In this document: positions 1-64,000 of the stretch, one piece after another
Layout: every line of letters begins with the position of its first letter
Position numbering within the stretch: position 1 is the first letter of the stretch
Assembly (NCBI RefSeq): GCF_017305915.1
Contig: NZ_JAFKJN010000005.1
Span: forward strand, 248,001-312,000
From: Reyranella sp.
GTDB taxonomy: Bacteria > Pseudomonadota > Alphaproteobacteria > Reyranellales > Reyranellaceae
Direction: 5' to 3'
DNA length: 64,000 bases
Notes under the pieces: generated by a model
What the model saw: only the letters and a program-made list of their open reading frames with translations
What the model was told of the DNA's origin: nothing
Databases searched by the model: none
Position numbers and translations under genes: made by a program

Positions 1-640
1 GCGGCGCCACATCGACGCCCAGCGCGTCCGGCGCCAGCGTCTCGATCGGCTTCTTCTTGGCCTTCATGATGTTGGGCAGCGAGGCGTAGCGCGGCTCGTT
101 GAGGCGCAGGTCGGTGGTGATCACCGCCGGCATCTTGAGCTTGATGTTCTCGAGGCCGCCGTCGACCTCGCGCTTCACCTCGATCGAGCCGTCGGCGACG
201 GTCAGCTTGTTGGCGAAGGTGCCCTGCGACCAGCCGAGCAGCGCGGCCAGCATCTGGCCGGTGGCGTTGGAGTCGTCGTCGATCGCCTGTTTGCCGACGA
301 TCACCAGGCCGGGCTGCTCCTTGTCGACCGCGGCCTTGAGCAGCTTGGCGACGGCCAGCGGCTGCAGCTCGGCGTCGGTCTGGACAAGGATGCCGCGGTC
401 GGCGCCCATGGCGAGCGCGGTGCGGATCGTCTCCTGGCACTGGGCCGGTCCGGCGGAGAAGGCAATGACCTCGGTCGCGGCCCCCTTCTCTCGCATGCGG
501 ATCGCCTCTTCCACGGCGATCTCATCGAAGGGGTTCATGGACATCTTGACGTTTGCCGTCTCGACGCCCGTCTTGTCGGCCTTGACGCGGATCTTGACGT
601 TGTAGTCGATGACCCGCTTGACCGCGACCAGCACTTTCAT
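1..640 (-). CDS. etfB: Electron transfer flavoprotein subunit beta, 3' end beyond the window
   Basis: ETF-beta pairs with ETF-alpha to pass electrons from acyl-CoA and other FAD dehydrogenases to ETF:ubiquinone oxidoreductase. The reading frame begins at ATG 640-638 with [14 protein letters not shown], typical of the family, and stays open to the window edge: 213 codons of a family usually near 249. Visible landmarks are the [14 protein letters not shown] segment, the nucleotide-binding [17 protein letters not shown] block, and the signature [10 protein letters not shown] followed by [15 protein letters not shown]. The last ~36 residues are missing because the window ends. etfA would be expected just beyond position 1. 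The upstream gap holds a promoter-like sequence and a leader hairpin. Confidence 0.95.
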
Positions 641-667
641 CGGGTGGAGCCTGCTCGGTGAGTGAGG

Positions 668-686
668 GCCGGACACACCGTCCGGC
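668..686 (-). promoter_or_regulatory. Hairpin in the etfB leader
   Basis: GCCGGAC-acacc-GTCCGGC forms a perfect 7-bp stem with a 5-nt loop between the predicted promoter and the etfB start. It could influence leader stability, but no function can be read from sequence alone. Confidence 0.35.
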
Positions 687-697
687 GAAGGGGATTT

Positions 698-727
698 CGT
701 GTAGGGGCGTTCCGCCGATGATGTCAA
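698..727 (-). promoter_or_regulatory. Predicted sigma-70 promoter for etfB
   Basis: On the minus strand a perfect TTGACA (727-722) is followed, after an 18-nt spacer, by TACACG (703-698), about 60 nt upstream of the etfB start. The -10 box is weak, so this is a candidate only. Confidence 0.4.
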
Positions 728-810
728 GGCTATGGCGCACTGCACAAAATCGCAGGGTGAAAGCGTTTTGTGAATACTTTCAACGATTTACAAGACGCAG
801 TCGCAACGAA

Positions 811-1398
811 TCAGCGGTTCGCCCCGGGCACCCACAGCACGTCCGAGCCGCCATTGTCGTTGAGCTTCCGCGACAGCACGAACAGATGATCCGACAGGCG
901 GTTGATGTATTTGATCGCCTCGGCGCTCACCGGTTGCTCGGCCGCCAGCGCGGTCATGCAGCGCTCGGCACGGCGCGTCACGGTGCGCGCGAGATGCAGC
1001 CACGCCGCCGCCTCGCTGCCGCCGGGCAGGATGAACGAGGTGAGCGGAGCCAGCTCGGCGTTCATGGCGTCGATCTCTTTCTCCAGCCGTTCGGTTTGCG
1101 ACGGCAGCATACGCAGCGCCTGCTCGCCCGCCTTGCCTTCGATCGTGCAGAGATCGGCGCCCAGGTCGAACAGGTCGTTCTGGATGCGCTTCAGCATGTC
1201 GTCGACAGGCGCGCGCAGGGCATCGTCCCGTACCGTGCGCTCGATCGCGGCGCGCGCCAAGCCGATCACCGCATTGGCTTCGTCGGTGGTGCCGTAGGCC
1301 TCGACGCGCAGGTCGTGCTTGGCCACGCGCTCGCCGCGGCCGAGCGAGGTTTCGCCCTTGTCGCCGCCCTTGGTGTAGATGCGCGTCAGCTTGACCAT
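811..1398 (-). CDS. Cob(I)alamin adenosyltransferase, PduO type
   Basis: Transfers the adenosyl group of ATP to cob(I)alamin, making the cofactor of methylmalonyl-CoA and ethylmalonyl-CoA mutases. At 195 aa it has the usual length of the PduO/EutT-like trimeric family. The N-terminal ATP-binding motif TKGGDKGETSLGRGERV lies at residues 8-24, followed by the GTTDEANAVIG helix. The C-terminal block TRRAERCMTALA...YINRLSDHLFVLSR is the family's adenosylation-site region. ATG 1398 is the natural start, 2 nt after the twin-TM gene's stop, so it is probably the last gene of the 3694-811 operon. A crotonyl-CoA carboxylase/reductase at 8857 suggests ethylmalonyl-CoA chemistry that would need this cofactor. 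Confidence 0.95.
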   Translation of the reverse strand: MVKLTRIYTKGGDKGETSLGRGERVAKHDLRVEAYGTTDEANAVIGLARAAIERTVRDDALRAPVDDMLKRIQNDLFDLGADLCTIEGKAGEQALRMLPSQTERLEKEIDAMNAELAPLTSFILPGGSEAAAWLHLARTVTRRAERCMTALAAEQPVSAEAIKYINRLSDHLFVLSRKLNDNGGSDVLWVPGANR

Positions 1399-1400
1399 GG

Positions 1401-1613
1401 TCAGCCCTTGGTCATCCACCACAGCAGGATGAAGATGATCGTCAGGAACTGCAGCCGCACGCGCCACCACATCAGCTTGTTGCTGCCGCGCGCGCGCTCG
1501 AGGCTGTTGGTCGGGCCGCGGCTCATGCTGACCAGACCGGCGAACAGCGCGCCGAGCGTCGCCAGGCCCGAGACGATCACCAGGATGAAGAAGATGGTGT
1601 TGGCGGTGTGCAT
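1401..1613 (-). CDS. Small twin-transmembrane protein, HIG1-domain-like
   Basis: A 70-aa protein with two hydrophobic segments (about residues 5-28 and 52-68) separated by a basic linker containing SLERARGSNKLMWWRVRLQ. This arrangement matches small alphaproteobacterial proteins annotated as HIG1-domain or twin-transmembrane proteins, often found beside cobalamin adenosyltransferase and ETF genes. Eukaryotic HIG1 proteins associate with respiratory complexes; the bacterial role is not established. It lies 13 nt after the amine oxidase gene and 2 nt before the adenosyltransferase gene, so it is surely co-transcribed. Confidence 0.75.
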   Translation of the reverse strand: MHTANTIFFILVIVSGLATLGALFAGLVSMSRGPTNSLERARGSNKLMWWRVRLQFLTIIFILLWWMTKG

Positions 1614-1625
1614 GGTCGGACTCTA

Positions 1626-3050
1626 TCACCCATTGTGCCGTCCCGCTCCCAGCCGCGCCTTGGCCCACGGCCGCATCTCGCGCGAGGCGTCGACGCCGGT
1701 AGCGGCCCGGAACACCGCCTCGGCCGTCTGCTCGCCCGACCAGAGGGCCGCATGCACGGTGCCATACTCGACCGGCTCGGTCGCCTCGCCGGCGAAGAAC
1801 ACCCGGCTGCCCAGCGGCCGGGCATAGACGCTGCGGTCCTCCGGCGCGCTGCCGACGCCGGGATAGGAATAGCCGCCGCGCGACCACGGGTCGGACAGCC
1901 AGCGCGGATAGAGCATGCCGACCGGCTCGGGGATCTTGTCGCCGAACATCTTGCGCAGAGAGGACATGGCGACCTCCTTGACCTCCTCGTCGCTGGCCGA
2001 GCGGTCGAGGCGCGCCGCGGTGGCGCCGTTGGAGAAGCTCAGCACGATCGGCAGGCCGGTCTCGTGGTGATGGCTCACCCAGGTGTTGAAGGTGCCGCGC
2101 CGGTCGGGACTGTCGGGTAAACGCCCGAACCATTTCGGCTGTTCCGGCCAGAAGCGCTCGGGGAAGCGCAGGTAGATCTTGCCCAGGATGCCGGCGCCAT
2201 AGCCCAGGGTGGCGATCGCCTTCTGCTGATCGACGGGCGGCAGCGGGTCGAGCGCCGGCAGGCCGGCGCGCAACAGCCCGAGCGGCACGGCGATCACCGC
2301 GCGATCGGCCTCGATCCTCTCGCCGCCCTGCAGGATCGCGGTGACGCCGCGGTCGGTCCAAACGATGCGCTCGGCGGCGGCGCTGCGCCGGATGCTGAGC
2401 TGGCGCGCGGCATCCTCGGTCAGGCCGACGAAGCCGCCCCGGGGCTGTGCGTTGCGGTCGAGGCCCTCGGTCGGGAACCATTCCTCGGCCGCGACGGCGT
2501 CGTAGGGCGCACCCTGCACGCCCTCGCTGCCCTCGATGAAGGTCGAGATGACCAGCCGGTCGATCTCCGGCAGCCACGAGGCGTGGAGCAGCGGATCGAC
2601 CGCCTCCTTCACCGAGATCGAGCGCGGCCCGCGCGCCGCCGTCATCGCCTTGCTCTTCCAGCTCGCCCATTCCATCGCCGTCTTGAAGGCGATGCGGCCC
2701 AGCACGGCGCGCTTGCGCTGGCCGTCGCGGGTTTTCACCTTGGCACGCGGATCGATCAGCAGCCGATCGCCCTGCGATTCGACCAGGGCAATGCCGAGCT
2801 TCTCGCACCACAGGGCGAGCGGATTGCCGTCGACGCCGTGCACCCACGAGCCGCCGAGATCGAGCGGCGCGCCCAGTGACTCGTCGGTCCAGGTGCGGCC
2901 GCCGACGCGCGCCCGCGCTTCCAGCACGGTCACGGTGAAACCCGAGTCGTGCAGCAGCCGCGCCGCGACCAGGCCCGCCATGCCGGCGCCGACCACGATC
3001 ACGCGCTCGGCGGTGCCGGCGCCCATCGACCAGGAGCCGGTCGCGGTCAT
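1626..3050 (-). CDS. FAD-dependent amine oxidase (flavin monoamine oxidase family)
   Basis: Probable FAD enzyme oxidising an amine or polyamine. The 474-aa protein opens with the Rossmann motif VIVVGAGMAGLVAARLL (residues ~16-32), followed by LEARARVGGRTWTDE, the second FAD-contact motif of the monoamine oxidase family. The C-terminal FAD motif FFAGEATEPVEYGTVHAALWSGEQTA... is intact. Start chosen at ATG 3050 because ATG and the upstream HAD stop overlap as ATGA (3050-3047), indicating translational coupling; a downstream ATG at 3026 is possible. The substrate cannot be inferred. The long overlapping frame on the same strand (811-3144) is a shadow. Confidence 0.9.
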   Translation of the reverse strand: MTATGSWSMGAGTAERVIVVGAGMAGLVAARLLHDSGFTVTVLEARARVGGRTWTDESLGAPLDLGGSWVHGVDGNPLALWCEKLGIALVESQGDRLLIDPRAKVKTRDGQRKRAVLGRIAFKTAMEWASWKSKAMTAARGPRSISVKEAVDPLLHASWLPEIDRLVISTFIEGSEGVQGAPYDAVAAEEWFPTEGLDRNAQPRGGFVGLTEDAARQLSIRRSAAAERIVWTDRGVTAILQGGERIEADRAVIAVPLGLLRAGLPALDPLPPVDQQKAIATLGYGAGILGKIYLRFPERFWPEQPKWFGRLPDSPDRRGTFNTWVSHHHETGLPIVLSFSNGATAARLDRSASDEEVKEVAMSSLRKMFGDKIPEPVGMLYPRWLSDPWSRGGYSYPGVGSAPEDRSVYARPLGSRVFFAGEATEPVEYGTVHAALWSGEQTAEAVFRAATGVDASREMRPWAKARLGAGRHNG

Positions 3051-3694
3051 GACAGCAACAACCCCGGCAGCTGCTCCATGTCGTCGAACAGCGTGCCGCC
3101 CGCCTTCGCAAGACTCTCGCGATCGGCGTAGGGCGCACCGGCATAGGCCAGCGCCCGCATGCCAGCGGAGCGTGCGGCCTGGATGCCGGGCACGGAGTCC
3201 TCGACCACGATGCTGTCGAACGGCTGCTCGTTCATCGCGATCGCGGCATGCAGGAAGAGATCGGGAAACGGTTTTCCGCGCGGCACCTGACTGGCGCTGA
3301 AGATGCGGCCGTCGAACAGCTCCCACAGGCCGGTGAGGCCCAGGGTGAATTCCATCTTCTCCGGCGAGCCCGAGCTTGCGACGCAGGTCGCGAGCCCTGC
3401 CTCCTGCAACGCCACGACCGCGTCCTTCACGCCGGGCACCGGCTGCAGCGGCGCCTCGCGGAAGCTGCGGTAGGTCACTTCCTGCATCTTCTCGACGAAG
3501 TCGTCGGGCAGCTTGCGGCCGAGCTCGGCCTCGCAGATCTCGACGCACGACTTGAGCGACCGGCCCATCAGCCGGCGCATCGTCTCCTCGACGGTCCAGT
3601 CGAGGCCGTGCGGCCTCAACGCTGCCGAAAAGCTCTTGTTAGCGAGCGGCTCGCTGTCGACCAGCACGCCGTCGCAATCGAAGATTACCAGCAC
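3047..3694 (-). CDS. HAD-superfamily phosphatase, beta-phosphoglucomutase-like
   Basis: A 215-aa haloacid-dehalogenase-type phosphohydrolase. Motif I is FDCDGVLVDSE (nucleophile and general-acid aspartates), motif II is the serine of CVASSGSPEK, motif III the lysine in PRGKPFPDLFL, and motif IV is VVEDSVPGIQAA. The helical cap between motifs I and II is the C1 type of phosphoglycolate phosphatase and beta-phosphoglucomutase relatives, so the substrate is probably a small sugar phosphate. It is the first gene of an apparent operon with the amine oxidase (4-nt overlap). Confidence 0.9.
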   Translation of the reverse strand: MLVIFDCDGVLVDSEPLANKSFSAALRPHGLDWTVEETMRRLMGRSLKSCVEICEAELGRKLPDDFVEKMQEVTYRSFREAPLQPVPGVKDAVVALQEAGLATCVASSGSPEKMEFTLGLTGLWELFDGRIFSASQVPRGKPFPDLFLHAAIAMNEQPFDSIVVEDSVPGIQAARSAGMRALAYAGAPYADRESLAKAGGTLFDDMEQLPGLLLS

Positions 3695-3700
3695 AACCCT

Positions 3701-3791
3701 GTCATCCTGAGCGAAGCGAAGGATCTCATGGCGATTGCTACCGGCATTCCGCTCGAAATGCCATGAGGTCCTTCGCTCCGCTCAGGACGAC
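3701..3791. repeat. Long imperfect inverted repeat, dispersed-repeat type
   Basis: Left arm 3701-3732 and right arm 3760-3791 are reverse complements at about 29 of 32 positions, and a smaller hairpin (GGCATT/AATGCC, 3743-3762) sits in the loop. The arms carry CCTGAGCGAAGCGAAGGATC, a wording found dispersed in many bacterial genomes. It lies between the HAD gene's start and the TauD gene's end. It may terminate or stabilise transcripts, or be a relic of a palindromic mobile repeat. Confidence 0.8.
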
Positions 3792-3796
3792 AAGGG

Positions 3797-4681
3797 CTAG
3801 TAAGGCTTGTCTCCCGCGACGGTGACGCGGTTGCCGCTGCGGGTATGCGGCCAGTAGTCCCACATCGCCCGGTGCTGGACGCAGCGATTGTCCCAGAAGG
3901 CGATCGAGTTCTCCTGCCAGCGGAAGCGGCACTGGAACAGCGGGTTCTCCATGTGCTGGTAGAGGTAGTTCAGGATGCCGTCGCTCTCGTCGCGCGGCAC
4001 GCCGATCAGGTAGCGCGTGAAGCCGCGGTTGACGTAGAGCGCCTTCTTGGCGGTCACCGGATGGGTGCGGACCACGGGGTGGGTGGCGCGCGGATACTGC
4101 TCCTTCTCGGCGACGCCGTAGTTCTTGTAGAGGCCGCGATAGACCGATTCGCCGTCGTGGAACGCGGTCATGCCGTCGAGATAGGTCTTCATGCGGTCCG
4201 ACAGCGCGTCGTAGGCGGCGTACATCGAGGCGAACAGCGTGTCGCCGCCCTTGGGCGGACACTTCTTGATGTAGAGGATGCTGCCCATCGGCGGCTCGAC
4301 ATCGCAGCTCACGTCGGTATGCCAGCCCTCGCCGTTGGCGCGCGGGCTGTCCTTGTCGGCGTGGATGACCATCAGCTCCGGCCGGCCCGCTTCGTGCGGC
4401 GCCGCGGGATGGACGTGCAGGTCGCCGAACAGGCGGCCGAAGGCGACGTGCTGGTCGGGCGTGATGTGCTGGTCGCGGAAGAAGATCACCGAGTTCTCGG
4501 CGAGCGCGCGATGGACCTCGTCCTGCTGGCGGTTGCTGAGCGGCTTGCTGAGATCGATGCCGCTCACTTCCGCGCCGATGATCGGCGTCATCTTGTCGAT
4601 GGCGATGGTCTCGTAGGGCGCGCTCTCGTCTGCGACGTGGCGGATGCGGGGGCCTTGGCGGCCGCTCAGGGATCCTTGCAT
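3797..4681 (-). CDS. TauD/TfdA-family Fe(II)/2-oxoglutarate dioxygenase
   Basis: Non-haem iron dioxygenase that couples decarboxylation of 2-oxoglutarate to hydroxylation of a small substrate, often a sulfonate, aryloxyacetate or carnitine-like compound. In the 294-aa protein the iron facial triad is H121 and D123 in GEGWHTDVS and H270 in WDNRCVQHRA; an arginine near 281-285 would bind 2-oxoglutarate. The front EVSGIDLSKPL is typical of the family. The gene follows the Bug receptor gene by 9 nt and is presumably co-transcribed with it, which argues that the receptor's ligand is the dioxygenase's substrate or precursor. Whether the substrate is taurine-like cannot be read from the sequence. 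Confidence 0.92.
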   Translation of the reverse strand: MQGSLSGRQGPRIRHVADESAPYETIAIDKMTPIIGAEVSGIDLSKPLSNRQQDEVHRALAENSVIFFRDQHITPDQHVAFGRLFGDLHVHPAAPHEAGRPELMVIHADKDSPRANGEGWHTDVSCDVEPPMGSILYIKKCPPKGGDTLFASMYAAYDALSDRMKTYLDGMTAFHDGESVYRGLYKNYGVAEKEQYPRATHPVVRTHPVTAKKALYVNRGFTRYLIGVPRDESDGILNYLYQHMENPLFQCRFRWQENSIAFWDNRCVQHRAMWDYWPHTRSGNRVTVAGDKPY

Positions 4682-4690
4682 GGCAATCTC

Positions 4691-5656
4691 CTACTCGAGC
4701 TTGATGTTAGCGCGTTGGATGATCTTGCCCCAGCGCTCCTTTTCCGAGCGCGTGAAGGCAGCGAACTCGTCGGGACTCATCAGCCTGGGGCCGGTGCCCA
4801 TGGATTCCAGCCGCTCCAGCACCGCCGGCTTGGCGGCGACGGCGCGGACGTCGGCATTGATCTTGTCGACCACCTCGCGCGGCGTGCCCCTGGGCGCATA
4901 GAGCCCGGTCCAGGTGGTGAGCAGCACGTCGGGCAGGCCGACCTCGGCCGCCGTCGGCACGTCGGGCAGCGGCCCGTAGCGCGTGGTGTCGGTGACGAAC
5001 AGGCCCTTCAGCGCGCCGCGGTCGATCGCGATCTTGGCGTTGACCGTGTCGATCATCATGAAGGTGAGCAGGCCGCTCTGCACGTCGGGGATCGCCTGCG
5101 GGTTGCTCTTGTAGCCGACGTACACGGCCTCGACGCCGGCCGCCAACTTGTAGAGCTCCGACGCGACGCGCGCCGGCAGCGCGCCGGCGCCGTAATTGTG
5201 CTTGCCCGCCTCGGCCTTCAGCTTGGCGGTGAGCGCGGCCGGCGTGTCGATCGGGCTGTTCCTGTCGACCAGCAGCACGAACGGCGAGGTGCCGAGGCGC
5301 GTGATCGCCTCGAAGCTCGCGATCGGATCGTACGGCAGCTTGTCGTAGATCGCCGGATTGACCGTCTGGGTCATCGCCGACGTCGCGAAGATCGTGAGCC
5401 CGTCGGGTTTGGCGCGCGCCACCGATTCGGCGGCCGGAATACCGTTGCCGCCGCCCTTGTTGTCGACCACCACCGGCTGGCCCCACATCGCCGAGAGCTG
5501 CTCGGCATAGATGCGCGCGCCGATATCGGTCGCGGCACCCGCCGGGAACGGCACCACCACGGTGACGCGGCTCGGCGGCCAGCTCTGCGCCCGCACGACG
5601 GCGGGAGCGGCCAAGGCCGCCGCTGTTGCCCCGATGAACCGGCGACGATCGAACAT
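4691..5656 (-). CDS. Bug-family (TctC-like) periplasmic solute-binding protein
   Basis: Periplasmic receptor of the tripartite tricarboxylate transporter type, binding carboxylates or related small molecules. The 321-aa protein starts at ATG 5656 with a twin-arginine-like or Sec signal, RRRFIGATAAALAAPAVVRAQ. Family landmarks follow: VTVVVPFPAGAATDIGAR, GQPVVVDNKGGGNG, a KPDGLTIF segment, and VPTAAEVGLPDV. An upstream in-frame ATG at 5800 would bury the signal peptide, so it was rejected. No TctA or TctB membrane genes lie nearby. It is divergent from the IclR gene and 9 nt before the TauD gene. Confidence 0.92.
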   Translation of the reverse strand: MFDRRRFIGATAAALAAPAVVRAQSWPPSRVTVVVPFPAGAATDIGARIYAEQLSAMWGQPVVVDNKGGGNGIPAAESVARAKPDGLTIFATSAMTQTVNPAIYDKLPYDPIASFEAITRLGTSPFVLLVDRNSPIDTPAALTAKLKAEAGKHNYGAGALPARVASELYKLAAGVEAVYVGYKSNPQAIPDVQSGLLTFMMIDTVNAKIAIDRGALKGLFVTDTTRYGPLPDVPTAAEVGLPDVLLTTWTGLYAPRGTPREVVDKINADVRAVAAKPAVLERLESMGTGPRLMSPDEFAAFTRSEKERWGKIIQRANIKLE

Positions 5657-5710
5657 GCCCGCAAGATAGGCAGGCCCGCGGCGGAATGCGCGCCACACGT
5701 CGACAAAGTT

Positions 5711-5719
5711 CGTATTACG
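5711..5719. promoter_or_regulatory. Candidate IclR operator between divergent operons
   Basis: The short perfect palindrome CGTA-t-TACG sits in the 79-nt gap between the divergent Bug and IclR genes, where an IclR-family protein would be expected to bind. The site is short and unproven. Confidence 0.3.
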
Positions 5720-5735
5720 GAATAGCCTTTCCAGG

Positions 5736-6458
5736 ATGATCGAACCCGTCAGTCGCAGCTTCGCCATCATGGAGGCGCTGAGCCGCCGGCCGCGCGGCAC
5801 GGTCGCGGTGCTGGCCGGCGAAACGCACCTGCCCCGCCCGACCGTCGTGCGGCTGCTGAAGACGCTGGTCGAGCTGGGCTATGCGACGCGGATCTCGCGC
5901 GAGGCGGGCTATCGCCTCACCGACAAGGTGCTGGGCCTCGCCCAGGGCATCCGCTTCGTCGACCGCCTGATCGACGCGGCCGCGCCGCACATGAGCCGCT
6001 TCACGCGGCGCTACGGCTGGCCGCTCTATCTCGGCACGATCAGCGACCGGGCGATGACCATCCGCCATTCGACGGCGACCGAGAGCCCGATGTCCTTCGA
6101 GCGCACGGCGCTGCAGCGCCGCAGCCCGCTGCTGTCGAGCGCGCTCGGCCGCGCCTGGCTCGCCTTCTGCCCGGCCGAGGAGCGGCGCGGCGTGCTGCGC
6201 CATCTCGGCGTCAAACCCGACGCCAAGCTCGCGGCGGCCTTCGCCAGGATCAGGAGCGACGGCTACGCCTTCACGGTGCTGCCGCGCAGCGGCCGCTTGC
6301 AGGGCATCGGCGTGGCGATCCGCGACGGCGAGCGGGTGATGGGCTGCCTGTCGATGCGCTTCATCCGCTCGGCGATGACCGAGGACGAAGCCGGCAGGCG
6401 ATACGGCGCGCCGCTCAACGCGCTCGCCGCGGCCATTGCGGCCGACGCCGACCGCTAG
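5736..6458 (+). CDS. IclR-family transcriptional regulator
   Basis: A 240-aa DNA-binding regulator. The N-terminal winged helix-turn-helix spans roughly residues 1-60 (RSFAIMEALSRR, then LPRPTVVRLLKTLVELGYA and the wing AGYRLTDKVLGLA). The C-terminal effector domain has the typical LLSSALGRAWLAFCP and RSDGYAF segments. IclR proteins sense small metabolites, usually for catabolic genes. It is divergent from the Bug-TauD pair and 37 nt upstream of the PhyH gene, so it probably controls both dioxygenase operons. Confidence 0.93.
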   Translation: MIEPVSRSFAIMEALSRRPRGTVAVLAGETHLPRPTVVRLLKTLVELGYATRISREAGYRLTDKVLGLAQGIRFVDRLIDAAAPHMSRFTRRYGWPLYLGTISDRAMTIRHSTATESPMSFERTALQRRSPLLSSALGRAWLAFCPAEERRGVLRHLGVKPDAKLAAAFARIRSDGYAFTVLPRSGRLQGIGVAIRDGERVMGCLSMRFIRSAMTEDEAGRRYGAPLNALAAAIAADADR

Positions 6459-6495
6459 GCACAATCGGGCCCAACAACCAAGACCGGAGGACGCC

Positions 6496-7389
6496 ATGAA
6501 GCCGCAAGACGTGTTGCAGCATCCGACCAACGTCCTGACCGCCGCCCAGCGCCGGCAGTTCTTCGACAAGGGCTTCGTGGCGCTGCCCGACTATGTGCCG
6601 GAGCGCTGGCTGGCGCGGTTGCGCGCCGCGATGGCCGAGTTGCTCGACTGCAGCCGCGCCAAGACGCAAACCGACAGCATCTACGTGCTCGAGGAAGGCC
6701 ATTCGGCGAACGACCCGCGGCTGCATCGCGTGGCCAGCCCGCAGGATCAGCATCCCACCTTCTGGGAGTTCATGACCGACCCGGTCATGACCGATTTGGC
6801 CGCCGATGTCGTCGGCCCCGACGTGAAGTTCCATCACGCCAAGCTCAACGTGAAGTCGGGCAAGGGCAGCCGCGGCTTCAGCTGGCACCAGGACATCCCG
6901 GCCTGGCCGCACACCGACTTCAGCCCGGTCACGATCGGCGTCTATATCGACGGCTGCACGCCCGAGCAGGGCCCGCTCAGCGTCGCCGAAGGCAGCCACG
7001 ACGGACCGTTGTTCTCGATGTACGACGACGACGGCAACTACGTCGTGAAGATCCGCGACCGCGATCTCGGCTGGCTGACCGACGACAAGATCCGGCGCAT
7101 CACCGGTGGGCCGGGCACGACCTTGCTGCTGAACTGCCGCGCGGTGCACGGCTCGGCACCCAACACGGAGACGGCGGCGCGGCCCCTGCTGCTGCCGGTC
7201 TATTCCTCCGCCGATTCGTTCCCGATCACGCCGAGCCCGATCCCCAGCCCGCACCAGGGCGACATCGTGCGCGGCCTGCCGGCCCGCTTCGCCAGCTTCG
7301 ACACGCGGCCGGTCGAGATGCCGCCCGACTGGCGCGGCGGCTACAAGCCGGTCTGGATGCACAAGAACAAGGACAAGGTCGCCTATTAG
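6496..7389 (+). CDS. Phytanoyl-CoA dioxygenase (PhyH) family protein
   Basis: Fe(II)/2-oxoglutarate oxygenase of the PhyH family. In the 297-aa protein the iron ligands are the histidine and aspartate of FSWHQDIPAWPH and the distal histidine of NCRAVHGSAPN. ATG 6496 follows a clear GGAGG (6486-6490), so it was preferred over an in-frame ATG at 6436 that would overlap the IclR gene. Bacterial members hydroxylate varied small molecules such as ectoine, phosphonates or amino acids; nothing here fixes the substrate. Downstream of iclR on the same strand; its last 4 nt overlap the convergent VOC gene. Confidence 0.9.
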   Translation: MKPQDVLQHPTNVLTAAQRRQFFDKGFVALPDYVPERWLARLRAAMAELLDCSRAKTQTDSIYVLEEGHSANDPRLHRVASPQDQHPTFWEFMTDPVMTDLAADVVGPDVKFHHAKLNVKSGKGSRGFSWHQDIPAWPHTDFSPVTIGVYIDGCTPEQGPLSVAEGSHDGPLFSMYDDDGNYVVKIRDRDLGWLTDDKIRRITGGPGTTLLLNCRAVHGSAPNTETAARPLLLPVYSSADSFPITPSPIPSPHQGDIVRGLPARFASFDTRPVEMPPDWRGGYKPVWMHKNKDKVAY

Positions 7390-7820
7390 GTGCCGAAGGT
7401 GACGTAGCCTTCGGGGCTGATCGGCCACGCCGGATTGAAGGCGATTTCCCAGGCATGGCCATCGGGATCGGCGACGTAGCCGCGGAAGCCGCCATGCGGC
7501 GGAGCGTCGGCCGCACGCAGCAGCGTGCCGCCGAACTGCACGAGGCGGTCGAGCGCGGGCTGCACGGCTTCCCTGCTGGTCACGTTGTGCGCCAAGGAGA
7601 AAGCGCCGGGCCCGGCTGGCGGCGGGCGGCGCGAATCCTCGGCCAGCGACGCGGCGAGCCAGGTGCCGAGCATCAGGCCGTTCATCTGGTAGAAAATGAT
7701 GTCGGGAACCTCGAGCACGGGTTTCCAGCCGAAGCCCTCGACATAGAAGCGGCGCGACCGTGGGAGGTCGGCGACGCCGAGCGTGATCACGGAGATTTGC
7801 TGCTGCACGCTTGTCAGCAT
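7386..7820 (-). CDS. VOC-family (glyoxalase/bleomycin-resistance fold) protein
   Basis: A 144-aa vicinal-oxygen-chelate protein with two beta-alpha-beta-beta-beta modules: ISVITLGVADLPRSRRFYVEGFGWKPV at the front and GGFRGYVADPDGHAWEIAFNP at the back. The DPDGHAWE block is the usual C-terminal module. The first module's usual metal-binding position is occupied by isoleucine/threonine rather than histidine, so metal-dependent catalysis is uncertain. ATG 7820 (MLTSVQQQ) is preferred to ATG 7838. The neighbouring hydrolase is divergent, only 26 nt away. Confidence 0.82.
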   Translation of the reverse strand: MLTSVQQQISVITLGVADLPRSRRFYVEGFGWKPVLEVPDIIFYQMNGLMLGTWLAASLAEDSRRPPPAGPGAFSLAHNVTSREAVQPALDRLVQFGGTLLRAADAPPHGGFRGYVADPDGHAWEIAFNPAWPISPEGYVTFGT

Positions 7821-7846
7821 GGCCGGGGGCGGCCACAACCGCCAGC

Positions 7847-8827
7847 GTGAAGCTTCTGTTTCTCTGGGTGGCCGGCGTGGTCGCCGTCGTCGCCGCCACG
7901 GCGGCCGCTCTCTATCTGCTGACGCCCTGGCCGCGCGCCCTGCTGTTGCGCCACGAGTTCGACGCGGCCGGCCGGGAGACGGTGCGCAAGCTGGCGCCGC
8001 ATGTTCCGCAGGACGTGACGGCGATCCTCGACCAGCGCTACGGAACGGACTATCGCGACCGGCTCGATGTCTTCCATCCGGCCGGCCCGCCGCGGCCGCG
8101 GCTCACGGTCGTGTGGATCCATGGCGGCGGCTGGGTGGCGGGCAGCAAGGATCACATCGCCCCCTACGCCCGTATCCTGGCCGCCAAGGGCTTCACGGTC
8201 GTCGCCATCGACTATGCGCTGGCGCCGGGCGCCACCTATCCGACCCCGGTGCAGCAGGTCAACCAAGCGCTCGGCTATCTGATGCAGGAGGCCGATCGCC
8301 TGCAGATCGATCCGTCGCGCATCGTGCTGGCCGGCGACTCGGCCGGGGCGCAGATCGCCCTGCAGCTGGCGACGTTCACCGCACAGCCGTCGTATGCGGA
8401 GCTGCTCCATATCGCGCCGGCCCTCGGCCGGGGCCAGCTGGCCGGCCTGCTGCTCTATTGCGGCATCTATCGAATGGAGCCGAAGGACGTCGACAACACG
8501 GTGCTGACCATCGAGTTCTGGGCCTACAGCGGCAGTCGCGATTTCCTGAACGACAAAGTCTTCGCGACGGCGTGGGTGATCGACCGCCTGAACGGCAACT
8601 TGCCGCCGGCTTTCATCTCGGTCGGCAGCAAGGACGACCTGCGGCGGCAGTCGATCGCCTTGGCGGACGCGCTGGAGAAGCAAGGCGTGCGGGTCGAGCG
8701 GCTGATCTTCCCGACCGACACCCAGCCGCCGCTCTTTCACGAGTACCAGTTCGACCTGGACCGGCCGGAAGCGCAGCAGGCGCTCGCCAAATCGGTCGCC
8801 TTCCTCGAGAGCCTGCAGCGGCGCTAG
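7847..8827 (+). CDS. Membrane-anchored alpha/beta hydrolase, HSL-like
   Basis: Probable esterase of the hormone-sensitive-lipase branch. GTG 7847 gives 326 aa beginning with a hydrophobic anchor or signal (KLLFLWVAGVVAVVAA). The oxyanion-hole motif WIHGGGW and the nucleophile motif GDSAGAQIA (GxSxG) are clear; GSKDDLRR supplies the likely acid and LFHEYQF the histidine. A TTG start at 7811 is possible but would overlap the divergent VOC gene's start. The N-terminal segment implies a cytoplasmic-membrane or periplasmic location. Confidence 0.85.
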   Translation: MKLLFLWVAGVVAVVAATAAALYLLTPWPRALLLRHEFDAAGRETVRKLAPHVPQDVTAILDQRYGTDYRDRLDVFHPAGPPRPRLTVVWIHGGGWVAGSKDHIAPYARILAAKGFTVVAIDYALAPGATYPTPVQQVNQALGYLMQEADRLQIDPSRIVLAGDSAGAQIALQLATFTAQPSYAELLHIAPALGRGQLAGLLLYCGIYRMEPKDVDNTVLTIEFWAYSGSRDFLNDKVFATAWVIDRLNGNLPPAFISVGSKDDLRRQSIALADALEKQGVRVERLIFPTDTQPPLFHEYQFDLDRPEAQQALAKSVAFLESLQRR

Positions 8828-8856
8828 CTGATGCCCTGGGCCGCGAGGATGCGGCG

Positions 8857-10146
8857 TCAGTCGTCCAGCGCGTCCTCGAGCGTGCGCAGGCCCGGGCGCT
8901 TGGCCGAGACCAGCACGGCCATGTTTCCGGGCTTGTGCTGGTTCTTCCACATCTTGGTGTGCGCCTTGGGGATGTCGGCCCAGTCGAACACCTCGCTCAT
9001 GCAGGGATCGATGCGGCGCTCGATGACGAGCTGGTTGGCCTGGCTGGCCTGCAGCAGGTTGGCGAAGTGGCTGCCCTGGATGCGCTTCTGGCGCATCCAC
9101 ACGAAGCGGGCGTCCATCGTCAGGTTGTAGCCGGTGGTGCCGGCGCAGAACACCACCATGCCGCCGCGCTTCACGATGAAGCACGACACCGGGAAGGTCT
9201 GCTCGCCGGGATGCTCGAACACGAAGTCGACGTCGTTGCCCTTGCCGGTGTGCTCCCAGATCGCGGCGCCGAACTTGCGGCACTTCTTCATGTACTCGGC
9301 ATAGCCCGCCTGGTCGTCGACGTCGGGCAGCTGGCCCCAGCAATCGAAGTCGTTGCGGTTGATGACGCCCTTGGCGCCGAGGCTCATCACGAAGTCCTTC
9401 TTCGACGGATCGGAGATCACGCCGATCGCGTTGGCGCCCGCGGTGGCGATGAGCTGCACCGCCATCGAGCCGATGCCGCCCGCGGCACCCCACACCAGCA
9501 CGTTGTGGCCCGGCCGCAGGATGTGCGGACGATGGCCGAACAGCATGCGGTAGGCCGTCGCCAGCGTCAGCGTGTAGGAGGCGCTCTCCTCCCACGTCAG
9601 ATGCTGCGCGCGCTTCATGAGCTGGCGCGCCTGCACCTTGCAGAACTGCGCGAACGAGCCGTCGGGAGTCTCGTAGCCCCAGATGCGCTGTGACGTGGAG
9701 AACATCGGATCGCCGCCGTTGCACTCCTCGTCGTCGCCGTCGTCCTGGTTACAGTGGATGACGACCTCGTCGCCGACCTTCCAGCGCTTCACCTTGGCGC
9801 CGATCGCCCAGACGATGCCCGAGGCATCGGAGCCGGCGATATGGAACGGCTGCTTGTGGACGTCGAACGGGCTGATCGGCAGGCCGAGGCCTGCCCAGAC
9901 GCCGTTGTAGTTGACGCCCGCGGCCATCACGAGGACCAGCACCTCGTCCTCGCCGATCGTATGGGTCGGCACGACCTCGAGCTGCATCGACTGCTCGGGC
10001 GGGCCGTGGCGATCGCGCCGGATCACCCAGGCGTACATGTTCTTGGGCACGTGGCCGAGCGGCGGGATCTCACCGACCTCGTAGAGATCCTTCACCGGCT
10101 GGCTGGCGGTGGGATGATTGCGAGCCGTCATGGCGACCACGGACAT
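8857..10146 (-). CDS. ccrA: Crotonyl-CoA carboxylase/reductase
   Basis: Catalyses NADPH-dependent reductive carboxylation of crotonyl-CoA to ethylmalonyl-CoA, the defining step of the ethylmalonyl-CoA pathway of acetyl-CoA assimilation. The 429-aa MDR protein carries CCR hallmarks: GVNYNGVWAGLGLPISPFD, the HCNQDDGDDEECNGGDPM insertion, IWGYETPDGSFAQFCK, the Rossmann motif VWGAAGGIGSMAVQL and FEHPGEQTFPVSCF. ATG 10146 is preceded by a strong AGGAGGAGG; the longer frame to 10272 has no such support. The gene stands alone and diverges from the flavin monooxygenase gene across 195 nt. Other ethylmalonyl-CoA pathway genes are not in the window. Confidence 0.95.
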   Translation of the reverse strand: MSVVAMTARNHPTASQPVKDLYEVGEIPPLGHVPKNMYAWVIRRDRHGPPEQSMQLEVVPTHTIGEDEVLVLVMAAGVNYNGVWAGLGLPISPFDVHKQPFHIAGSDASGIVWAIGAKVKRWKVGDEVVIHCNQDDGDDEECNGGDPMFSTSQRIWGYETPDGSFAQFCKVQARQLMKRAQHLTWEESASYTLTLATAYRMLFGHRPHILRPGHNVLVWGAAGGIGSMAVQLIATAGANAIGVISDPSKKDFVMSLGAKGVINRNDFDCWGQLPDVDDQAGYAEYMKKCRKFGAAIWEHTGKGNDVDFVFEHPGEQTFPVSCFIVKRGGMVVFCAGTTGYNLTMDARFVWMRQKRIQGSHFANLLQASQANQLVIERRIDPCMSEVFDWADIPKAHTKMWKNQHKPGNMAVLVSAKRPGLRTLEDALDD

Positions 10147-10275
10147 GAGTGGAAACCTCCTCCTGCAGCGCGACAAGCTATTGCTGCACGCGCGAAGTTG
10201 CAACGCACAAAATACGATTCCTGCACAGGAAGGTTCCTTGAACACAATATTATTGCGCGGAGCAAGAGTCACGTA

Positions 10276-10281
10276 TTGACA
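10276..10281 (+). promoter_or_regulatory. -35-like TTGACA upstream of the flavin monooxygenase gene
   Basis: A perfect TTGACA lies 61 nt before the start of the luciferase-like gene. The expected -10 position (around 10299-10305) falls inside the TAAACG palindrome and matches poorly, so the promoter assignment is tentative. Confidence 0.35.
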
Positions 10282-10293
10282 GAGGGTTAGAGG

Positions 10294-10307
10294 TAAACGA
10301 ACGTTTA
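10294..10307. promoter_or_regulatory. Candidate operator TAAACG-aa-CGTTTA
   Basis: A perfect 6-bp inverted repeat with a 2-nt spacer, lying where the -10 of the 10342 gene's promoter would be. AAAC...GTTT palindromes are typical of TetR-family operators, but no regulator gene is adjacent. Binding here would probably repress the monooxygenase-hydrolase operon. Confidence 0.5.
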
Positions 10308-10341
10308 TTCGCTACGGTCCGAGTCACCGGGAGGACGCGCA

Positions 10342-11616
10342 ATGAAGCTCATGTGGTTCCATCTGATGCCGTACACAGAGCTTCCGGACGACTTCAACAA
10401 GAAGCATCCGTCGGTGTGGGTCGACATCCATTCGTCGCTGTTCGACCCGCGCCGAGCGCACCACATGTACAACGACTTCATGGACGAGCTCGAATACGCC
10501 GCCGAATGCGGCTTCGACGCCATCTGCGTGAACGAGCACCATTCCAACGGCTACGGGCTGATGCCCTCGCCCAACCTGATCGCCTCGTCGCTGGCGCGCC
10601 GCACCACCGACACCGCGCTCTGCGTCATGGGCAACAGCCTCGCGCTCTACAATCCGCCGACGCGCGTCGCCGAAGAGTTCGCGATGATCGACTGCATCTC
10701 GGGCGGCCGGCTGATCGCCGGCTTCCCCGTCGGCTCGCCGATGGACACCTGCTACGCCTACGGCCAGAACCCGAGCCTGCTGCGCGAGCGCTACTACGAG
10801 GCGCACGACCTGGTGAAGCGCGCCTGGACCGAGAAGGACACCTTCGCCTTCTCCGGCCGCTTCAACCAGCAGCGCTACGTCAACATCTGGCCGCGGCCGA
10901 TCCAGAACGATCCGCATCCGCCGATCTGGATCCCGGGCGGCGGCTCGATCGAGACGTGGCGGTGGTGCGCCGAGATGGACTACGTCTACTGCTACCTCTC
11001 GTACTACGGCTACAAGGCCGGCCTCACCACGATGAACGGCTTCTGGAACGAGATGGCCAAGCTCGGCAAGGATCGCAATCCCTACCGCGCGGGCTTCCTG
11101 CAGTTCGTCGGCGTCGCCGAGTCACGCCAGCAGGCGCTCGACCTCTACAGCGAGCCGGCCGAGTACTTCTACGGCCGCTGCCTGCATGTCGATGCGCGTT
11201 TCGCGCTGCCGCCGGGCTACACCACCGAGGCGACGCAGCGCGCCGGCATCGAAGGCATGATGACCAAGGCGGCGAACCTCGCCAATCCCGCGACCAAGGC
11301 GGCGCTCAAGGCGACCAACATGAAGGACATCGTCGACGGCGGCTATGTCATCATCGGCTCGCCCGACGAGGTGATCGAGCAGATCCGCCATGTCGGCACC
11401 AGCCTCAATGTCGGCCATCTGATGCTGCTGCTGCAGTACGGCAACATGAGCAAGCAGACGACCCAGTACAACACGCGCCTCTTCGCCGAGAAGGTGATGC
11501 CGCACGTGAAAGACCTGTTCTCCGACTGGGAGGACAAGTGGTGGCCCAAGCCGATGGCCAGAGGCCAGCGCGCCGCCGTCCCCGCCTTCCGTCCGCAGAC
11601 CGTCGCCGCGGAGTAG
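10342..11616 (+). CDS. Luciferase-like (LLM class) flavin-dependent oxidoreductase
   Basis: A 424-aa bacterial-luciferase-fold enzyme that would use reduced FMN, supplied by a separate reductase, to oxygenate a substrate. Typical features are MKLMWFHLMPYTELP at the start, FDAICVNEHHSNGYGLMPSPN (NEHH motif of the family), and the DPHPPIWIPGGGSIET barrel segment. A good GGGAGG precedes ATG 10342. The alpha/beta hydrolase gene starts 3 nt after its stop; monooxygenase-hydrolase pairs commonly act in sequence, for example oxygenation followed by ester or C-C bond cleavage. Confidence 0.92.
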   Translation: MKLMWFHLMPYTELPDDFNKKHPSVWVDIHSSLFDPRRAHHMYNDFMDELEYAAECGFDAICVNEHHSNGYGLMPSPNLIASSLARRTTDTALCVMGNSLALYNPPTRVAEEFAMIDCISGGRLIAGFPVGSPMDTCYAYGQNPSLLRERYYEAHDLVKRAWTEKDTFAFSGRFNQQRYVNIWPRPIQNDPHPPIWIPGGGSIETWRWCAEMDYVYCYLSYYGYKAGLTTMNGFWNEMAKLGKDRNPYRAGFLQFVGVAESRQQALDLYSEPAEYFYGRCLHVDARFALPPGYTTEATQRAGIEGMMTKAANLANPATKAALKATNMKDIVDGGYVIIGSPDEVIEQIRHVGTSLNVGHLMLLLQYGNMSKQTTQYNTRLFAEKVMPHVKDLFSDWEDKWWPKPMARGQRAAVPAFRPQTVAAE

Positions 11617-11619
11617 ACC

Positions 11620-12402
11620 TTGTCAGAACCGCAGACGACCACCGTCGAGGTCAACGGCTTCCCCTGCCGCGTCTGGACCAAGGGCAGCGGCCCCAAGCTC
11701 GGCTTCCTGGCGGGCTTCGGCGGCCTGCCGCGCTGGGTGCCGTTCCTCGATGCGCTGGCGAAGTCGCGCACGGTGATCGTGCCGTCCCTGCCCGGCTATC
11801 CGGGCGGCGCCCAGGGCCACACCGCGCTCGACAGCCATCTCGACTGGCTGCTGGCGGTGCGCCAGATCGTCGACAAGACAGGCCTCGCCGGCGCCGACCT
11901 CGTGGGCGCCTCGGTCGGCGGCTCGTTCGCCGCCGAGATGGCGGCGCTCTTCCCGGGCCATGTCCGCAAGCTCGCCCTGATCGCGCCGTTCGGCCTGTTC
12001 GACGAGGCCGAGCCGGCCGCCGATCCGTGGGCGCAGCGCAAGGACAACGTTCCGGCCCTGATGTGCGCCGATCCGAAGCACTGGGAGGCGCTGGTGGCGC
12101 CGCCCGAGGGCGCCAACTCGATCGAATGGCCGATCGAGATGACGCGCGCCGCCGAGGCCGCCGCCCGCGCCTTCTGGCCGCTCGGCAACACCAAGCTGGA
12201 GAAGCGGCTGCCGTTGATCGAGGCGCCGACCCTGGTGCTGTGGGGCGAGGCCGACCGGGTGCTGCCGCCCAGCTATGCGAAAAAGTTCGCAGCCGGGATC
12301 GACGGCGCGACGCGGGTGCAAACCATCCCCAACGCCGGCCATCTCGCCTATCTCGACCAGCCGGAAGCGGTGGCCAAGGCCGTTTTGGGCCATCTCGGCT
12401 GA
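11620..12402 (+). CDS. Alpha/beta hydrolase
   Basis: A 260-aa alpha/beta-hydrolase-fold enzyme starting at TTG 11620, 3 nt after the monooxygenase stop; no ATG near the conserved N-terminus competes. The catalytic triad is the serine in VGASVGGSFA, the aspartate in LWGEADRVLPP and the histidine in NAGHLAYLDQPEAV, the last wording being typical of meta-cleavage-product hydrolases and related C-C hydrolases. Probably acts on the product of the upstream flavin monooxygenase. Confidence 0.9.
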   Translation: MSEPQTTTVEVNGFPCRVWTKGSGPKLGFLAGFGGLPRWVPFLDALAKSRTVIVPSLPGYPGGAQGHTALDSHLDWLLAVRQIVDKTGLAGADLVGASVGGSFAAEMAALFPGHVRKLALIAPFGLFDEAEPAADPWAQRKDNVPALMCADPKHWEALVAPPEGANSIEWPIEMTRAAEAAARAFWPLGNTKLEKRLPLIEAPTLVLWGEADRVLPPSYAKKFAAGIDGATRVQTIPNAGHLAYLDQPEAVAKAVLGHLG

Positions 12403-12487
12403 CGCCCGCAACTGGCGCCTTCATGGTTGCACCCGCGAGCCGGGGCGCTATTGTCCGGCGGCGTTCAAGGTTTCACGGGGGTAAGAC

Positions 12488-13075
12488 ATGACGATCCGCT
12501 CGATCGGCCGCTCGATTGGCACTTCGGTTCTCGCCGCGATGCTCGTCTCGGGCGCGAGCGTGGCGATGGCGCAGGGCCAGGTCCAGGCGGTGCCGCGCGC
12601 GGGCGTGTCCTTCACCAACAACGTCACGGTGAAGGCGTGGGTCGAATCGATCGACGCCGAGACTCGCACCGTGGTCTTCACCACGCCGGACGGCCGGCTG
12701 CTGAACGTCGCCGTCGGCGACGGCGTCAAGAACCTCGACCAGGTTCAGGAGAATGCCGAGGCCAACATCACCTACAACGAGGTGGTGACCCTGCTGAACC
12801 TGCGCCAGAAGGGCCCGGGCTCGCGCGAGGCGCGCAAGGAAGGCGGCAAGCCCGATTCGACCGACACCGACATCGGCCGCCTGACGATGACCGTGACCGC
12901 GGTCGACCTTGCCAACAACAAGGTATCGGTGATCGACGGCCGCGGCGGCCCGATCCGCACCTATGCCGCGACCTCGATCGCCAAGCAGGACATGCTGAAG
13001 AAGATCAAGGTCGGCGACGTGGTGATCGGGCTCTCGACGCCGCTGCTGGTGACGGCGATCGCGCCGGCCAGGTAG
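12488..13075 (+). CDS. Secreted protein of unknown function
   Basis: A 195-aa protein with a Sec signal peptide (SVLAAMLVSGASVAMAQ, cleavage after AMA at about residue 28). The mature part is beta-rich with two similar segments: KAWVESIDAETRTVVFTTPDGRL and MTVTAVDLANNKVSVIDGRGGPI, each a turn flanked by strands, suggesting two OB-like or barrel modules. A GGGGGTAAG ribosome-binding site precedes ATG 12488. I do not recognise a named family. Expected to be periplasmic. Confidence 0.8.
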   Translation: MTIRSIGRSIGTSVLAAMLVSGASVAMAQGQVQAVPRAGVSFTNNVTVKAWVESIDAETRTVVFTTPDGRLLNVAVGDGVKNLDQVQENAEANITYNEVVTLLNLRQKGPGSREARKEGGKPDSTDTDIGRLTMTVTAVDLANNKVSVIDGRGGPIRTYAATSIAKQDMLKKIKVGDVVIGLSTPLLVTAIAPAR

Positions 13076-13081
13076 TCTTCC

Positions 13082-13205
13082 TGCTGGGAGCGCGGCACTC
13101 CAGTGCCGCTCTTCCTCTTTTGGACCGCGCGCATCCTGCGCGCTCATGAGCGGGCTGGAAGCCGGCGGTCCAATTGAGCACCACTGGAGTGGTGCGCTCC
13201 CAGCC
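13082..13205. repeat. Nested inverted-repeat element with paired hairpins
   Basis: An outer pair (13084-13111 and 13174-13204) shares GCTGGGAGCGC and ...TCCAGT... in inverse orientation; each arm is itself a hairpin, GGCAC-tcca-GTGCC on the left and ACCAC-tcca-GTGGT on the right. An inner perfect 9-bp pair TTGGACCGC/GCGGTCCAA (13120-13128, 13165-13173) encloses a further GCGCGC hairpin. The element fills the gap between convergent genes and probably acts as a bidirectional terminator or is a palindromic repeat unit. Confidence 0.8.
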
Positions 13206-14162
13206 CTACTCCTTCAGGTTCACGGTCTTCCCGACCTCGATCCACTGGTTCACCAGGGCGACGGTCTGCGCCTGGTGCTGCTCGGGTGTGTTGGCGATCG
13301 GCTCGTAGCCGAACTCGGCGAGCTTCGTGGCGAGCGCCGGATCGCGCAGCACCTCGGCGATGGCGTCGCGCAGGACGCGTCGGATCTCGATCGGCGTGTT
13401 GAGCGGGGCGTGCATGCCCCAGACGCTGGTGACGTCGGCGCCGGCCAAGCCCGCTTCGGTGAAGGTCGGCACGTCGGGCAACGAGGGATCGCGGTGCGCG
13501 CCGGTGACGGCAATCGCCCGCACCTTGCCCGACTTCACGTAGGGCGCCGCCGAGTTGATGCCGCCGTACTGCATCGTCACATGGCCGCCCAGCAGCGCGT
13601 TCAGCGCCGGCCCCGAGCCCTTGAACGGCACGTGGAGGATCTTCACGCCGGCCTTGAGGTCCACCATGACACCGACCAGATGGGTCGAAGCGCCGATGCC
13701 GCCCGAGGCGAAGCTCAGCTCCTTGGTCTTGGCGAGCGCAATCAGTTCCTTGAGGTCCTTGGCCGGCACGTCGGGATGGACGATCAGGATCACCGGCCCT
13801 TGCGCCACCATGGTGACGGCGCTGAAATCCTTGAGCGTGTCGTAGGGCAGCGATTCGAGGATCGCCGGATTCTGGTAGAGCGCGTTGTCGGCCAGCAGGA
13901 CGGTGTTGCCGTCGGGCTTGGCCTTGCTGACGATTTGCGCGCCGACGACCGCCGAGGCATCCGGCTTGTTCTCGATCAGGATCGACACGCCGAGCTTCTT
14001 CTCCAGCCCCGGCTGCATCAGCCGGATCAGGTTGTCGGTGCCGCCGCCCGGCGCCCGCGGCACCACGACCCTGATCGTGTCCGAGGGATAGCCGGCGGCG
14101 CGGGCAGCGTTTGTTGCGGCGACGCCGGTCGCCGCGAGAAACAGCCTTCGTGTGAGCGTCAT
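13206..14162 (-). CDS. Bug-family (TctC-like) periplasmic solute-binding protein
   Basis: A 318-aa receptor with a signal peptide (TRRLFLAATGVAATNAARA). Family landmarks are IRVVVPRAPGGGTDNLIR, VSILIENKPDASAVVG, KPDGNTVLLAD, VPFKGSGPALNALLGG and LPDVPTFTEAGLAG. ATG 14162 lies 2 nt after the stop of the racemase-like gene, so the two are co-transcribed and the ligand may be an acid used by that enzyme. No membrane subunits of a tripartite transporter are nearby. Confidence 0.92.
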   Translation of the reverse strand: MTLTRRLFLAATGVAATNAARAAGYPSDTIRVVVPRAPGGGTDNLIRLMQPGLEKKLGVSILIENKPDASAVVGAQIVSKAKPDGNTVLLADNALYQNPAILESLPYDTLKDFSAVTMVAQGPVILIVHPDVPAKDLKELIALAKTKELSFASGGIGASTHLVGVMVDLKAGVKILHVPFKGSGPALNALLGGHVTMQYGGINSAAPYVKSGKVRAIAVTGAHRDPSLPDVPTFTEAGLAGADVTSVWGMHAPLNTPIEIRRVLRDAIAEVLRDPALATKLAEFGYEPIANTPEQHQAQTVALVNQWIEVGKTVNLKE

Positions 14163-14164
14163 GG

Positions 14165-15016
14165 TCAGAACACCTTCCGTCGCCGCCATTTCGCCGGACG
14201 TTCGCCGGGAAAGGCAAGGCCGCTGGCATCGACGCCGAGATCGACCAGCGATTTGGCGACACCCAGGGCGCAGCGATAGCCTTCGAGCACCGGCACGTCC
14301 CAGCCGATCTCGGCGAGCTTCTTCTGCAGCAGCGGCTGCATCCAGTAGGCAGCCGAGCAGCCCAGCACGATGACCTCGGCGCCATCCTCCTCGATCGCCG
14401 CGATCGATTCGGTGACCGCGGCATCGAGCATGCCGGACTGCGCGCCGTTCAACGCGCGATCGCGCTCGACCTCGATCGGCTTGTCGTTGGGGAAGTTGGG
14501 GCTGGGCAGCGGATAATTGATGTTGCGGATCGAGGCACAGCGGTCGGTCATGCGGTACTGCACCACCAGGTGGTACATCTGCATGTTGTGGGTCTCGCCG
14601 ATATCGACGATGCCGAACTTGTTGCCCAGCAGGCCCGCCATGTGCATCTGCGCATGCGCGCACGAGGTCACCGGGATGCGGTATTGCCGGCCGATCTCGC
14701 GCGATTCGAAGTAGCCCGGATCGCCGCCGCCCAGCAGCACGATGGCGTTGTACTTGCCGCTGGCACAGGCCTCGCGCACGACGGCCTGGCGGTTGTAGCC
14801 GACCGACATGAACTCCCACTTGCTCTGGACCGGCCAGTTGCCGTGCGTCGACGGCGCGCCGGGATGGAGGTCCCAGTCGATGCCCTCGAGGAAGGGCTTC
14901 ACGTCCTCGTAGTTATAGAGCTGCGATTCCTTCGCGCCGGAGAACGAGCGCAGCTTGAAATCGCTGCCGGGCGCCAGGCTGAAGGCGTTGATCAGCAGGA
15001 AGCGATATTTCGACAG
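14165..15016 (-). CDS. Aspartate/glutamate/hydantoin racemase-family protein, probable CTG start
   Basis: Cofactor-independent racemase or isomerase of the Asp/Glu racemase superfamily (relatives include hydantoin racemase and maleate isomerase). The two catalytic cysteines would be in VTSCAHAQM and VLGCSAAYW. Conserved coding continues upstream of the first GTG (14902) for 38 codons (SKYRFLLINAFSLAPGSD...), yet that stretch has no ATG, GTG or TTG; CTG 15016-15014, 5 nt after a strong GGGAGG (15027-15022), is the best start and gives 283 aa. Followed after 2 nt by a Bug receptor gene. The substrate is unknown. Confidence 0.82.
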   Translation of the reverse strand: MSKYRFLLINAFSLAPGSDFKLRSFSGAKESQLYNYEDVKPFLEGIDWDLHPGAPSTHGNWPVQSKWEFMSVGYNRQAVVREACASGKYNAIVLLGGGDPGYFESREIGRQYRIPVTSCAHAQMHMAGLLGNKFGIVDIGETHNMQMYHLVVQYRMTDRCASIRNINYPLPSPNFPNDKPIEVERDRALNGAQSGMLDAAVTESIAAIEEDGAEVIVLGCSAAYWMQPLLQKKLAEIGWDVPVLEGYRCALGVAKSLVDLGVDASGLAFPGERPAKWRRRKVF

Positions 15017-15082
15017 GGGTTCCTCCCTTCGGGCACAGTCAGCGAGAACTGTGCCGAAGGGAGCCGGCGTTGCAAACGACGA

Positions 15083-15364
15083 TCAGGCGACCGCGACGTC
15101 TTCCCAGAAGCCGATCCAGTGATCGACCGGCTTCATCTTCGCCTGCGGTGCCTCGTAGGACCACGCCGCGCGCGGGCTGGCGGTGCCGCCTTCGACCACG
15201 TCGTAGAACTGAACGCCGTGTGGGCACTTGAGGTCGTTGGCCGTCTTGGGCGCGATCTTCAGGAGGTTCATCTTCACCGCGTCGCGCGGGAAGTACACGT
15301 AACCGCCGACCTCGACGGTCTTGTCGCTCTCCGCGATGACCTTGCCTTGCCAGGTGGCTTTCAT
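15083..15364 (-). CDS. DUF427 family protein
   Basis: A 93-aa protein beginning MKATWQGKVIAES, with the DUF427 wording KTVEVGGYVYFPRDAVKM and C-terminal AWSYEAPQAKMKPVDHWIGF. DUF427 proteins are small beta-rich domains of unknown activity, sometimes tandem in longer proteins; this is a single copy. ATG 15364 with GGGGAG upstream is preferred to a GTG/ATG five codons earlier. It lies 66 nt upstream of the racemase-like gene on the same strand. Confidence 0.85.
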   Translation of the reverse strand: MKATWQGKVIAESDKTVEVGGYVYFPRDAVKMNLLKIAPKTANDLKCPHGVQFYDVVEGGTASPRAAWSYEAPQAKMKPVDHWIGFWEDVAVA

Positions 15365-15416
15365 GGGCGATCTCCCCAAATAGTTCGCCCATTAGGTGAG
15401 CACCGCAGGCCTGGTT

Positions 15417-16037
15417 TCAAGCGGCAATCTGCGGCTTGAAGCTCGGCTCGGTGGCCTTGGCGCTCGGGCGCGCCGTCATCTCGGCCGCCCAGCGGTTGCA
15501 GTTCGGCGCCTTGTCGGCGATCGCCTTGAGCTCCGGCACGTCCGGGAAATAGGCGTAGAGCGGGTAGAGATAGAGATCCGCCGCCGTCAGCTGCTCGCCC
15601 GCCAGGAAGCGATGCTTGCCGAGCTGGCGGTCGAAGATCGGCACGACCTCGACGGTCTTGGCCAGGTACTTCTGCGCCATCTCCGCCGGCACCGGCAGGA
15701 AGCCGGCGCGCGCCGCGAAGTAGCGCAGCGAGGCGTTGGCCAGCGAATCGGCCACCGCGCTCGCCCACTGGTCGCAGAGCGCCGCGGCGACCGCGTCGTC
15801 CGGCCACAGCCTGGGGCCCGGGAAGACGCGCTCGAGGTAACGCAGGATCGCGATCGATTCGTAGAGCGTCACGTCGCCGTGCGTGATCGCCGGAATCTTG
15901 GCGAACGGATTGAGCGGCCCGATGTTGTTGGGCATGGCGTCGACCATCTCGTAGTCGATGCCCTTCTCGTGGCAGGCCAGCCGCACCGTGCGGGTGAAGG
16001 TGCTGGGCGACAGCCCGTGGATCTTGAGCATGGCCAT
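15417..16037 (-). CDS. Glutathione S-transferase
   Basis: A 206-aa GST: thioredoxin-like N-terminal domain (LKIHGLSPSTFTRTVRLACHEKG, NPFAKIPAITHGDVTLYESIAILRYLE with the cis-proline and the glutathione-binding ES pair), then an all-helical C-terminal domain including FLAGEQLTAADLYLYPL (N-capping box). The family is used for conjugation of electrophiles. ATG 16037 is 7 nt from an AGGGAG; ATG 16043 overlaps the preceding stop as ATGA but would be too close to that site. Last gene of the ArsR operon. Confidence 0.92.
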   Translation of the reverse strand: MAMLKIHGLSPSTFTRTVRLACHEKGIDYEMVDAMPNNIGPLNPFAKIPAITHGDVTLYESIAILRYLERVFPGPRLWPDDAVAAALCDQWASAVADSLANASLRYFAARAGFLPVPAEMAQKYLAKTVEVVPIFDRQLGKHRFLAGEQLTAADLYLYPLYAYFPDVPELKAIADKAPNCNRWAAEMTARPSAKATEPSFKPQIAA

Positions 16038-16039
16038 GA

Positions 16040-16504
16040 TCATTCTCCCTCGTCCAGAAAAGCGGCGAACTTGTCGAAGGCGCCGTTCCAGCCCTCGTTG
16101 TGCCCGTTGAAGTTCGGCAGGTCGATGAACGGACCCTGCACCAGCGTGAGCTCGGTCTTGTCGCCGACCGCGCGGAAGGTCACCTCGACCGTGGTCTCGT
16201 GGCCGCGCGGGCTGGCGAAGCTGTCGTCGCCGTGGTGCGCCCAGGTGAAGACCAGACGCTCGGGCCGCTTGACCTCGCGATAGACGCCGGACTTCGCGAA
16301 GTGCGAGCCGTCCGGCTTGTAGCCGTGCGCGCGCCAGGCGCCGCCCGGGCGAACGTCGAGCTCGCAGCGGTCGAGCCCGAAGCCGGGCGGGCACATCCAC
16401 TGGATGAACTGATCGGGATCGGTCCAGGCGGCGAACACGCGCTCGCGCGGCGCATTGAAGACGCGAACCAGCCGCAGGGTGCGGGTGTCGATGACGGTAT
16501 CCAT
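16040..16504 (-). CDS. SRPBCC (AHSA1-like) domain protein
   Basis: A 154-aa START/Bet v1-like helix-grip protein: LRLVRVFNAPRERVFAAWTDPDQFIQWMCPPG at the front, DVRPGGAWRAHG, and ERLVFTWAHHGDDS in the centre are the hallmarks of the AHSA1 branch found with ArsR-type regulators. ATG 16504 follows AGGAAG by 6 nt; ATG 16519 is a less likely alternative. It is closely related to the protein at 17228-17689, so the operon contains a duplicated SRPBCC gene. A role in binding a hydrophobic ligand is inferred from the fold. Confidence 0.88.
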   Translation of the reverse strand: MDTVIDTRTLRLVRVFNAPRERVFAAWTDPDQFIQWMCPPGFGLDRCELDVRPGGAWRAHGYKPDGSHFAKSGVYREVKRPERLVFTWAHHGDDSFASPRGHETTVEVTFRAVGDKTELTLVQGPFIDLPNFNGHNEGWNGAFDKFAAFLDEGE

Positions 16505-16538
16505 GCTGAGCTTCCTCATTCGGACCTGGGGTTCGGGC

Positions 16539-17231
16539 CTAGTACTTGTCGTGGCGGCGGACCCAGGCCATCGAGAAGGACAGGCCTTCCTCGTCGCGGC
16601 CCTTGGACGTGATGTCGAGCAGCTGATAGGTGCCGTTCAACATGTCGAGCCCGCGGGCGTAAGTCGAATAGGTGCGATAGATCGCGCCGTCGTCGCCGCG
16701 CCGCAAGGCGCTGAGGCCGGGCGTCTCCTGGCCGTACGGCTTGATCGTGCCGAAGTTATAGACCGGCTCCTTCGGCTCGCCCGGGAACGACACGGCGAAG
16801 TCGAAGTTGAAGTCGTTGTTGAGCGACGACACCCAGCGCAGGTTCCAGCCCATGCGCTTGCGATAGGCCTCGAGCCGGTCGATCGGCCCGCGCGACACCA
16901 GCACGAAGGCGGTGTCGCGATGCGCCAGGTGCACGTCGATGCCGTTGAAGTTGTCGGTCCAGAACGAGCAGCTCGGGCAGCCCTCGTTCCAGTCGGAGCC
17001 GAACATGAAGTGCTGCACGATCAGTTGGCCCTTGCCGTCGAACAGGTCGGCAAGCGTCACCTGGCCCTCGGGCGCGTCGAAGACATAGTCCTTCTCGACT
17101 TTCACCCAGGGCAGCGCGCGGCGCTCCTGGGCGAGCTCCTCGCGCTGCTGGGTGAACGCCTTCTCCTTCGCCAGAAGCGCCTTGCGCGCCTCGAGCCATT
17201 CCGCTTGGGAAACAATGCGATGCGCGGTCAT
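16539..17231 (-). CDS. DUF899 family thioredoxin-like protein
   Basis: A 230-aa protein of the DUF899 family, which has a thioredoxin-like fold. Visible landmarks are IVSQAEWLEARKALLAKEKAFT, LPWVKVEKDYVFD, LIVQHFMFGSDWNEGCPSCSFWTD (a conserved CPSC pair in the place of a thioredoxin CxxC) and YRTYSTYARGLD. Redox activity is plausible but not demonstrated for this branch. ATG 17231 overlaps the upstream SRPBCC stop as ATGA. Confidence 0.88.
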   Translation of the reverse strand: MTAHRIVSQAEWLEARKALLAKEKAFTQQREELAQERRALPWVKVEKDYVFDAPEGQVTLADLFDGKGQLIVQHFMFGSDWNEGCPSCSFWTDNFNGIDVHLAHRDTAFVLVSRGPIDRLEAYRKRMGWNLRWVSSLNNDFNFDFAVSFPGEPKEPVYNFGTIKPYGQETPGLSALRRGDDGAIYRTYSTYARGLDMLNGTYQLLDITSKGRDEEGLSFSMAWVRRHDKY

Positions 17232-17689
17232 GCAGTCCTCCGCAGGTAGGGTTCGAGCTTGTCGAGCGAGCCGGTCCAGCCCTCGAAGTGGGCGTTGCAG
17301 CTCGGCGTGTCGGCGAACGGGCCGTGGATCAGGGTGAGCTCGGTCTTGTCGCCCAGCGCGCGCAGCTCCAGGTGCACCGTCGTCTCGTGGCCGCGCGGGC
17401 TCGCCTTGTCGTCGGTCGCGTGATGCGCCCAGGTGAAGACCAGGCGCTCGGGCCGCTTGACCTCGACATACCTGCCCGAGGTCACGAAGTTGCGCGACGC
17501 GTTGCGGCCGCGCAGATGCCAGGCGCCGCCCGGGCGCACGTCGAGCTTCACCTCGTCGACATGGACGTTGGGCGGACACATCCACTGGATGAAGTTGTCC
17601 TCCACGACCCAGGCGTCGAAGACGCGTTCGCGCGGCGCGTTGAACACGCGCACGATCCGCAGGGTCTTGTCGTCAAGAGCGGCGGCCAC
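17228..17689 (-). CDS. SRPBCC (AHSA1-like) domain protein
   Basis: A 153-aa paralogue of the protein at 16040-16504 with the same RVFNAPRERVFDAW, FIQWMCPP, DVRPGGAWHLRG and PERLVFTWAHH blocks. It starts at GTG 17689, inside the last codons of the ArsR gene (17-nt overlap), which signals tight translational coupling. ArsR-SRPBCC pairs are a recurrent arrangement in which the SRPBCC protein is thought to handle a hydrophobic or stress-related ligand. Confidence 0.88.
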   Translation of the reverse strand: MAAALDDKTLRIVRVFNAPRERVFDAWVVEDNFIQWMCPPNVHVDEVKLDVRPGGAWHLRGRNASRNFVTSGRYVEVKRPERLVFTWAHHATDDKASPRGHETTVHLELRALGDKTELTLIHGPFADTPSCNAHFEGWTGSLDKLEPYLRRTA

Positions 17690-18056
17690 GGCGTTTCTCC
17701 CTGGTCGATTTCGGGGCGTTTGGTTTCGGGGCGTCCGGCTTCGGCGCGGTGCGCGACAGGAAAGCGTCGAGCCGGTCGAACGATTCCTCCCAGAAGCGGC
17801 GATAGAACTCGATCCAGTCGGCGGCGGCGCGCAGGCCCTCGCCGCGTATCGCGCAGCGGCGCCATTGCGCCTCGGTGCTGCGCTCGATCAGGCCGGCCGC
17901 GGTCAGTACCTTCAGGTGCCGCGACACCGCCGGCAGCGACATCTCGAACGGCTCCGCCAGCTCGCCCACCGTCGCCTCGCCGTCGGCAAGGCGGGCCAGG
18001 ATGGCGCGGCGGGTCGGATCGGCCAGTGCCGAGAAGGTCTGGGAGAGCGCATCCAT
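17673..18056 (-). CDS. ArsR-family transcriptional regulator
   Basis: A 127-aa winged-helix repressor: FSALADPTRRAILARLADGEATVGELAE, then the recognition helix MSLPAVSRHLKVLTAAGLIERS. It lacks the ELCVCDL metal box of arsenic sensors, so it belongs to the metal-independent ArsR branch. The C-terminal tail is proline/lysine-rich and probably disordered. ATG 18056 (MDALSQTF) abuts a perfect palindrome (18056-18077); TTG 18065 is an alternative. Likely autoregulates the whole 18056-15417 operon. Confidence 0.93.
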   Translation of the reverse strand: MDALSQTFSALADPTRRAILARLADGEATVGELAEPFEMSLPAVSRHLKVLTAAGLIERSTEAQWRRCAIRGEGLRAAADWIEFYRRFWEESFDRLDAFLSRTAPKPDAPKPNAPKSTREKRRGRRS

Positions 18057-18077
18057 ATTTAACAAGTTAGTTAAATA
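18056..18077. promoter_or_regulatory. ArsR operator palindrome
   Basis: TATTTAAC-aagtta-GTTAAATA is a perfect 8-bp inverted repeat with a 6-nt spacer, immediately upstream of the ArsR start. Its AT content stands out from the GC-rich surroundings, and its size suits a dimeric ArsR repressor. Also near the divergent thioesterase gene's promoter. Confidence 0.75.
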
Positions 18078-18136
18078 CAGAAGAGAGTCAAGGGCTCATT
18101 ACCTGCGCGGTATTGCCGGCCGCCGCGGGGAAATCT

Positions 18137-18928
18137 ATGAGGGCGCCCCTGATGGAAGCGATCTACCGCGTCGACGGCGAGTCAGTCGAAACCAGCGCCT
18201 TCGCCGGCGGCCCGTGGGATCCCAAGCTGCAACACGGTGCCGCGCCCTCGTCGCTGATCTGCTGGGCCGTCGAGCGCCTGCCCGCGCCCGTGCCGATGCG
18301 CGTCGCGCGGCTCACCGTCGACCTGATGCGGCCGGTGCCGGTGGCGCCGCTCTCGCTCGACGTCAAGGTGCTGCGCGAGGGCAAGAAAATCCAGCTCGCC
18401 GAGGTGCGCCTGCTGGCGAACGGCACGGAGGTCGTGCGCGCGACGGCGCTGCGCATCCGCCGCGCGGAGCGCGCGCTGCCGAGCACGGCCTCGACGCCGC
18501 CGCACGACATGCGCGCGCCCGAGATGCTGCGCGATCCGAAGACCCTCGGCATGGCCCACACGCCGTTCCTGAGCGGCATCTCGATGCGCATCGCGCGCGG
18601 CTCCTTCCACCTGCCCGGCTCGGCGGCGGTGTGGTATCGCGCCGAGCGGCCGATCGTCGAAGCCGCGCCGATTTCGCCGCTGATGCGCGCGGCGATCGCC
18701 GCCGATTTCTGCAACGGCACCTCGGCGGTGCTCGACTTCCGCGCCTGGACGTTCATCAACGGCGACCTGACCCTCAGCCTCGCTCGCGAACCGGTCGGCG
18801 ACTGGATCCTGCTCGACGCCGAGACCTGGGCCGGCCCCGATTCGATCGGCATCGCTGCGGCGCGGCTGGCCGACCGCGACGGCTATTTCGGCCGCGCCGT
18901 GCAGAGCGTCCTGTTCGAGAGGCGCTAA
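18137..18928 (+). CDS. Acyl-CoA thioesterase family protein (double hotdog, TesB-like)
   Basis: A 263-aa protein built of two hotdog modules. The first includes FAGGPWDPKLQHGAAPSSLICWAVERL and RVARLTVDLMRPVPVAPLSLDVKVLREGKKIQLAEVRL; the second ends with GDWILLDAETWAGPDSIGIAAARLADRDGYFGRAVQSVL, the usual TesB-like C-terminus. It would hydrolyse acyl-CoA thioesters. ATG 18137 follows GGGGAA; TTG 18113 is unlikely. It is divergent from the ArsR operon. Confidence 0.85.
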   Translation: MRAPLMEAIYRVDGESVETSAFAGGPWDPKLQHGAAPSSLICWAVERLPAPVPMRVARLTVDLMRPVPVAPLSLDVKVLREGKKIQLAEVRLLANGTEVVRATALRIRRAERALPSTASTPPHDMRAPEMLRDPKTLGMAHTPFLSGISMRIARGSFHLPGSAAVWYRAERPIVEAAPISPLMRAAIAADFCNGTSAVLDFRAWTFINGDLTLSLAREPVGDWILLDAETWAGPDSIGIAAARLADRDGYFGRAVQSVLFERR

Positions 18929-18959
18929 GAGCGGAAAACTAATTGCAGTCTCTCGTCCG

Positions 18960-19010
18960 GCGCGTCCGGGGCGTCCGGACGCGTCCGGCCTGGGGGGTGG
19001 CGCCGGATTC
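18960..19010. repeat. Short CGTCCGG-rich direct repeats
   Basis: The gap between the thioesterase and cysS genes contains three close copies of GCGTCCGG within about 35 nt, and further CCGGA words downstream. It is low-complexity sequence; no coding or RNA feature is evident. Confidence 0.45.
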
Positions 19011-19092
19011 CCGGATTCTCGAGAAAACCCTTATGAATGGACATCGGAGCTGTCCGGCCGCCACCGGATTGCGGGCCGGACGCGGCCGCCGG

Positions 19093-20436
<1,344 letters not shown>

Positions 20437-20591
20437 CGTCCCTTACTCCCGATTGCAGACGTGAACGATGGCTGACCGGCCCGGAACGGGCGTCAGGCCT
20501 CGAAACATCGCGGGAGGAAGACGAACGACATGCGGCCTCTTTATACGAAGCGTTTGTGCCGCGCAAACCATGGCGTGCAGAATCTTCTGCT

Positions 20592-21905
20592 TCAGGCCGG
20601 CTGCCCGCGCAGCCGCGCCGCGGCCCGCGCCCGGCCGATCAGCGGCAGCAGCTTGGCCATCTCCGGCCCCGTCTCCTGCGCCGTCAGCGCCAGCCTGAGC
20701 GGATGGAACAGCGCCCGGCCCTTGCGGCCGAGGCCTGACGTCCACTGCTTCCAGGTCGTATCGTCCCACGGCTCGGCCGGCAGCTTGTCCGCCGCTTCGG
20801 CAAGGAACGGTCCATCCTCGACCACCGGCGCGATCGGCCCCGAGACGACCTGCTTCCAGAGGGCGATATCGTCGAGCGTCGAGAGGTTGCCGCGCACGGC
20901 GAGCCACAGCGGCTCAGTCACGTCGGACGGCAGGCGGTCGCGCACGGTTGCGTACGGCATCGCGTGCAAGGTGCGGGCACTGAGATGCGCCAGCTCCTCT
21001 TCGGAGAAGCGCGCTGCGGCGCGGCCGACGCGGGCGAAGTCGACCGACGCGATCAGCGGCTCGAGCGACGTCACCGGCTCGACCGGGTCGGCGGTGCCGA
21101 GCCGCGCCAGCAACGCCGAGATCGCAAGCGGCTCGACGCCGCGCTCGCGCAGGTCGGCGATCGACAAGGAACCCATGCGCTTGCTCAAGCCGCCGCCGGC
21201 TGCATCGACCAGCAGCGGCAGGTGGGCGAAGGTCGGCAGCGGTCCGCCGAGCGCCTCGAACATCTGGATCTGCGCGCCGGTGTTGGTGACGTGGTCCTCG
21301 CCACGGATCACATGCGTGATGGCGAAGGCGATGTCGTCGACCACCGAGGTGAAGCTGTAGAGGTACGAGCCGTCGGCACGCACCAGCACCGGGTCGCTCT
21401 GGCTCGCCTCGTCGACATGCTGCCGTCCGCGCACCAGGTCGTCCCATCTCACCTCGGTCGCCTCGAGCCTGAAGCGCCAATGCGGCTTGCGGCCCTCCGC
21501 TTCGAGCGCCCGGCGCGCAGCCTCGTCGAGCCTGAGCGCGGCGCGGTCGTAGACCGGCGGGCGGCCCTGCGCCAGCAGGCGGCGGCGCTTGAACTCCAGC
21601 TCCTCCGGCGTCTCGTAGCAGGGATAGAGCCGGCCCGAGGCGATCAGGGCATCGCGCGCCCGGTCGTAGTGGGCCAGCCGGTCGGACTGCCGCTCCTTGG
21701 TATCCCAGCCGAGCCCCAGCCAGCCGAGGTCGCACTCGATCGCGGCCTCGAACTCGGCCTTGCTGCGGGCGCGGTCGGTGTCGTCCAGGCGCAGGATGAA
21801 TTTGCCGCCATGCCGCCGTGCAAATAGCCAGTTGAACAGGGCGGCGCGGATGTTTCCGACATGCAGCAGGCCGGTGGGACTCGGCGCGAAACGGACAACA
21901 GCCAT
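20592..21905 (-). CDS. gltX: Glutamyl-tRNA synthetase, SKRMG-type
   Basis: Class I synthetase joining glutamate to tRNA-Glu (and, in many alphaproteobacteria, to tRNA-Gln). The 437-aa protein has HVGN at residues 15-18 ([21 protein letters not shown]), the [12 protein letters not shown] segment and SKRMG at 241-245 in place of the common SKRHG. It has a helical anticodon-binding domain, which separates it from the short GluQ-RS proteins. Alphaproteobacteria often carry two GluRS genes; the motif suggests this may be the second type, but one window cannot show that. Confidence 0.93.
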
Positions 21906-22010
21906 CGACGGGTCTTGTGACGATGGCGCATTGGCGGGTCAAGGGAGCTTCGTCTAAGGAGGGGCAACGGCGCCCAAGGGGGCCGATGGTGTGTAGCGTG
22001 GAGTAGCAGA

Positions 22011-22985
22011 ATGAAGCGTCGTCATCTTCTGGTTGCCGGCCTGGGCGCGCTGGCAGCCCCCGCGATCGTTCGCGCCGAGGCCAAATACCCCGACCGTCCG
22101 ATCCGCCTGGTGATCCCCTTCGCGCCGGCCGGCCCGACCGACATCATCGGCCGCAAGGTCGCCGAGAAGATGTCGGGCCTGACGGGCCAGACCTGGGTGG
22201 TCGACAACAAGGCCGGCGCCGCCGGGTCGATCGGCGCCGTCGAGGTCAAGAACGCCAAGCCGGACGGCTACACGCTGCTGCTCGCGACCTCCTCTACCCA
22301 TGCGATCAACCCGACCGCTTACGCCAAGCCGCTCTACGACGCGGTCAAGGACTTCACGCCGATCTCCTCGATCTGCGTCAATCCGGCGGTGCTGGCGGCG
22401 CGGATGGACATGCCGGACACCGTTATGGGCCTGGTCGACGTGATGAAGAAGAACCCGGGCAAGTATTCCTACGGCTCGTCGGGCACCGGCGGCATCTTCC
22501 ATCTCACCGGCGAGTACTTCAAACGCGAGGTCGGCGGCATGGATGTCGAGCACATCCCCTACAAGGGGTCGGCGCCCGCCCTGAACGACATGATGTCGGG
22601 CCAGCTCGCCTGGATGTTCGACACCTTCGCCACCATGCTGCCGCTGCATCGGACCGGCAAGATCCGCATCCTGGGCTATGCCTACCCCTCGCGCGCGCCG
22701 ATCGCGCCGGATGTCCCGACCATGATCGAGGCCGGCGTGAAGGGCTACGAGGCCTACACCTTCAACCTGATCCTCGGCCCTGCCAACATGCCGAAGCCGC
22801 TCGTCGACACGGTCGATCAAGCCTCGCGCAAGCTGATGGCCGACCCGGAGATGGTGAAGTTCCTGAACGACGTCGCGGCGGCGCCGACGCCCGACACCAG
22901 CCCCGAGCTCACCGCGAAGTTCATCAAGGACGAGATCGCCAAGTGGGCACCGGTCATCAAGGCGGCCGGCGTCCGGGTCGAGTAA
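22011..22985 (+). CDS. Bug-family solute-binding protein, first tandem copy
   Basis: A 324-aa TctC-like periplasmic receptor: signal KRRHLLVAGLGALAAPAIVRA, then PIRLVIPFAPAGPTDIIGRK, DNKAGAAGSIGAVEV, KPDGYTLLL and PDVPTMIEAGVKGYEAYTF. The adjacent gene at 23111 is a close paralogue with long identical blocks, and similarity also covers part of the upstream leader, so this is a recent tandem duplication. The copies differ in the central ligand-lobe segments (for example GTGGIFHLTGEY versus GNGSILHLATEY). No transporter membrane genes accompany the pair. Confidence 0.93.
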   Translation: MKRRHLLVAGLGALAAPAIVRAEAKYPDRPIRLVIPFAPAGPTDIIGRKVAEKMSGLTGQTWVVDNKAGAAGSIGAVEVKNAKPDGYTLLLATSSTHAINPTAYAKPLYDAVKDFTPISSICVNPAVLAARMDMPDTVMGLVDVMKKNPGKYSYGSSGTGGIFHLTGEYFKREVGGMDVEHIPYKGSAPALNDMMSGQLAWMFDTFATMLPLHRTGKIRILGYAYPSRAPIAPDVPTMIEAGVKGYEAYTFNLILGPANMPKPLVDTVDQASRKLMADPEMVKFLNDVAAAPTPDTSPELTAKFIKDEIAKWAPVIKAAGVRVE

Positions 22986-23110
22986 CCGGATCGGCGAGGC
23001 CGCCCCGGCGCTATGGCGTGGCCGTGGCGACCTCGTCTAAGGTCTGCACCGGGAGTGAAACGGCGCCCGCCGATGCGGCGCTCTTGGTGTGACCCACGGG
23101 AGATAAGTCA

Positions 23111-24085
23111 ATGAAACGTCGAGATCTTTTGGTTGCGAGCCTGGGTACATTGGCAGCCCCATCGATCGTCCGCGCCCAGGCCAAGTACCCCGAGAAGACC
23201 ATCCGCCTGGTCGTGCCCTTCGCGCCGGCCGGCCCGACCGACATCATCGGCCGCAAGGTCGCCGAGAAGATGACCGGCCTGCTCGGCCAGACCATGATCG
23301 TCGACAACAAGGCCGGTGCCGCGGGCTCGATCGGCGCGGTCGAGGTCAAGAACGCCAAGGCCGACGGCTACACGCTGCTGTTCGCGCCGTCCTCGACCCA
23401 CGCGGTCAACCCGACCGCCTTCGTCCATCCCGCCTACGACGCGGTGAAGGACTTCACGCCGATCTCCTCGATCTGCGTCAACCCGCTGGTGCTGGTCACC
23501 CATCCGTCGATGCCCGATTCGGTGATGGGCCTGGTCGACCTGATGAAGAAGAACCCGGGCAAGTACTCCTACGCCTCGTCGGGCAACGGTTCGATCCTCC
23601 ATCTCGCCACCGAGTACTTCAAGCGCGAGGTCGGCGGCATCGACGTCGTGCACGTGCCGTACAAGGGCTCGGGACCGGCGCTACAGGACGTGATGTCCGA
23701 CAACGTCGCCTGGATGTTCGAGACCTTCAGCACCACGCTGCAGCAGCATCGCGCCGGCAAGCTGCGCATCCTCGCCTACGCCCACGCCAAGCGCGCACCG
23801 ATCGCGCCCGAGATCCCGACCATGATCGAGGCCGGCGTGAAAGGCTACGAGGCCTATACCTTCAACCTGGTCCTGGGTCCCGCGAACACGCCGCAGCCGG
23901 TGGTCGACGTGCTCGACAAGGCGTCGCGCACGCTGATGAAGGATCCCGACATGATCAAGTTCCTGGAGGATATTGCCGCGGTGCCGGCGACCGACACCTC
24001 GCCCGAGCGCACCGCCAAGTTCATCAAGGACGAGATCGCCAAGTGGGCGCCAGTCATCAAGGCCGCCGGCGTCAGGATCGAGTAG
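23111..24085 (+). CDS. Bug-family solute-binding protein, second tandem copy
   Basis: A 324-aa paralogue of the preceding gene, equal in length, with signal peptide KRRDLLVASLGTLAAPSIVRA. It shares FAPAGPTDIIGRKVAEKM, DNKAGAAGSIGAVEVKNAK and FIKDEIAKWAPVIKAAGVR with its neighbour. A GGGAGATAA ribosome-binding site precedes ATG 23111. The 125-nt gap between the copies repeats the leader word TCGTCTAAGG (23033-23042; compare 21951-21960). Differences cluster in the mid-region, consistent with diverging ligand preference. Confidence 0.93.
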   Translation: MKRRDLLVASLGTLAAPSIVRAQAKYPEKTIRLVVPFAPAGPTDIIGRKVAEKMTGLLGQTMIVDNKAGAAGSIGAVEVKNAKADGYTLLFAPSSTHAVNPTAFVHPAYDAVKDFTPISSICVNPLVLVTHPSMPDSVMGLVDLMKKNPGKYSYASSGNGSILHLATEYFKREVGGIDVVHVPYKGSGPALQDVMSDNVAWMFETFSTTLQQHRAGKLRILAYAHAKRAPIAPEIPTMIEAGVKGYEAYTFNLVLGPANTPQPVVDVLDKASRTLMKDPDMIKFLEDIAAVPATDTSPERTAKFIKDEIAKWAPVIKAAGVRIE

Positions 24086-24088
24086 CGG

Positions 24089-24526
24089 CTACCGCGACGG
24101 CGCGAGCGGCACAGGCTGACCGCTTGCCGGCGGCATCATCGGAGCCGTCGGCTCGACGCCGGGGGTGATGGTGGCGCTGCCCGGCCCGTAGCCCGCGCCG
24201 GTGTTGGCGCCCTCGCTCGGCACCATCACGTTGCCCGGCGCGTTGGCGCCGCGGCTGCTGATGTAGTAGCCGGCCATGGCGTTGGAGCTCTCGCCCGAGG
24301 TCTTGGTCTGCACGTCGACCTCGCCGATGCGCCGGCCCTGCTTGTCCAGGCGGTAGCCCTGGGCGTCGAGCCTCATGTCCTCGTTGTCCAGCACCGCGCC
24401 GTCCGCTTCCTTGCGGTACGGCGCCGGATACGGGATCGTCTTGTAGTCAGGCACAGGGAGATTGCAGGCGCCCAGGCTGACGCCGCTCAGCAGCAGCGCG
24501 GCAACGACACGAACAGACGCCATCAA
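24089..24526 (-). CDS. Putative lipoprotein with RLDxQG motif
   Basis: A 145-aa predicted lipoprotein: signal VRVVAALLLSGVSLGAC with cysteine as the likely lipidation site. The mature part contains MRLDAQGYRLDKQGRRIGEV, resembling the C-terminal motif of the lipoprotein at 24547-25056, then a glycine/proline-rich tail. No named family recognised. The start could be either of two adjacent ATGs (24526 or 24523). Converges with the Bug gene, 3 nt away. Confidence 0.75.
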   Translation of the reverse strand: MMASVRVVAALLLSGVSLGACNLPVPDYKTIPYPAPYRKEADGAVLDNEDMRLDAQGYRLDKQGRRIGEVDVQTKTSGESSNAMAGYYISSRGANAPGNVMVPSEGANTGAGYGPGSATITPGVEPTAPMMPPASGQPVPLAPSR

Positions 24527-24546
24527 ACTCCCCCATGGCCAGAACT

Positions 24547-25056
24547 CTAGGGCTGGGTCGACGCCGGGCTGATGATGTTGCCCCGCGCGTCGAGCCGGTT
24601 GCCCTGGCCATCATAGCGGAAACCATACTCATCCCTAAAGGCCTGAACGCCGGCCGGGGGCGGCGGCGGGACCGGCGGGGCGGCGACCTGCGCCGGGACA
24701 TAGACCGCCGCCTGGTCGGCCCGTATGCGGCGGGCATCCATCTCACGACCGACGCAGCGGTTGAAGTACGGTGAGCCCGGCTCCAGGCCGTAGGAGGCGC
24801 AGGCATCTCGTGCATCGGCCTCGGCGGTGATCACCGCCACCCGGCCGCGGACACGAGCCGCTTCCGCGCGCTCGACGCAGCGATTGTAGGCGATGGTGCC
24901 CGGCACGAAGCCGTAGTCGACGCAGGCCTGGCCGGCGGGCGACGCGACGACGATCGGGCCGGGGGCCGTCGGGATCTGGGCGGTGGTGGTCGAACTGTAG
25001 GAACAGGCGCCGGCCGCAAGGCCGAGGGCCACGACAGCGAAAGCGGTGCGAACCAT
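24547..25056 (-). CDS. Putative lipoprotein with duplicated Cys-bearing motif
   Basis: A 169-aa predicted lipoprotein (signal VRTAFAVVALGLAAGAC). Two internal copies of a motif are clear: ACVDYGFVPGTIAYNRCVER and ACASYGLEPGSPYFNRCVGR, each with a cysteine pair 15 residues apart and each followed by a basic alanine-rich stretch. The C-terminus, YGFRYDGQGNRLDARGNII, matches the motif in the neighbouring lipoprotein. ATG 25056 places the lipobox correctly; ATG 25092 does not. Function unknown; envelope location predicted. Confidence 0.78.
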   Translation of the reverse strand: MVRTAFAVVALGLAAGACSYSSTTTAQIPTAPGPIVVASPAGQACVDYGFVPGTIAYNRCVERAEAARVRGRVAVITAEADARDACASYGLEPGSPYFNRCVGREMDARRIRADQAAVYVPAQVAAPPVPPPPPAGVQAFRDEYGFRYDGQGNRLDARGNIISPASTQP

Positions 25057-25132
25057 GGGGGCGCTCCTTCTGGAAAAGGCCTGACGCGGCAACGCGAAAG
25101 GCCCCGGCAGGTTCCGGCGCCCCGGGGTGCAG

Positions 25133-26824
25133 TCAGGCTGCCTTCTTCAGCACCTCGTCCCTGAGCTCTCGGCGCAGGATCTTGCCGACATTGGTCTTGG
25201 GCAGCTCGTCGCGGAACTCGATGTGCCGCGGCCGCTTGTAGCCGGTCAGCTCCTTCGCCAAGTCGGCCGCGAGCTTCTCCTTGGTCAGGCTCTTGTCGCG
25301 GCGCACGACGAACAGCATCACCGCCTCGCCCGACTTCTCGTCCGGCACACCGACGGCGGCGCACTCCAGCACCCCTGGGTGGCTGGCAACGACATCCTCG
25401 ATCTCGTTGGGGAAAACCTTGAAGCCCGAGATGACGATCATGTCCTTCTTGCGATCGACGATCTTGACGTAGCCGCGCTCGTCCATGACGCCGATGTCGC
25501 CCGACTTGAAGTAGCCATCCGGCGTCATGACCTTGGCCGTCTCGTCGGGTCGCTGCCAGTAGCCGCTCATCACCTGCGGCCCCTTGATCGCGATCTCGCC
25601 CGCCTGGCCGAGCGGCAGCGTGTTGCCGTTGTCGTCGAGGATCTCGATCCAGACGTTGGGCATCGGCAGGCCGATCGTGCCGGTATAGGAATCCGAATCT
25701 GTCGGGTTGCAGGTCACGCCGGCCGAGGTCTCGCTGAGGCCGTAGCCCTCGACGATCGGGCAGCCGGTGACGGCGAGCCACTTGCGGGCGACCGCCTCCT
25801 GCACCGCCATGCCGCCGCCGTTGGAGATCAGCAGGCCCGAGAAGTCGAGCTTGGCGAACTCGGCATTGTTGGCCAGCGCATTGAACAGCGTGTTCACCGC
25901 CGGGAAGATGTTGATGTGGTGCTTCGCCAGCTCCTTGACCGTGCCGGGAATGTCGCGCGGGTTGGGGATCAGGAGGTTGACCGCGCCGGTGCGCATGCCG
26001 AGCAGGCCACAGGTGATGAAGGCGAAGACGTGATAGAGGGGCAGCGCGCAGACGATGGTGCGCTGGCCGCTCATCGGCCGGCGCTTCAGCCCCGGCTGCA
26101 TCCAGGCCTCCGACGCCAGCAGGTTGGCGACGATGGTGTGATGCGACAGCATCGCCCCCTTGGCGATGCCGGTGGTGCCGCCGGTGTACTGCAGCACCGC
26201 GATGTCGTCCGGCACGATATCCGGCTTGGCGAGGCTCATCGAGCGGCCGGCGGCGATCGCCGCGTTGAAGGCGAAATGGCCGGGCAGCGACCAGGCCGGC
26301 ACCATCTTCCGCACCGTGCGCACGACGAAGTTGACGATCGCCCCTTTCAGGAAGCCCAGCAGGTCGCCCATCGCGGCGACGACGACGTGCTTCACCGGTG
26401 TGCCGCCGGCCAGCGCCTGCTGCAGGGTCGCAGCGAAGTTCTCCAGCACGATCACCGCCTCGGCGCCCGAATCGTGCAGTTGATGCTCGAGCTCGCGCGC
26501 AGTGTAGAGCGGGTTGACGTTGACGGCGATCAGGCCGGCCCGCAGCACCGCTGCGACGGCGACGGGATACTGCAGCACGTTGGGCATCATGATCGCGACC
26601 CGCGCGCCCTTCGCGAGGCCGCGGCTCTGCAGCCAGGCCGCCAGCGCCTTCGACAGCTCATCGACCTCGCCGAAGGTGATGGCTTTGTCCATGCAGATAT
26701 AGGCCTTGGCGTCGCGGTACTTGCCGAAGCTCTCCTCGAGCAGCGACACCAGGCTGGGATAGACCGACGGGTCGACATCCGCCGGCACGCCCGGCGGATA
26801 ATTCTTCAGCCAGAACCGGTCCAT
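25133..26824 (-). CDS. fadD: Long-chain fatty acyl-CoA synthetase
   Basis: Activates fatty acids to acyl-CoA through an acyl-adenylate at the membrane. The 563-aa protein aligns with FadD along its length (E. coli FadD is 561 aa): NPLYTARELEHQLHDSGAEA, the ATP/AMP motif LQYTGGTTGIAKGAML, VEGYGLSETSAG, and C-terminal SGFKVFPNEIEDVV with the catalytic lysine region LPKTNVGKILRRELRDE. ATG 26824 sits 4-5 nt after GGGGAGGAAG; an upstream ATG at 26842 is possible. It would feed beta-oxidation together with the ETF at the start of the window. Confidence 0.96.
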   Translation of the reverse strand: MDRFWLKNYPPGVPADVDPSVYPSLVSLLEESFGKYRDAKAYICMDKAITFGEVDELSKALAAWLQSRGLAKGARVAIMMPNVLQYPVAVAAVLRAGLIAVNVNPLYTARELEHQLHDSGAEAVIVLENFAATLQQALAGGTPVKHVVVAAMGDLLGFLKGAIVNFVVRTVRKMVPAWSLPGHFAFNAAIAAGRSMSLAKPDIVPDDIAVLQYTGGTTGIAKGAMLSHHTIVANLLASEAWMQPGLKRRPMSGQRTIVCALPLYHVFAFITCGLLGMRTGAVNLLIPNPRDIPGTVKELAKHHINIFPAVNTLFNALANNAEFAKLDFSGLLISNGGGMAVQEAVARKWLAVTGCPIVEGYGLSETSAGVTCNPTDSDSYTGTIGLPMPNVWIEILDDNGNTLPLGQAGEIAIKGPQVMSGYWQRPDETAKVMTPDGYFKSGDIGVMDERGYVKIVDRKKDMIVISGFKVFPNEIEDVVASHPGVLECAAVGVPDEKSGEAVMLFVVRRDKSLTKEKLAADLAKELTGYKRPRHIEFRDELPKTNVGKILRRELRDEVLKKAA

Positions 26825-26845
26825 CGACTTCCTCCCCTTCATTCA

Positions 26846-26930
26846 CCTCTCCCCCGTCAGGGGGAGAGGACGGGTGAGGGGCTACGCACGTCGATTCTCC
26901 CTCACCTAACCACTCCCCCTAACGGGGGAG
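26846..26930. repeat. Two C/G-rich hairpins forming a composite palindromic repeat
   Basis: A perfect 10-bp stem CCTCTCCCCC-gtca-GGGGGAGAGG (26846-26869) is followed by CTCCCCC-taac-GGGGGAG (26913-26930), and the words between them (GTGAGGG and CCCTCAC) can pair as an outer stem. The same C5/G5 hairpin type recurs at 30091-30108 and 48443-48538. It separates two same-strand genes and could act as an attenuator or is a dispersed palindromic repeat. Confidence 0.75.
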
Positions 26931-26942
26931 AGGACATTGCTG

Positions 26943-28241
26943 TCAAAGCTTCAACCCCTGTTCCAGGACGTGCAAGGCCAAACCGGCCAGGCCGCCGATC
27001 AGCGTGCCGTTGAAGCGGATGTATTGCAGGTCGCGGCCGGCCACGAGCTCGATACGCCCGATCAGCACGCCGATATCCCACGACTTCACCTGGTCGGCGA
27101 TGAAGCGGCCGACGCCGCTCTTCTGGCTCTGCACGAAATCGCCCAGCACCTCCACCACGCCGCGGTTGATTTCGGCCCGCACCGCCGCGTCGCGGGCAAG
27201 CTGCGCGCCGAGCTCGAACAGCATCGATTCGAGCTGGCGGCGGACCTGCGAGTCGTCGCTCGCGACATCGCGCTCGAGGAAAGCGCGCAGGCTGTCCCAG
27301 GCCCCCTCGGCCAGCGCCGTCACCTCGGGCCGGGCCAGCAGATCGCGCTTCAGCTCCTCGGCGCGGCGGGCGAACGACGTCGAGGTTCGCAGCCGTTCGG
27401 CGAAGCCCCTGGCGAACTTGTCGAAGTCGTTGCGCAGCGGATGGCCGGGATCGGCCCGCGCCTCGTCGATGAAGTCGGTCGTCGCCGCGACGATCTTCTT
27501 CAGGACATAGGCATCGGCGCGATACCAGTTGAAGACCGAGGGGATCTCGTCGCGGATCTTCTCGCGCAGGGCCTCGAGCGTCTTCTTGTTCTTGAGCAGC
27601 CTGTCGAGCACGTTCAGGAGCTCGTCGAACAGGCGCCGGTGCTGGCCCTTCTCGGTGGCGGCGCCGAGCAACCCCGCGGCCAGCGGCGCGATCTCGATGC
27701 GCTGCAGCTCGGTCTGCACCCGCTCGCCGAAGAACTGGCGCAGGCCGCCCTGGTCGATCGCCGCCAGCGCCTGCGGCAGCATGCGGATCACGAAGCCGGC
27801 GAGCGCGGCGCTGCGCCCGCGGTCGGCCAGCCAAGTCGCCATGTGGCTCGCGAAGTCGACCTCGCCCAGCTTCTGCTCGACCGCCTCGGGCGCCAGGAAG
27901 TTGGTCTCGATGAAGTTGCCGAGATTGTCGGCGATGCGCTCGTGGTTGCGCGGCACGATGGCGGTATGCGGGATCGGCAGGCCGAGCGGCCGGCGGAACA
28001 GCGCCACCACGGCGTACCAGTCCGCCAGCCCGCCCACCGTGGCCGCGGCGGCGAACGAGGCGACGTACCCCCAGGCCCAGTGCGCCGGCTCGTAATGCCG
28101 CGCCACGATGAACAGCGCCGCCATCGCGAGCAGCAGCAGAGTCGCCACCAGCTTGATGCGGGCGAGCGCCCGAGCACGATCCGCGTCGCGCGCTTGCGCG
28201 CGGTCCGCATCGCGGGCCGGGAGAGGCGAATACTGGTCCAT
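26943..28241 (-). CDS. DUF445 family membrane protein
   Basis: A 432-aa protein of the DUF445 family. After a charged repeat (RDADRAQARDADRARA) come two transmembrane segments (about residues 29-47 and 56-72), the conserved GGLADWYAVVALFRRPLGLPIPHTAIVPRNHERIADNLG block, a long charged helical region and a final hydrophobic segment (LIGGLAGLALHVLEQGL). DUF445 members are inner-membrane proteins of unknown activity. ATG 28241 is preferred to distant upstream ATGs in the frame, which would overlap the divergent dehydrogenase gene. Confidence 0.88.
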   Translation of the reverse strand: MDQYSPLPARDADRAQARDADRARALARIKLVATLLLLAMAALFIVARHYEPAHWAWGYVASFAAAATVGGLADWYAVVALFRRPLGLPIPHTAIVPRNHERIADNLGNFIETNFLAPEAVEQKLGEVDFASHMATWLADRGRSAALAGFVIRMLPQALAAIDQGGLRQFFGERVQTELQRIEIAPLAAGLLGAATEKGQHRRLFDELLNVLDRLLKNKKTLEALREKIRDEIPSVFNWYRADAYVLKKIVAATTDFIDEARADPGHPLRNDFDKFARGFAERLRTSTSFARRAEELKRDLLARPEVTALAEGAWDSLRAFLERDVASDDSQVRRQLESMLFELGAQLARDAAVRAEINRGVVEVLGDFVQSQKSGVGRFIADQVKSWDIGVLIGRIELVAGRDLQYIRFNGTLIGGLAGLALHVLEQGLKL

Positions 28242-28287
28242 CCCTCGTATATAGTGCGCCGGTCGCAGTTTTTTTGGGGAGATGGCC

Positions 28288-29178
28288 ATGAAGGTCGGAT
28301 TCATCGGCGTCGGCAACATGGGCGGGCCCATGTGCCGCAACATCATCAAGCGCTCGAACCACCAGGTGACGGTGTTCGACCTCAACCCGGCGGCGCTCAA
28401 GACCTGCACCGATCTGGGCGGCACGGGGGCCAAGTCTGTCGCCGAGGCGACCAAGGGCGCCGACATCGTCATGACCTCGCTGCCCATGCCCCGGGATGTC
28501 GAGAAGGTGGCAATGGGCGACGGCGGCATCCTGGCCAATATCAGCAAGGGCCAGACCTACATCGACCTCAGCACCAACGCGCCGTCGATGGTGAAGAAGA
28601 TTGGCACCGCCTTCGCCGACAAGGGCATCGCCATGCTCGACGCGCCGGTGAGCGGCGGCACGACCGGCGCCGAGGCCGCAACCATCGCCATCATGGTGGG
28701 CGGCGACAAGAAGGTGTTCGACGACGCGTTGCCCGTGCTGCAGTCGTTCAGCGCCAACGTGATCCACATGGGTGGGCTGGGCAGCGGCACGGTGGCCAAG
28801 CTGGTCAACAACATGCTGTCGTTCTGCAACATGGCCGCGCTGTGCGAGGGCATGATGCTGGGCACCGGCTACGGCCTCGATCCCGAGAAGCTGCTGCACG
28901 TGATCGCCAGCTCGAGCGGCAACTCCAACGCCATCAAGAACTTCACCTTGCGGGCGCTGAAGGGCCACTACTCGCCGCCGTCGTTCGCGCTCGACCTCGC
29001 CTACAAGGACCTGCACCTGGCGCTGGAGCTCGGCGACGAGCTGGGCGTGCCGCTGCAGCAGGGCGCCTCGACCCACAACCTGCAGCGCCTCGCCAAGGGC
29101 ATGGGCTGGGGGCCGGACGACAGCTCCTCGGTCCTGCGCGTCTACGAGACCATGCTGCAGCGGAAAGTGAAGCCGTGA
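28288..29178 (+). CDS. 3-Hydroxyisobutyrate dehydrogenase family oxidoreductase
   Basis: A 296-aa beta-hydroxyacid dehydrogenase: NAD(P) motif GFIGVGNMGGPMCRNI, substrate-binding LDAPVSGGTTGAEAAT, and the catalytic lysine region GSGTVAKLVNNML. Relatives oxidise 3-hydroxyisobutyrate, tartronate semialdehyde or 6-phosphogluconate; this family assignment does not fix the substrate. Of two nearby ATGs, 28288 is 6 nt beyond GGGGAG and is chosen over 28282. The deacetylase gene overlaps its stop as GTGA. Confidence 0.9.
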   Translation: MKVGFIGVGNMGGPMCRNIIKRSNHQVTVFDLNPAALKTCTDLGGTGAKSVAEATKGADIVMTSLPMPRDVEKVAMGDGGILANISKGQTYIDLSTNAPSMVKKIGTAFADKGIAMLDAPVSGGTTGAEAATIAIMVGGDKKVFDDALPVLQSFSANVIHMGGLGSGTVAKLVNNMLSFCNMAALCEGMMLGTGYGLDPEKLLHVIASSSGNSNAIKNFTLRALKGHYSPPSFALDLAYKDLHLALELGDELGVPLQQGASTHNLQRLAKGMGWGPDDSSSVLRVYETMLQRKVKP

Positions 29179-30080
29179 ACCGGCCGCTGCCGGTCCACGG
29201 TCGCTTCGATTACGTCCCGCTGCCCAACCGCCCGGACTATTCATGGCCGGGCGGCAAGCGGCTCGCGCTGTGGGTGGCGCTGAACGTCGAGACTTTCGGC
29301 TTCGGCCTGAAGGGCCCGACCTTCGGCAATCCCCTGCCCTATCCCGATCACCGCAACTGGTGCTGGCTTGAGTACGGCAACCGGGTCGGCATCTGGCACA
29401 TGCTGGAGATGGCCGACCGGTTCGAGATTCCGCTCGGCCACCACATCAACTCCTACCTCTACGACACCCATCCCGAGATCATGGCGGCGCTCAAGAAGCG
29501 GCCGCGCGACGAGATCATGGGCCACGGCCGCACCAACTCCGAGGAGCCCGGCCAGCGGCCCGAGGCCGAGGAACGCGCGCTGATCCGGGAAGCGACCGAG
29601 GCCATCACCAAGAAGGAAGGCAAGGCGCCGGCCGGCTGGATGACGCCCCTGCAGGCCGAGAGCCTGGTGACGCCCGACCTGCTCAAGGAGGCGGGCTACA
29701 GGTACATCGTCGACTGGCCGTGCGACGACCAGCCCTACTGGATGAAGACGCGGGCCGGCCCGCTGCTCAACGTGCCCTACGCCGTCGAGACCAACGACTA
29801 CCTGTCGGTGATCCACCTCCGCCAGGACGCGCCGGTCTATGGCGAGGTGGTGCTGCGCCAGTTCGAGGAGATGCTGGAGCAGAGCGTGCAGCGGCCGCTG
29901 GTTATGGCGATCTCGCTGCACACCTTCATCATGGGCCAGCCACACCGCCTGAGGGTGCTGCGCGACATCTTCCGCCGCATCAAGGGGCACAAGGACTTCG
30001 ACCGGGTGTGGCCCACCACGCCCGGCGCGATCGCCGATCACTGCATCGCGATGAAGCCGGGCATCATCCCGGGCAGCTAG
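29175..30080 (+). CDS. Polysaccharide deacetylase family protein (PuuE-like)
   Basis: A 301-aa NodB-fold hydrolase starting at GTG 29175, overlapping the preceding stop (GTGA), so it is translationally coupled. Segments typical of the PuuE/allantoinase-like branch are NVETFGFG, WLEYGNRVGIWHMLEM, EIMGHGRTNSE and the late ISLHTFIMGQPHR. These enzymes cleave amide bonds of small cyclic or acyl compounds as well as sugars. A related protein lies at 41242. With the HIBADH-like partner it may act in a small catabolic pathway. Confidence 0.88.
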   Translation: MNRPLPVHGRFDYVPLPNRPDYSWPGGKRLALWVALNVETFGFGLKGPTFGNPLPYPDHRNWCWLEYGNRVGIWHMLEMADRFEIPLGHHINSYLYDTHPEIMAALKKRPRDEIMGHGRTNSEEPGQRPEAEERALIREATEAITKKEGKAPAGWMTPLQAESLVTPDLLKEAGYRYIVDWPCDDQPYWMKTRAGPLLNVPYAVETNDYLSVIHLRQDAPVYGEVVLRQFEEMLEQSVQRPLVMAISLHTFIMGQPHRLRVLRDIFRRIKGHKDFDRVWPTTPGAIADHCIAMKPGIIPGS

Positions 30081-30090
30081 TCTTCCTCTT

Positions 30091-30108
30091 CTCCCCCGTT
30101 CGGGGGAG
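30091..30108. terminator. Bidirectional hairpin between convergent genes
   Basis: CTCCCCCG-tt-CGGGGGAG is a perfect 8-bp stem lying between the convergent deacetylase and isochorismatase genes. No long U-tract follows on either strand, so classic intrinsic termination is uncertain, but the position fits. Confidence 0.55.
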
Positions 30109-30121
30109 AGGAATATGAGCG

Positions 30122-30820
30122 CTAAGCCGCGCTGCGCTTCTGGGCCGGCGCCATCCGGGCCAGGGCTTCGTCGACGGTCATGACGTCGCCGAACGAGATC
30201 TGGAAGCCGTTGAGCGCGGCGGCGTGCTCCTCGTCGGTCAGCGTGGCGTTGGCGTCGGACAGCATGGCGACGCGGTACTCCATCATCGAGGCGTCGCGCG
30301 CCGTCGATTCGCAGCACACGTTGGTCTTGGTGCCGGCGATCAGCAGGATCTCGATCCCGTGCGCCCGCAGCACTGCATCGAGATTGGAGGACTCGCCGAC
30401 CAGCGCGCTGAACTTGATCTTGCGCACGTAAAGGTCGTCCGGCTTGGGCTCCAGCGCCTTGTAGAGCTTGAAGCCCTCGTCGCTCGCCGACAGCAGCTTC
30501 AGCCGGCGCGCCGCGTTCTCGGGCGTGAGCTTGTACTTGTGATGGTTGCCCCACTTGGCGAGCGCCTCGGCCGAATCGGTCTGGATCCAGACGACGCGCC
30601 CGCCCGCCGCGCGCATCGCCGCGGCCATGCGGTTGATGTTGGGCGCGATCGCCCGCGCGTTTGGCGATTCGTTGGGAAAACCCTCGGCCACGTAGTAATT
30701 CTGCATGTCGACCACGACCAGCGCGGCACGCGCGGCATCGATGCGGTCGAGCGCGAACGGCTTGCCCTGCAGGCGGATCACGCGGGCGCGGATGGCGTCC
30801 GGAACGACGTACTTATGCAT
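30122..30820 (-). CDS. Isochorismatase-family cysteine hydrolase
   Basis: A 232-aa amidohydrolase-type isochorismatase fold protein. The catalytic triad is visible: D38 in LVVVDMQNYYV, K136 in VRKIKFSAL and C169 in GTKTNVCCESTARDA. Members hydrolyse amides such as nicotinamide, carbamoylsarcosine, ureidoacrylate or streptothricin; the motif wording is closest to the generic cysteine-hydrolase branch, so the substrate stays open. It converges with the deacetylase gene. Confidence 0.9.
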   Translation of the reverse strand: MHKYVVPDAIRARVIRLQGKPFALDRIDAARAALVVVDMQNYYVAEGFPNESPNARAIAPNINRMAAAMRAAGGRVVWIQTDSAEALAKWGNHHKYKLTPENAARRLKLLSASDEGFKLYKALEPKPDDLYVRKIKFSALVGESSNLDAVLRAHGIEILLIAGTKTNVCCESTARDASMMEYRVAMLSDANATLTDEEHAAALNGFQISFGDVMTVDEALARMAPAQKRSAA

Positions 30821-30851
30821 GCGCCGAGCCTGTCGCCCCGGCGCTTTCGCG

Positions 30852-31454
30852 TCAATCCTCGGCGAGGTGCCGTTCGATCAGCGGTGCGACTTCATCGGCG
30901 TGAGTCCTGGCGAGATCGTGCCCGCCGCCCTTGACGACGTGGAGCCGGGCGTTTGGCACGCGTTGCGCGAGATGCTGCCCCACCGCCAGCGGGCTGATCG
31001 GATCGGCATCGCCCCACAACAGCAAGGTCGGTACGGCAATGCGCTCGACCGGCAACGGGGGCACGCTGGTCGACGCCGTGACCCAGGCCGCGGCATTGGG
31101 ATGGAGCTGGCGATACTCTGGCCGCCAGTCGCTGGTGCCGAACGCCGCCATATCGACGCCACCCGAGGTCACGGTCAGAACCAGTCGCCGCACCAACCGC
31201 GGATGCTCGAGCGCCAGCCGGGCGGCGATGAAGCCGCCCATCGATTGCGCGACCAGGTCGACCGGTTCGGTCATGCGCGCCTCGACCAGGGCGACGAGGT
31301 CGTCGTAGCCCTTGATGGAGGGATCGTGCGGCTGGCTGCCCAGCCCGGGCCAGCCGAAATAAGTTTTCGGCCAGTCGGCTGGCAAGCGCGTGCCGACCGG
31401 TTTCCAGAAATCGGGCGAGGCGCCCGTGCCGGGCAGGAAGAAGACTTTGGCCAT
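30852..31454 (-). CDS. Alpha/beta hydrolase
   Basis: A compact 200-aa alpha/beta hydrolase. The oxyanion region is VFFLPGTGASPDFW, the nucleophile serine lies in LVAQSMGGFIAARLAL, the acid in LLWGDADPISPL and the histidine in VKGGGHDLAR. ATG 31454 is 2 nt after the stop of the upstream GST gene, so they form a two-gene operon. Substrate unknown. Confidence 0.88.
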   Translation of the reverse strand: MAKVFFLPGTGASPDFWKPVGTRLPADWPKTYFGWPGLGSQPHDPSIKGYDDLVALVEARMTEPVDLVAQSMGGFIAARLALEHPRLVRRLVLTVTSGGVDMAAFGTSDWRPEYRQLHPNAAAWVTASTSVPPLPVERIAVPTLLLWGDADPISPLAVGQHLAQRVPNARLHVVKGGGHDLARTHADEVAPLIERHLAED

Positions 31455-31456
31455 GG

Positions 31457-32122
31457 TCAGGTGCTGAGCTTAGCAAGAAACGGCGGCAGCTTGCGCCCCT
31501 GAGAGAGCAGATAGCGACCCATCGCGCCCGCGACTTTCGCGACCGCCGGCCGCGCGCTCATGCGATCGCGCCAGGCCTGCAGGCGCGGATGGCGCTCGTC
31601 CATCGGCGCCGTCATCCGCGCGCCAAAGAGCTGCGCCATGTAGAAGGCGATGTCGGCGTAGGAGTAGGAACCGGCCAGCCAGCCCTGCGTGCCGATCGCC
31701 CGCTCCATCGTGTCGTAGAACGCCGTCGCCGCAGCACGCGCCTCGACCGCGGCCGGATCGTCCGGCGTGCTCTGCAGGCCCATGAGGCGAACGATCGGCG
31801 GGAAATAGACCTCGTCGGACGTATGCTCGAGCAGGCGAGCGCGCGCCCGTGCCTTCGGGTCGGCCGGCCACAAGGCCGGCTCGGGCCGGATCGTCTCGAG
31901 GTATTCGAATATCTGCGTCGAATCGAAGATCTCGAGATCGCCGTCGACCAGCACCGGCACCTGGCGCTTGGGATTGATGCGCAGCACCTCGGGATGCTTG
32001 GGCTGATAGAGCGTCGCCATCTCGAACGGCACCATCACCAGCTCGAAGGCGATGCCCTTCTCGTGGGCGGCGATCTCGGCCTTGGCGCCGAACATGCTGA
32101 GCGGACCGGAATAGAGCTTCAT
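31457..32122 (-). CDS. Glutathione S-transferase
   Basis: A 221-aa GST. The thioredoxin-like domain begins KLYSGPLSMFGAKAEIAAHEKGIAFELV and includes INPKRQVPVLVDGDLEIFDSTQIFEYLE, where the QVPV cis-proline and the DST glutathione contact are seen. The helical domain contains GWLAGSYSYADIAFYMAQLF. The serine of LSMFGAK is the candidate activating residue. First gene of the pair with the alpha/beta hydrolase. Confidence 0.92.
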   Translation of the reverse strand: MKLYSGPLSMFGAKAEIAAHEKGIAFELVMVPFEMATLYQPKHPEVLRINPKRQVPVLVDGDLEIFDSTQIFEYLETIRPEPALWPADPKARARARLLEHTSDEVYFPPIVRLMGLQSTPDDPAAVEARAAATAFYDTMERAIGTQGWLAGSYSYADIAFYMAQLFGARMTAPMDERHPRLQAWRDRMSARPAVAKVAGAMGRYLLSQGRKLPPFLAKLST

Positions 32123-32165
32123 GCGCCGGACGTTATCACGCCGAGGCGACAGGGACTGTCAGCTA

Positions 32166-33419
32166 TTACATCGTCGCGAACATCGCGACCGCTGCGGCCG
32201 CCATCATCACCGTGGTGATCCAGCCGAAGATCCGCTGGCTGCGACTGGCGACGAACTTGCCCATCTGGGCCGGCCGCGATGCCACGATCATCATCGCCAC
32301 CAGAATCGGCACGACGGCGACGCCGTTGACCACCGCGCTCCACACCAGCGCCTTGATCGGATCGAGGCCCGACAGATCGACGGCGATGCCGAGCACGGTC
32401 GCCGCGGCGATCACCGAATAGAAGCCACGAGCGTCGCGCGGCGGATGCTCGAGCCCGATCGGCCAGGCGAACAGCTCACCCGCAGCGTAGGCCACCGAGC
32501 CTGCCAGCACCGGCACGGCCAGCAGGCCGGTGCCGACGATGCCGATGCTGAACAGCAGGAAGGCGGCCTCGCCGGCGATCGGCTTCAGGGCCTCGGCCGC
32601 CTGCTGGGTCGACTGGATGTCGGTCTGGCCGTTGGCGTGCAGGGTGACGGCGGTGGCCAGCATGATGAAGAAGGCGACCAGGTTCGACATCGCCATGCCG
32701 ATCCAGGTCTCCCAGCCGATGCGCTCCAGCTCGCGCGGCGCCTGCTGAGGCTTCTCGAGCAGGGGCGCGGCCCTGGGGTCGGCCTCCTCCTCCTCGACCT
32801 CCTGCGAGCTCTGCCAGAAGAAGAGATAAGGGCTGATGGTGGTGCCGAACACCGCGACCACCAGGGTCAGCGCCTCGCCGGTGACCTCGAAATGCGGCAG
32901 CAGGGCGCCGACCACGACGGCGTGCCAGTCGATCTGCACGGTGAAGGCGATGCCGATATAGGCGAACAGCGAAAAAGTCAGCCACTTCAGCACGTCGACA
33001 TAGCGGTGATAGGGAATGAACACCGTGGCGGCCAGGGTGCCGAGGGCGAAGAGCACGGTGTAGAGGTGCTCGCTGCCGTCGCCGACGGCATGCTTCGCCG
33101 CAGCGCCCATCGCCGAGAGGTCGGCGCCGATGTTGATGGTGTTGGCGATGAACAGCAGCGCGACCAGCAACCCGACGACCGGCCGGGGAAAGACCTCGAG
33201 CATGTTGGCGGCGAGGCCGCGGCCGGTGACCCGGCCGATGCGCGCGCTGACCGACTGGACGGCGACCATCATCGGCCAGGTCAGCACCACCGTCCAAAGC
33301 AGGCCGAAGCCGGCCTGGGCGCCGGCCTGCGAATAGGTGGCGATCCCGCTGGGGTCGTCGTCGGCGGCGCCGGTAATGACACCGGGGCCGAGGCGCTTGG
33401 TGAGGTCTTTCAGGGACAA
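32166..33419 (-). CDS. Nramp-family transporter with an atypical metal site
   Basis: A 417-aa membrane protein with about 11 transmembrane segments and the Nramp fold. The first-helix motif is ADDDPSGIATYSQ rather than the canonical DPGN, and the sixth-helix position equivalent to MPH is ISPYLFFWQSS, so the metal-binding methionine is absent. Such divergent Nramp relatives have been linked to magnesium or other hard cations rather than Mn/Fe. An acidic cytoplasmic loop (EVEEEEAD) follows helix 6. It starts at TTG 33419 with no obvious ribosome-binding site, so the exact start is uncertain. Confidence 0.88.
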   Translation of the reverse strand: MSLKDLTKRLGPGVITGAADDDPSGIATYSQAGAQAGFGLLWTVVLTWPMMVAVQSVSARIGRVTGRGLAANMLEVFPRPVVGLLVALLFIANTINIGADLSAMGAAAKHAVGDGSEHLYTVLFALGTLAATVFIPYHRYVDVLKWLTFSLFAYIGIAFTVQIDWHAVVVGALLPHFEVTGEALTLVVAVFGTTISPYLFFWQSSQEVEEEEADPRAAPLLEKPQQAPRELERIGWETWIGMAMSNLVAFFIMLATAVTLHANGQTDIQSTQQAAEALKPIAGEAAFLLFSIGIVGTGLLAVPVLAGSVAYAAGELFAWPIGLEHPPRDARGFYSVIAAATVLGIAVDLSGLDPIKALVWSAVVNGVAVVPILVAMMIVASRPAQMGKFVASRSQRIFGWITTVMMAAAAVAMFATM

Positions 33420-33459
33420 GGCGACGGAAAACGCGGGCCTCGCCCCCGAGGTTGCTCCA

Positions 33460-34263
33460 TCACATCTTGCGGAAGGGCTTGGGTCCGTCGAAGTCGCCGA
33501 TGTAGCTGACGTGGGTGACGAGCCCGGTTCCCGGTCGCCATTGATGCAGCGCGATCGCGGGTGGCTCCATCATCATGGTGAGCGCCGAGTGTTCGTGCAG
33601 ATCGAGTGTCGCCTGGTGCGCCGTGCTCGGCGCGATCGAGGCCACGGTGCCGGCCCAGCGCACCTGGATCGGCCGATGGACGTGGCCGCAAGTGGCGCGC
33701 TCGACATTGGGATGGCTTCGAACCAACTCGGCCAGCCGGTCGTCACCTTCCATCAGGCGCGACTTGTCGAAGGTCTCGATGCCGCAGTCGAATGGCGGAT
33801 GGTGCATGAAGAGCATGGCCGGCTTGTCGGTCTGCTCCGCCAGTCGGGCCTCGAGCCAGGCCAGGCGTTCCGTGCACAGCGCGCCGTAACCCTTGCCCTC
33901 GACCACGGTGTCGAGCGCGATCAGGCGGATCGGCAGATCCTCGACCGTGTACTGAAGGAAGCCGGACGCCGGGAAATAGCCCTGGTCGGCGAACGCCGCG
34001 CGCAGCGACTCGCGGGCATCGTGGTTGCCGGGAATGACGTAGACCGCCATCGGCAACGGCGCGATCAGCCGGCGCAGGCGCGCGTATTCCTCGGGCTTGC
34101 CCGCCTCGACGAGGTCGCCGGTCATGATGACGACATCGGGCCGCGGATCGAGCTTCAGGACGTGCGCCACCGCGCGTTCGAGATAGGCCGCGGTGTCGAT
34201 GCGGTCGTAGAGCAGCTGGCCCTCGGGGCGCAGATGCATGTCGGAAAGCTGCGCGATCAGCAT
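33460..34263 (-). CDS. Metallophosphoesterase, class III cyclic-nucleotide phosphodiesterase-like
   Basis: A 267-aa calcineurin-like phosphodiesterase with the full metal-ligand set: QLSDMHLRPEG, VIMTGDLVEAG, VIPGNHDARE, MHHPPFD and CGHVHRPIQ. Length and motif order match the CpdA/GpdQ class III group, which cleaves cAMP or glycerophosphodiesters. The gene follows nadE by 1 nt, so they are co-transcribed. It is of interest that an adenylate cyclase fusion lies at 63055, but 29 kb away. Confidence 0.9.
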   Translation of the reverse strand: MLIAQLSDMHLRPEGQLLYDRIDTAAYLERAVAHVLKLDPRPDVVIMTGDLVEAGKPEEYARLRRLIAPLPMAVYVIPGNHDARESLRAAFADQGYFPASGFLQYTVEDLPIRLIALDTVVEGKGYGALCTERLAWLEARLAEQTDKPAMLFMHHPPFDCGIETFDKSRLMEGDDRLAELVRSHPNVERATCGHVHRPIQVRWAGTVASIAPSTAHQATLDLHEHSALTMMMEPPAIALHQWRPGTGLVTHVSYIGDFDGPKPFRKM

Positions 34264-34264
34264 G

Positions 34265-35923
34265 TCAGCCCCTGAAGCCGTTGACGATCGGGTAGCGCCG
34301 TTCGCGGCTGATCAGGCGCGAGGTGATCTTCACGCCGGGCGGCGCCTGTCGGCGCTTGTACTCCGCCCCTTCGAGCAGGCGCCAGACACGCTGCACGGTC
34401 GCGGCGTCGTGGCCCTCCTTCGCCAGCTCCTCGGCCGACAGGTCGCGCTCGATCAGGCCCTTGAGGATCGCGTCGAGCACCGGATAGGGCGGCAGCGAAT
34501 CCTCGTCCTTCTGGTCGGGCTTGAGCTCGGCCGAGGGCGGCTTGCTGATGATGCGCTCGGGGATCACCCGACCCTTGCGGCCCATCGCGCCCTCGGGGAG
34601 ATGCGCGTTGCGCCATTTGCAGAGCTCGAACACCGTCGTCTTGTAGACGTCCTTCAGGACGTTGTAGCCGCCGCACATGTCGCCGTAGAGCGTGGCGTAG
34701 CCGACCGCCATCTCCGACTTGTTGCCGGTGGTCAGCACCATGCCGCCGAGCTTGTTCGAGAGGGCCATCAGGGTGACGCCGCGGGCGCGGCTCTGGATGT
34801 TCTCCTCGGTGACGTCTTCCTCGGCGTTGCCGAACATCGGCAGCAGCATCTTGCGGAATGCCGCCATCGCCGGCTCGATGCCGACGATGTCGTACTTCAC
34901 GCCGATCGCCTCGGCACAGGCCTTGGCGTCCTCCAGCGACTCCCGGCTGGTGTAGGGCGACGGCATCATCACGGTGTGCACGCGATCGGCGCCCAGGGCG
35001 TCGGCGGCGACCGCCGCGGTGAGCGCCGAATCGACGCCGCCCGACAGGCCGATGATCACCGACGGAAAGCCGGTCTTGTTCACGTAGTCGCGCAGGCCGA
35101 GCATCATCGCCTGGTAGATCGAATCGATCGGCTCGAGCTCGGGCGCGATCGGGCCGGGCAGGCACTCCCAGCCGCCGCCGGCGCGGCGGAACTCGACGGT
35201 CGCGACCTGCTCGCGGAACGAGGCGAGCTTGGCCTTCAGCATGCGGTCGGCTCCCAGCACGAACGAGCCGCCGTCATAGACCACCTCGTCCTGGCCGCCG
35301 ACCTGGTTGAGATAGGCGAAGGGCAGGCCGCTCTCGATCACCCGCTTGACGCCGAGCTGCACGCGATAGTCGGTCTTGCCGACCTCGTAGGGCGAGGCGT
35401 TGGGCACCAGCAGGATCTCGCCGCCGGTCTCGGCGACGCACTCCACGACGTCGGGCGTCCAGACGTCCTCGCAGATCGGCACACCGACGCGCACGCCGTT
35501 GAACACCAGCGGGCCCGGCATCGGTCCCGGCGAGAAGACGCGCTTGTCGTCGAACACGCCGTAGTTCGGCAAGTCGACCTTGTAGCGCTTGCCGATCACC
35601 TCGCCTTTGTGCAGGGCGACGATGGCGTTGTAGAGCTTGCCGTCCTCGTGCCACGGCGTGGCGACGAACACGCCCGGCCCGCCGTCGGCGGTGTCGGCGC
35701 GCAGCGCCTCGACCGCCTCGTGACAGCGCTTCACGAAGGACGGCTTCAGCACCAGGTCCTCGGGGAAGTAGCCCGCGAGGACCAGTTCCGTCGTCAGCAC
35801 CAGGTCGGCGCCCTGCGTCTTCGCCTCGGCGCGCGCCAACCGCACCTTCGCCAGGTTGCCGGCGACGTCGCCGACCTTGGGATCGAGCTGGGCGAGCGCG
35901 ACCTTGAGGCTGTCGGGCATCAT
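34265..35923 (-). CDS. nadE: Glutamine-hydrolysing NAD+ synthetase
   Basis: Makes NAD+ from deamido-NAD+, ATP and glutamine. The 552-aa protein joins an N-terminal nitrilase-type amidase (E46 in TELVLAGYFPED, K115 in RYKVDLPNY, C151 in VGVPICEDVW) to a C-terminal synthetase with the ATP pyrophosphatase motif GLSGGVDSA (292-300) and TTGNKSEMAVGYATLYGDM. Complete and normal in length. A second ATG three bases on is equally possible. A long inverted repeat (35924-36047) directly abuts its start. Confidence 0.96.
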   Translation of the reverse strand: MMPDSLKVALAQLDPKVGDVAGNLAKVRLARAEAKTQGADLVLTTELVLAGYFPEDLVLKPSFVKRCHEAVEALRADTADGGPGVFVATPWHEDGKLYNAIVALHKGEVIGKRYKVDLPNYGVFDDKRVFSPGPMPGPLVFNGVRVGVPICEDVWTPDVVECVAETGGEILLVPNASPYEVGKTDYRVQLGVKRVIESGLPFAYLNQVGGQDEVVYDGGSFVLGADRMLKAKLASFREQVATVEFRRAGGGWECLPGPIAPELEPIDSIYQAMMLGLRDYVNKTGFPSVIIGLSGGVDSALTAAVAADALGADRVHTVMMPSPYTSRESLEDAKACAEAIGVKYDIVGIEPAMAAFRKMLLPMFGNAEEDVTEENIQSRARGVTLMALSNKLGGMVLTTGNKSEMAVGYATLYGDMCGGYNVLKDVYKTTVFELCKWRNAHLPEGAMGRKGRVIPERIISKPPSAELKPDQKDEDSLPPYPVLDAILKGLIERDLSAEELAKEGHDAATVQRVWRLLEGAEYKRRQAPPGVKITSRLISRERRYPIVNGFRG

Positions 35924-36047
35924 CGTCGTCCCGAGCGAAGCCGCGCAAAGCGCGGCGCAGTCGAGGGACCTTCTCTCAGCAAGAGAGATCGCGGTCGCCG
36001 AGAGAAGGGCCCTCCACTCCGCGCTTCGCGCTCCGGTCGGGACGACG
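35924..36047. repeat. Long imperfect inverted repeat in the nadE leader
   Basis: The outer arms begin CGTCGTCCCGA (35924) and end with its complement TCGGGACGACG (36037-36047); pairing continues inward imperfectly through the GCGAAG/CTTCGC words to CCTTCTCTC and GAGAGAAGG around a central loop. The element spans the whole gap from nadE to the RidA gene. The arm wording resembles the repeat at 3701-3791. It may be a mobile palindromic repeat that now forms nadE's 5' leader. Confidence 0.72.
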
Positions 36048-36053
36048 GGTATG

Positions 36054-36437
36054 TCATTTCGCGGCCGTCACTTCGATCTCGACCAGCATGGACGGATCGG
36101 CGAGACCCTGCACGATCAGCAGGGTCGAGGCGGTGTAGGGCTCCTTGATGTACTTGTCGCGCACGGTGCGGTTGGCGACGATGAACCGGCTGTCGGTCAG
36201 GAAGGTCGTCATCTTGACGATGTCCGCATAGTCCATGCCGGCCGACTTCAGCACCTCGCCGATATTCTTCCAGACCTGCTCGCACTGGGCCTCGATGCCG
36301 TCGGCGAGCTTGCCGTTGCCGTCGAGACCGACCTGGCCCGATACGAACAGCAGGCGCGTGCCGGCCGGCACCTCGCAGCCCAGCGCATACTTGCCGGCCA
36401 GCGTCACCGACTTGGGATTATGGAACTTGTTGGCCAT
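36054..36437 (-). CDS. RidA (YjgF/YER057c/UK114) family protein
   Basis: A 127-aa RidA-type protein. Known members deaminate reactive enamine/imine intermediates; this one is probably of a divergent subgroup because the catalytic-arginine region reads LADPSMLVEIEVTA, without the usual CxxR-VE arginine. The LLFVSGQVGLDGNGKLADGIEAQCEQVWKNI segment is diagnostic. ATG 36437 with GGGAGAG upstream is preferred to the long upstream frame, which overlaps trmFO. Confidence 0.88.
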   Translation of the reverse strand: MANKFHNPKSVTLAGKYALGCEVPAGTRLLFVSGQVGLDGNGKLADGIEAQCEQVWKNIGEVLKSAGMDYADIVKMTTFLTDSRFIVANRTVRDKYIKEPYTASTLLIVQGLADPSMLVEIEVTAAK

Positions 36438-36483
36438 CGTCTGCTCTCCCATGTAAGAGGGCGAGAGTTTCGGGTCCAAGCGG

Positions 36484-37839
36484 ATGACGTCAAGCAGGAA
36501 GGTGCACATCGTGGGCGGCGGCCTCGCAGGCAGCGAGGCGGCGTGGCAACTCGCGTCCGCCGGCGTGCCCGTGGTGCTGCACGAGATGCGGCCGGTGCGC
36601 GGCACCGAGGCGCATGTCACCGACTCTCTGGCCGAGCTGGTCTGCTCCAACTCCTTCCGCTCGGACGATGCGCAGAACAACGCGGTCGGCCTGCTGCACG
36701 AGGAGATGCGGCGCGCGGGCTCGCTGATCATGCGCGCGGCCGACACGCACAAGCTGCCGGCCGGCGGTGCGCTCGCGGTCGACAGGCACGGCTTCTCCGC
36801 CGCGGTGCAGGCGGCGCTGCTCGCCCATCCGCTGGTGACGCTCGAGCGCGCGGAAGTGGCGGGGCTGCCGCCGGCCGAGTGGGAAATCACCATCATCGCC
36901 ACCGGTCCCCTCACCTCGCCGGCGCTCGCCGAGGCGATCGCCAGGCTGACCGGCCAGGAGTCGCTCGCCTTCTTCGACGCGATCGCGCCGATCGTGCATC
37001 ACGAGAGCATCGACCAGACGATCGCCTGGAAGCAGTCGCGCTACGACAAGGCGGGTCCAGGCGGCGGCGGTGCCGACTACATCAATTGCCCGCTCGACAA
37101 GGAGCAGTACGAGGCCTTCGTCGCGGGCCTGCTGGCCGGCGACAAGACCGAGTTCAAGGAGTGGGAGGCGAGCACGCCCTACTTCCAGGGCTGCCAGCCG
37201 ATCGAGGTAATCGCCTCGACCGGGCCGCAGAGCCTGCGCTTCGGGCCGATGAAGCCGGTCGGCCTGCGCGATCCGCGCACCGGCCGGCGGCCGTGGGCGG
37301 TCGTGCAGCTGCGCCAGGACAATGCGCTCGGCACGCTGTGGAACATCGTGGGCTTCCAGACCAAGCTGAAGCATGGCGAGCAGGTGCGTCTGTTCCGCAC
37401 CATCCCCGGCCTGCACAACGCCGAGTTCGCGCGGCTGGGCGGCCTGCACCGCAACACCTTCCTCAACAGCCCGCGGCTGCTCGATTCAACGCTGCGGCTG
37501 AAGGCGCGCCCCAGCCTGCGCTTCGCCGGCCAGATCACCGGCTGCGAGGGCTATGTCGAAAGCGCCGCCGTCGGCCTGCTGACCGGCCGCTTCGCCTCGG
37601 CCGAGCTGCGCGGCGAGACGCCGAGCGTGCCGCCGGTCACGACCGCGATGGGTGCGCTGCTCAACCACATCACCGGCGGCGCCGATGCGACGACCTTCCA
37701 GCCGATGAACGTGAACTTCGGGCTGTTCCCGCCGATCGAGGGCACGTTGCGCGGCAAGGAACGCAAGCAGGCGCTGGCGGCGCGGGCACTGAGCGATTTC
37801 GATCGCTGGTTGGCGCCGCCGCGGCTCGCCGCAGAGTAG
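36484..37839 (+). CDS. trmFO: tRNA (uracil-54-C5) methyltransferase, folate/FAD dependent
   Basis: TrmFO methylates U54 of tRNA to ribothymidine with methylenetetrahydrofolate as carbon donor and FAD. The 451-aa protein shows the FAD motif [18 protein letters not shown], the [13 protein letters not shown] segment with the conserved cysteine, [22 protein letters not shown], and [17 protein letters not shown]. Alphaproteobacteria commonly use TrmFO instead of TrmA. Divergent from the RidA gene with a 46-nt gap. Confidence 0.96.
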
Positions 37840-37917
37840 CTGCTGCAACATTTCGTAACGACTCGACACGGTCGGTAACCAAACGTGTTTTAACGCCGGC
37901 CCCGGGATGGGTGGAGA

Positions 37918-38214
37918 ATGCGGGGCATGAACAGCCCCTCCATCATCCTCCCCCGCAAGCTCGAGAGCGTCTCGCTGCAGATGGAAATCTACGGCGAGAT
38001 CCGACGCCTCCTCACGCCCTATCTGGCCGAGGGCCGACCGATCGCCGGCGACACCGTGATCTGCGACGGCACCACGGTCGATTCGCTCACCGTCATGGAC
38101 ATGATGGTCGAGCTGGAAGACCGCTTCGACATCGCCATCCCGATGAAGCAGGTCGTCGAGATCCGCACCGTGAACCAGCTCGCCGACACGATATCGAGGC
38201 TGGTCATAAGATAA
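37918..38214 (+). CDS. Stand-alone acyl carrier protein-like protein
   Basis: A 98-aa four-helix carrier protein. S56 in the motif TTVDSLTVMDMMVELEDRF is the expected phosphopantetheine attachment site, and the FDIAIPMKQVVEIRTVNQLADTI end is typical. It has a longer N-terminal extension than housekeeping AcpP and does not sit with fab genes, so it probably serves a specialised acyl transfer. Start is ambiguous between ATG 37918 and ATG 37927. It is 41 nt upstream of the MATE gene. Confidence 0.88.
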   Translation: MRGMNSPSIILPRKLESVSLQMEIYGEIRRLLTPYLAEGRPIAGDTVICDGTTVDSLTVMDMMVELEDRFDIAIPMKQVVEIRTVNQLADTISRLVIR

Positions 38215-38255
38215 GCTTGCGCGTACCTCGGCGGGCGCATGCTACCTAACCCGGC

Positions 38256-39611
38256 ATGAGTCCTGCCGAACGCCGGCAAATGATGCTGACGGGGCCGATC
38301 GTGCCCACCATCCTGACCCTGGCCGCCCCCAACGTGCTGAACGTGGCGATGCAGAGCCTGGTCAGCATCTCCGACAGCTGGTTCGTCGCCCAACTGGGCC
38401 TCGTCGATCTAGCGGCGCTGGCGCTGGTTTTCCCGACCCAGATGGCGCTCGGCCAGATGTCGGCCGGGGCGATGGGCGGCGGCATCTCCTCCTCGGTCGC
38501 GCGGGCGCTGGGCGCCGGCAACCGCGCCGCAGCGGAAGCGGCGGCGGCGCACGCGCTGGTGATCGCGCTCGGCATGGCGGCGCTGTTCGCGATCGTGCTG
38601 GTCGGCTTCGGGCGGCCGATCTACGGCGCGCTGGGCGGCAGCGGCGGCGCGCTCGACCGTGCGGTGGCCTTCTCGACCGTACTCTTCCTCGGCTGCTTCG
38701 CCCCCTGGATCGCCAACACGCTCGCCTCGGTGCTGCGCGGCACCGGCGACATGAGGACTCCCGGCTACGCGCTGGTCGCGACGGCGGCGCTGCAGATCCC
38801 GTTGAGCGGCGCGCTGACGCTGGGCTGGCTCGGCCTGCCGAAGCTCGGCATCGCGGGTCCCGCCGCCGCGGCCGTGACGTCGTTCACGCTGGCGGCGCTG
38901 TGGATGCTGATGCGTCTCGTCGGCCCGCACGCGGCATTGCGCCTGCACTGGCCGAAGGACGGATTCCGCTGGGCCTCGTTCCGCGACATCCTGAAGGTCG
39001 GGCTGGTCGCCTGCCTGGTGGTGATCCTGACCAACGGCACCGTGCTGCTGGTGACCGGCCTGATCGGGCGGGCCGGCGACGCGGCGATCGCGGGCTACGG
39101 CATCGGCAGCCGGCTGGAATACATGCTGGTGCCGATCAGCTTCGGCATCGGCGCCACGCTGACCGCGCTGGTCGGCACCAACATCGGCGCCCGGCAGCAT
39201 GAGCGCGCCCAGCGCGTGGCCTGGAGCGGCGCGCTGATGGCGGGCGCCATCGCAGCGACCATCGGCATCGTGGTGGCGATCCAGCCCGACCTGTGGCTCG
39301 GCCTGTTCACCCGCCATCCCGATGCGCTGGCCTCGGGCCGCACCTACCTGCACATAGTGGGACCCGTCTACGGCTTCTTCGGCCTGGCCATGGCGCTCTA
39401 TTTCGCGAGCCAGGGCACCGGCGAGATGGTCTGGCCGGTGATGGCCAACCTCTGCCGCATCCTGATCGCGGTCTGCGGCAGCCTGTTCGCGCTGGACGTC
39501 ATGGGCTGGGGCCTGCACGGGCTGTTCGTGTTCGTCGCTTTGGGCATCGTCTCCTTCTCGGCCGTGCTAGCCTTCTCGACCACACGACCCGCCTGGAGAG
39601 GAACGTCATGA
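38256..39611 (+). CDS. MATE-family efflux transporter
   Basis: A 451-aa multidrug and toxic compound extrusion protein with about 12 transmembrane segments in two homologous halves. The conserved SISDSWFVAQLGLVDLAALALVFP front, GAMGGGISSSVARALGAGN and the second-half GIGSRLEYMLVPISFGIGATLTALVGTNIGA are family landmarks. ATGA at 39608-39611 couples it to the following reductase gene. The substrate is not deducible; pairing with an ACP and a reductase hints at export of a modified product. Confidence 0.92.
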   Translation: MSPAERRQMMLTGPIVPTILTLAAPNVLNVAMQSLVSISDSWFVAQLGLVDLAALALVFPTQMALGQMSAGAMGGGISSSVARALGAGNRAAAEAAAAHALVIALGMAALFAIVLVGFGRPIYGALGGSGGALDRAVAFSTVLFLGCFAPWIANTLASVLRGTGDMRTPGYALVATAALQIPLSGALTLGWLGLPKLGIAGPAAAAVTSFTLAALWMLMRLVGPHAALRLHWPKDGFRWASFRDILKVGLVACLVVILTNGTVLLVTGLIGRAGDAAIAGYGIGSRLEYMLVPISFGIGATLTALVGTNIGARQHERAQRVAWSGALMAGAIAATIGIVVAIQPDLWLGLFTRHPDALASGRTYLHIVGPVYGFFGLAMALYFASQGTGEMVWPVMANLCRILIAVCGSLFALDVMGWGLHGLFVFVALGIVSFSAVLAFSTTRPAWRGTS

Positions 39612-40735
39612 CCACCGGATTGCAGCTGCGCTCCCTGATCAAGAAGAGCGGCGAGCTCGAACTGTCGCTCGCGACTGTCGAGGTGCCCGAGCCCGGCCCC
39701 GACCAGGTCGTGGTCAAGGTCGAGGCGACGCCGATCAATCCCTCCGATCTCGGCCTGCTGCTCGGCCCCGCCGACATGGCCGCCGCGACCACCTCCGGCA
39801 GCGGCGCGTCGCTCAAGGTCACCGCCAAGGTGTCGCCGCAGGCCCTGCCTTTCCTCGCGGCGCGGCTCGACCAGTCGATGCCGGTCGGCAACGAGGGCGC
39901 CGGCACGGTGATCAAGGCCGGCGCCTCCGACGAGGCGCAGGCGCTGATGGGCAAGACCGTGTCGATGGTCGGCGGCTCGATGTACGCGCAGTACCGCGTG
40001 CTGAAGGCGCGCGACTGCCAGCCGCTGCCGGCCGGCACGACGGCGGCCGAGGGCGCGTCGTGGTTCGTCAACCCGCTGACCGCGCTCGGCATGACCGAGA
40101 CCATGAAGCGCGAAGGCCACAAGGCGCTGGTGCACACCGCCGCCGCATCGAACCTCGGCCAGATGCTGAACAAGATCTGCAACGAGGACGGCATCGGCCT
40201 GGTCAACATCGTGCGCAGTGCTGCACAGGCCAAGATCCTGAAGGACATCGGCGCCAGGCATGTCGTCGATTCGACCACGGCCTCGTTCCAGGACGATCTC
40301 GTCCAGGCGCTGGTCGAGACCGGCGCCACCATCGCCTTCGACGCGATCGGCGGCGGCAAGCTCGCCAGCCAGATCCTGACCGCGATGGAGATCGCGCTGA
40401 ACAAGACCGCCAAGGAGTACAGCCGCTACGGCTCGATCACGCACAAGCAGGTCTATATCTACGGCAGCCTCAACACCGGCGCGGTCGAGCTGACGCGCAA
40501 CTACGGCATGGCCTGGAGTGTCGGCGGCTGGCTGCTGACGCCGTTCCTGCAGAAGATCGGCCGCCCCGACCAGACACGCCTGCGCGAGCGGGTGGTGAAG
40601 TCGCTGAAGACGACCTTCGCCAGCCACTACACCAGGACGATCTCGCTGCCCGAGGTGCTCGATCCCGCCAACATCGCGATCTACAACAAGCGCGCGACCG
40701 GCGAGAAGTTCCTGATCAACCCGAATAAGGCCTGA
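39608..40735 (+). CDS. MDR-superfamily oxidoreductase (quinone/enoyl reductase-like)
   Basis: A 375-aa medium-chain dehydrogenase/reductase without the cysteine ligands of zinc alcohol dehydrogenases. PGPDQVVVKVEATPINPSDLGLL is the N-terminal signature, with NEGAGTVIKAG and a Rossmann region ALVHTAAASNLGQMLNKIC where the usual GGxG pattern is replaced by AASNLG. A distinctive insertion (ADMAAATTSGSGASLKV) separates it from simple quinone reductases. It starts at ATG 39608 overlapping the MATE stop. Confidence 0.9.
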   Translation: MTTGLQLRSLIKKSGELELSLATVEVPEPGPDQVVVKVEATPINPSDLGLLLGPADMAAATTSGSGASLKVTAKVSPQALPFLAARLDQSMPVGNEGAGTVIKAGASDEAQALMGKTVSMVGGSMYAQYRVLKARDCQPLPAGTTAAEGASWFVNPLTALGMTETMKREGHKALVHTAAASNLGQMLNKICNEDGIGLVNIVRSAAQAKILKDIGARHVVDSTTASFQDDLVQALVETGATIAFDAIGGGKLASQILTAMEIALNKTAKEYSRYGSITHKQVYIYGSLNTGAVELTRNYGMAWSVGGWLLTPFLQKIGRPDQTRLRERVVKSLKTTFASHYTRTISLPEVLDPANIAIYNKRATGEKFLINPNKA

Positions 40736-40761
40736 TACAGTCGGGCTCTTCGGGGGCCGAC

Positions 40762-41232
40762 ATGAAGAAATTCCTGATGATCTTCGGCGCGATCGCTTTG
40801 GTAGGCGTGATCGCGATTGCCGGTGTCCTCGGCTGGGCCGCGTATCGGGGTTCGGCGCTGGACAAGGAAAGCAAAGCTTTCGTCGACAGCGCCGTGCCTG
40901 CCATTGCCGCCAACTAGAACAGACAGGCATTGCTCGACCGTGCCGCGCCGGAGCTCCGGACCAAAGCCACCCCGGAGCAGCTCGCGCTGGTATTCGACAC
41001 TTTGGCCAAGCTCGGCCCCATGGTCGCGTACGAGGGTGCCAAGGGTGACGCCACGATGAGCTATGGCACCGGCGCGGGCGCCGAAGTCTCCGCCAGGTAT
41101 GTCGCCACTGCCCGCTTCCAGAACGGCAACGCGACCTTCCAGATCGTCCTGATCAAACGCGACGGGAGCTGGACGATTCTGAGCTTCCATGCCGACCCCG
41201 TCCCAGCTGGCGGCACGGCGAAGCGTATCTGA
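40762..41232 (+). pseudogene. Membrane-anchored DUF protein interrupted by in-frame TAG
   Basis: ATG 40762 opens a frame with a transmembrane anchor (KKFLMIFGAIALVGVIAIAG) and LDKESKAFVDSAVPAIAAN, then TAG at 40915-40917. The same frame continues uninterrupted to TGA 41230-41232 with a plausible soluble domain: NRQALLDRAAPELRTKATPEQ, LGPMVAYEGAKGDATMSYG, FQNGNATFQIVLIKRDGSW. The stop sits where relatives I recall carry tryptophan, so a single TGG-to-TAG change would explain it. Suppression or a sequencing error are alternatives; codon use after the stop is still normal. Confidence 0.82.
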
Positions 41233-41241
41233 GGACTGACC

Positions 41242-42132
41242 ATGACCGATCCCGGCTACAGTCTGCGCGGCCGCACGCCTTACCTGCCGATCCACAAGCG
41301 GCCGAAGCTCGTCCTGCCCGGCAACGCACGCGTCGCGGTATGGACGATCGTCAACGTCGAGAACTGGAGCCCGTTGGGCGCCATGCCGCGCACCGTGCTG
41401 CCGCCCCCGATGGGCCAGCCGCTGCTGCCCGACGTGCCCAACTGGGCGTGGCACGAATATGGCATGCGGGTCGGCTTCTGGCGCTTCGTCGAGGTGCTGG
41501 GCGCGCGCAAGCTCAAGGCGACGTTCGCGCTGAACGGCACGGCGGTCGAGCTCTACCGCGAGGCCTGCCAGGCGGCGCTCGAGGCGGGCTGGGACTTCAT
41601 GGGCCACGGCTTCGTGCAGCGGCCGATGCACCGCGTCGACGACCAGCGCGCCGCCATCGCCGCCACCGTCGCCGCCATCAAGGGCTTCACCGGCAAGCTG
41701 CCGCGCGGCTGGGAATCGCCGGGTCTCATGGAGACCGACGAGACGCTCGACCTGCTGGCGGAGGCCGGCATCGAGTATGTCGCCGATTGGGTGCTCGATG
41801 AGCAGCCGGTGCCGCTCGAGACGCGCGCCGGCACGGTGGTCTCGGTACCCTACACGGTCGAGGTCAACGACGTGGTGATCAGCGCGGTCGAGAAGCAGCC
41901 CTCGGAGGAGATCTTCCGCCGCGGCCGCGACCAGTTCGACCGCCTGTACCTCGACGGCGCCACGGCGCCGCGGGTGATGGCGATCTCCATCCACCCCTAC
42001 CTCACCGGCGTGCCACACCGGATCAAGTACCTCGAGATGCTGTACGACTACATCCTCGGCCGCGACGGCGTGGTGATGTGGACCGGCGCCGAGATCCTCG
42101 ACTGGTATCGAGCGCAGGTCCCTGCCCCATAG
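41242..42132 (+). CDS. Polysaccharide deacetylase family protein (PuuE-like)
   Basis: A 296-aa NodB-fold amidohydrolase related to the protein at 29175-30080. Shared features are VWTIVNVENWSP, the WAWHEYGMRVGFWR block, WDFMGHGFVQRP, and ISIHPYLTGVPHR near the end. It begins at ATG 41242, 9 nt after the broken membrane-anchored gene, so it was probably the operon partner of that gene. Substrate unknown. Confidence 0.88.
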   Translation: MTDPGYSLRGRTPYLPIHKRPKLVLPGNARVAVWTIVNVENWSPLGAMPRTVLPPPMGQPLLPDVPNWAWHEYGMRVGFWRFVEVLGARKLKATFALNGTAVELYREACQAALEAGWDFMGHGFVQRPMHRVDDQRAAIAATVAAIKGFTGKLPRGWESPGLMETDETLDLLAEAGIEYVADWVLDEQPVPLETRAGTVVSVPYTVEVNDVVISAVEKQPSEEIFRRGRDQFDRLYLDGATAPRVMAISIHPYLTGVPHRIKYLEMLYDYILGRDGVVMWTGAEILDWYRAQVPAP

Positions 42133-42136
42133 GGAG

Positions 42137-42874
42137 TCAGGTGAGAAAGCGCTTGAAGCCTGTGTAGATCATGCCCGCGGCCGTCACCAGCGATGCGGCA
42201 AAGCGGGCGATCCTCTCCCATCGCTCCATGTGCTGCTCGAGCGGCTTCCCGGTGCGTTGCACGTTGGCCGCCATGAAGACGGCCAGCAGCCCGACTTGCC
42301 CACCCGGTACCGCCCTGGCCGCCAGCAGCGCACCCAGAATGTAGGCGAGCGCCATGCTCAAGCCGTACTCGACCAGCTCACGCTGCTCGACCGCTTGCTG
42401 CGGCCACACGGGGTTGCGGTAGGCTGCGTACATCACCAGCGACATGCCGAGCGCAGCGGCAAAGGCCACGAGGCAGGCGAACCCGCCGATCACGCGCCAG
42501 CGCGCGGGTCCTCCGGTCTGCAGCGCGTAACCGAAGATCATGGGCAGGATTGCGGTGGCGATCCGTAGATAGATCAGGTTCTCGTCGAGCACGACCACCA
42601 GCAGGAAGTGGACGGCGACGAGCAGCGCCACCGGCAGCAGCACGTAGGGCGTCATCAGCCGGCGGAGGTCCACGACGGGGATCGTCGGCGACGACCAGCC
42701 GTGCCGGGCGGCCTCGGCCTGCAGCGCCGCGATCTCGGCCTCGAGCGCCTCGACCTTGGCCTGCAGCGCCTGGTTCTGTTCCATGACAGGCCGCGGGATC
42801 GAGATGTCGCGCCGGCACGTCCGGCAGACCACCGCCTCCTCGGCTACGGCCTCTCCGCAAAACGGGCACTTCAT
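42137..42874 (-). CDS. Zinc-ribbon membrane protein with four predicted TM segments
   Basis: A 245-aa protein with an N-terminal zinc ribbon (MKCPFCGEAVAEEAVVCRTCRRDI; four cysteines in two CxxC pairs), a short coiled coil (QALQAKVEALEAEIAALQAEAA) and then about four to five transmembrane helices. No enzyme motif is visible. ATG 42874 places the ribbon at the start; an upstream ATG/GTG at 42910 would overlap the next gene. Convergent with the deacetylase gene, 4 nt apart. Confidence 0.8.
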   Translation of the reverse strand: MKCPFCGEAVAEEAVVCRTCRRDISIPRPVMEQNQALQAKVEALEAEIAALQAEAARHGWSSPTIPVVDLRRLMTPYVLLPVALLVAVHFLLVVVLDENLIYLRIATAILPMIFGYALQTGGPARWRVIGGFACLVAFAAALGMSLVMYAAYRNPVWPQQAVEQRELVEYGLSMALAYILGALLAARAVPGGQVGLLAVFMAANVQRTGKPLEQHMERWERIARFAASLVTAAGMIYTGFKRFLT

Positions 42875-42899
42875 GCGAGGCTCGCCCCGCTCACTCTGT

Positions 42900-43343
42900 T
42901 CACGGGCCAACGGTCAGCGTGACCGTGGAGAGGCCGACATGGCCCCGCGAATCGGTGAGCTCGATCACCATCACGTGCTGGCCGGATGGCGCCTCGGCGA
43001 CCGGCATGTCGATGCCCGAAGCAGTCATGTACTTCTTCACCCGTGGCGTCAGGTCGACGATCGGCTCCTTGAGATAAAGCACGCGCGTCGAAGCCGGATC
43101 GATCGTCGTGCCGCCATGGGGCACGAACTTGATCCCGAATTGCAGCGGCGAGGTCACGCGGCCGCTGCGCGAGGGCGGCAACAGCTCGGCCTCGGGCGCT
43201 CGCGACAGCGCGCGTGTTTCGCCGACCGCAGTCTTGGATGGGGGAAGCGCTGCTTCCCGCGCCGTTATCAACACTTCCGCCCCGGCCGAGTTGCCCAAGA
43301 GGCAACCGCAGAGAACCAAGATAGATGCAAGGACGCGACGCAC
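42900..43343 (-). CDS. Small secreted protein, unknown function
   Basis: A 147-aa protein with a Sec signal peptide (RRVLASILVLCGCLLGNSAGA, cleavage before EVLITAREA). The mature region ends in a beta-rich module (VMVIELTDSRGHVGLSTVTLTVG) that resembles an immunoglobulin-like strand pattern. GTG 43343 follows GGCGGAAG; TTG 43379 is an alternative. It is divergent from the CHAT protease gene (91 nt) and upstream of the zinc-ribbon membrane protein. Confidence 0.7.
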   Translation of the reverse strand: MRRVLASILVLCGCLLGNSAGAEVLITAREAALPPSKTAVGETRALSRAPEAELLPPSRSGRVTSPLQFGIKFVPHGGTTIDPASTRVLYLKEPIVDLTPRVKKYMTASGIDMPVAEAPSGQHVMVIELTDSRGHVGLSTVTLTVGP

Positions 43344-43434
43344 GTCTTCCGCCACGATAGATTGAGTTCGCCTATTCAACCATTATTGAAAACCCAAGCC
43401 AACCGAAAGGAGGCCCGCGCGGGCCCCTGCATCA

Positions 43435-45474
43435 ATGAGACGTTCGTCGATCCTCCTGCTCGCTGTCCTCGTGCTCGCCCTCCTCGGAAGGCCGGGGGAG
43501 CCGGCGCGGGCCCAGGCGCCGGCCGGTTCCCTGCCGGAGAGCGCACTGGTCGACGCGCTGTCCAGGGGCGACACGGCAGAGGGACTGAAGCTCGCCATCC
43601 GAATGGTCGAGGAGCGGCAGGTCACGGCCGGTGACGGCTCACCGCAGCTCATGCCCGCCTTGCGCTGGCGCGGCTACTTCAAGGCGCTGGGCGGCGATGT
43701 TGCAGGCGCCGCCGCCGACTTCACCCAGTCCTTCGCGCTCGGCGAGAAATTCCTCGGCGCCAATGCGCATCGCCTCACCGATGCGGCGCTCGCCGCCATC
43801 CTGACCTATCTCGAAACCGACCGTGACCTGATGCTGTCGCTGCTCGCCGACCGCCCCGACGACCAGAAGCTCGCGTTGGCGGCTCTCGGCATGTCGCGTG
43901 CCGAGAAGGGCCGCCTGATGGAGTTGATGCGGGCCAACATCCAGCGCACCCGCCTCAATGCCAAGGGACCGTACAAGCTGCAGGAAAGCCGTCAGCTTGT
44001 GGCCGACATGGCCGAGGCGCGTGCCGAGTACGAGCGCATCCTGTTCGCTGCCGCGCAGCCCTTCGACGCCGCCACGATCGCCCAGTTGCAGGCCCTCGAG
44101 CAAAGGATCACTGCCGGCCAGCAGGCGATGAACGACCTCTTCGGCTTCATGGCCTTCTTGGCCGACGTCAACGAGGTCCGCTACAAACCCGAGCTGCTCG
44201 CGGACGCTGGGCGGCCGCCGATCGGCTCGTGGACGATCGACTACGCCACCTTCCGCCGCTACCGGTTCGGCAAGCCCGGCGCCAAGCCGGCCGCCGTGGC
44301 GCCGGCGTGGGAGTATCTGGGCTTCCTGTCGCGCTCGGATGGCCGCGTCGCGGTCGCCGCGCTGGGCCCGGCGGCCGAGATCGATCCGTTCGTGCTTCGC
44401 CTCCTGAATGCGGCCGCCAATCCCCTGAGCGACTACCTGCCGCTGGCGCGGCAGGGCTACAATCACCTCGTCGCCCCGCTCCTCGCGCGATCGAGGGAGG
44501 TGGCGTTCGCCGATCCGGGCGCGGCCCAGCTCGACCGGTCGATCATCAATCGCTTCGTGCGGATCTTTCCCGACGGCAACCTGAACCTTGTGGCCTTCGC
44601 CGCCTTGAATGACGGCACGTCGTTCCTGGTCGACCAGTACGATATCGGCTACGCGGCCTCGGCCTTGCAGCTCGGCATGTTCGCGCCGATGGCGCTGAAG
44701 CCCGGTTTCGACGTCGATGTCTATGCCGATCCGGACTTCCGCCTGTCGGCGCCCGCTGGGGGAGCGCAGGAAAGCAACCTGTCGCTGCTGAACCGGCGGC
44801 CGATCCGGCCCCTGCCGGGGACCCTCGCCGAGGCCAGCGCGATCGGCAGCGTCATCCCGCGCGCCAGTATCGTCTCGGGCGCGCAGGCGACGCGCCGGCT
44901 GCTCCTCGAGAAGCCGGCGCCGGGCGTCCTGCATGTCGCCACCCACGGCATCTTCTTCGACGACACCGAGCCCGCGGCCGGCGGCGTCGGCGGGGAGATG
45001 CCGGGATCGGCGCCGGCGCTCTGGCTCGCGCCGATGGTCGAGACCGGCCTGGTGCTGGCCGGCAGCCCCGACGATTCGATGGGCGGCATCGTGACCGCGC
45101 TCGACGTCCTGGGGCTCGATCTCTCGCCGACCCAGCTCGTGGTCCTGTCGGCTTGTGAGACGGCGCGCGGCGCGGTGCGGCCGGGCGATTCGGTCTACGG
45201 CCTGCGCTACGCCTTTCATGCGGCAGGAGCCGAGACGGTTGTCGCCAGTCTGTGGAAGGTGCCCGACGACGCCACCAAGTCGCTGATGGCGCGGTACTAT
45301 GCCAACCTGCTGGGGGGTAACAGACGGCTCGGCGCCATGACCGAGGCCATGCGACAGACAAAGAAGACGCTGGCCCATCCGGCCTTCTGGGCGGCGTTCA
45401 CGGTGTCAGGGGCAGGTGGCCTGCTGCGCGGCTCGAAAGACGGCGCGCTTCCCGAGATCAGAATGCGGCGCTGA
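43435..45474 (+). CDS. Secreted CHAT-domain protein (caspase-like protease)
   Basis: A 679-aa protein with a Sec signal peptide (SSILLLAVLVLALLGRPGEPARAQ) followed by a long helical region (about residues 35-270, TPR-like) and a C-terminal CHAT domain (about 360-670). The catalytic dyad is H504 in LHVATHGIFF and C574 in VVLSACETARG, both intact; SVYGLRYAFHAAGAETVVASLWKVPDDAT is the usual distal block. CHAT proteases include separase relatives and bacterial defence or envelope proteins; a periplasmic location is predicted here. Target unknown. Confidence 0.92.
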   Translation: MRRSSILLLAVLVLALLGRPGEPARAQAPAGSLPESALVDALSRGDTAEGLKLAIRMVEERQVTAGDGSPQLMPALRWRGYFKALGGDVAGAAADFTQSFALGEKFLGANAHRLTDAALAAILTYLETDRDLMLSLLADRPDDQKLALAALGMSRAEKGRLMELMRANIQRTRLNAKGPYKLQESRQLVADMAEARAEYERILFAAAQPFDAATIAQLQALEQRITAGQQAMNDLFGFMAFLADVNEVRYKPELLADAGRPPIGSWTIDYATFRRYRFGKPGAKPAAVAPAWEYLGFLSRSDGRVAVAALGPAAEIDPFVLRLLNAAANPLSDYLPLARQGYNHLVAPLLARSREVAFADPGAAQLDRSIINRFVRIFPDGNLNLVAFAALNDGTSFLVDQYDIGYAASALQLGMFAPMALKPGFDVDVYADPDFRLSAPAGGAQESNLSLLNRRPIRPLPGTLAEASAIGSVIPRASIVSGAQATRRLLLEKPAPGVLHVATHGIFFDDTEPAAGGVGGEMPGSAPALWLAPMVETGLVLAGSPDDSMGGIVTALDVLGLDLSPTQLVVLSACETARGAVRPGDSVYGLRYAFHAAGAETVVASLWKVPDDATKSLMARYYANLLGGNRRLGAMTEAMRQTKKTLAHPAFWAAFTVSGAGGLLRGSKDGALPEIRMRR

Positions 45475-45879
45475 CGGGTTCGTATTCCGCAGAGTGTGGA
45501 TAAGTGCTCGCGCCCGATCTTCATTATGGGCAATGGACCGCGAATCGAGGAGCCAAAATCAGGCCGCGAATCCTATTCCAATGCCCATATTAGCTGTTCG
45601 GGCCGGCATCGTGCAGTGTGGCGCGCATGACGATGCCCGCCCCAGCACTCCATAGCCTCTCGCCGGCCGCTCGTTGCGGTTGCGCTGGCTCGTGCGCGCG
45701 AGGGACGGGTGGATTTGTGCCCCCGGAGAGGGGGTGCGGGCAGAGTGGCAGGACAGGCCGAAAATGCCGGCCCGCCTGCACCAAACGACTGCCACGCCGC
45801 GTGGCAGGAGGCGGCAGTTCCGGCACTTGTCGCGAGTTGGCGCAGTTAGCGCTAGGCGCTACCCCCTCCTTGCGCTTAC
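45475..45879. other. 405-nt convergent intergenic region without a convincing gene
   Basis: No frame here has both a usable start signal and a plausible protein. Two perfect hairpins are present: CTGCCACG-ccg-CGTGGCAG (45789-45807) and TAGCGC-tag-GCGCTA (45847-45861). The latter, 19 nt before the end of the HD-domain gene, may mark transcript ends for the convergent genes. Confidence 0.6.
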
Positions 45880-46641
45880 CTACAGGTACTTCGCCGGCCG
45901 GATGATGGCGCGCCACATGTGCGCGACCGGGCTGTTGTCGTAGCCCAGGCCCTGGCTCGGCTGCTTGAAGTTGCGACCGATGATGTCGGTGAACTCTTCG
46001 AGCACGGGATGCAGGTTGGGGTCGAACGAGTAGATGTCGTTCAGCGTGATCTGGCGGCCGGACATGTACCACTTGTGCGCCCGCATCCGCTTGTAGTCCT
46101 CCTCGACGTAAGGGTCGGGCACGTAGTCGGCGCCCATCCACTCGGTGTAGTTCTTGGGATACTCGTAGCCGACCGCCGGATCGGGATAGAAGCGCAGCAC
46201 CTGGTGGGCGCGGATCGCCCAGGTCACTTCCTCGTCGACATAGGGCTCGACCAGCTGGGCGCCCCAGTAGCCGTGGTCGCCGCGGATGAAGCCGACCACC
46301 GAGATGTCGTGCAGCAGGCAGGCCAGGATCATGTTCTCCGGCAGGCCGTTCTTGCGGGCGTGATGGGCGCTCTGCAGCAGGTGCATCGACGGCCCGAAGC
46401 GCAGCTTGAAGAAGTCGACCAGCGTCGGCTTCTCCGGCATCGCCGGCAGGCGCGGATCGTCGACCATCGACACGCGCCCGTTCGGCTTGCCCTTGAGCAG
46501 CGCGCCGGCGCTCGGCGGCGGGTCCATCGTGCCCTCGGCGTACATGTGCAGCCGCGACTTGATGAAGACGGTGTCGAGCTCGCGCGCCATCCGGGCCTCG
46601 TGCTCGTCGGCGCGCTGCGACAGGGTCGCAAAATCGTTCAT
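45880..46641 (-). CDS. HD-domain protein with diiron-oxygenase-like ligand pattern
   Basis: A 253-aa HD-superfamily protein. Candidate metal ligands are H87 (SMHLLQ), H111-D112 (CLLHDISV), H123 (GDHGYWGAQL, an HxxxGA motif), H146 (IRAHQVL) and an aspartate near 207. That H...HD...H...H...D order is the one used by mixed-valent diiron HD oxygenases such as PhnZ and myo-inositol oxygenase. The spacing of the first pair is compatible, but the second gap is shorter, so hydrolase activity remains possible. ATG 46641 follows GGAGGAAG. Divergent from the PhyH gene (67 nt). Confidence 0.78.
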   Translation of the reverse strand: MNDFATLSQRADEHEARMARELDTVFIKSRLHMYAEGTMDPPPSAGALLKGKPNGRVSMVDDPRLPAMPEKPTLVDFFKLRFGPSMHLLQSAHHARKNGLPENMILACLLHDISVVGFIRGDHGYWGAQLVEPYVDEEVTWAIRAHQVLRFYPDPAVGYEYPKNYTEWMGADYVPDPYVEEDYKRMRAHKWYMSGRQITLNDIYSFDPNLHPVLEEFTDIIGRNFKQPSQGLGYDNSPVAHMWRAIIRPAKYL

Positions 46642-46708
46642 GGCTTCCTCCGCTGGCTTCTGGCTTGGGGGCCTTGCCCTCAGCCTAGCACAGGGCGGAG
46701 AATCCGAC

Positions 46709-47455
46709 ATGGTGTTCGAGGAAACACATTGGGAGGCGCTGAGGCGGGACGGCTACACGATCGTCTCGGGCGCGATCGCCGCGGGGCCGCTCCGCGCGGC
46801 GCAGGAGGCCGCAGATCGGCTGAATGCCGCATTCCCAGACGGCTGGGAGCGTTCGAAGAATGAATCCTGGCGCGAGATCCGCTATTGCCGCGAGCCGGCC
46901 TTCATGGCGCTGGTCGCCGATGTGCTCGATCCGCTGACCCTGGAGATCCTCGAGAGCGCGCCGCCGGTCGACTACGTGCAGCTCGCCGCGACCTTCCCCG
47001 GCTTCGCGACCAAGGGCCGTGTCGGCCGCAACTTCCATATCGACGGCGGCCAGCAGGAAGCGCTGGGCGTGTTCAACGTGCTGCTGGGCGTCGCGCTGAC
47101 GGACGTTGCCTCGGACACCGCCGGCAGCTTCCACGTGCTGCCCGGCAGTCATGAGCAGTTCGCCGCGCTGTTCAAGCAGCAACCGACGGACGCTCCCGTC
47201 CATTGGGGCGAGGTCAAGCTCAGCGGCCAGAGGCAGTTCCTGCGCGCGCCCATGACGGTGCCGCGTCTAGAAGCCGGCGACATCGTCGTCGCGCACAGCT
47301 TCCTGGCCCACGGCACGTCGGCGAATACAACCGATGCCCGGCGCGATATGTTCTTTCAGCGCCGCGCCGCCCAGCCGTTGTGGGATCCGGCCCGCCAAGC
47401 CAGCGCGCGCGAAGCGTTCATGCGTAACCCCTGGATGTTCTTCCGCCGCCCCTGA
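46709..47455 (+). CDS. Phytanoyl-CoA dioxygenase (PhyH) family protein
   Basis: A 248-aa Fe(II)/2-oxoglutarate oxygenase. Iron ligands are the histidine and aspartate of GRNFHIDGGQQE and the distal histidine of AHSFLAHGTSAN; the arginine of TTDARRDMFFQRR would bind 2-oxoglutarate. ATG 46709 is 8 nt beyond GGCGGAG. Bug receptor gene starts 8 nt after the stop, and an HD-domain gene diverges upstream. PhyH-HD neighbours recall the PhnY/PhnZ pair of phosphonate oxidation. Confidence 0.9.
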   Translation: MVFEETHWEALRRDGYTIVSGAIAAGPLRAAQEAADRLNAAFPDGWERSKNESWREIRYCREPAFMALVADVLDPLTLEILESAPPVDYVQLAATFPGFATKGRVGRNFHIDGGQQEALGVFNVLLGVALTDVASDTAGSFHVLPGSHEQFAALFKQQPTDAPVHWGEVKLSGQRQFLRAPMTVPRLEAGDIVVAHSFLAHGTSANTTDARRDMFFQRRAAQPLWDPARQASAREAFMRNPWMFFRRP

Positions 47456-47463
47456 GGTGATCG

Positions 47464-48438
47464 ATGCTGCGCCGCCGAACCTTCCAGCGCCTGGCCGCTT
47501 CCGTGCTCGCGACGCCGATGATCGCGGGCCGCAGCCGGGCGCAAAGCTGGTCGGCGCAACCCGTGCGCATGATGGTCGGCTATGCCGCGGGCCAGTCGAT
47601 CGACATCCTGGCCCGGCTGGTCGCGCAGTCGCTGTCGGAGCAGTTCTCCCAGCAGTTCATCGTCGAGAACAAACCGGGCGCCGGCGGCAACATCGCCGCC
47701 GAGGGCGTCGCGCGCGCCACGCCGGACGGCCATACGCTGCTGGTGATCGGCGCCAACAACCCGATCAACACGACGCTGTACGACAAGCTCGCCTTCGACC
47801 TGCTGCGCGACGTCGCGCCGGTCGCCGGCATCTACCGCGTCTACCAGGTGATGGTGGTCAATCCGTCGTTCCCGGCCAGAACCGGCGCGGCGTTCATCGC
47901 CTACGCCAAGGCCCATCCTGGCAAGATCAACTACGGCTCGGCCGGCACCGGCTCGGTGGCGCATGTCAGCGGCGAGCTGTTCAAGATGATGGCCGGCGTC
48001 GACATGCAGCACGTGCCCTATCGCGGCGCGCCGCTGGCGCTGGCCGACCTGCTGGGCGGCCAGGTGCAGGTGATGTTCGACAACCTGCCGTCGTCGATCG
48101 ACCATGTCCGCAACGGCCGCCTGCGGGCCTTGGGCGTGTCGACGCCGCAGCCGCTCGAGCTGCTACCCGATGTGCCGCCGATCGCGACGTTCGTGCCGGG
48201 CTACGAGACCTCGGCCTTCGCCGGCCTCGGCGCGCCCGCGAGCACGCCGCGCGAGATCGTCGACAAGCTCGGCAAGGGCGTCGCCACCGCGTTGGCCGAC
48301 GCCAAGATCAAGGCGAAGATCCTCGATCTCGGCGGCGTGCCGATGACGATGACGCCGCCCGAGTTCGGCAGGTTCCTCGCCGAAGAGACCGAGAAGTGGG
48401 GCAAGGTGATCCGCGCCGCCAACATCAAGCCGACTTAG
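47464..48438 (+). CDS. Bug-family (TctC-like) periplasmic solute-binding protein
   Basis: A 324-aa receptor: signal RRRTFQRLAASVLATPMIAG, PVRMMVGYAAGQSIDILAR (the family's usual PFxPGG is replaced by YAAGQS, which may alter the ligand), FIVENKPGAGGNIAAEGV, TPDGHTLLVIG, and VPPIATFVPGYE. It lies 8 nt after the PhyH gene and should be co-transcribed with it. No TctA/TctB genes are adjacent. Confidence 0.92.
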   Translation: MLRRRTFQRLAASVLATPMIAGRSRAQSWSAQPVRMMVGYAAGQSIDILARLVAQSLSEQFSQQFIVENKPGAGGNIAAEGVARATPDGHTLLVIGANNPINTTLYDKLAFDLLRDVAPVAGIYRVYQVMVVNPSFPARTGAAFIAYAKAHPGKINYGSAGTGSVAHVSGELFKMMAGVDMQHVPYRGAPLALADLLGGQVQVMFDNLPSSIDHVRNGRLRALGVSTPQPLELLPDVPPIATFVPGYETSAFAGLGAPASTPREIVDKLGKGVATALADAKIKAKILDLGGVPMTMTPPEFGRFLAEETEKWGKVIRAANIKPT

Positions 48439-48442
48439 CCTT

Positions 48443-48538
48443 CCTCCCCCGTCATCGGGGGAGGATCGAGGTGGGGGAAAGCGACGCGACGGGTTTGGGG
48501 CCTTCCCCCTCCCTGCCTCCCCCGTATGACGGGGGAGG
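48443..48538. repeat. C/G-rich inverted-repeat element
   Basis: CCTCCCCCGTCAT (48443-48455) and its complement ATGACGGGGGAGG (48526-48538) flank a region with further C5/G5 words, including a local hairpin around 48443-48464. The element fills the gap between convergent genes and resembles those at 26846 and 30091. Confidence 0.7.
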
Positions 48539-48545
48539 TGAATGA

Positions 48546-49877
48546 TTACGTGCGCTTGAAGCCTTCGAGCTCCATCGCCGCCCAGTCGGAGACCTTCTGG
48601 ATCGAATCGCCCTTGAAGTGGCGGACGATCATCTGCGCCTGGATCGCCTGCGCCCAGATCTGGGCGGCGATCAGCGGCGGCGCCGGCGAACAGACGACGC
48701 CCGCCTTCTGGTCGCCGCCCTTGATCGGGTAGTGCGACAGCGCGCCCTTGGGCGGCCCCTCTTCCTCCCAGGTCTTGAAGTCGGTGAACTTCGGATAGGG
48801 CGGGATGTCGTAGCCCTGGCTCGCCGCGACCTGCTTCTCGGCGGCTTGCCGGCTCGCCAGGAACGCGAGCAGGCTCTTGGCCGCCGGCTTGTTCTTGGAG
48901 AAATTCCAGACGCCGTAGAAGCGCGGCAGGATCGGGTTGAACCGGCCGGCCGGCCCTTTCGGGAAGCCGCCGAACCAGCACTTCTCGGCGACCTGCGGCG
49001 CGTCGCGCTTGGCGACCGCCCAGGCCGACGGCGGATTGAAGATCAGCGAACCGTTGCCCGAGATCAGCCACTTGTTGTTCGAGGCGTCGTCCCAGGCCTG
49101 CGCGTCGGGCGTGCAGAAGCCGGCGATCTTCTTGCCGTATTCCAGCACCTGTTTGACCGCATCGCTCTTCACCGTGATATCGCCCTTGGCATTCATCAGC
49201 TCGGCGCCGTAGGCGAGGAACAGCGCCCCGACCCACTGGTTGGTGTCGGTGGTGTTGCCGAGCGGCAGGCCGAAGCCGTGCCCGGCCTTCTGGGTCTTCT
49301 CGGCCGCGACCAGGAAGGCATCCCAGGTCCAGCTCGCGTCGTTGGGCGGCTTGCCGGCGGGATAGAGCGCCTGGTAGTCGACGCCGGCATACTCCTTGAG
49401 CATGTCGAAGCGCACGGTGCAGCCGAGCAGCAGCGTTCCGCGCGTCATCGGTACGCCGAGCCAATGGCCCTGGTACTTGCCGAGATATTCCACGGCCGGA
49501 TCGATCGGTCCGTTCTGGGCGACGACCTGCTGGACCACGTCGTCATGGTTGTCGAGCGCCTGGTTGAACTGCGCCGATTCCCAGTTGGTGAACTCCATGA
49601 TGTCGTGGCCGGAGCGCGCCTGCGCCTCGACCGACAGCGTGAGCAGCAGCTTGTTGCCCTGGCTGGTGATGAAGTCGACCTTGACGTCGACCTTCTCCTT
49701 CGCTGACCATTCCTTGATGAGGGCTTCCTGGACATCGTTGGCGCCGGGCACCCAGTGGTCCCACAACCCGATGGTCAGACTCCCAGCTGCATTGGCGCTG
49801 CGCACGAACGGCGCAGCGAGGCCGAGGGCAGCGCCTCCGGCCACGACTCCACGACGAGACAGTTTTGATGGCGGCAT
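48546..49877 (-). CDS. ABC-type sugar-like solute-binding protein, orphan
   Basis: A 443-aa family 1 extracellular solute-binding protein with a Tat-like signal (SRRGVVAGGAALGLAAPFVRSANA). GSLTIGLWDHWVPGANDVQ and the mid-region FNPPSAWAVAKRD are typical of sugar-type receptors. No ABC permease or ATPase gene is nearby, so it must work with components encoded elsewhere. ATG 49877 with GGGAGGA upstream. Converges with the Bug gene. Confidence 0.88.
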   Translation of the reverse strand: MPPSKLSRRGVVAGGAALGLAAPFVRSANAAGSLTIGLWDHWVPGANDVQEALIKEWSAKEKVDVKVDFITSQGNKLLLTLSVEAQARSGHDIMEFTNWESAQFNQALDNHDDVVQQVVAQNGPIDPAVEYLGKYQGHWLGVPMTRGTLLLGCTVRFDMLKEYAGVDYQALYPAGKPPNDASWTWDAFLVAAEKTQKAGHGFGLPLGNTTDTNQWVGALFLAYGAELMNAKGDITVKSDAVKQVLEYGKKIAGFCTPDAQAWDDASNNKWLISGNGSLIFNPPSAWAVAKRDAPQVAEKCWFGGFPKGPAGRFNPILPRFYGVWNFSKNKPAAKSLLAFLASRQAAEKQVAASQGYDIPPYPKFTDFKTWEEEGPPKGALSHYPIKGGDQKAGVVCSPAPPLIAAQIWAQAIQAQMIVRHFKGDSIQKVSDWAAMELEGFKRT

Positions 49878-50108
49878 AGAACGTCCTCCCTGTTAAGGAA
49901 CGCTTGCGCACGCGACTGACGCTTACGGATTTTTGGTCGTTTCGTAGGGATCCGGTCGTCGGCGGAACGACGGCGAACGCGGGCCCCGGACGCTGTTACG
50001 CACTTACGCTGTACAACAGCGCCCGCACCCTAGCGCTTACGCCGGGGGCGCGCCACTGCAGGGGCGCGTCATATCGTTCCGGCTATCGCCCGATTGAGGA
50101 GGCCGCAG

Positions 50109-51761
50109 TCAGGCGGCCTGCCGCCGGCAGAGGCAGGAGGCGCGCACCGGCATGTCGGCGCGGGCCTGGGCCAGGTCGAGCCGCGCCTTGATCGCCGGCG
50201 CCTCGATCGTGTCGCCGCGCCGGATGAGGCATTCGTGCAGGCCGTGCAGGCTCCAGACATTGTCGAGGTTGTGCCGCGCCCGGCTGATCTTGAGATCGAG
50301 CCCGAGATCGGCGCGGTAGACCGCCTCGGCCTCGGCCAGGCGGTTCTGCTCCAGCAGCAGCGCCCCCAGCGCATGCCGCGCCGGCTGCATCCAGCCCCAC
50401 GGCTCGTCGTAGGCCAGGCTGTCCTGCAGCTCGACCGAACGGCGCAGATGGGCGAACGCCACGTCGAAGTTGCCGCGCCGGTACTCGAGCTCGCCGTCCA
50501 GCATCGCCGCGGCGATGTCGAGCAGGTCGACGACCTTGTTGTTGTGCAGCAGGCGCGTATCGGGCACCCGCGCCTTGGCCTCGAGGAAAGCCGCGCGCGC
50601 CTTCACCGCCTCGGGGATCTCGCCCAGCACTGAATGGGCCAGCCCCTTGGCGTAAAGCATCATCGCCGTGGTGGCGCAGTAGAGGTCGCGGTCTGCCGGC
50701 AGCTCCTGGGCGGTAATCTCGCGCCATTTGCCGAACCGCACCAGCACGTGCTGCTTCATGCCGAGATAGGCCTCGGTGAAGTCGGCCATCGGCGGCGACG
50801 GGATGCGCAGCAGCGCCTCGGGCGTGGTGTCGATCAGCTCCTGCGCCGCCGCCATTGCGGGCGCGAACTGGCCGAGGAACATCGCGCCGTAGACCACGAA
50901 GTGATGATTGTGGCTGCGATAGAGCGTGTAGAAGTTCATCGCGCCTTCGCGCGCGAGATACTTGCGGTCGGCCGCGATCGCCTTCTGGTTATAGACGACG
51001 ACGTTGTGATAGTGGCCGCACAGGATGTCGATGTGGGTCGGCATATGGATGAGATGCCCGGAGTCGGGCATCAGATCGCGCAGCCGGTCGCCCTGGCGCA
51101 GCGCGCGCTGCGGGAACGGCGACATCTCCATCAGATGGACATAGAGGTGCAGCAGGCCGGGATGGTCCCACGACGCCGGACGATTGGCGAACAGGCCCTC
51201 GAGCAGGCCGACCACTTCCTTGGTGCCGGCGCCCTCGGCGGCATCGCTCGCGTCGACGTCCCACATCTTCCAGGGCGTCTCGTTCATGATGGCGTCGGCC
51301 AGCGCGCAACCGATGTCGAGGTCGCTCGAGAAGGTGCCGAACACCTTGCGCATCTCGGCGGTGAAGGCCTTGTCCCACGGCCGCTGGTCCTCGATCGGAT
51401 CGCGCTGCGGGTAGCGCGCCTTCAGCGCCTCGATCAGCGCCCGCTCGGGTGGCATGGCGCGATCGGCCACGGCAAGTGCCGCCTTCATGGCGTCATACGA
51501 TGCACCCAGCGCCTGCGCCTTGCCCTGCGGATCGTAGAGGTACCAGGGCAGATTGTAGTTGGGTCCGGCGGCATAGGAGACGCCCCAGTGCGCCATCGGA
51601 CACTCGGGGTCGTGCTCGAGCGCCTTGCCGAAGCACTTGATCGCCTCGGCATGGTTGAAGCCGTACAGCCAGTTCAGGCCGCGGTCGAACCAGACCTGCG
51701 CTTCGGGCGACGTCGTCGTGATGCGACGCGAATAGGCCCCCAGATCGTAGTAGTCGGTCAT
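50109..51761 (-). CDS. Tetratricopeptide-repeat protein
   Basis: A 550-aa cytoplasmic protein (no signal seen). The front WFDRGLNWLYGFNHAEAIKCFGKALEHDPECPMAHWG is a clear TPR and carries the conserved AHWG wording of a family found widely in soil bacteria; later repeats include YRRGNFDVAFAHLRRSVELQD and LLEQNRLAEAEAVYRADL. A histidine-rich stretch (SGHLIHMPTHIDILCGHYHN) in the middle could bind metal. Function unknown; divergent from the Asp-box protein gene. Confidence 0.85.
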   Translation of the reverse strand: MTDYYDLGAYSRRITTTSPEAQVWFDRGLNWLYGFNHAEAIKCFGKALEHDPECPMAHWGVSYAAGPNYNLPWYLYDPQGKAQALGASYDAMKAALAVADRAMPPERALIEALKARYPQRDPIEDQRPWDKAFTAEMRKVFGTFSSDLDIGCALADAIMNETPWKMWDVDASDAAEGAGTKEVVGLLEGLFANRPASWDHPGLLHLYVHLMEMSPFPQRALRQGDRLRDLMPDSGHLIHMPTHIDILCGHYHNVVVYNQKAIAADRKYLAREGAMNFYTLYRSHNHHFVVYGAMFLGQFAPAMAAAQELIDTTPEALLRIPSPPMADFTEAYLGMKQHVLVRFGKWREITAQELPADRDLYCATTAMMLYAKGLAHSVLGEIPEAVKARAAFLEAKARVPDTRLLHNNKVVDLLDIAAAMLDGELEYRRGNFDVAFAHLRRSVELQDSLAYDEPWGWMQPARHALGALLLEQNRLAEAEAVYRADLGLDLKISRARHNLDNVWSLHGLHECLIRRGDTIEAPAIKARLDLAQARADMPVRASCLCRRQAA

Positions 51762-51847
51762 CGGTCTTCTCCCTGGTCCGTGCCAGCCGACTCTAGCGGG
51801 AAGCCGATTGCGTTGCGATGCGCATCTGCCTACGGTTGGTCCCCGTG

Positions 51848-54800
51848 ATGCCGCGTAAGCCGACGCCAGCGGACGGGTCCGCCTTCGATTCCCTCAAATG
51901 GCGCTGTATCGGCCCGCCGCGCGGCGGCCGAGTGGTCGCGGTCTCGGGCGATCCGGTGAACCGGATGGTCTTCTATCTCGGCGCCTGCGCCGGCGGCATC
52001 TGGAAGACCGAGGATGGCGGCGTGTTCTGGCGCTGCGTATCGGACGGCTTCATGGGCAGCTCGGCGGTCGGCTCGATCGCGGTGGCGCCCAGCGATCCCA
52101 ACGTGATCTATGCCGGCACCGGCGAGACGGCGATCCGCCTCGACGTCTCCTACGGCGACGGGATCTACAAATCGAGCGACGCCGGCCGCAGCTGGAGCCA
52201 TAGCGGGCTGAAGAACAGCAAGTTCATCGGCCGCGTCGTCATCCACCCGACCAACCCCGACCTCGTCTACGCCGCGGTGCTGGGCGACATCTTCGGGCCG
52301 AACGACGAGCGCGGCGTCTATCGCTCGAAGGACGGCGGCAAGAGCTGGCAGCGCGTCCTCTTCCGCAACGACGTCTCGGGCGCGATCGACCTCACCATGG
52401 ATCGCACCAACCCGCGGCTGCTGTTCGCCTCGATCTGGGAAGCCAAGCGCAATTTCTGGAACATATCGAGCGGCGGGCCGGGCAGCGGCCTGTTCCGCAG
52501 CACCGACGGCGGCGACACCTGGGAGGAGATCACCAGGAAGCCCGGCCTGCCCGAGGGCATGCTGGGCAAGATCGGCGTGTCGATCTCGCCGGCGAAGCAG
52601 GGCCGCGTCTGGGCGCTGATCGAAGCCGAAGGCGACAAGACCGGCCTCTACCGCTCTGACGATTTCGGCATGCGCTGGACCATGGTCTCACCCGACCGCG
52701 ACCTGATGCACCGGCCCTGGTACTACACCCACGTCTTCGCCGACACGCAGCACCCCGACACCGTCTACGTGACCAACCTGCAGATGTGGAAGTCGACCGA
52801 CGGCGGCATGAGCTTCGCCGAGGTCTCGACCCGCCACGGCGACAACCACGATCTCTGGATTGATCCCAACGACAACACGCGCATGATCGAGGGCAACGAC
52901 GGCGGCGCGCACGTCTCGTTCAATTCCGGCGGCTCGTGGTCGACGATCTACAATCAGAAGACCGCCCAGTTCTACCGCATCGACATCGACAACCAGTATC
53001 CCTACCGCGTCTACGGCACGCAGCAGGACAACACCTCGATCTCGGTGCCGAGCGCGTCGGAATGGGGCGTGATCACGCTGGCCGACTGCTCCTATCCCGG
53101 CACCGGCGAATCGGGCTTCATCGCCGTCGATCCGCGCGACCACAACGTGGTCTATGTCGGCGCCATCGGCTCCTCGCCCGGCGGCGCCGGTGCCTTGCAG
53201 CGCTACGACCATCGCACGCGCCAGATCCAGCTGGTGAATGTCTGGCCGGAGGAGTCGACCGGCATCGCGCCCAGGGATCTGAAATACCGCTTCGCCTGGA
53301 CCTTCCCGATCGTGTTCTCGCCGCACGATCCGCAGACGCTCTATGCCGGCGGCAACTGCGTGTTCCGCACCAGCGATCAGGGTATGAGCTGGCAGCGCAT
53401 CTCGCCGGACCTCAGCCTCAACGACCGCGCCCGCCAGGGCGCCTCGGGCGGCCAGATCACCCGCGAGAGCGCCGGCGCCGAGGTCCATGCGACCTGCGCC
53501 TCGGTCGTCGAATCGCCGCATCGCAGGGGCGAGATCTGGGCGTCGACCGATGACGGCCTGGTCCATGTGACGCGCGACGACGGCAAGCGCTGGACTGACG
53601 TCACGCCCAAGGGCATGCCCGAGCTCGCCTATGTCGGCTGCGTCGAGGTCTCGGCGCACGATCCGGACACGGTCTACGTCGCCGCCACGCGCTACAAGCT
53701 CGCCGACTACAAGCCCTACCTGTTCAAGAGCACCAACGGCGGCAAGAGCTGGACTGCGATCAACGGCAACCTGCCGAAGGACGAGATCACCCGCGTGGTG
53801 CGCGCCGATCCGGTGGCCAAAGGCCTGCTGTTCGTCGGCACCGAGACCGGCATCCATTTCAGCCTCGACCACGGCGCCACCTGGCAGCGCATGACCGGCC
53901 TGCCCAACACGCCGGTCTATGACCTGAAGCTCAAGGACGCCGACCTGGTCGCGGCGACGCACGGCCGCTCGTTCTGGATCCTGGACGATGTCAGCGCCCT
54001 GCGTGCCCTATCATCCGCAAAGGGGGCCGACGGCCGCCGGACGACGCGGCTGGTCGCGCCGCGCACCACCACCCGCACCAAGCTGCACTGGAGCGCCGGC
54101 GCTAACGTGCGCACCGGCATCGCCTACGGCCCCGCCTTCGGCATCGACGGCAGCACGGTGATGGTCGAGCGGCCCGACGGCACGCGGGTGCGCGAGCATC
54201 TCGATGTCGGCGAGAACCCGCCCAACGGCGCGATCGTCTGGTACTGGCTGGCGCAGGAGGCGAAGGACGGCGTCACGCTGACCTTCCGCGATTCGGCCGG
54301 GCGCAAGATCGCCACCTTCTCGAGCACCGAGAAGGATGCCCCGCCGGCGCGCAAGCCCGACACCAAGGCGGGCCTCAACCGCTTCGTCTGGGACATGCGC
54401 TATCCCGGCCCGAGCAAGATCGACTATTCGCTCGCCCCGGCGCGGCCCAAGCCGCTGGTGCCCGATCCCGACAATCCGCCCGGCCCGACCGTGGTGCCCG
54501 GCAGCTACGGCGTCGATCTCGCGGTCGCCGGCAAGACCCAGTCGGTGAAGTTCACCGTGGTCAAGGACCCGCGGCTCTCGACCACGACGGCCGACTACGC
54601 GGCGCAGTTCGCCTTGCACAAGGAGCTGGTGGCGTCGCTCAGCAAGCTCAAGGAGGCGCTCAACCGGCTGCGCCGCATGAAGCGGCGGCTGGCCGAGGTC
54701 GCCGAGCGCACGGAGAAGTCAGAACGCGCCCTGCGCAACCGCGCCAACGCCCTCGTCGGCAAGCTCGACACCATCGAGCAGGTGATGGTCGACCCGCAGC

Positions 54801-55042
54801 GCAAGTCGGTGCGCGACGTGCTGCGCAACCCGGCCGGCCTCAACGACACGCTGTTCGACATGATCGCCATGACCACCACGGCCGACGCCGCGCCGACCGA
54901 GCAGACCCGCGAGGTCTCGCGCGAGGTCATGGCCAAGGTCGACAGCGAGGTCGCGAAGTTCGAGGCGCTGGTGGCCGGCGACATCGCCCAGCTCGACAAG
55001 GCGCTCGCCAAGGCCCGCGTGCGCCACATCACGGTAGCCTGA
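51848..55042 (+). CDS. Large Asp-box (BNR) beta-propeller protein, VPS10/sortilin-like
   Basis: A 1064-aa protein with at least nine Asp-box turns of the S/T-x-D-x-G-x-x-W type, for example KTEDGGVFW, KSSDAGRSW, RSKDGGKSW, RSTDGGDTW, RSDDFGMRW, RTSDQGMSW, KSTNGGKSW and SLDHGATW, spread over roughly residues 40-710. They imply two propeller-like domains of the VPS10/exo-sialidase type. A C-terminal beta domain and a charged helical bundle (about 910-1060) follow. No signal peptide is evident from ATG 51848, which is odd for this usually exported family. Hydrolase activity is not shown by any motif. Confidence 0.85.
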   Translation: MPRKPTPADGSAFDSLKWRCIGPPRGGRVVAVSGDPVNRMVFYLGACAGGIWKTEDGGVFWRCVSDGFMGSSAVGSIAVAPSDPNVIYAGTGETAIRLDVSYGDGIYKSSDAGRSWSHSGLKNSKFIGRVVIHPTNPDLVYAAVLGDIFGPNDERGVYRSKDGGKSWQRVLFRNDVSGAIDLTMDRTNPRLLFASIWEAKRNFWNISSGGPGSGLFRSTDGGDTWEEITRKPGLPEGMLGKIGVSISPAKQGRVWALIEAEGDKTGLYRSDDFGMRWTMVSPDRDLMHRPWYYTHVFADTQHPDTVYVTNLQMWKSTDGGMSFAEVSTRHGDNHDLWIDPNDNTRMIEGNDGGAHVSFNSGGSWSTIYNQKTAQFYRIDIDNQYPYRVYGTQQDNTSISVPSASEWGVITLADCSYPGTGESGFIAVDPRDHNVVYVGAIGSSPGGAGALQRYDHRTRQIQLVNVWPEESTGIAPRDLKYRFAWTFPIVFSPHDPQTLYAGGNCVFRTSDQGMSWQRISPDLSLNDRARQGASGGQITRESAGAEVHATCASVVESPHRRGEIWASTDDGLVHVTRDDGKRWTDVTPKGMPELAYVGCVEVSAHDPDTVYVAATRYKLADYKPYLFKSTNGGKSWTAINGNLPKDEITRVVRADPVAKGLLFVGTETGIHFSLDHGATWQRMTGLPNTPVYDLKLKDADLVAATHGRSFWILDDVSALRALSSAKGADGRRTTRLVAPRTTTRTKLHWSAGANVRTGIAYGPAFGIDGSTVMVERPDGTRVREHLDVGENPPNGAIVWYWLAQEAKDGVTLTFRDSAGRKIATFSSTEKDAPPARKPDTKAGLNRFVWDMRYPGPSKIDYSLAPARPKPLVPDPDNPPGPTVVPGSYGVDLAVAGKTQSVKFTVVKDPRLSTTTADYAAQFALHKELVASLSKLKEALNRLRRMKRRLAEVAERTEKSERALRNRANALVGKLDTIEQVMVDPQRKSVRDVLRNPAGLNDTLFDMIAMTTTADAAPTEQTREVSREVMAKVDSEVAKFEALVAGDIAQLDKALAKARVRHITVA

Positions 55043-55054
55043 AGGGGGAGAATC

Positions 55055-55201
55055 ATGGACTTCATCGAGCGACTCTTCGGCCTCTCGCCCGACAACGGCG
55101 ACGGCTCGACCGAGATCCTGTGGCTGGTCGTGCTGGCGATCGTGATCGCGGCCTTCGTGTACTGGCGCCGCCGGAGCGCCGGCCTCCGCCATCGCCAATA
55201 G
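55055..55201 (+). CDS. 48-aa single-pass membrane microprotein
   Basis: An ORF of 48 codons with GAAGGGGGAG 3 nt before ATG 55055, starting 12 nt after the Asp-box gene's stop. The product has an N-terminal amphipathic stretch (MDFIERLFGLSPDNGDGS), one transmembrane helix (EILWLVVLAIVIAAFVYW) and a basic tail (RRRSAGLRHRQ). The positively charged tail predicts a cytoplasmic C-terminus. Strong RBS and operon position argue that it is real; function unknown. Confidence 0.72.
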   Translation: MDFIERLFGLSPDNGDGSTEILWLVVLAIVIAAFVYWRRRSAGLRHRQ

Positions 55202-55217
55202 TGCGGGCGTTCACCGG

Positions 55218-58061
55218 CTACTGTTGCGGCGCGAGCACACGATCGAGCTCGCGCAGCAGTTTGCCGTAGTGCTCAAAGTCGCCGGAGGCATAGGCCTTGC
55301 GCATCTCCTCGAAGATCGCCCGGGCCTGGACGATCTGGCTGCCTGATGCCGACGCGGCGGCGGCGGCCGGCGCTACCGGCGGCTCGCCGACCAACAGGGC
55401 CTGCACCTCCTTCAGGCTCGGCGCCCATTCGATCCGCTCATCGTCCGGAAAGAGTTGCGCCATGACTACGCGGGTCAAGGTAGGAATCCTGGTCTGCTCG
55501 GCCTCGATGTAGATCGGCTCGATCGCAATGATCTGCTCCCCGACCAGAGGCAGAACGATCAGGTTGCCGCGGATCACCCGCGAGCCGCGCTGGTCCCACA
55601 AGGTGAGATTAGCGGAGAAGCGCGCGTCGGAGTTGATGCGCGACTCGACCTGGGCGGGGCCGTCGACGAAGCGGCCCTTGGGGAAGCTGAAGGCAACCAT
55701 CTTGCCGTACTTGGCTCCGTCGCAGAGGCCGGCGAGCCAGCCGGCCATCTGGTTCTTGCCGTAAACCGCCATCGGCAGCATGAGCATGAACTCCGGGCGC
55801 TCCGCGCCCGGCAGCTTGGCCATCACGTAGTACGGCGCCATCTCGATCTCGCGGTCGCGATGGAGCTGGCGCGGCACCTGCCAGCGGTCCTCGCGGTTGT
55901 AGAATGTGGTCGGGTTGGTCATGTGATAGGTGCCGTAGATTTCGGCTTGCACGACGAACTGGTCCTCGGGATAGCGGATATGGCGACGCAGGTTTTCCGG
56001 CATGGCGGAGCCGTCGCGAAACAGGTCTGGCAGCATGCGGCGCCAGGCGCGAATGATCGGATCGCTGTCGTCGAACACATAGAAGGCTACGGAGCCGTTG
56101 TATGCGTCGACAACCGCCTTGACCGAGTTGCGCAGGTAATTATGGCCGTAGAACTCGGTCCTCGACCCCTCGTAGGCCTCGCTGTAGGGATGATTTGACG
56201 AGCTCGTGTAGGCGTCGACGATGAACGAGTAGTGGTCGCCGTCGGCGACGATGTACGGATCGCGGTCGAAGCTCAGGAAAGGCGCGAGCTGCCGCACGCG
56301 GTCGACGACATTGCGCCGGAAGAGCACACGGCTCTGCGGCGTGAAGTAGCCCGAGATGAAGAGATGCAGGCCGTCGAACTCGTGCGCCACCACCAGCTTG
56401 CGCCAGAAGCTCGACACCGCCACTCCGCCCGTGCCGCGATACTCGGTCTCGACATTGGCGTCGCCTTTGGGATGGTCGAACTCCTTCTCCGTGGTGTGCA
56501 CGTAGACGCGATCGCGCGCCAGCCGACCGTAGTAGATTTGCCCCTGGCTGACGGCGAGGCTGCCCTTGGCCTCGATCGGGATATCGTACGCCCATGTCAC
56601 CGGATTGCCGCGGGCTCCGACCTCGCCGACGGGCGCTGCAACGACGCCGTAGCCATGCGTGTATTTCAGCGCCAGATTGACCCAGACTTGGGCCGCCGCC
56701 GGCAGCCGCGCGACGTCAAGCTCACGTGCGGTCAGCATCACCTGCCGCTCGGCGCCGTCGATGACGTATCGATCGATGTCCACCTTGGAGAACAGATAGT
56801 AGGGACGCAGTCCCTGGATCTGCTGGAGCTGCGGCTCCAGTGCGCGCCAGTCCCAGATGCGCGCGTCCCGCAGGGTCGCCGCATTGGCCTCGAGATCGGC
56901 CGACTTCAGCGGCCTGGTGGAGACGGCGAATTCTCGCTCTTCCAGCGTCGGTGCCTCGATATTGAAGGCGCGGCGCGTGCCCGCGATGCTGCGCACCAGA
57001 TACGGCTGCTCCAGAGTGATCTGGTTGGGTTGGACGTAGACCCGCTCGACCGCACCGGGCGTCATGCCGGCCACGAGGGCGACCGACATGAGTGCGCCCG
57101 CAGCGCCTGCCCAGCGCGCTGGCGTTGCGAGAAGCCAGGCGCAGATCTTCGCCGACAGGGCTGCCGCCGCGAACAGCAGCGCAGCCACGAGCCAGCAGCC
57201 GATGATCACGCCGTAGACCGGGATCCAGTACTCGACGTCGACGTAGGAAGCGCCGGCCACGACCTCCGAATGGCCGTCGATCACCAGGTGATAGCGGCCG
57301 AGCACGCGGCCGGCGACACCGGCGAGGCAGAACAGGGCCGCAAGCATTGCGCCCTGGCGCAGCCAGCGGAGCGGGAAAGGACCGCGAAAGCGCAGGGGAT
57401 TGGTGCCGGTCACCCAGATCGCATGACCTCTCGCCGGCGACGCCAGGGGGGCAAAGCCGAGCGGCGAAGACGGCGGCGCCTGGTACATCATCAGCCCCCA
57501 GCCTCCCCAGACGAAGAGCGCAACGAGCAGCACGACGTAAGCGAAGCCAACCAGGCGATCGTATAGCGCCAGCTCCAGCAGATAGAAGGAGAGGTCCTTA
57601 CCGAATACGGGGTCGACTGAGCCCGACGGCGTGGCCCCGAGGAACGCGAGGACCGGCATCCACAACGAGGTGGCCCCCAAAGCGACGATCGCGGCGAACA
57701 GGAATCCCACCAGCCACGGTGCACTGCGCGGCAAGCCGGGTATGTCCCGCGCCAGCAGCCGAAGGTTGGCCCCGGCGAACAAGCCTATGACGACGAATAC
57801 CGCGATGAAGATGCCGATGCGCACCCCGAGGCCCAGCCAGTAGCGGTATTGTTGGCCGAGCTCCCTGAACCAATAGTTTTGCAGCGAGATGTCGAAGGCG
57901 ACCTCGAGCAGGATGATCGCCAGCACGACGGCGCCGATCCGCAGCAGGTCGCGATAGATGCGATGCAGCGTCAGGCTCTGGCCGGGCACCAGTCGCGACA
58001 ACGCCATCGCCAGCGGCACGGCCGTCACGACGATCGCGAGCAGGTAGGCGGATGTGAACAT
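55218..58061 (-). CDS. UPF0182 family large membrane protein
   Basis: A 947-aa protein of the UPF0182 (COG1615) family. Seven or so transmembrane segments occupy the first ~350 residues, followed by a large extracytoplasmic region with family landmarks: VYVQPNQITLEQPYLVRSI, VTWAYDIPIEAKG, FSFPKGRFVDGPAQVESRIN, and QRGSRVIRGNLIVLPL. No activity has been assigned to the family. ATG 58061 begins at the first TM segment; an upstream start at 58124 would add an unlikely leader. It converges with the microprotein gene (16 nt). Confidence 0.9.
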   Translation of the reverse strand: MFTSAYLLAIVVTAVPLAMALSRLVPGQSLTLHRIYRDLLRIGAVVLAIILLEVAFDISLQNYWFRELGQQYRYWLGLGVRIGIFIAVFVVIGLFAGANLRLLARDIPGLPRSAPWLVGFLFAAIVALGATSLWMPVLAFLGATPSGSVDPVFGKDLSFYLLELALYDRLVGFAYVVLLVALFVWGGWGLMMYQAPPSSPLGFAPLASPARGHAIWVTGTNPLRFRGPFPLRWLRQGAMLAALFCLAGVAGRVLGRYHLVIDGHSEVVAGASYVDVEYWIPVYGVIIGCWLVAALLFAAAALSAKICAWLLATPARWAGAAGALMSVALVAGMTPGAVERVYVQPNQITLEQPYLVRSIAGTRRAFNIEAPTLEEREFAVSTRPLKSADLEANAATLRDARIWDWRALEPQLQQIQGLRPYYLFSKVDIDRYVIDGAERQVMLTARELDVARLPAAAQVWVNLALKYTHGYGVVAAPVGEVGARGNPVTWAYDIPIEAKGSLAVSQGQIYYGRLARDRVYVHTTEKEFDHPKGDANVETEYRGTGGVAVSSFWRKLVVAHEFDGLHLFISGYFTPQSRVLFRRNVVDRVRQLAPFLSFDRDPYIVADGDHYSFIVDAYTSSSNHPYSEAYEGSRTEFYGHNYLRNSVKAVVDAYNGSVAFYVFDDSDPIIRAWRRMLPDLFRDGSAMPENLRRHIRYPEDQFVVQAEIYGTYHMTNPTTFYNREDRWQVPRQLHRDREIEMAPYYVMAKLPGAERPEFMLMLPMAVYGKNQMAGWLAGLCDGAKYGKMVAFSFPKGRFVDGPAQVESRINSDARFSANLTLWDQRGSRVIRGNLIVLPLVGEQIIAIEPIYIEAEQTRIPTLTRVVMAQLFPDDERIEWAPSLKEVQALLVGEPPVAPAAAAASASGSQIVQARAIFEEMRKAYASGDFEHYGKLLRELDRVLAPQQ

Positions 58062-58150
58062 CGGGCCTGTCTCAAGCCCTGTAGTGAACGCCGCAATTCT
58101 CCGACCTGCGTCGACATGAATCAACCGACGAAGGCAGCCAGGCCGCCGAT

Positions 58151-58633
58151 TCAGAAGCGCGGCGGGCCGGAATTCTGGTCCCAGTCGGGGTCGCTGCTGG
58201 GGTTGATCGGCGGATCGGTCGCCAGCAGGCCCTTGCCCGGGATGTGGTTGATCTCGAGCCGGATGCCGTCGGGGTCCTCGAACACGAAGAAGTAGTAGCC
58301 GGGCGCCCAGTCGCCCTCGAGCGGCCCGCGATCGATGCGGCCGCCGAGGCTCTTCACCTTCGCCGCCGCCTTGTCGACATCCTCGCGGCTGCGGGCGCGC
58401 AGGCAGAGATGGTGCAGGCCGATGCGGTTCTGCTCGAAGCGCCGGCCCTCGTGCTCGGGCGCGCAGCGCTGGATGCCGACCGCGGTGCGGCCGCCTACGT
58501 GATAGAGGAAGTTGTTGCCGTCGTAAACCTTCTTCAGGCCGAGGAACGGCAGCAGCCCGCCGTAGAAGGCGTGCGCCTTGTCCCAGCTGCTGACCGTCAG
58601 GATCACGTGCGCCATGCCGTTGACTTCGATCAT
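58151..58633 (-). CDS. VOC-family (glyoxalase-like) protein
   Basis: A 160-aa vicinal-oxygen-chelate protein with plausible metal ligands: H9 in MAHVILTV, the histidine of RIGLHHLCLRA and the glutamate of GIRLEINH. SWDKAHAFYGGLLPFLGLK and YYFFVFEDPDGIRLEI are the two module ends. Relatives are dioxygenases, lyases or antibiotic-binding proteins. Lies 123 nt from the divergent kinase gene. Confidence 0.87.
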   Translation of the reverse strand: MIEVNGMAHVILTVSSWDKAHAFYGGLLPFLGLKKVYDGNNFLYHVGGRTAVGIQRCAPEHEGRRFEQNRIGLHHLCLRARSREDVDKAAAKVKSLGGRIDRGPLEGDWAPGYYFFVFEDPDGIRLEINHIPGKGLLATDPPINPSSDPDWDQNSGPPRF

Positions 58634-58756
58634 TTTTCGTCCTCCCGCGAATTCACATCATCTGACATTCTTCGCGCGGGATTTCTAAATAATTTGGCTA
58701 ATCCCCCCTCGAGGGAATGTACTCTGCCCTGCCTTTAGGGAGGGCGACGGAGGCCG

Positions 58757-62668
<3,912 letters not shown>

Positions 62669-62671
62669 TCA

Positions 62672-63058
62672 ATGAGCGTCAGCATCCTGGTCGTCGACGA
62701 CGAGGCCGACGTCGCCGAGCTTTTCCGACAGCAGTTCCGCCGCGAGGTGCGGCAAGGCGCCTATGTCATGCATTTCGCGCAGTCGGCCGAGGAAGCGCTC
62801 GACAAGCTCGCCGATGGCATCCGGCCCGAGCTGATCGTGATCTTCTCCGACATCAACATGCCGGGCATGGATGGGCTCGGCCTGCTGCGCAAGGTCAAGG
62901 AGCGGCACGCCGAGCTGCCGGTGATCATGGTGACCGCCTACGGCGACGACGAGCGGCGGCGCAAGGCGAGCGAGTTCGGCGCCGCCGAGTTCGTCACCAA
63001 GCCGGTCGACTTCGCTCTGCTGAAGCAGCAACTGCAGCAGCTGCGCGCGGCCTCATGA
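62672..63058 (+). CDS. Single-domain response regulator (CheY-like)
   Basis: A 128-aa receiver domain with no output domain. The acidic pocket is D9-D10, the phospho-acceptor D60 in VIFSDINMPGMDGL, the switch threonine is in MVTAYGDD and the lysine in FVTKPVD. It lies between the five-GAF kinase and the receiver-cyclase gene, with ATGA overlap at 63055-63058, so it is translated with both. It probably relays or buffers phosphate from the kinase. Confidence 0.95.
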   Translation: MSVSILVVDDEADVAELFRQQFRREVRQGAYVMHFAQSAEEALDKLADGIRPELIVIFSDINMPGMDGLGLLRKVKERHAELPVIMVTAYGDDERRRKASEFGAAEFVTKPVDFALLKQQLQQLRAAS

Positions 63059-64000
63059 GCGCTGCCAAGATCCTCGCCGTCGACGACGAGCCGGACTTCG
63101 AACTGTTGCTGAAGCAGCGCTTTCGCCAGCGCATCCGCAAGGGCGAGCTCGCCTTCCGCTTCGCCCGCCATGGCGAGGAGGCGCTCGCGGTGCTCGCCGA
63201 GGAGCCCGATATCGGTCTGCTGCTGCTCGACATCAACATGCCGGTGATGGACGGCCTCACCCTGCTGTCGGAGATGCGCACCCGCCGCTCGCCCGCCCGC
63301 GCGGTGATCGTGTCGGCCTATGGCGACATGGCGAATATCCGCACCGCCATGAATCGCGGCGCCTTCGACTTCGTGACCAAGCCGGTCGACCTCAACGACC
63401 TCGAGGTGACGATCGACAAGACGCTGGAGACCATCGCCGAAATCCGCGCGCTCGACCAGCAGCGCGCCGAGGCCGAGCGGGCGCGCTCCAACCTGGCGCG
63501 TTATTTCTCGCCCAACCTCGTCGACCTGCTGGCCGAGAGCGACGAGCCGCTCGGGCCGGTACGGCGCCAGACCGTGGCGGTGCTGTTCGTCGACATCGTC
63601 GGCTTCACCCGCATGGCCGAGGCGATGCCGCCGGAGGCGGTGGTCGCCCTGCTGCGCGAGTTCCACCAGCGCATGGCCGACGCGATCTTCGCCTGTGGCG
63701 GCACCATCGAGAAATACATCGGCGACGCGATCTTCGCGGTGTTCGGCCTGCCCGACGCCAGCCCGCACGATGCGCTGACCGCGCTGCGCTGCGCCGGCCT
63801 GATGCTGACGGCGCTCGAGGCCTGGAACGCCGAACGCGCAGCCTCGGGCGAGCTGCCGCTCGCGACAGGGATCGGGCTGAACTACGGCCCGGCGGTGATG
63901 GGCGATGTCGGCACCGAGCACAGCCTCGCCTTCACGGTGATTGGCGACACGGTGAACATCGCGAGCCGCCTGCAGGGCCTGACCCGCGAGTTCAAGACCC
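63055..64000 (+). CDS. Response regulator-class IIIb adenylate cyclase fusion (3' end beyond window)
   Basis: At least 315 codons. The N-terminal receiver has D10-D11, phospho-acceptor D59 (LLLLDINMPVMDGLTL) and lysine in FVTKPVD. After a helical linker, a cyclase domain shows both metal aspartates (VLFVDIVGFTRMAE and IEKYIGDAIFAVFG), the adenine-selecting lysine of EKYIGD, and TVIGDTVNIASRLQG, with threonine at the second specificity position as in bicarbonate-responsive class IIIb cyclases; the transition-state N and R are present. The C-terminus is cut off. It would make cAMP under control of the kinase at 58757. Confidence 0.93.
   Translation, partial: MSAAKILAVDDEPDFELLLKQRFRQRIRKGELAFRFARHGEEALAVLAEEPDIGLLLLDINMPVMDGLTLLSEMRTRRSPARAVIVSAYGDMANIRTAMNRGAFDFVTKPVDLNDLEVTIDKTLETIAEIRALDQQRAEAERARSNLARYFSPNLVDLLAESDEPLGPVRRQTVAVLFVDIVGFTRMAEAMPPEAVVALLREFHQRMADAIFACGGTIEKYIGDAIFAVFGLPDASPHDALTALRCAGLMLTALEAWNAERAASGELPLATGIGLNYGPAVMGDVGTEHSLAFTVIGDTVNIASRLQGLTREFKT

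Follow-up and report, generated by a model that had tools for sequence, protein, structure and literature searches.

HD-domain oxygenases are a small described group, with a mixed-valent Fe(II)/Fe(III) cofactor and a C-X cleavage that depends on O2. A 2020 review counts only three characterised members, MIOX, PhnZ and TmpB, and expects further HD oxygenases among uncharacterised HD proteins (PMC8177086). In that review, an arginine three residues before the first histidine is said to mark the HD phosphohydrolases, and a hydrolase, YqeK, uses the same H...HD...H...H...D set of six ligands (PMC8177086). In the PhnY/PhnZ system for 2-aminoethylphosphonate and in TmpA/TmpB, a 2-oxoglutarate (2OG) dioxygenase gene lies beside the HD-oxygenase gene, as it does at the locus analysed here, which is part of a 64,000-nucleotide stretch (the window) of a 6.47-Mb Reyranella sp. 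genome. Judged by the HD protein, the closest named relatives are Reyranella-type and 'Enhydrobacter aerosaccus' bins. A literature search returned no paper that describes this HD family or the pairing of its gene with a PhyH gene.

Organization of the locus

The HD gene and the PhyH gene are divergent and a Bug-type receptor gene follows the latter (Table 1), with coordinates, strands and both gaps (67 and 8 nt) the same as those given in a preliminary description of this DNA. A longer HD reading frame, mechanically extended to an upstream start at 46710, overlaps the PhyH gene, and no sigma-70-like site was found in the divergent spacer by a consensus scan. On its side away from PhyH, the HD gene is flanked by a gene for a CHAT-domain protein (679 aa; 43435-45474). 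Elsewhere in the window, a second PhyH match (6565-7182, + strand) and a further Bug/TctC match (4706-5518, - strand) are separated by about 1 kb.

Table 1. Features of the HD-PhyH locus, with positions counted from the first nucleotide of the window
Feature	Position	Strand	Remark
HD-oxygenase-like protein, 253 aa	45880..46641	-	ATG at 46641
HD ligand D202	46036-46038 (codon)	-	the 'late Asp' of the preliminary description
HD ligand H146	46204-46206 (codon)	-	
HD ligand H123	46273-46275 (codon)	-	within HGYWGA
HD ligands H111-D112	46306-46311 (codons)	-	
HD ligand H87	46381-46383 (codon)	-	
Divergent spacer between HD and PhyH start codons, 67 nt	46642..46708		
PhyH-family Fe(II)/2-oxoglutarate dioxygenase, 248 aa	46709..47455	+	
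Bug/TctC-type periplasmic receptor, 324 aa	47464..48438	+	8 nt past the PhyH stop
SBP_bac_1 solute-binding protein	48546..49877	-	syntenic in L002 and L070; candidate module member only

Fold and family placement of the HD protein

The AF2 model of the HD protein (pLDDT, 89.8; pTM, 0.83) bears out the HD-oxygenase-like fold that had been proposed from the letters of the sequence, with VIA-align Z scores of 14.4 to TmpB, 14.3 to PhnZ and 9.4 to MIOX, all above those of the HD hydrolases (remaining comparisons, ≤8.0; YqeK, 6.5). Foldseek searches with the model placed only TmpB (E 2.9e-05) and PhnZ under an E value of 0.001, and all matches outside these two were at 0.2 or worse; the best fold matches span residues 71-229 and barely cover the N-terminal extension. 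Sequence profiles point the same way, as a search from the HD family reached TmpB at 2.7e-06 and PhnZ at 3.4e-05, and hhalign against the Phn-HD proteins aligned the ligands with a probability of 97.5% (P 6.4e-12).

In an alignment of 58 HD sequences, relatives with 53-90% identity to the window protein, H87, H111, D112, H123, H146 and D202 are unchanged in every row, an invariance that goes beyond chance. Many further invariant residues lie toward the C-terminus. D202 aligns with the last metal aspartate of the PhnZ family in a three-family alignment and, with hhalign, only at a relaxed setting. Based on the alignments and secondary structure, the six ligands may converge on a two-metal site. 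The Pfam HD model scores under its 22-bit cut-off on the window sequence alone (18.7 bits) and matches all 58 members (best, 1.4e-07). The NCBIfam models for Phn-HD and TmpB give weak matches in 58/58 members (best, 2.2e-07 and 7.6e-07, respectively) and are the top curated NCBIfam matches of the window protein, both below cut-off (PhnZ, TIGR03276, 20.9 of the required 214.6 bits; TmpB, NF049941, 19.7 of 300 bits). At such a distance from the family cut-offs the protein is not PhnZ itself. The same genome holds a separate Phn-HD gene (G000:C51:170075-170593, L137) which, at 201.8 bits, falls just below the TIGR03276 cut-off.

The segment preceding the first histidine (residues 71-86) contains conserved F78 and R81 but, in the alignment, no YxxE substrate loop. 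The position three residues ahead of that histidine is variable in the window family (mostly P/T/A/N/G), with no conserved arginine, and is Q in the Phn-HD rows shown. An arginine three residues before the last aspartate, present in the Phn-HD rows shown, is likewise absent. Measured against the published criteria, the HD protein is, on its sequence, without both the phosphohydrolase arginine and the PhnZ/TmpB loop (PMC8177086). It shares the fold and the six metal ligands with PhnZ and TmpB but differs from them in being longer (253 aa), extended by a long segment at the N-terminus and conserved in its C-terminal part; orthology with either was considered and rejected based on the missed cut-offs and the absent loop. 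With MIOX it shares the fold, the ligand order and the lack of a YxxE loop, and differs in being shorter and in that a weak MIOX Pfam match occurs in only 3/58 members. MIOX and YqeK were weighed mainly via the fold score. Overall, the case for the modelled fold and the ligand set is strong, and the protein would belong to an uncharacterised family on a PhnZ/TmpB/MIOX-like branch of the HD proteins.

An uncharacterised family of about 200 aa from the Alphaproteobacteria (L165-L212) shares the ligands and an FDP motif with the window family, but its proteins are shorter, carry R at the position three before the first histidine (rows shown) and lack the long segment after H146; hhalign relates it to the window family at 96.9-98.7% over 124-135 columns. 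In a 75-row tree (midpoint root; bootstrap not fully settled), sequences of the window family cluster in one well-supported group and the Phn-HD sequences in another, both with long stems, and the 200-aa proteins fall between the two. Tandem duplicates of the HD gene occur at L030:171-2337 and L035:8001-9585.

Linkage of the HD and PhyH genes

The PhyH protein scores 44.1 bits against PF05721 (cut-off, 22) and its fold resembles the 2OG dioxygenases (Z about 15-16). The HxD motif (H110, D112) is present in every orthologue compared, and the distal histidine (H201) and arginine (R211/R212) are invariant; a pooled PhyH profile contained three distant sequences and was not used for naming. PhyH matches are common, with 18 in this genome and 2-22 per genome across 40 HD genomes.

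Among 80 HD loci with flanks of up to 8 kb, many of them shortened by contig ends, a PhyH orthologue was present near the HD gene in eight (L002, L003, L004, L006, L028, L033, L038 and L070), and the only other PhyH-type reading frames were two at 6.9 and 7.7 kb. Twelve of 49 HD genomes possess the PhyH orthologue, close to the HD gene in eight and, in the remaining four, at sites where no HD gene was found. Within the genus (65 genomes), the HD gene occurs in 34, the PhyH orthologue in 16 and both in 13 (Fisher p 0.0097, counts that ignore shared ancestry, several linked loci being close kin), leaving 21/34 HD-carrying genomes without PhyH and three genomes with PhyH alone. Where both are present, they are within 2.6 kb in 8/13 genomes and apart in 5/13. 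Of these eight pairs, five are divergent at 64-118 nt (the window and four other genomes), two are divergent at 0.8 and 2.6 kb, and one is convergent at 1.0 kb. Random placement would yield almost no pairs this close (binomial 1.5e-20, a value that overstates the case because the genomes are related).

The two gene trees disagree, as the HD protein of L070 groups with those of the unlinked loci L009/L010 and its PhyH groups with the window PhyH, from which we infer that the adjacency survived, or re-formed, through gene replacement. PhyH is not an obligate partner, since for most HD family members the 8-kb flanks contain no PhyH and the immediate neighbours are mixed. The recurrence anticipated in the preliminary description was found in part: HD homologues do occur near PhyH genes (8/80 loci), often divergently, with most HD relatives lacking a PhyH gene in these flanks. 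The linkage is real but local; pairing of HD with PhyH is plausible for this lineage and not general for the HD family.

The Bug receptor and other neighbours

The Bug receptor matches TctC (PF03401) at 216.3 bits (cut-off, 27), one of 109 such matches in the genome; with so many TctC genes, and 18 PhyH matches, one Bug beside one PhyH carries little weight by itself. A Bug gene directly behind PhyH was seen only in the window and in L070. Bug orthologues (≥73% identity, a threshold picked after seeing the list) are present in 16 genus genomes, 15 of which also possess the HD gene (p 0.00011), with no significant co-occurrence of Bug and PhyH (p 0.51); these p values ignore shared ancestry. 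The window, G435 and G493 have the orthologue within about 4 kb of the HD gene, and in G483, G470 and G442 the distance is 14-24 kb. A fixed HD-PhyH-Bug trio was rejected based on the scarcity of PhyH near HD relatives and of genomes with an adjacent Bug, and any role for the receptor in a module is speculative.

HD relatives are found mostly in varied catabolic neighbourhoods. Their 134 immediate neighbouring reading frames, some of which may be spurious as they were picked without a gene caller, are led by aldehyde dehydrogenase (7), Ldh_2 (5), TctC (4), luciferase-like proteins (4) and SBF transporters (4), and the neighbours that were clustered or listed by Pfam included no phosphonate gene. 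In L017, L018 and L026, the HD gene has a nitrile hydratase beta subunit and Ldh_2 nearby in shared order. L028, L033 and L038 have a class III CoA-transferase that overlaps PhyH or is close to it (at L028:4828-6770 it overlaps the end of the PhyH gene), and in L006 one is about 7 kb from the HD gene; none was seen adjoining the HD-PhyH pair in the window.

In the sister family, 40 loci were examined, 39 of which carry the 200-aa HD gene. PhyH lies within 5 kb of this gene at four loci (0.65 expected, P 0.005) and directly upstream at three (0.03 expected, P 6e-06; both P values from a simple Poisson with rounded genome sizes). A 2OG oxygenase gene directly precedes the HD gene at L182:1920-3397, L194:4660-6265, L206:3926-5478 and L198:4644-6454, the last with a TauD-type gene in place of PhyH; each has a divergent LysR gene and, with L176, the four form one clade (support 99/94). 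Two HD genes lie in tandem in L178, in a single stretch (496-4746) with PhyH, an SDR and a Rieske-type oxygenase.

Discussion

In the explanation judged best, and held with about even confidence, the uncharacterised HD-oxygenase-like family partners a 2OG dioxygenase in some lineages, where it acts on a non-phosphonate substrate. Oxygenase chemistry is likely for the HD protein. A lesser but appreciable probability attaches to the HD protein acting on its own across many catabolic contexts, as an oxygenase or some other diiron enzyme, the adjacent PhyH then marking a shared catabolic island and not a consecutive step. The 21 genus genomes with HD and no PhyH orthologue would fit such independence, as would the aldehyde dehydrogenase, Ldh_2, luciferase-like, nitrile hydratase and several transporter genes that adjoin HD elsewhere, but the close divergent pairs of five genomes, their changed arrangements in others, the mismatched trees and the excess of pairs within 2.6 kb argue for a tie between the two genes.

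Despite the similarity to the PhnZ fold, a dinuclear HD hydrolase, such as a YqeK-like phosphatase, could be built on the ligand set that YqeK shares (PMC8177086), and the related 200-aa family has arginine at the phosphohydrolase position in the rows shown; this is unlikely in view of a fold score less than half that to TmpB, the variable residue at that position in the window family and the mostly catabolic neighbours. Least probable is a PhnZ-type cleavage of a phosphonate C-P bond with PhyH in the role of PhnY. Such a function is suggested by the gene pair, the fold and the identity of the top NCBIfam matches, yet the PhnZ score is about a tenth of its cut-off, the YxxE loop and the arginine before the last aspartate are missing, no phosphonate gene was listed nearby and the genome has its Phn-HD gene elsewhere. 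The HD-PhyH pairing also differs from PhnY/PhnZ and TmpA/TmpB in not being obligate.

For the family favoured here, the HD protein would most likely bind two irons through its six ligands and, with O2, break a C-X bond in a small organic acid that has been hydroxylated. The divergent PhyH dioxygenase of some Reyranella-type genomes, this one included, probably makes that hydroxylated acid, and the extracellular ligand of the Bug receptor may be a related carboxylate. In its most specific form, a non-phosphonate two-oxygenase module in which PhyH hydroxylates a carboxylate or acyl-CoA and the HD protein cleaves the hydroxylated carbon with O2, carrying the logic of PhnY/PhnZ over to C-C bonds, the proposal is tentative and, taken whole, rather doubtful; the class III CoA-transferases at L028, L033, L038 and L006 would fit an acyl-CoA substrate.

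The HD-PhyH pairing may represent a small degradation module in this and some related genomes. The presence of the HD family in varied catabolic settings makes it a testable candidate for the further HD oxygenases expected among HD proteins, and the recurring pairs of 2OG oxygenase and HD genes, here and in the 200-aa family, suggest that a hydroxylate-then-cleave strategy may extend beyond phosphonates.
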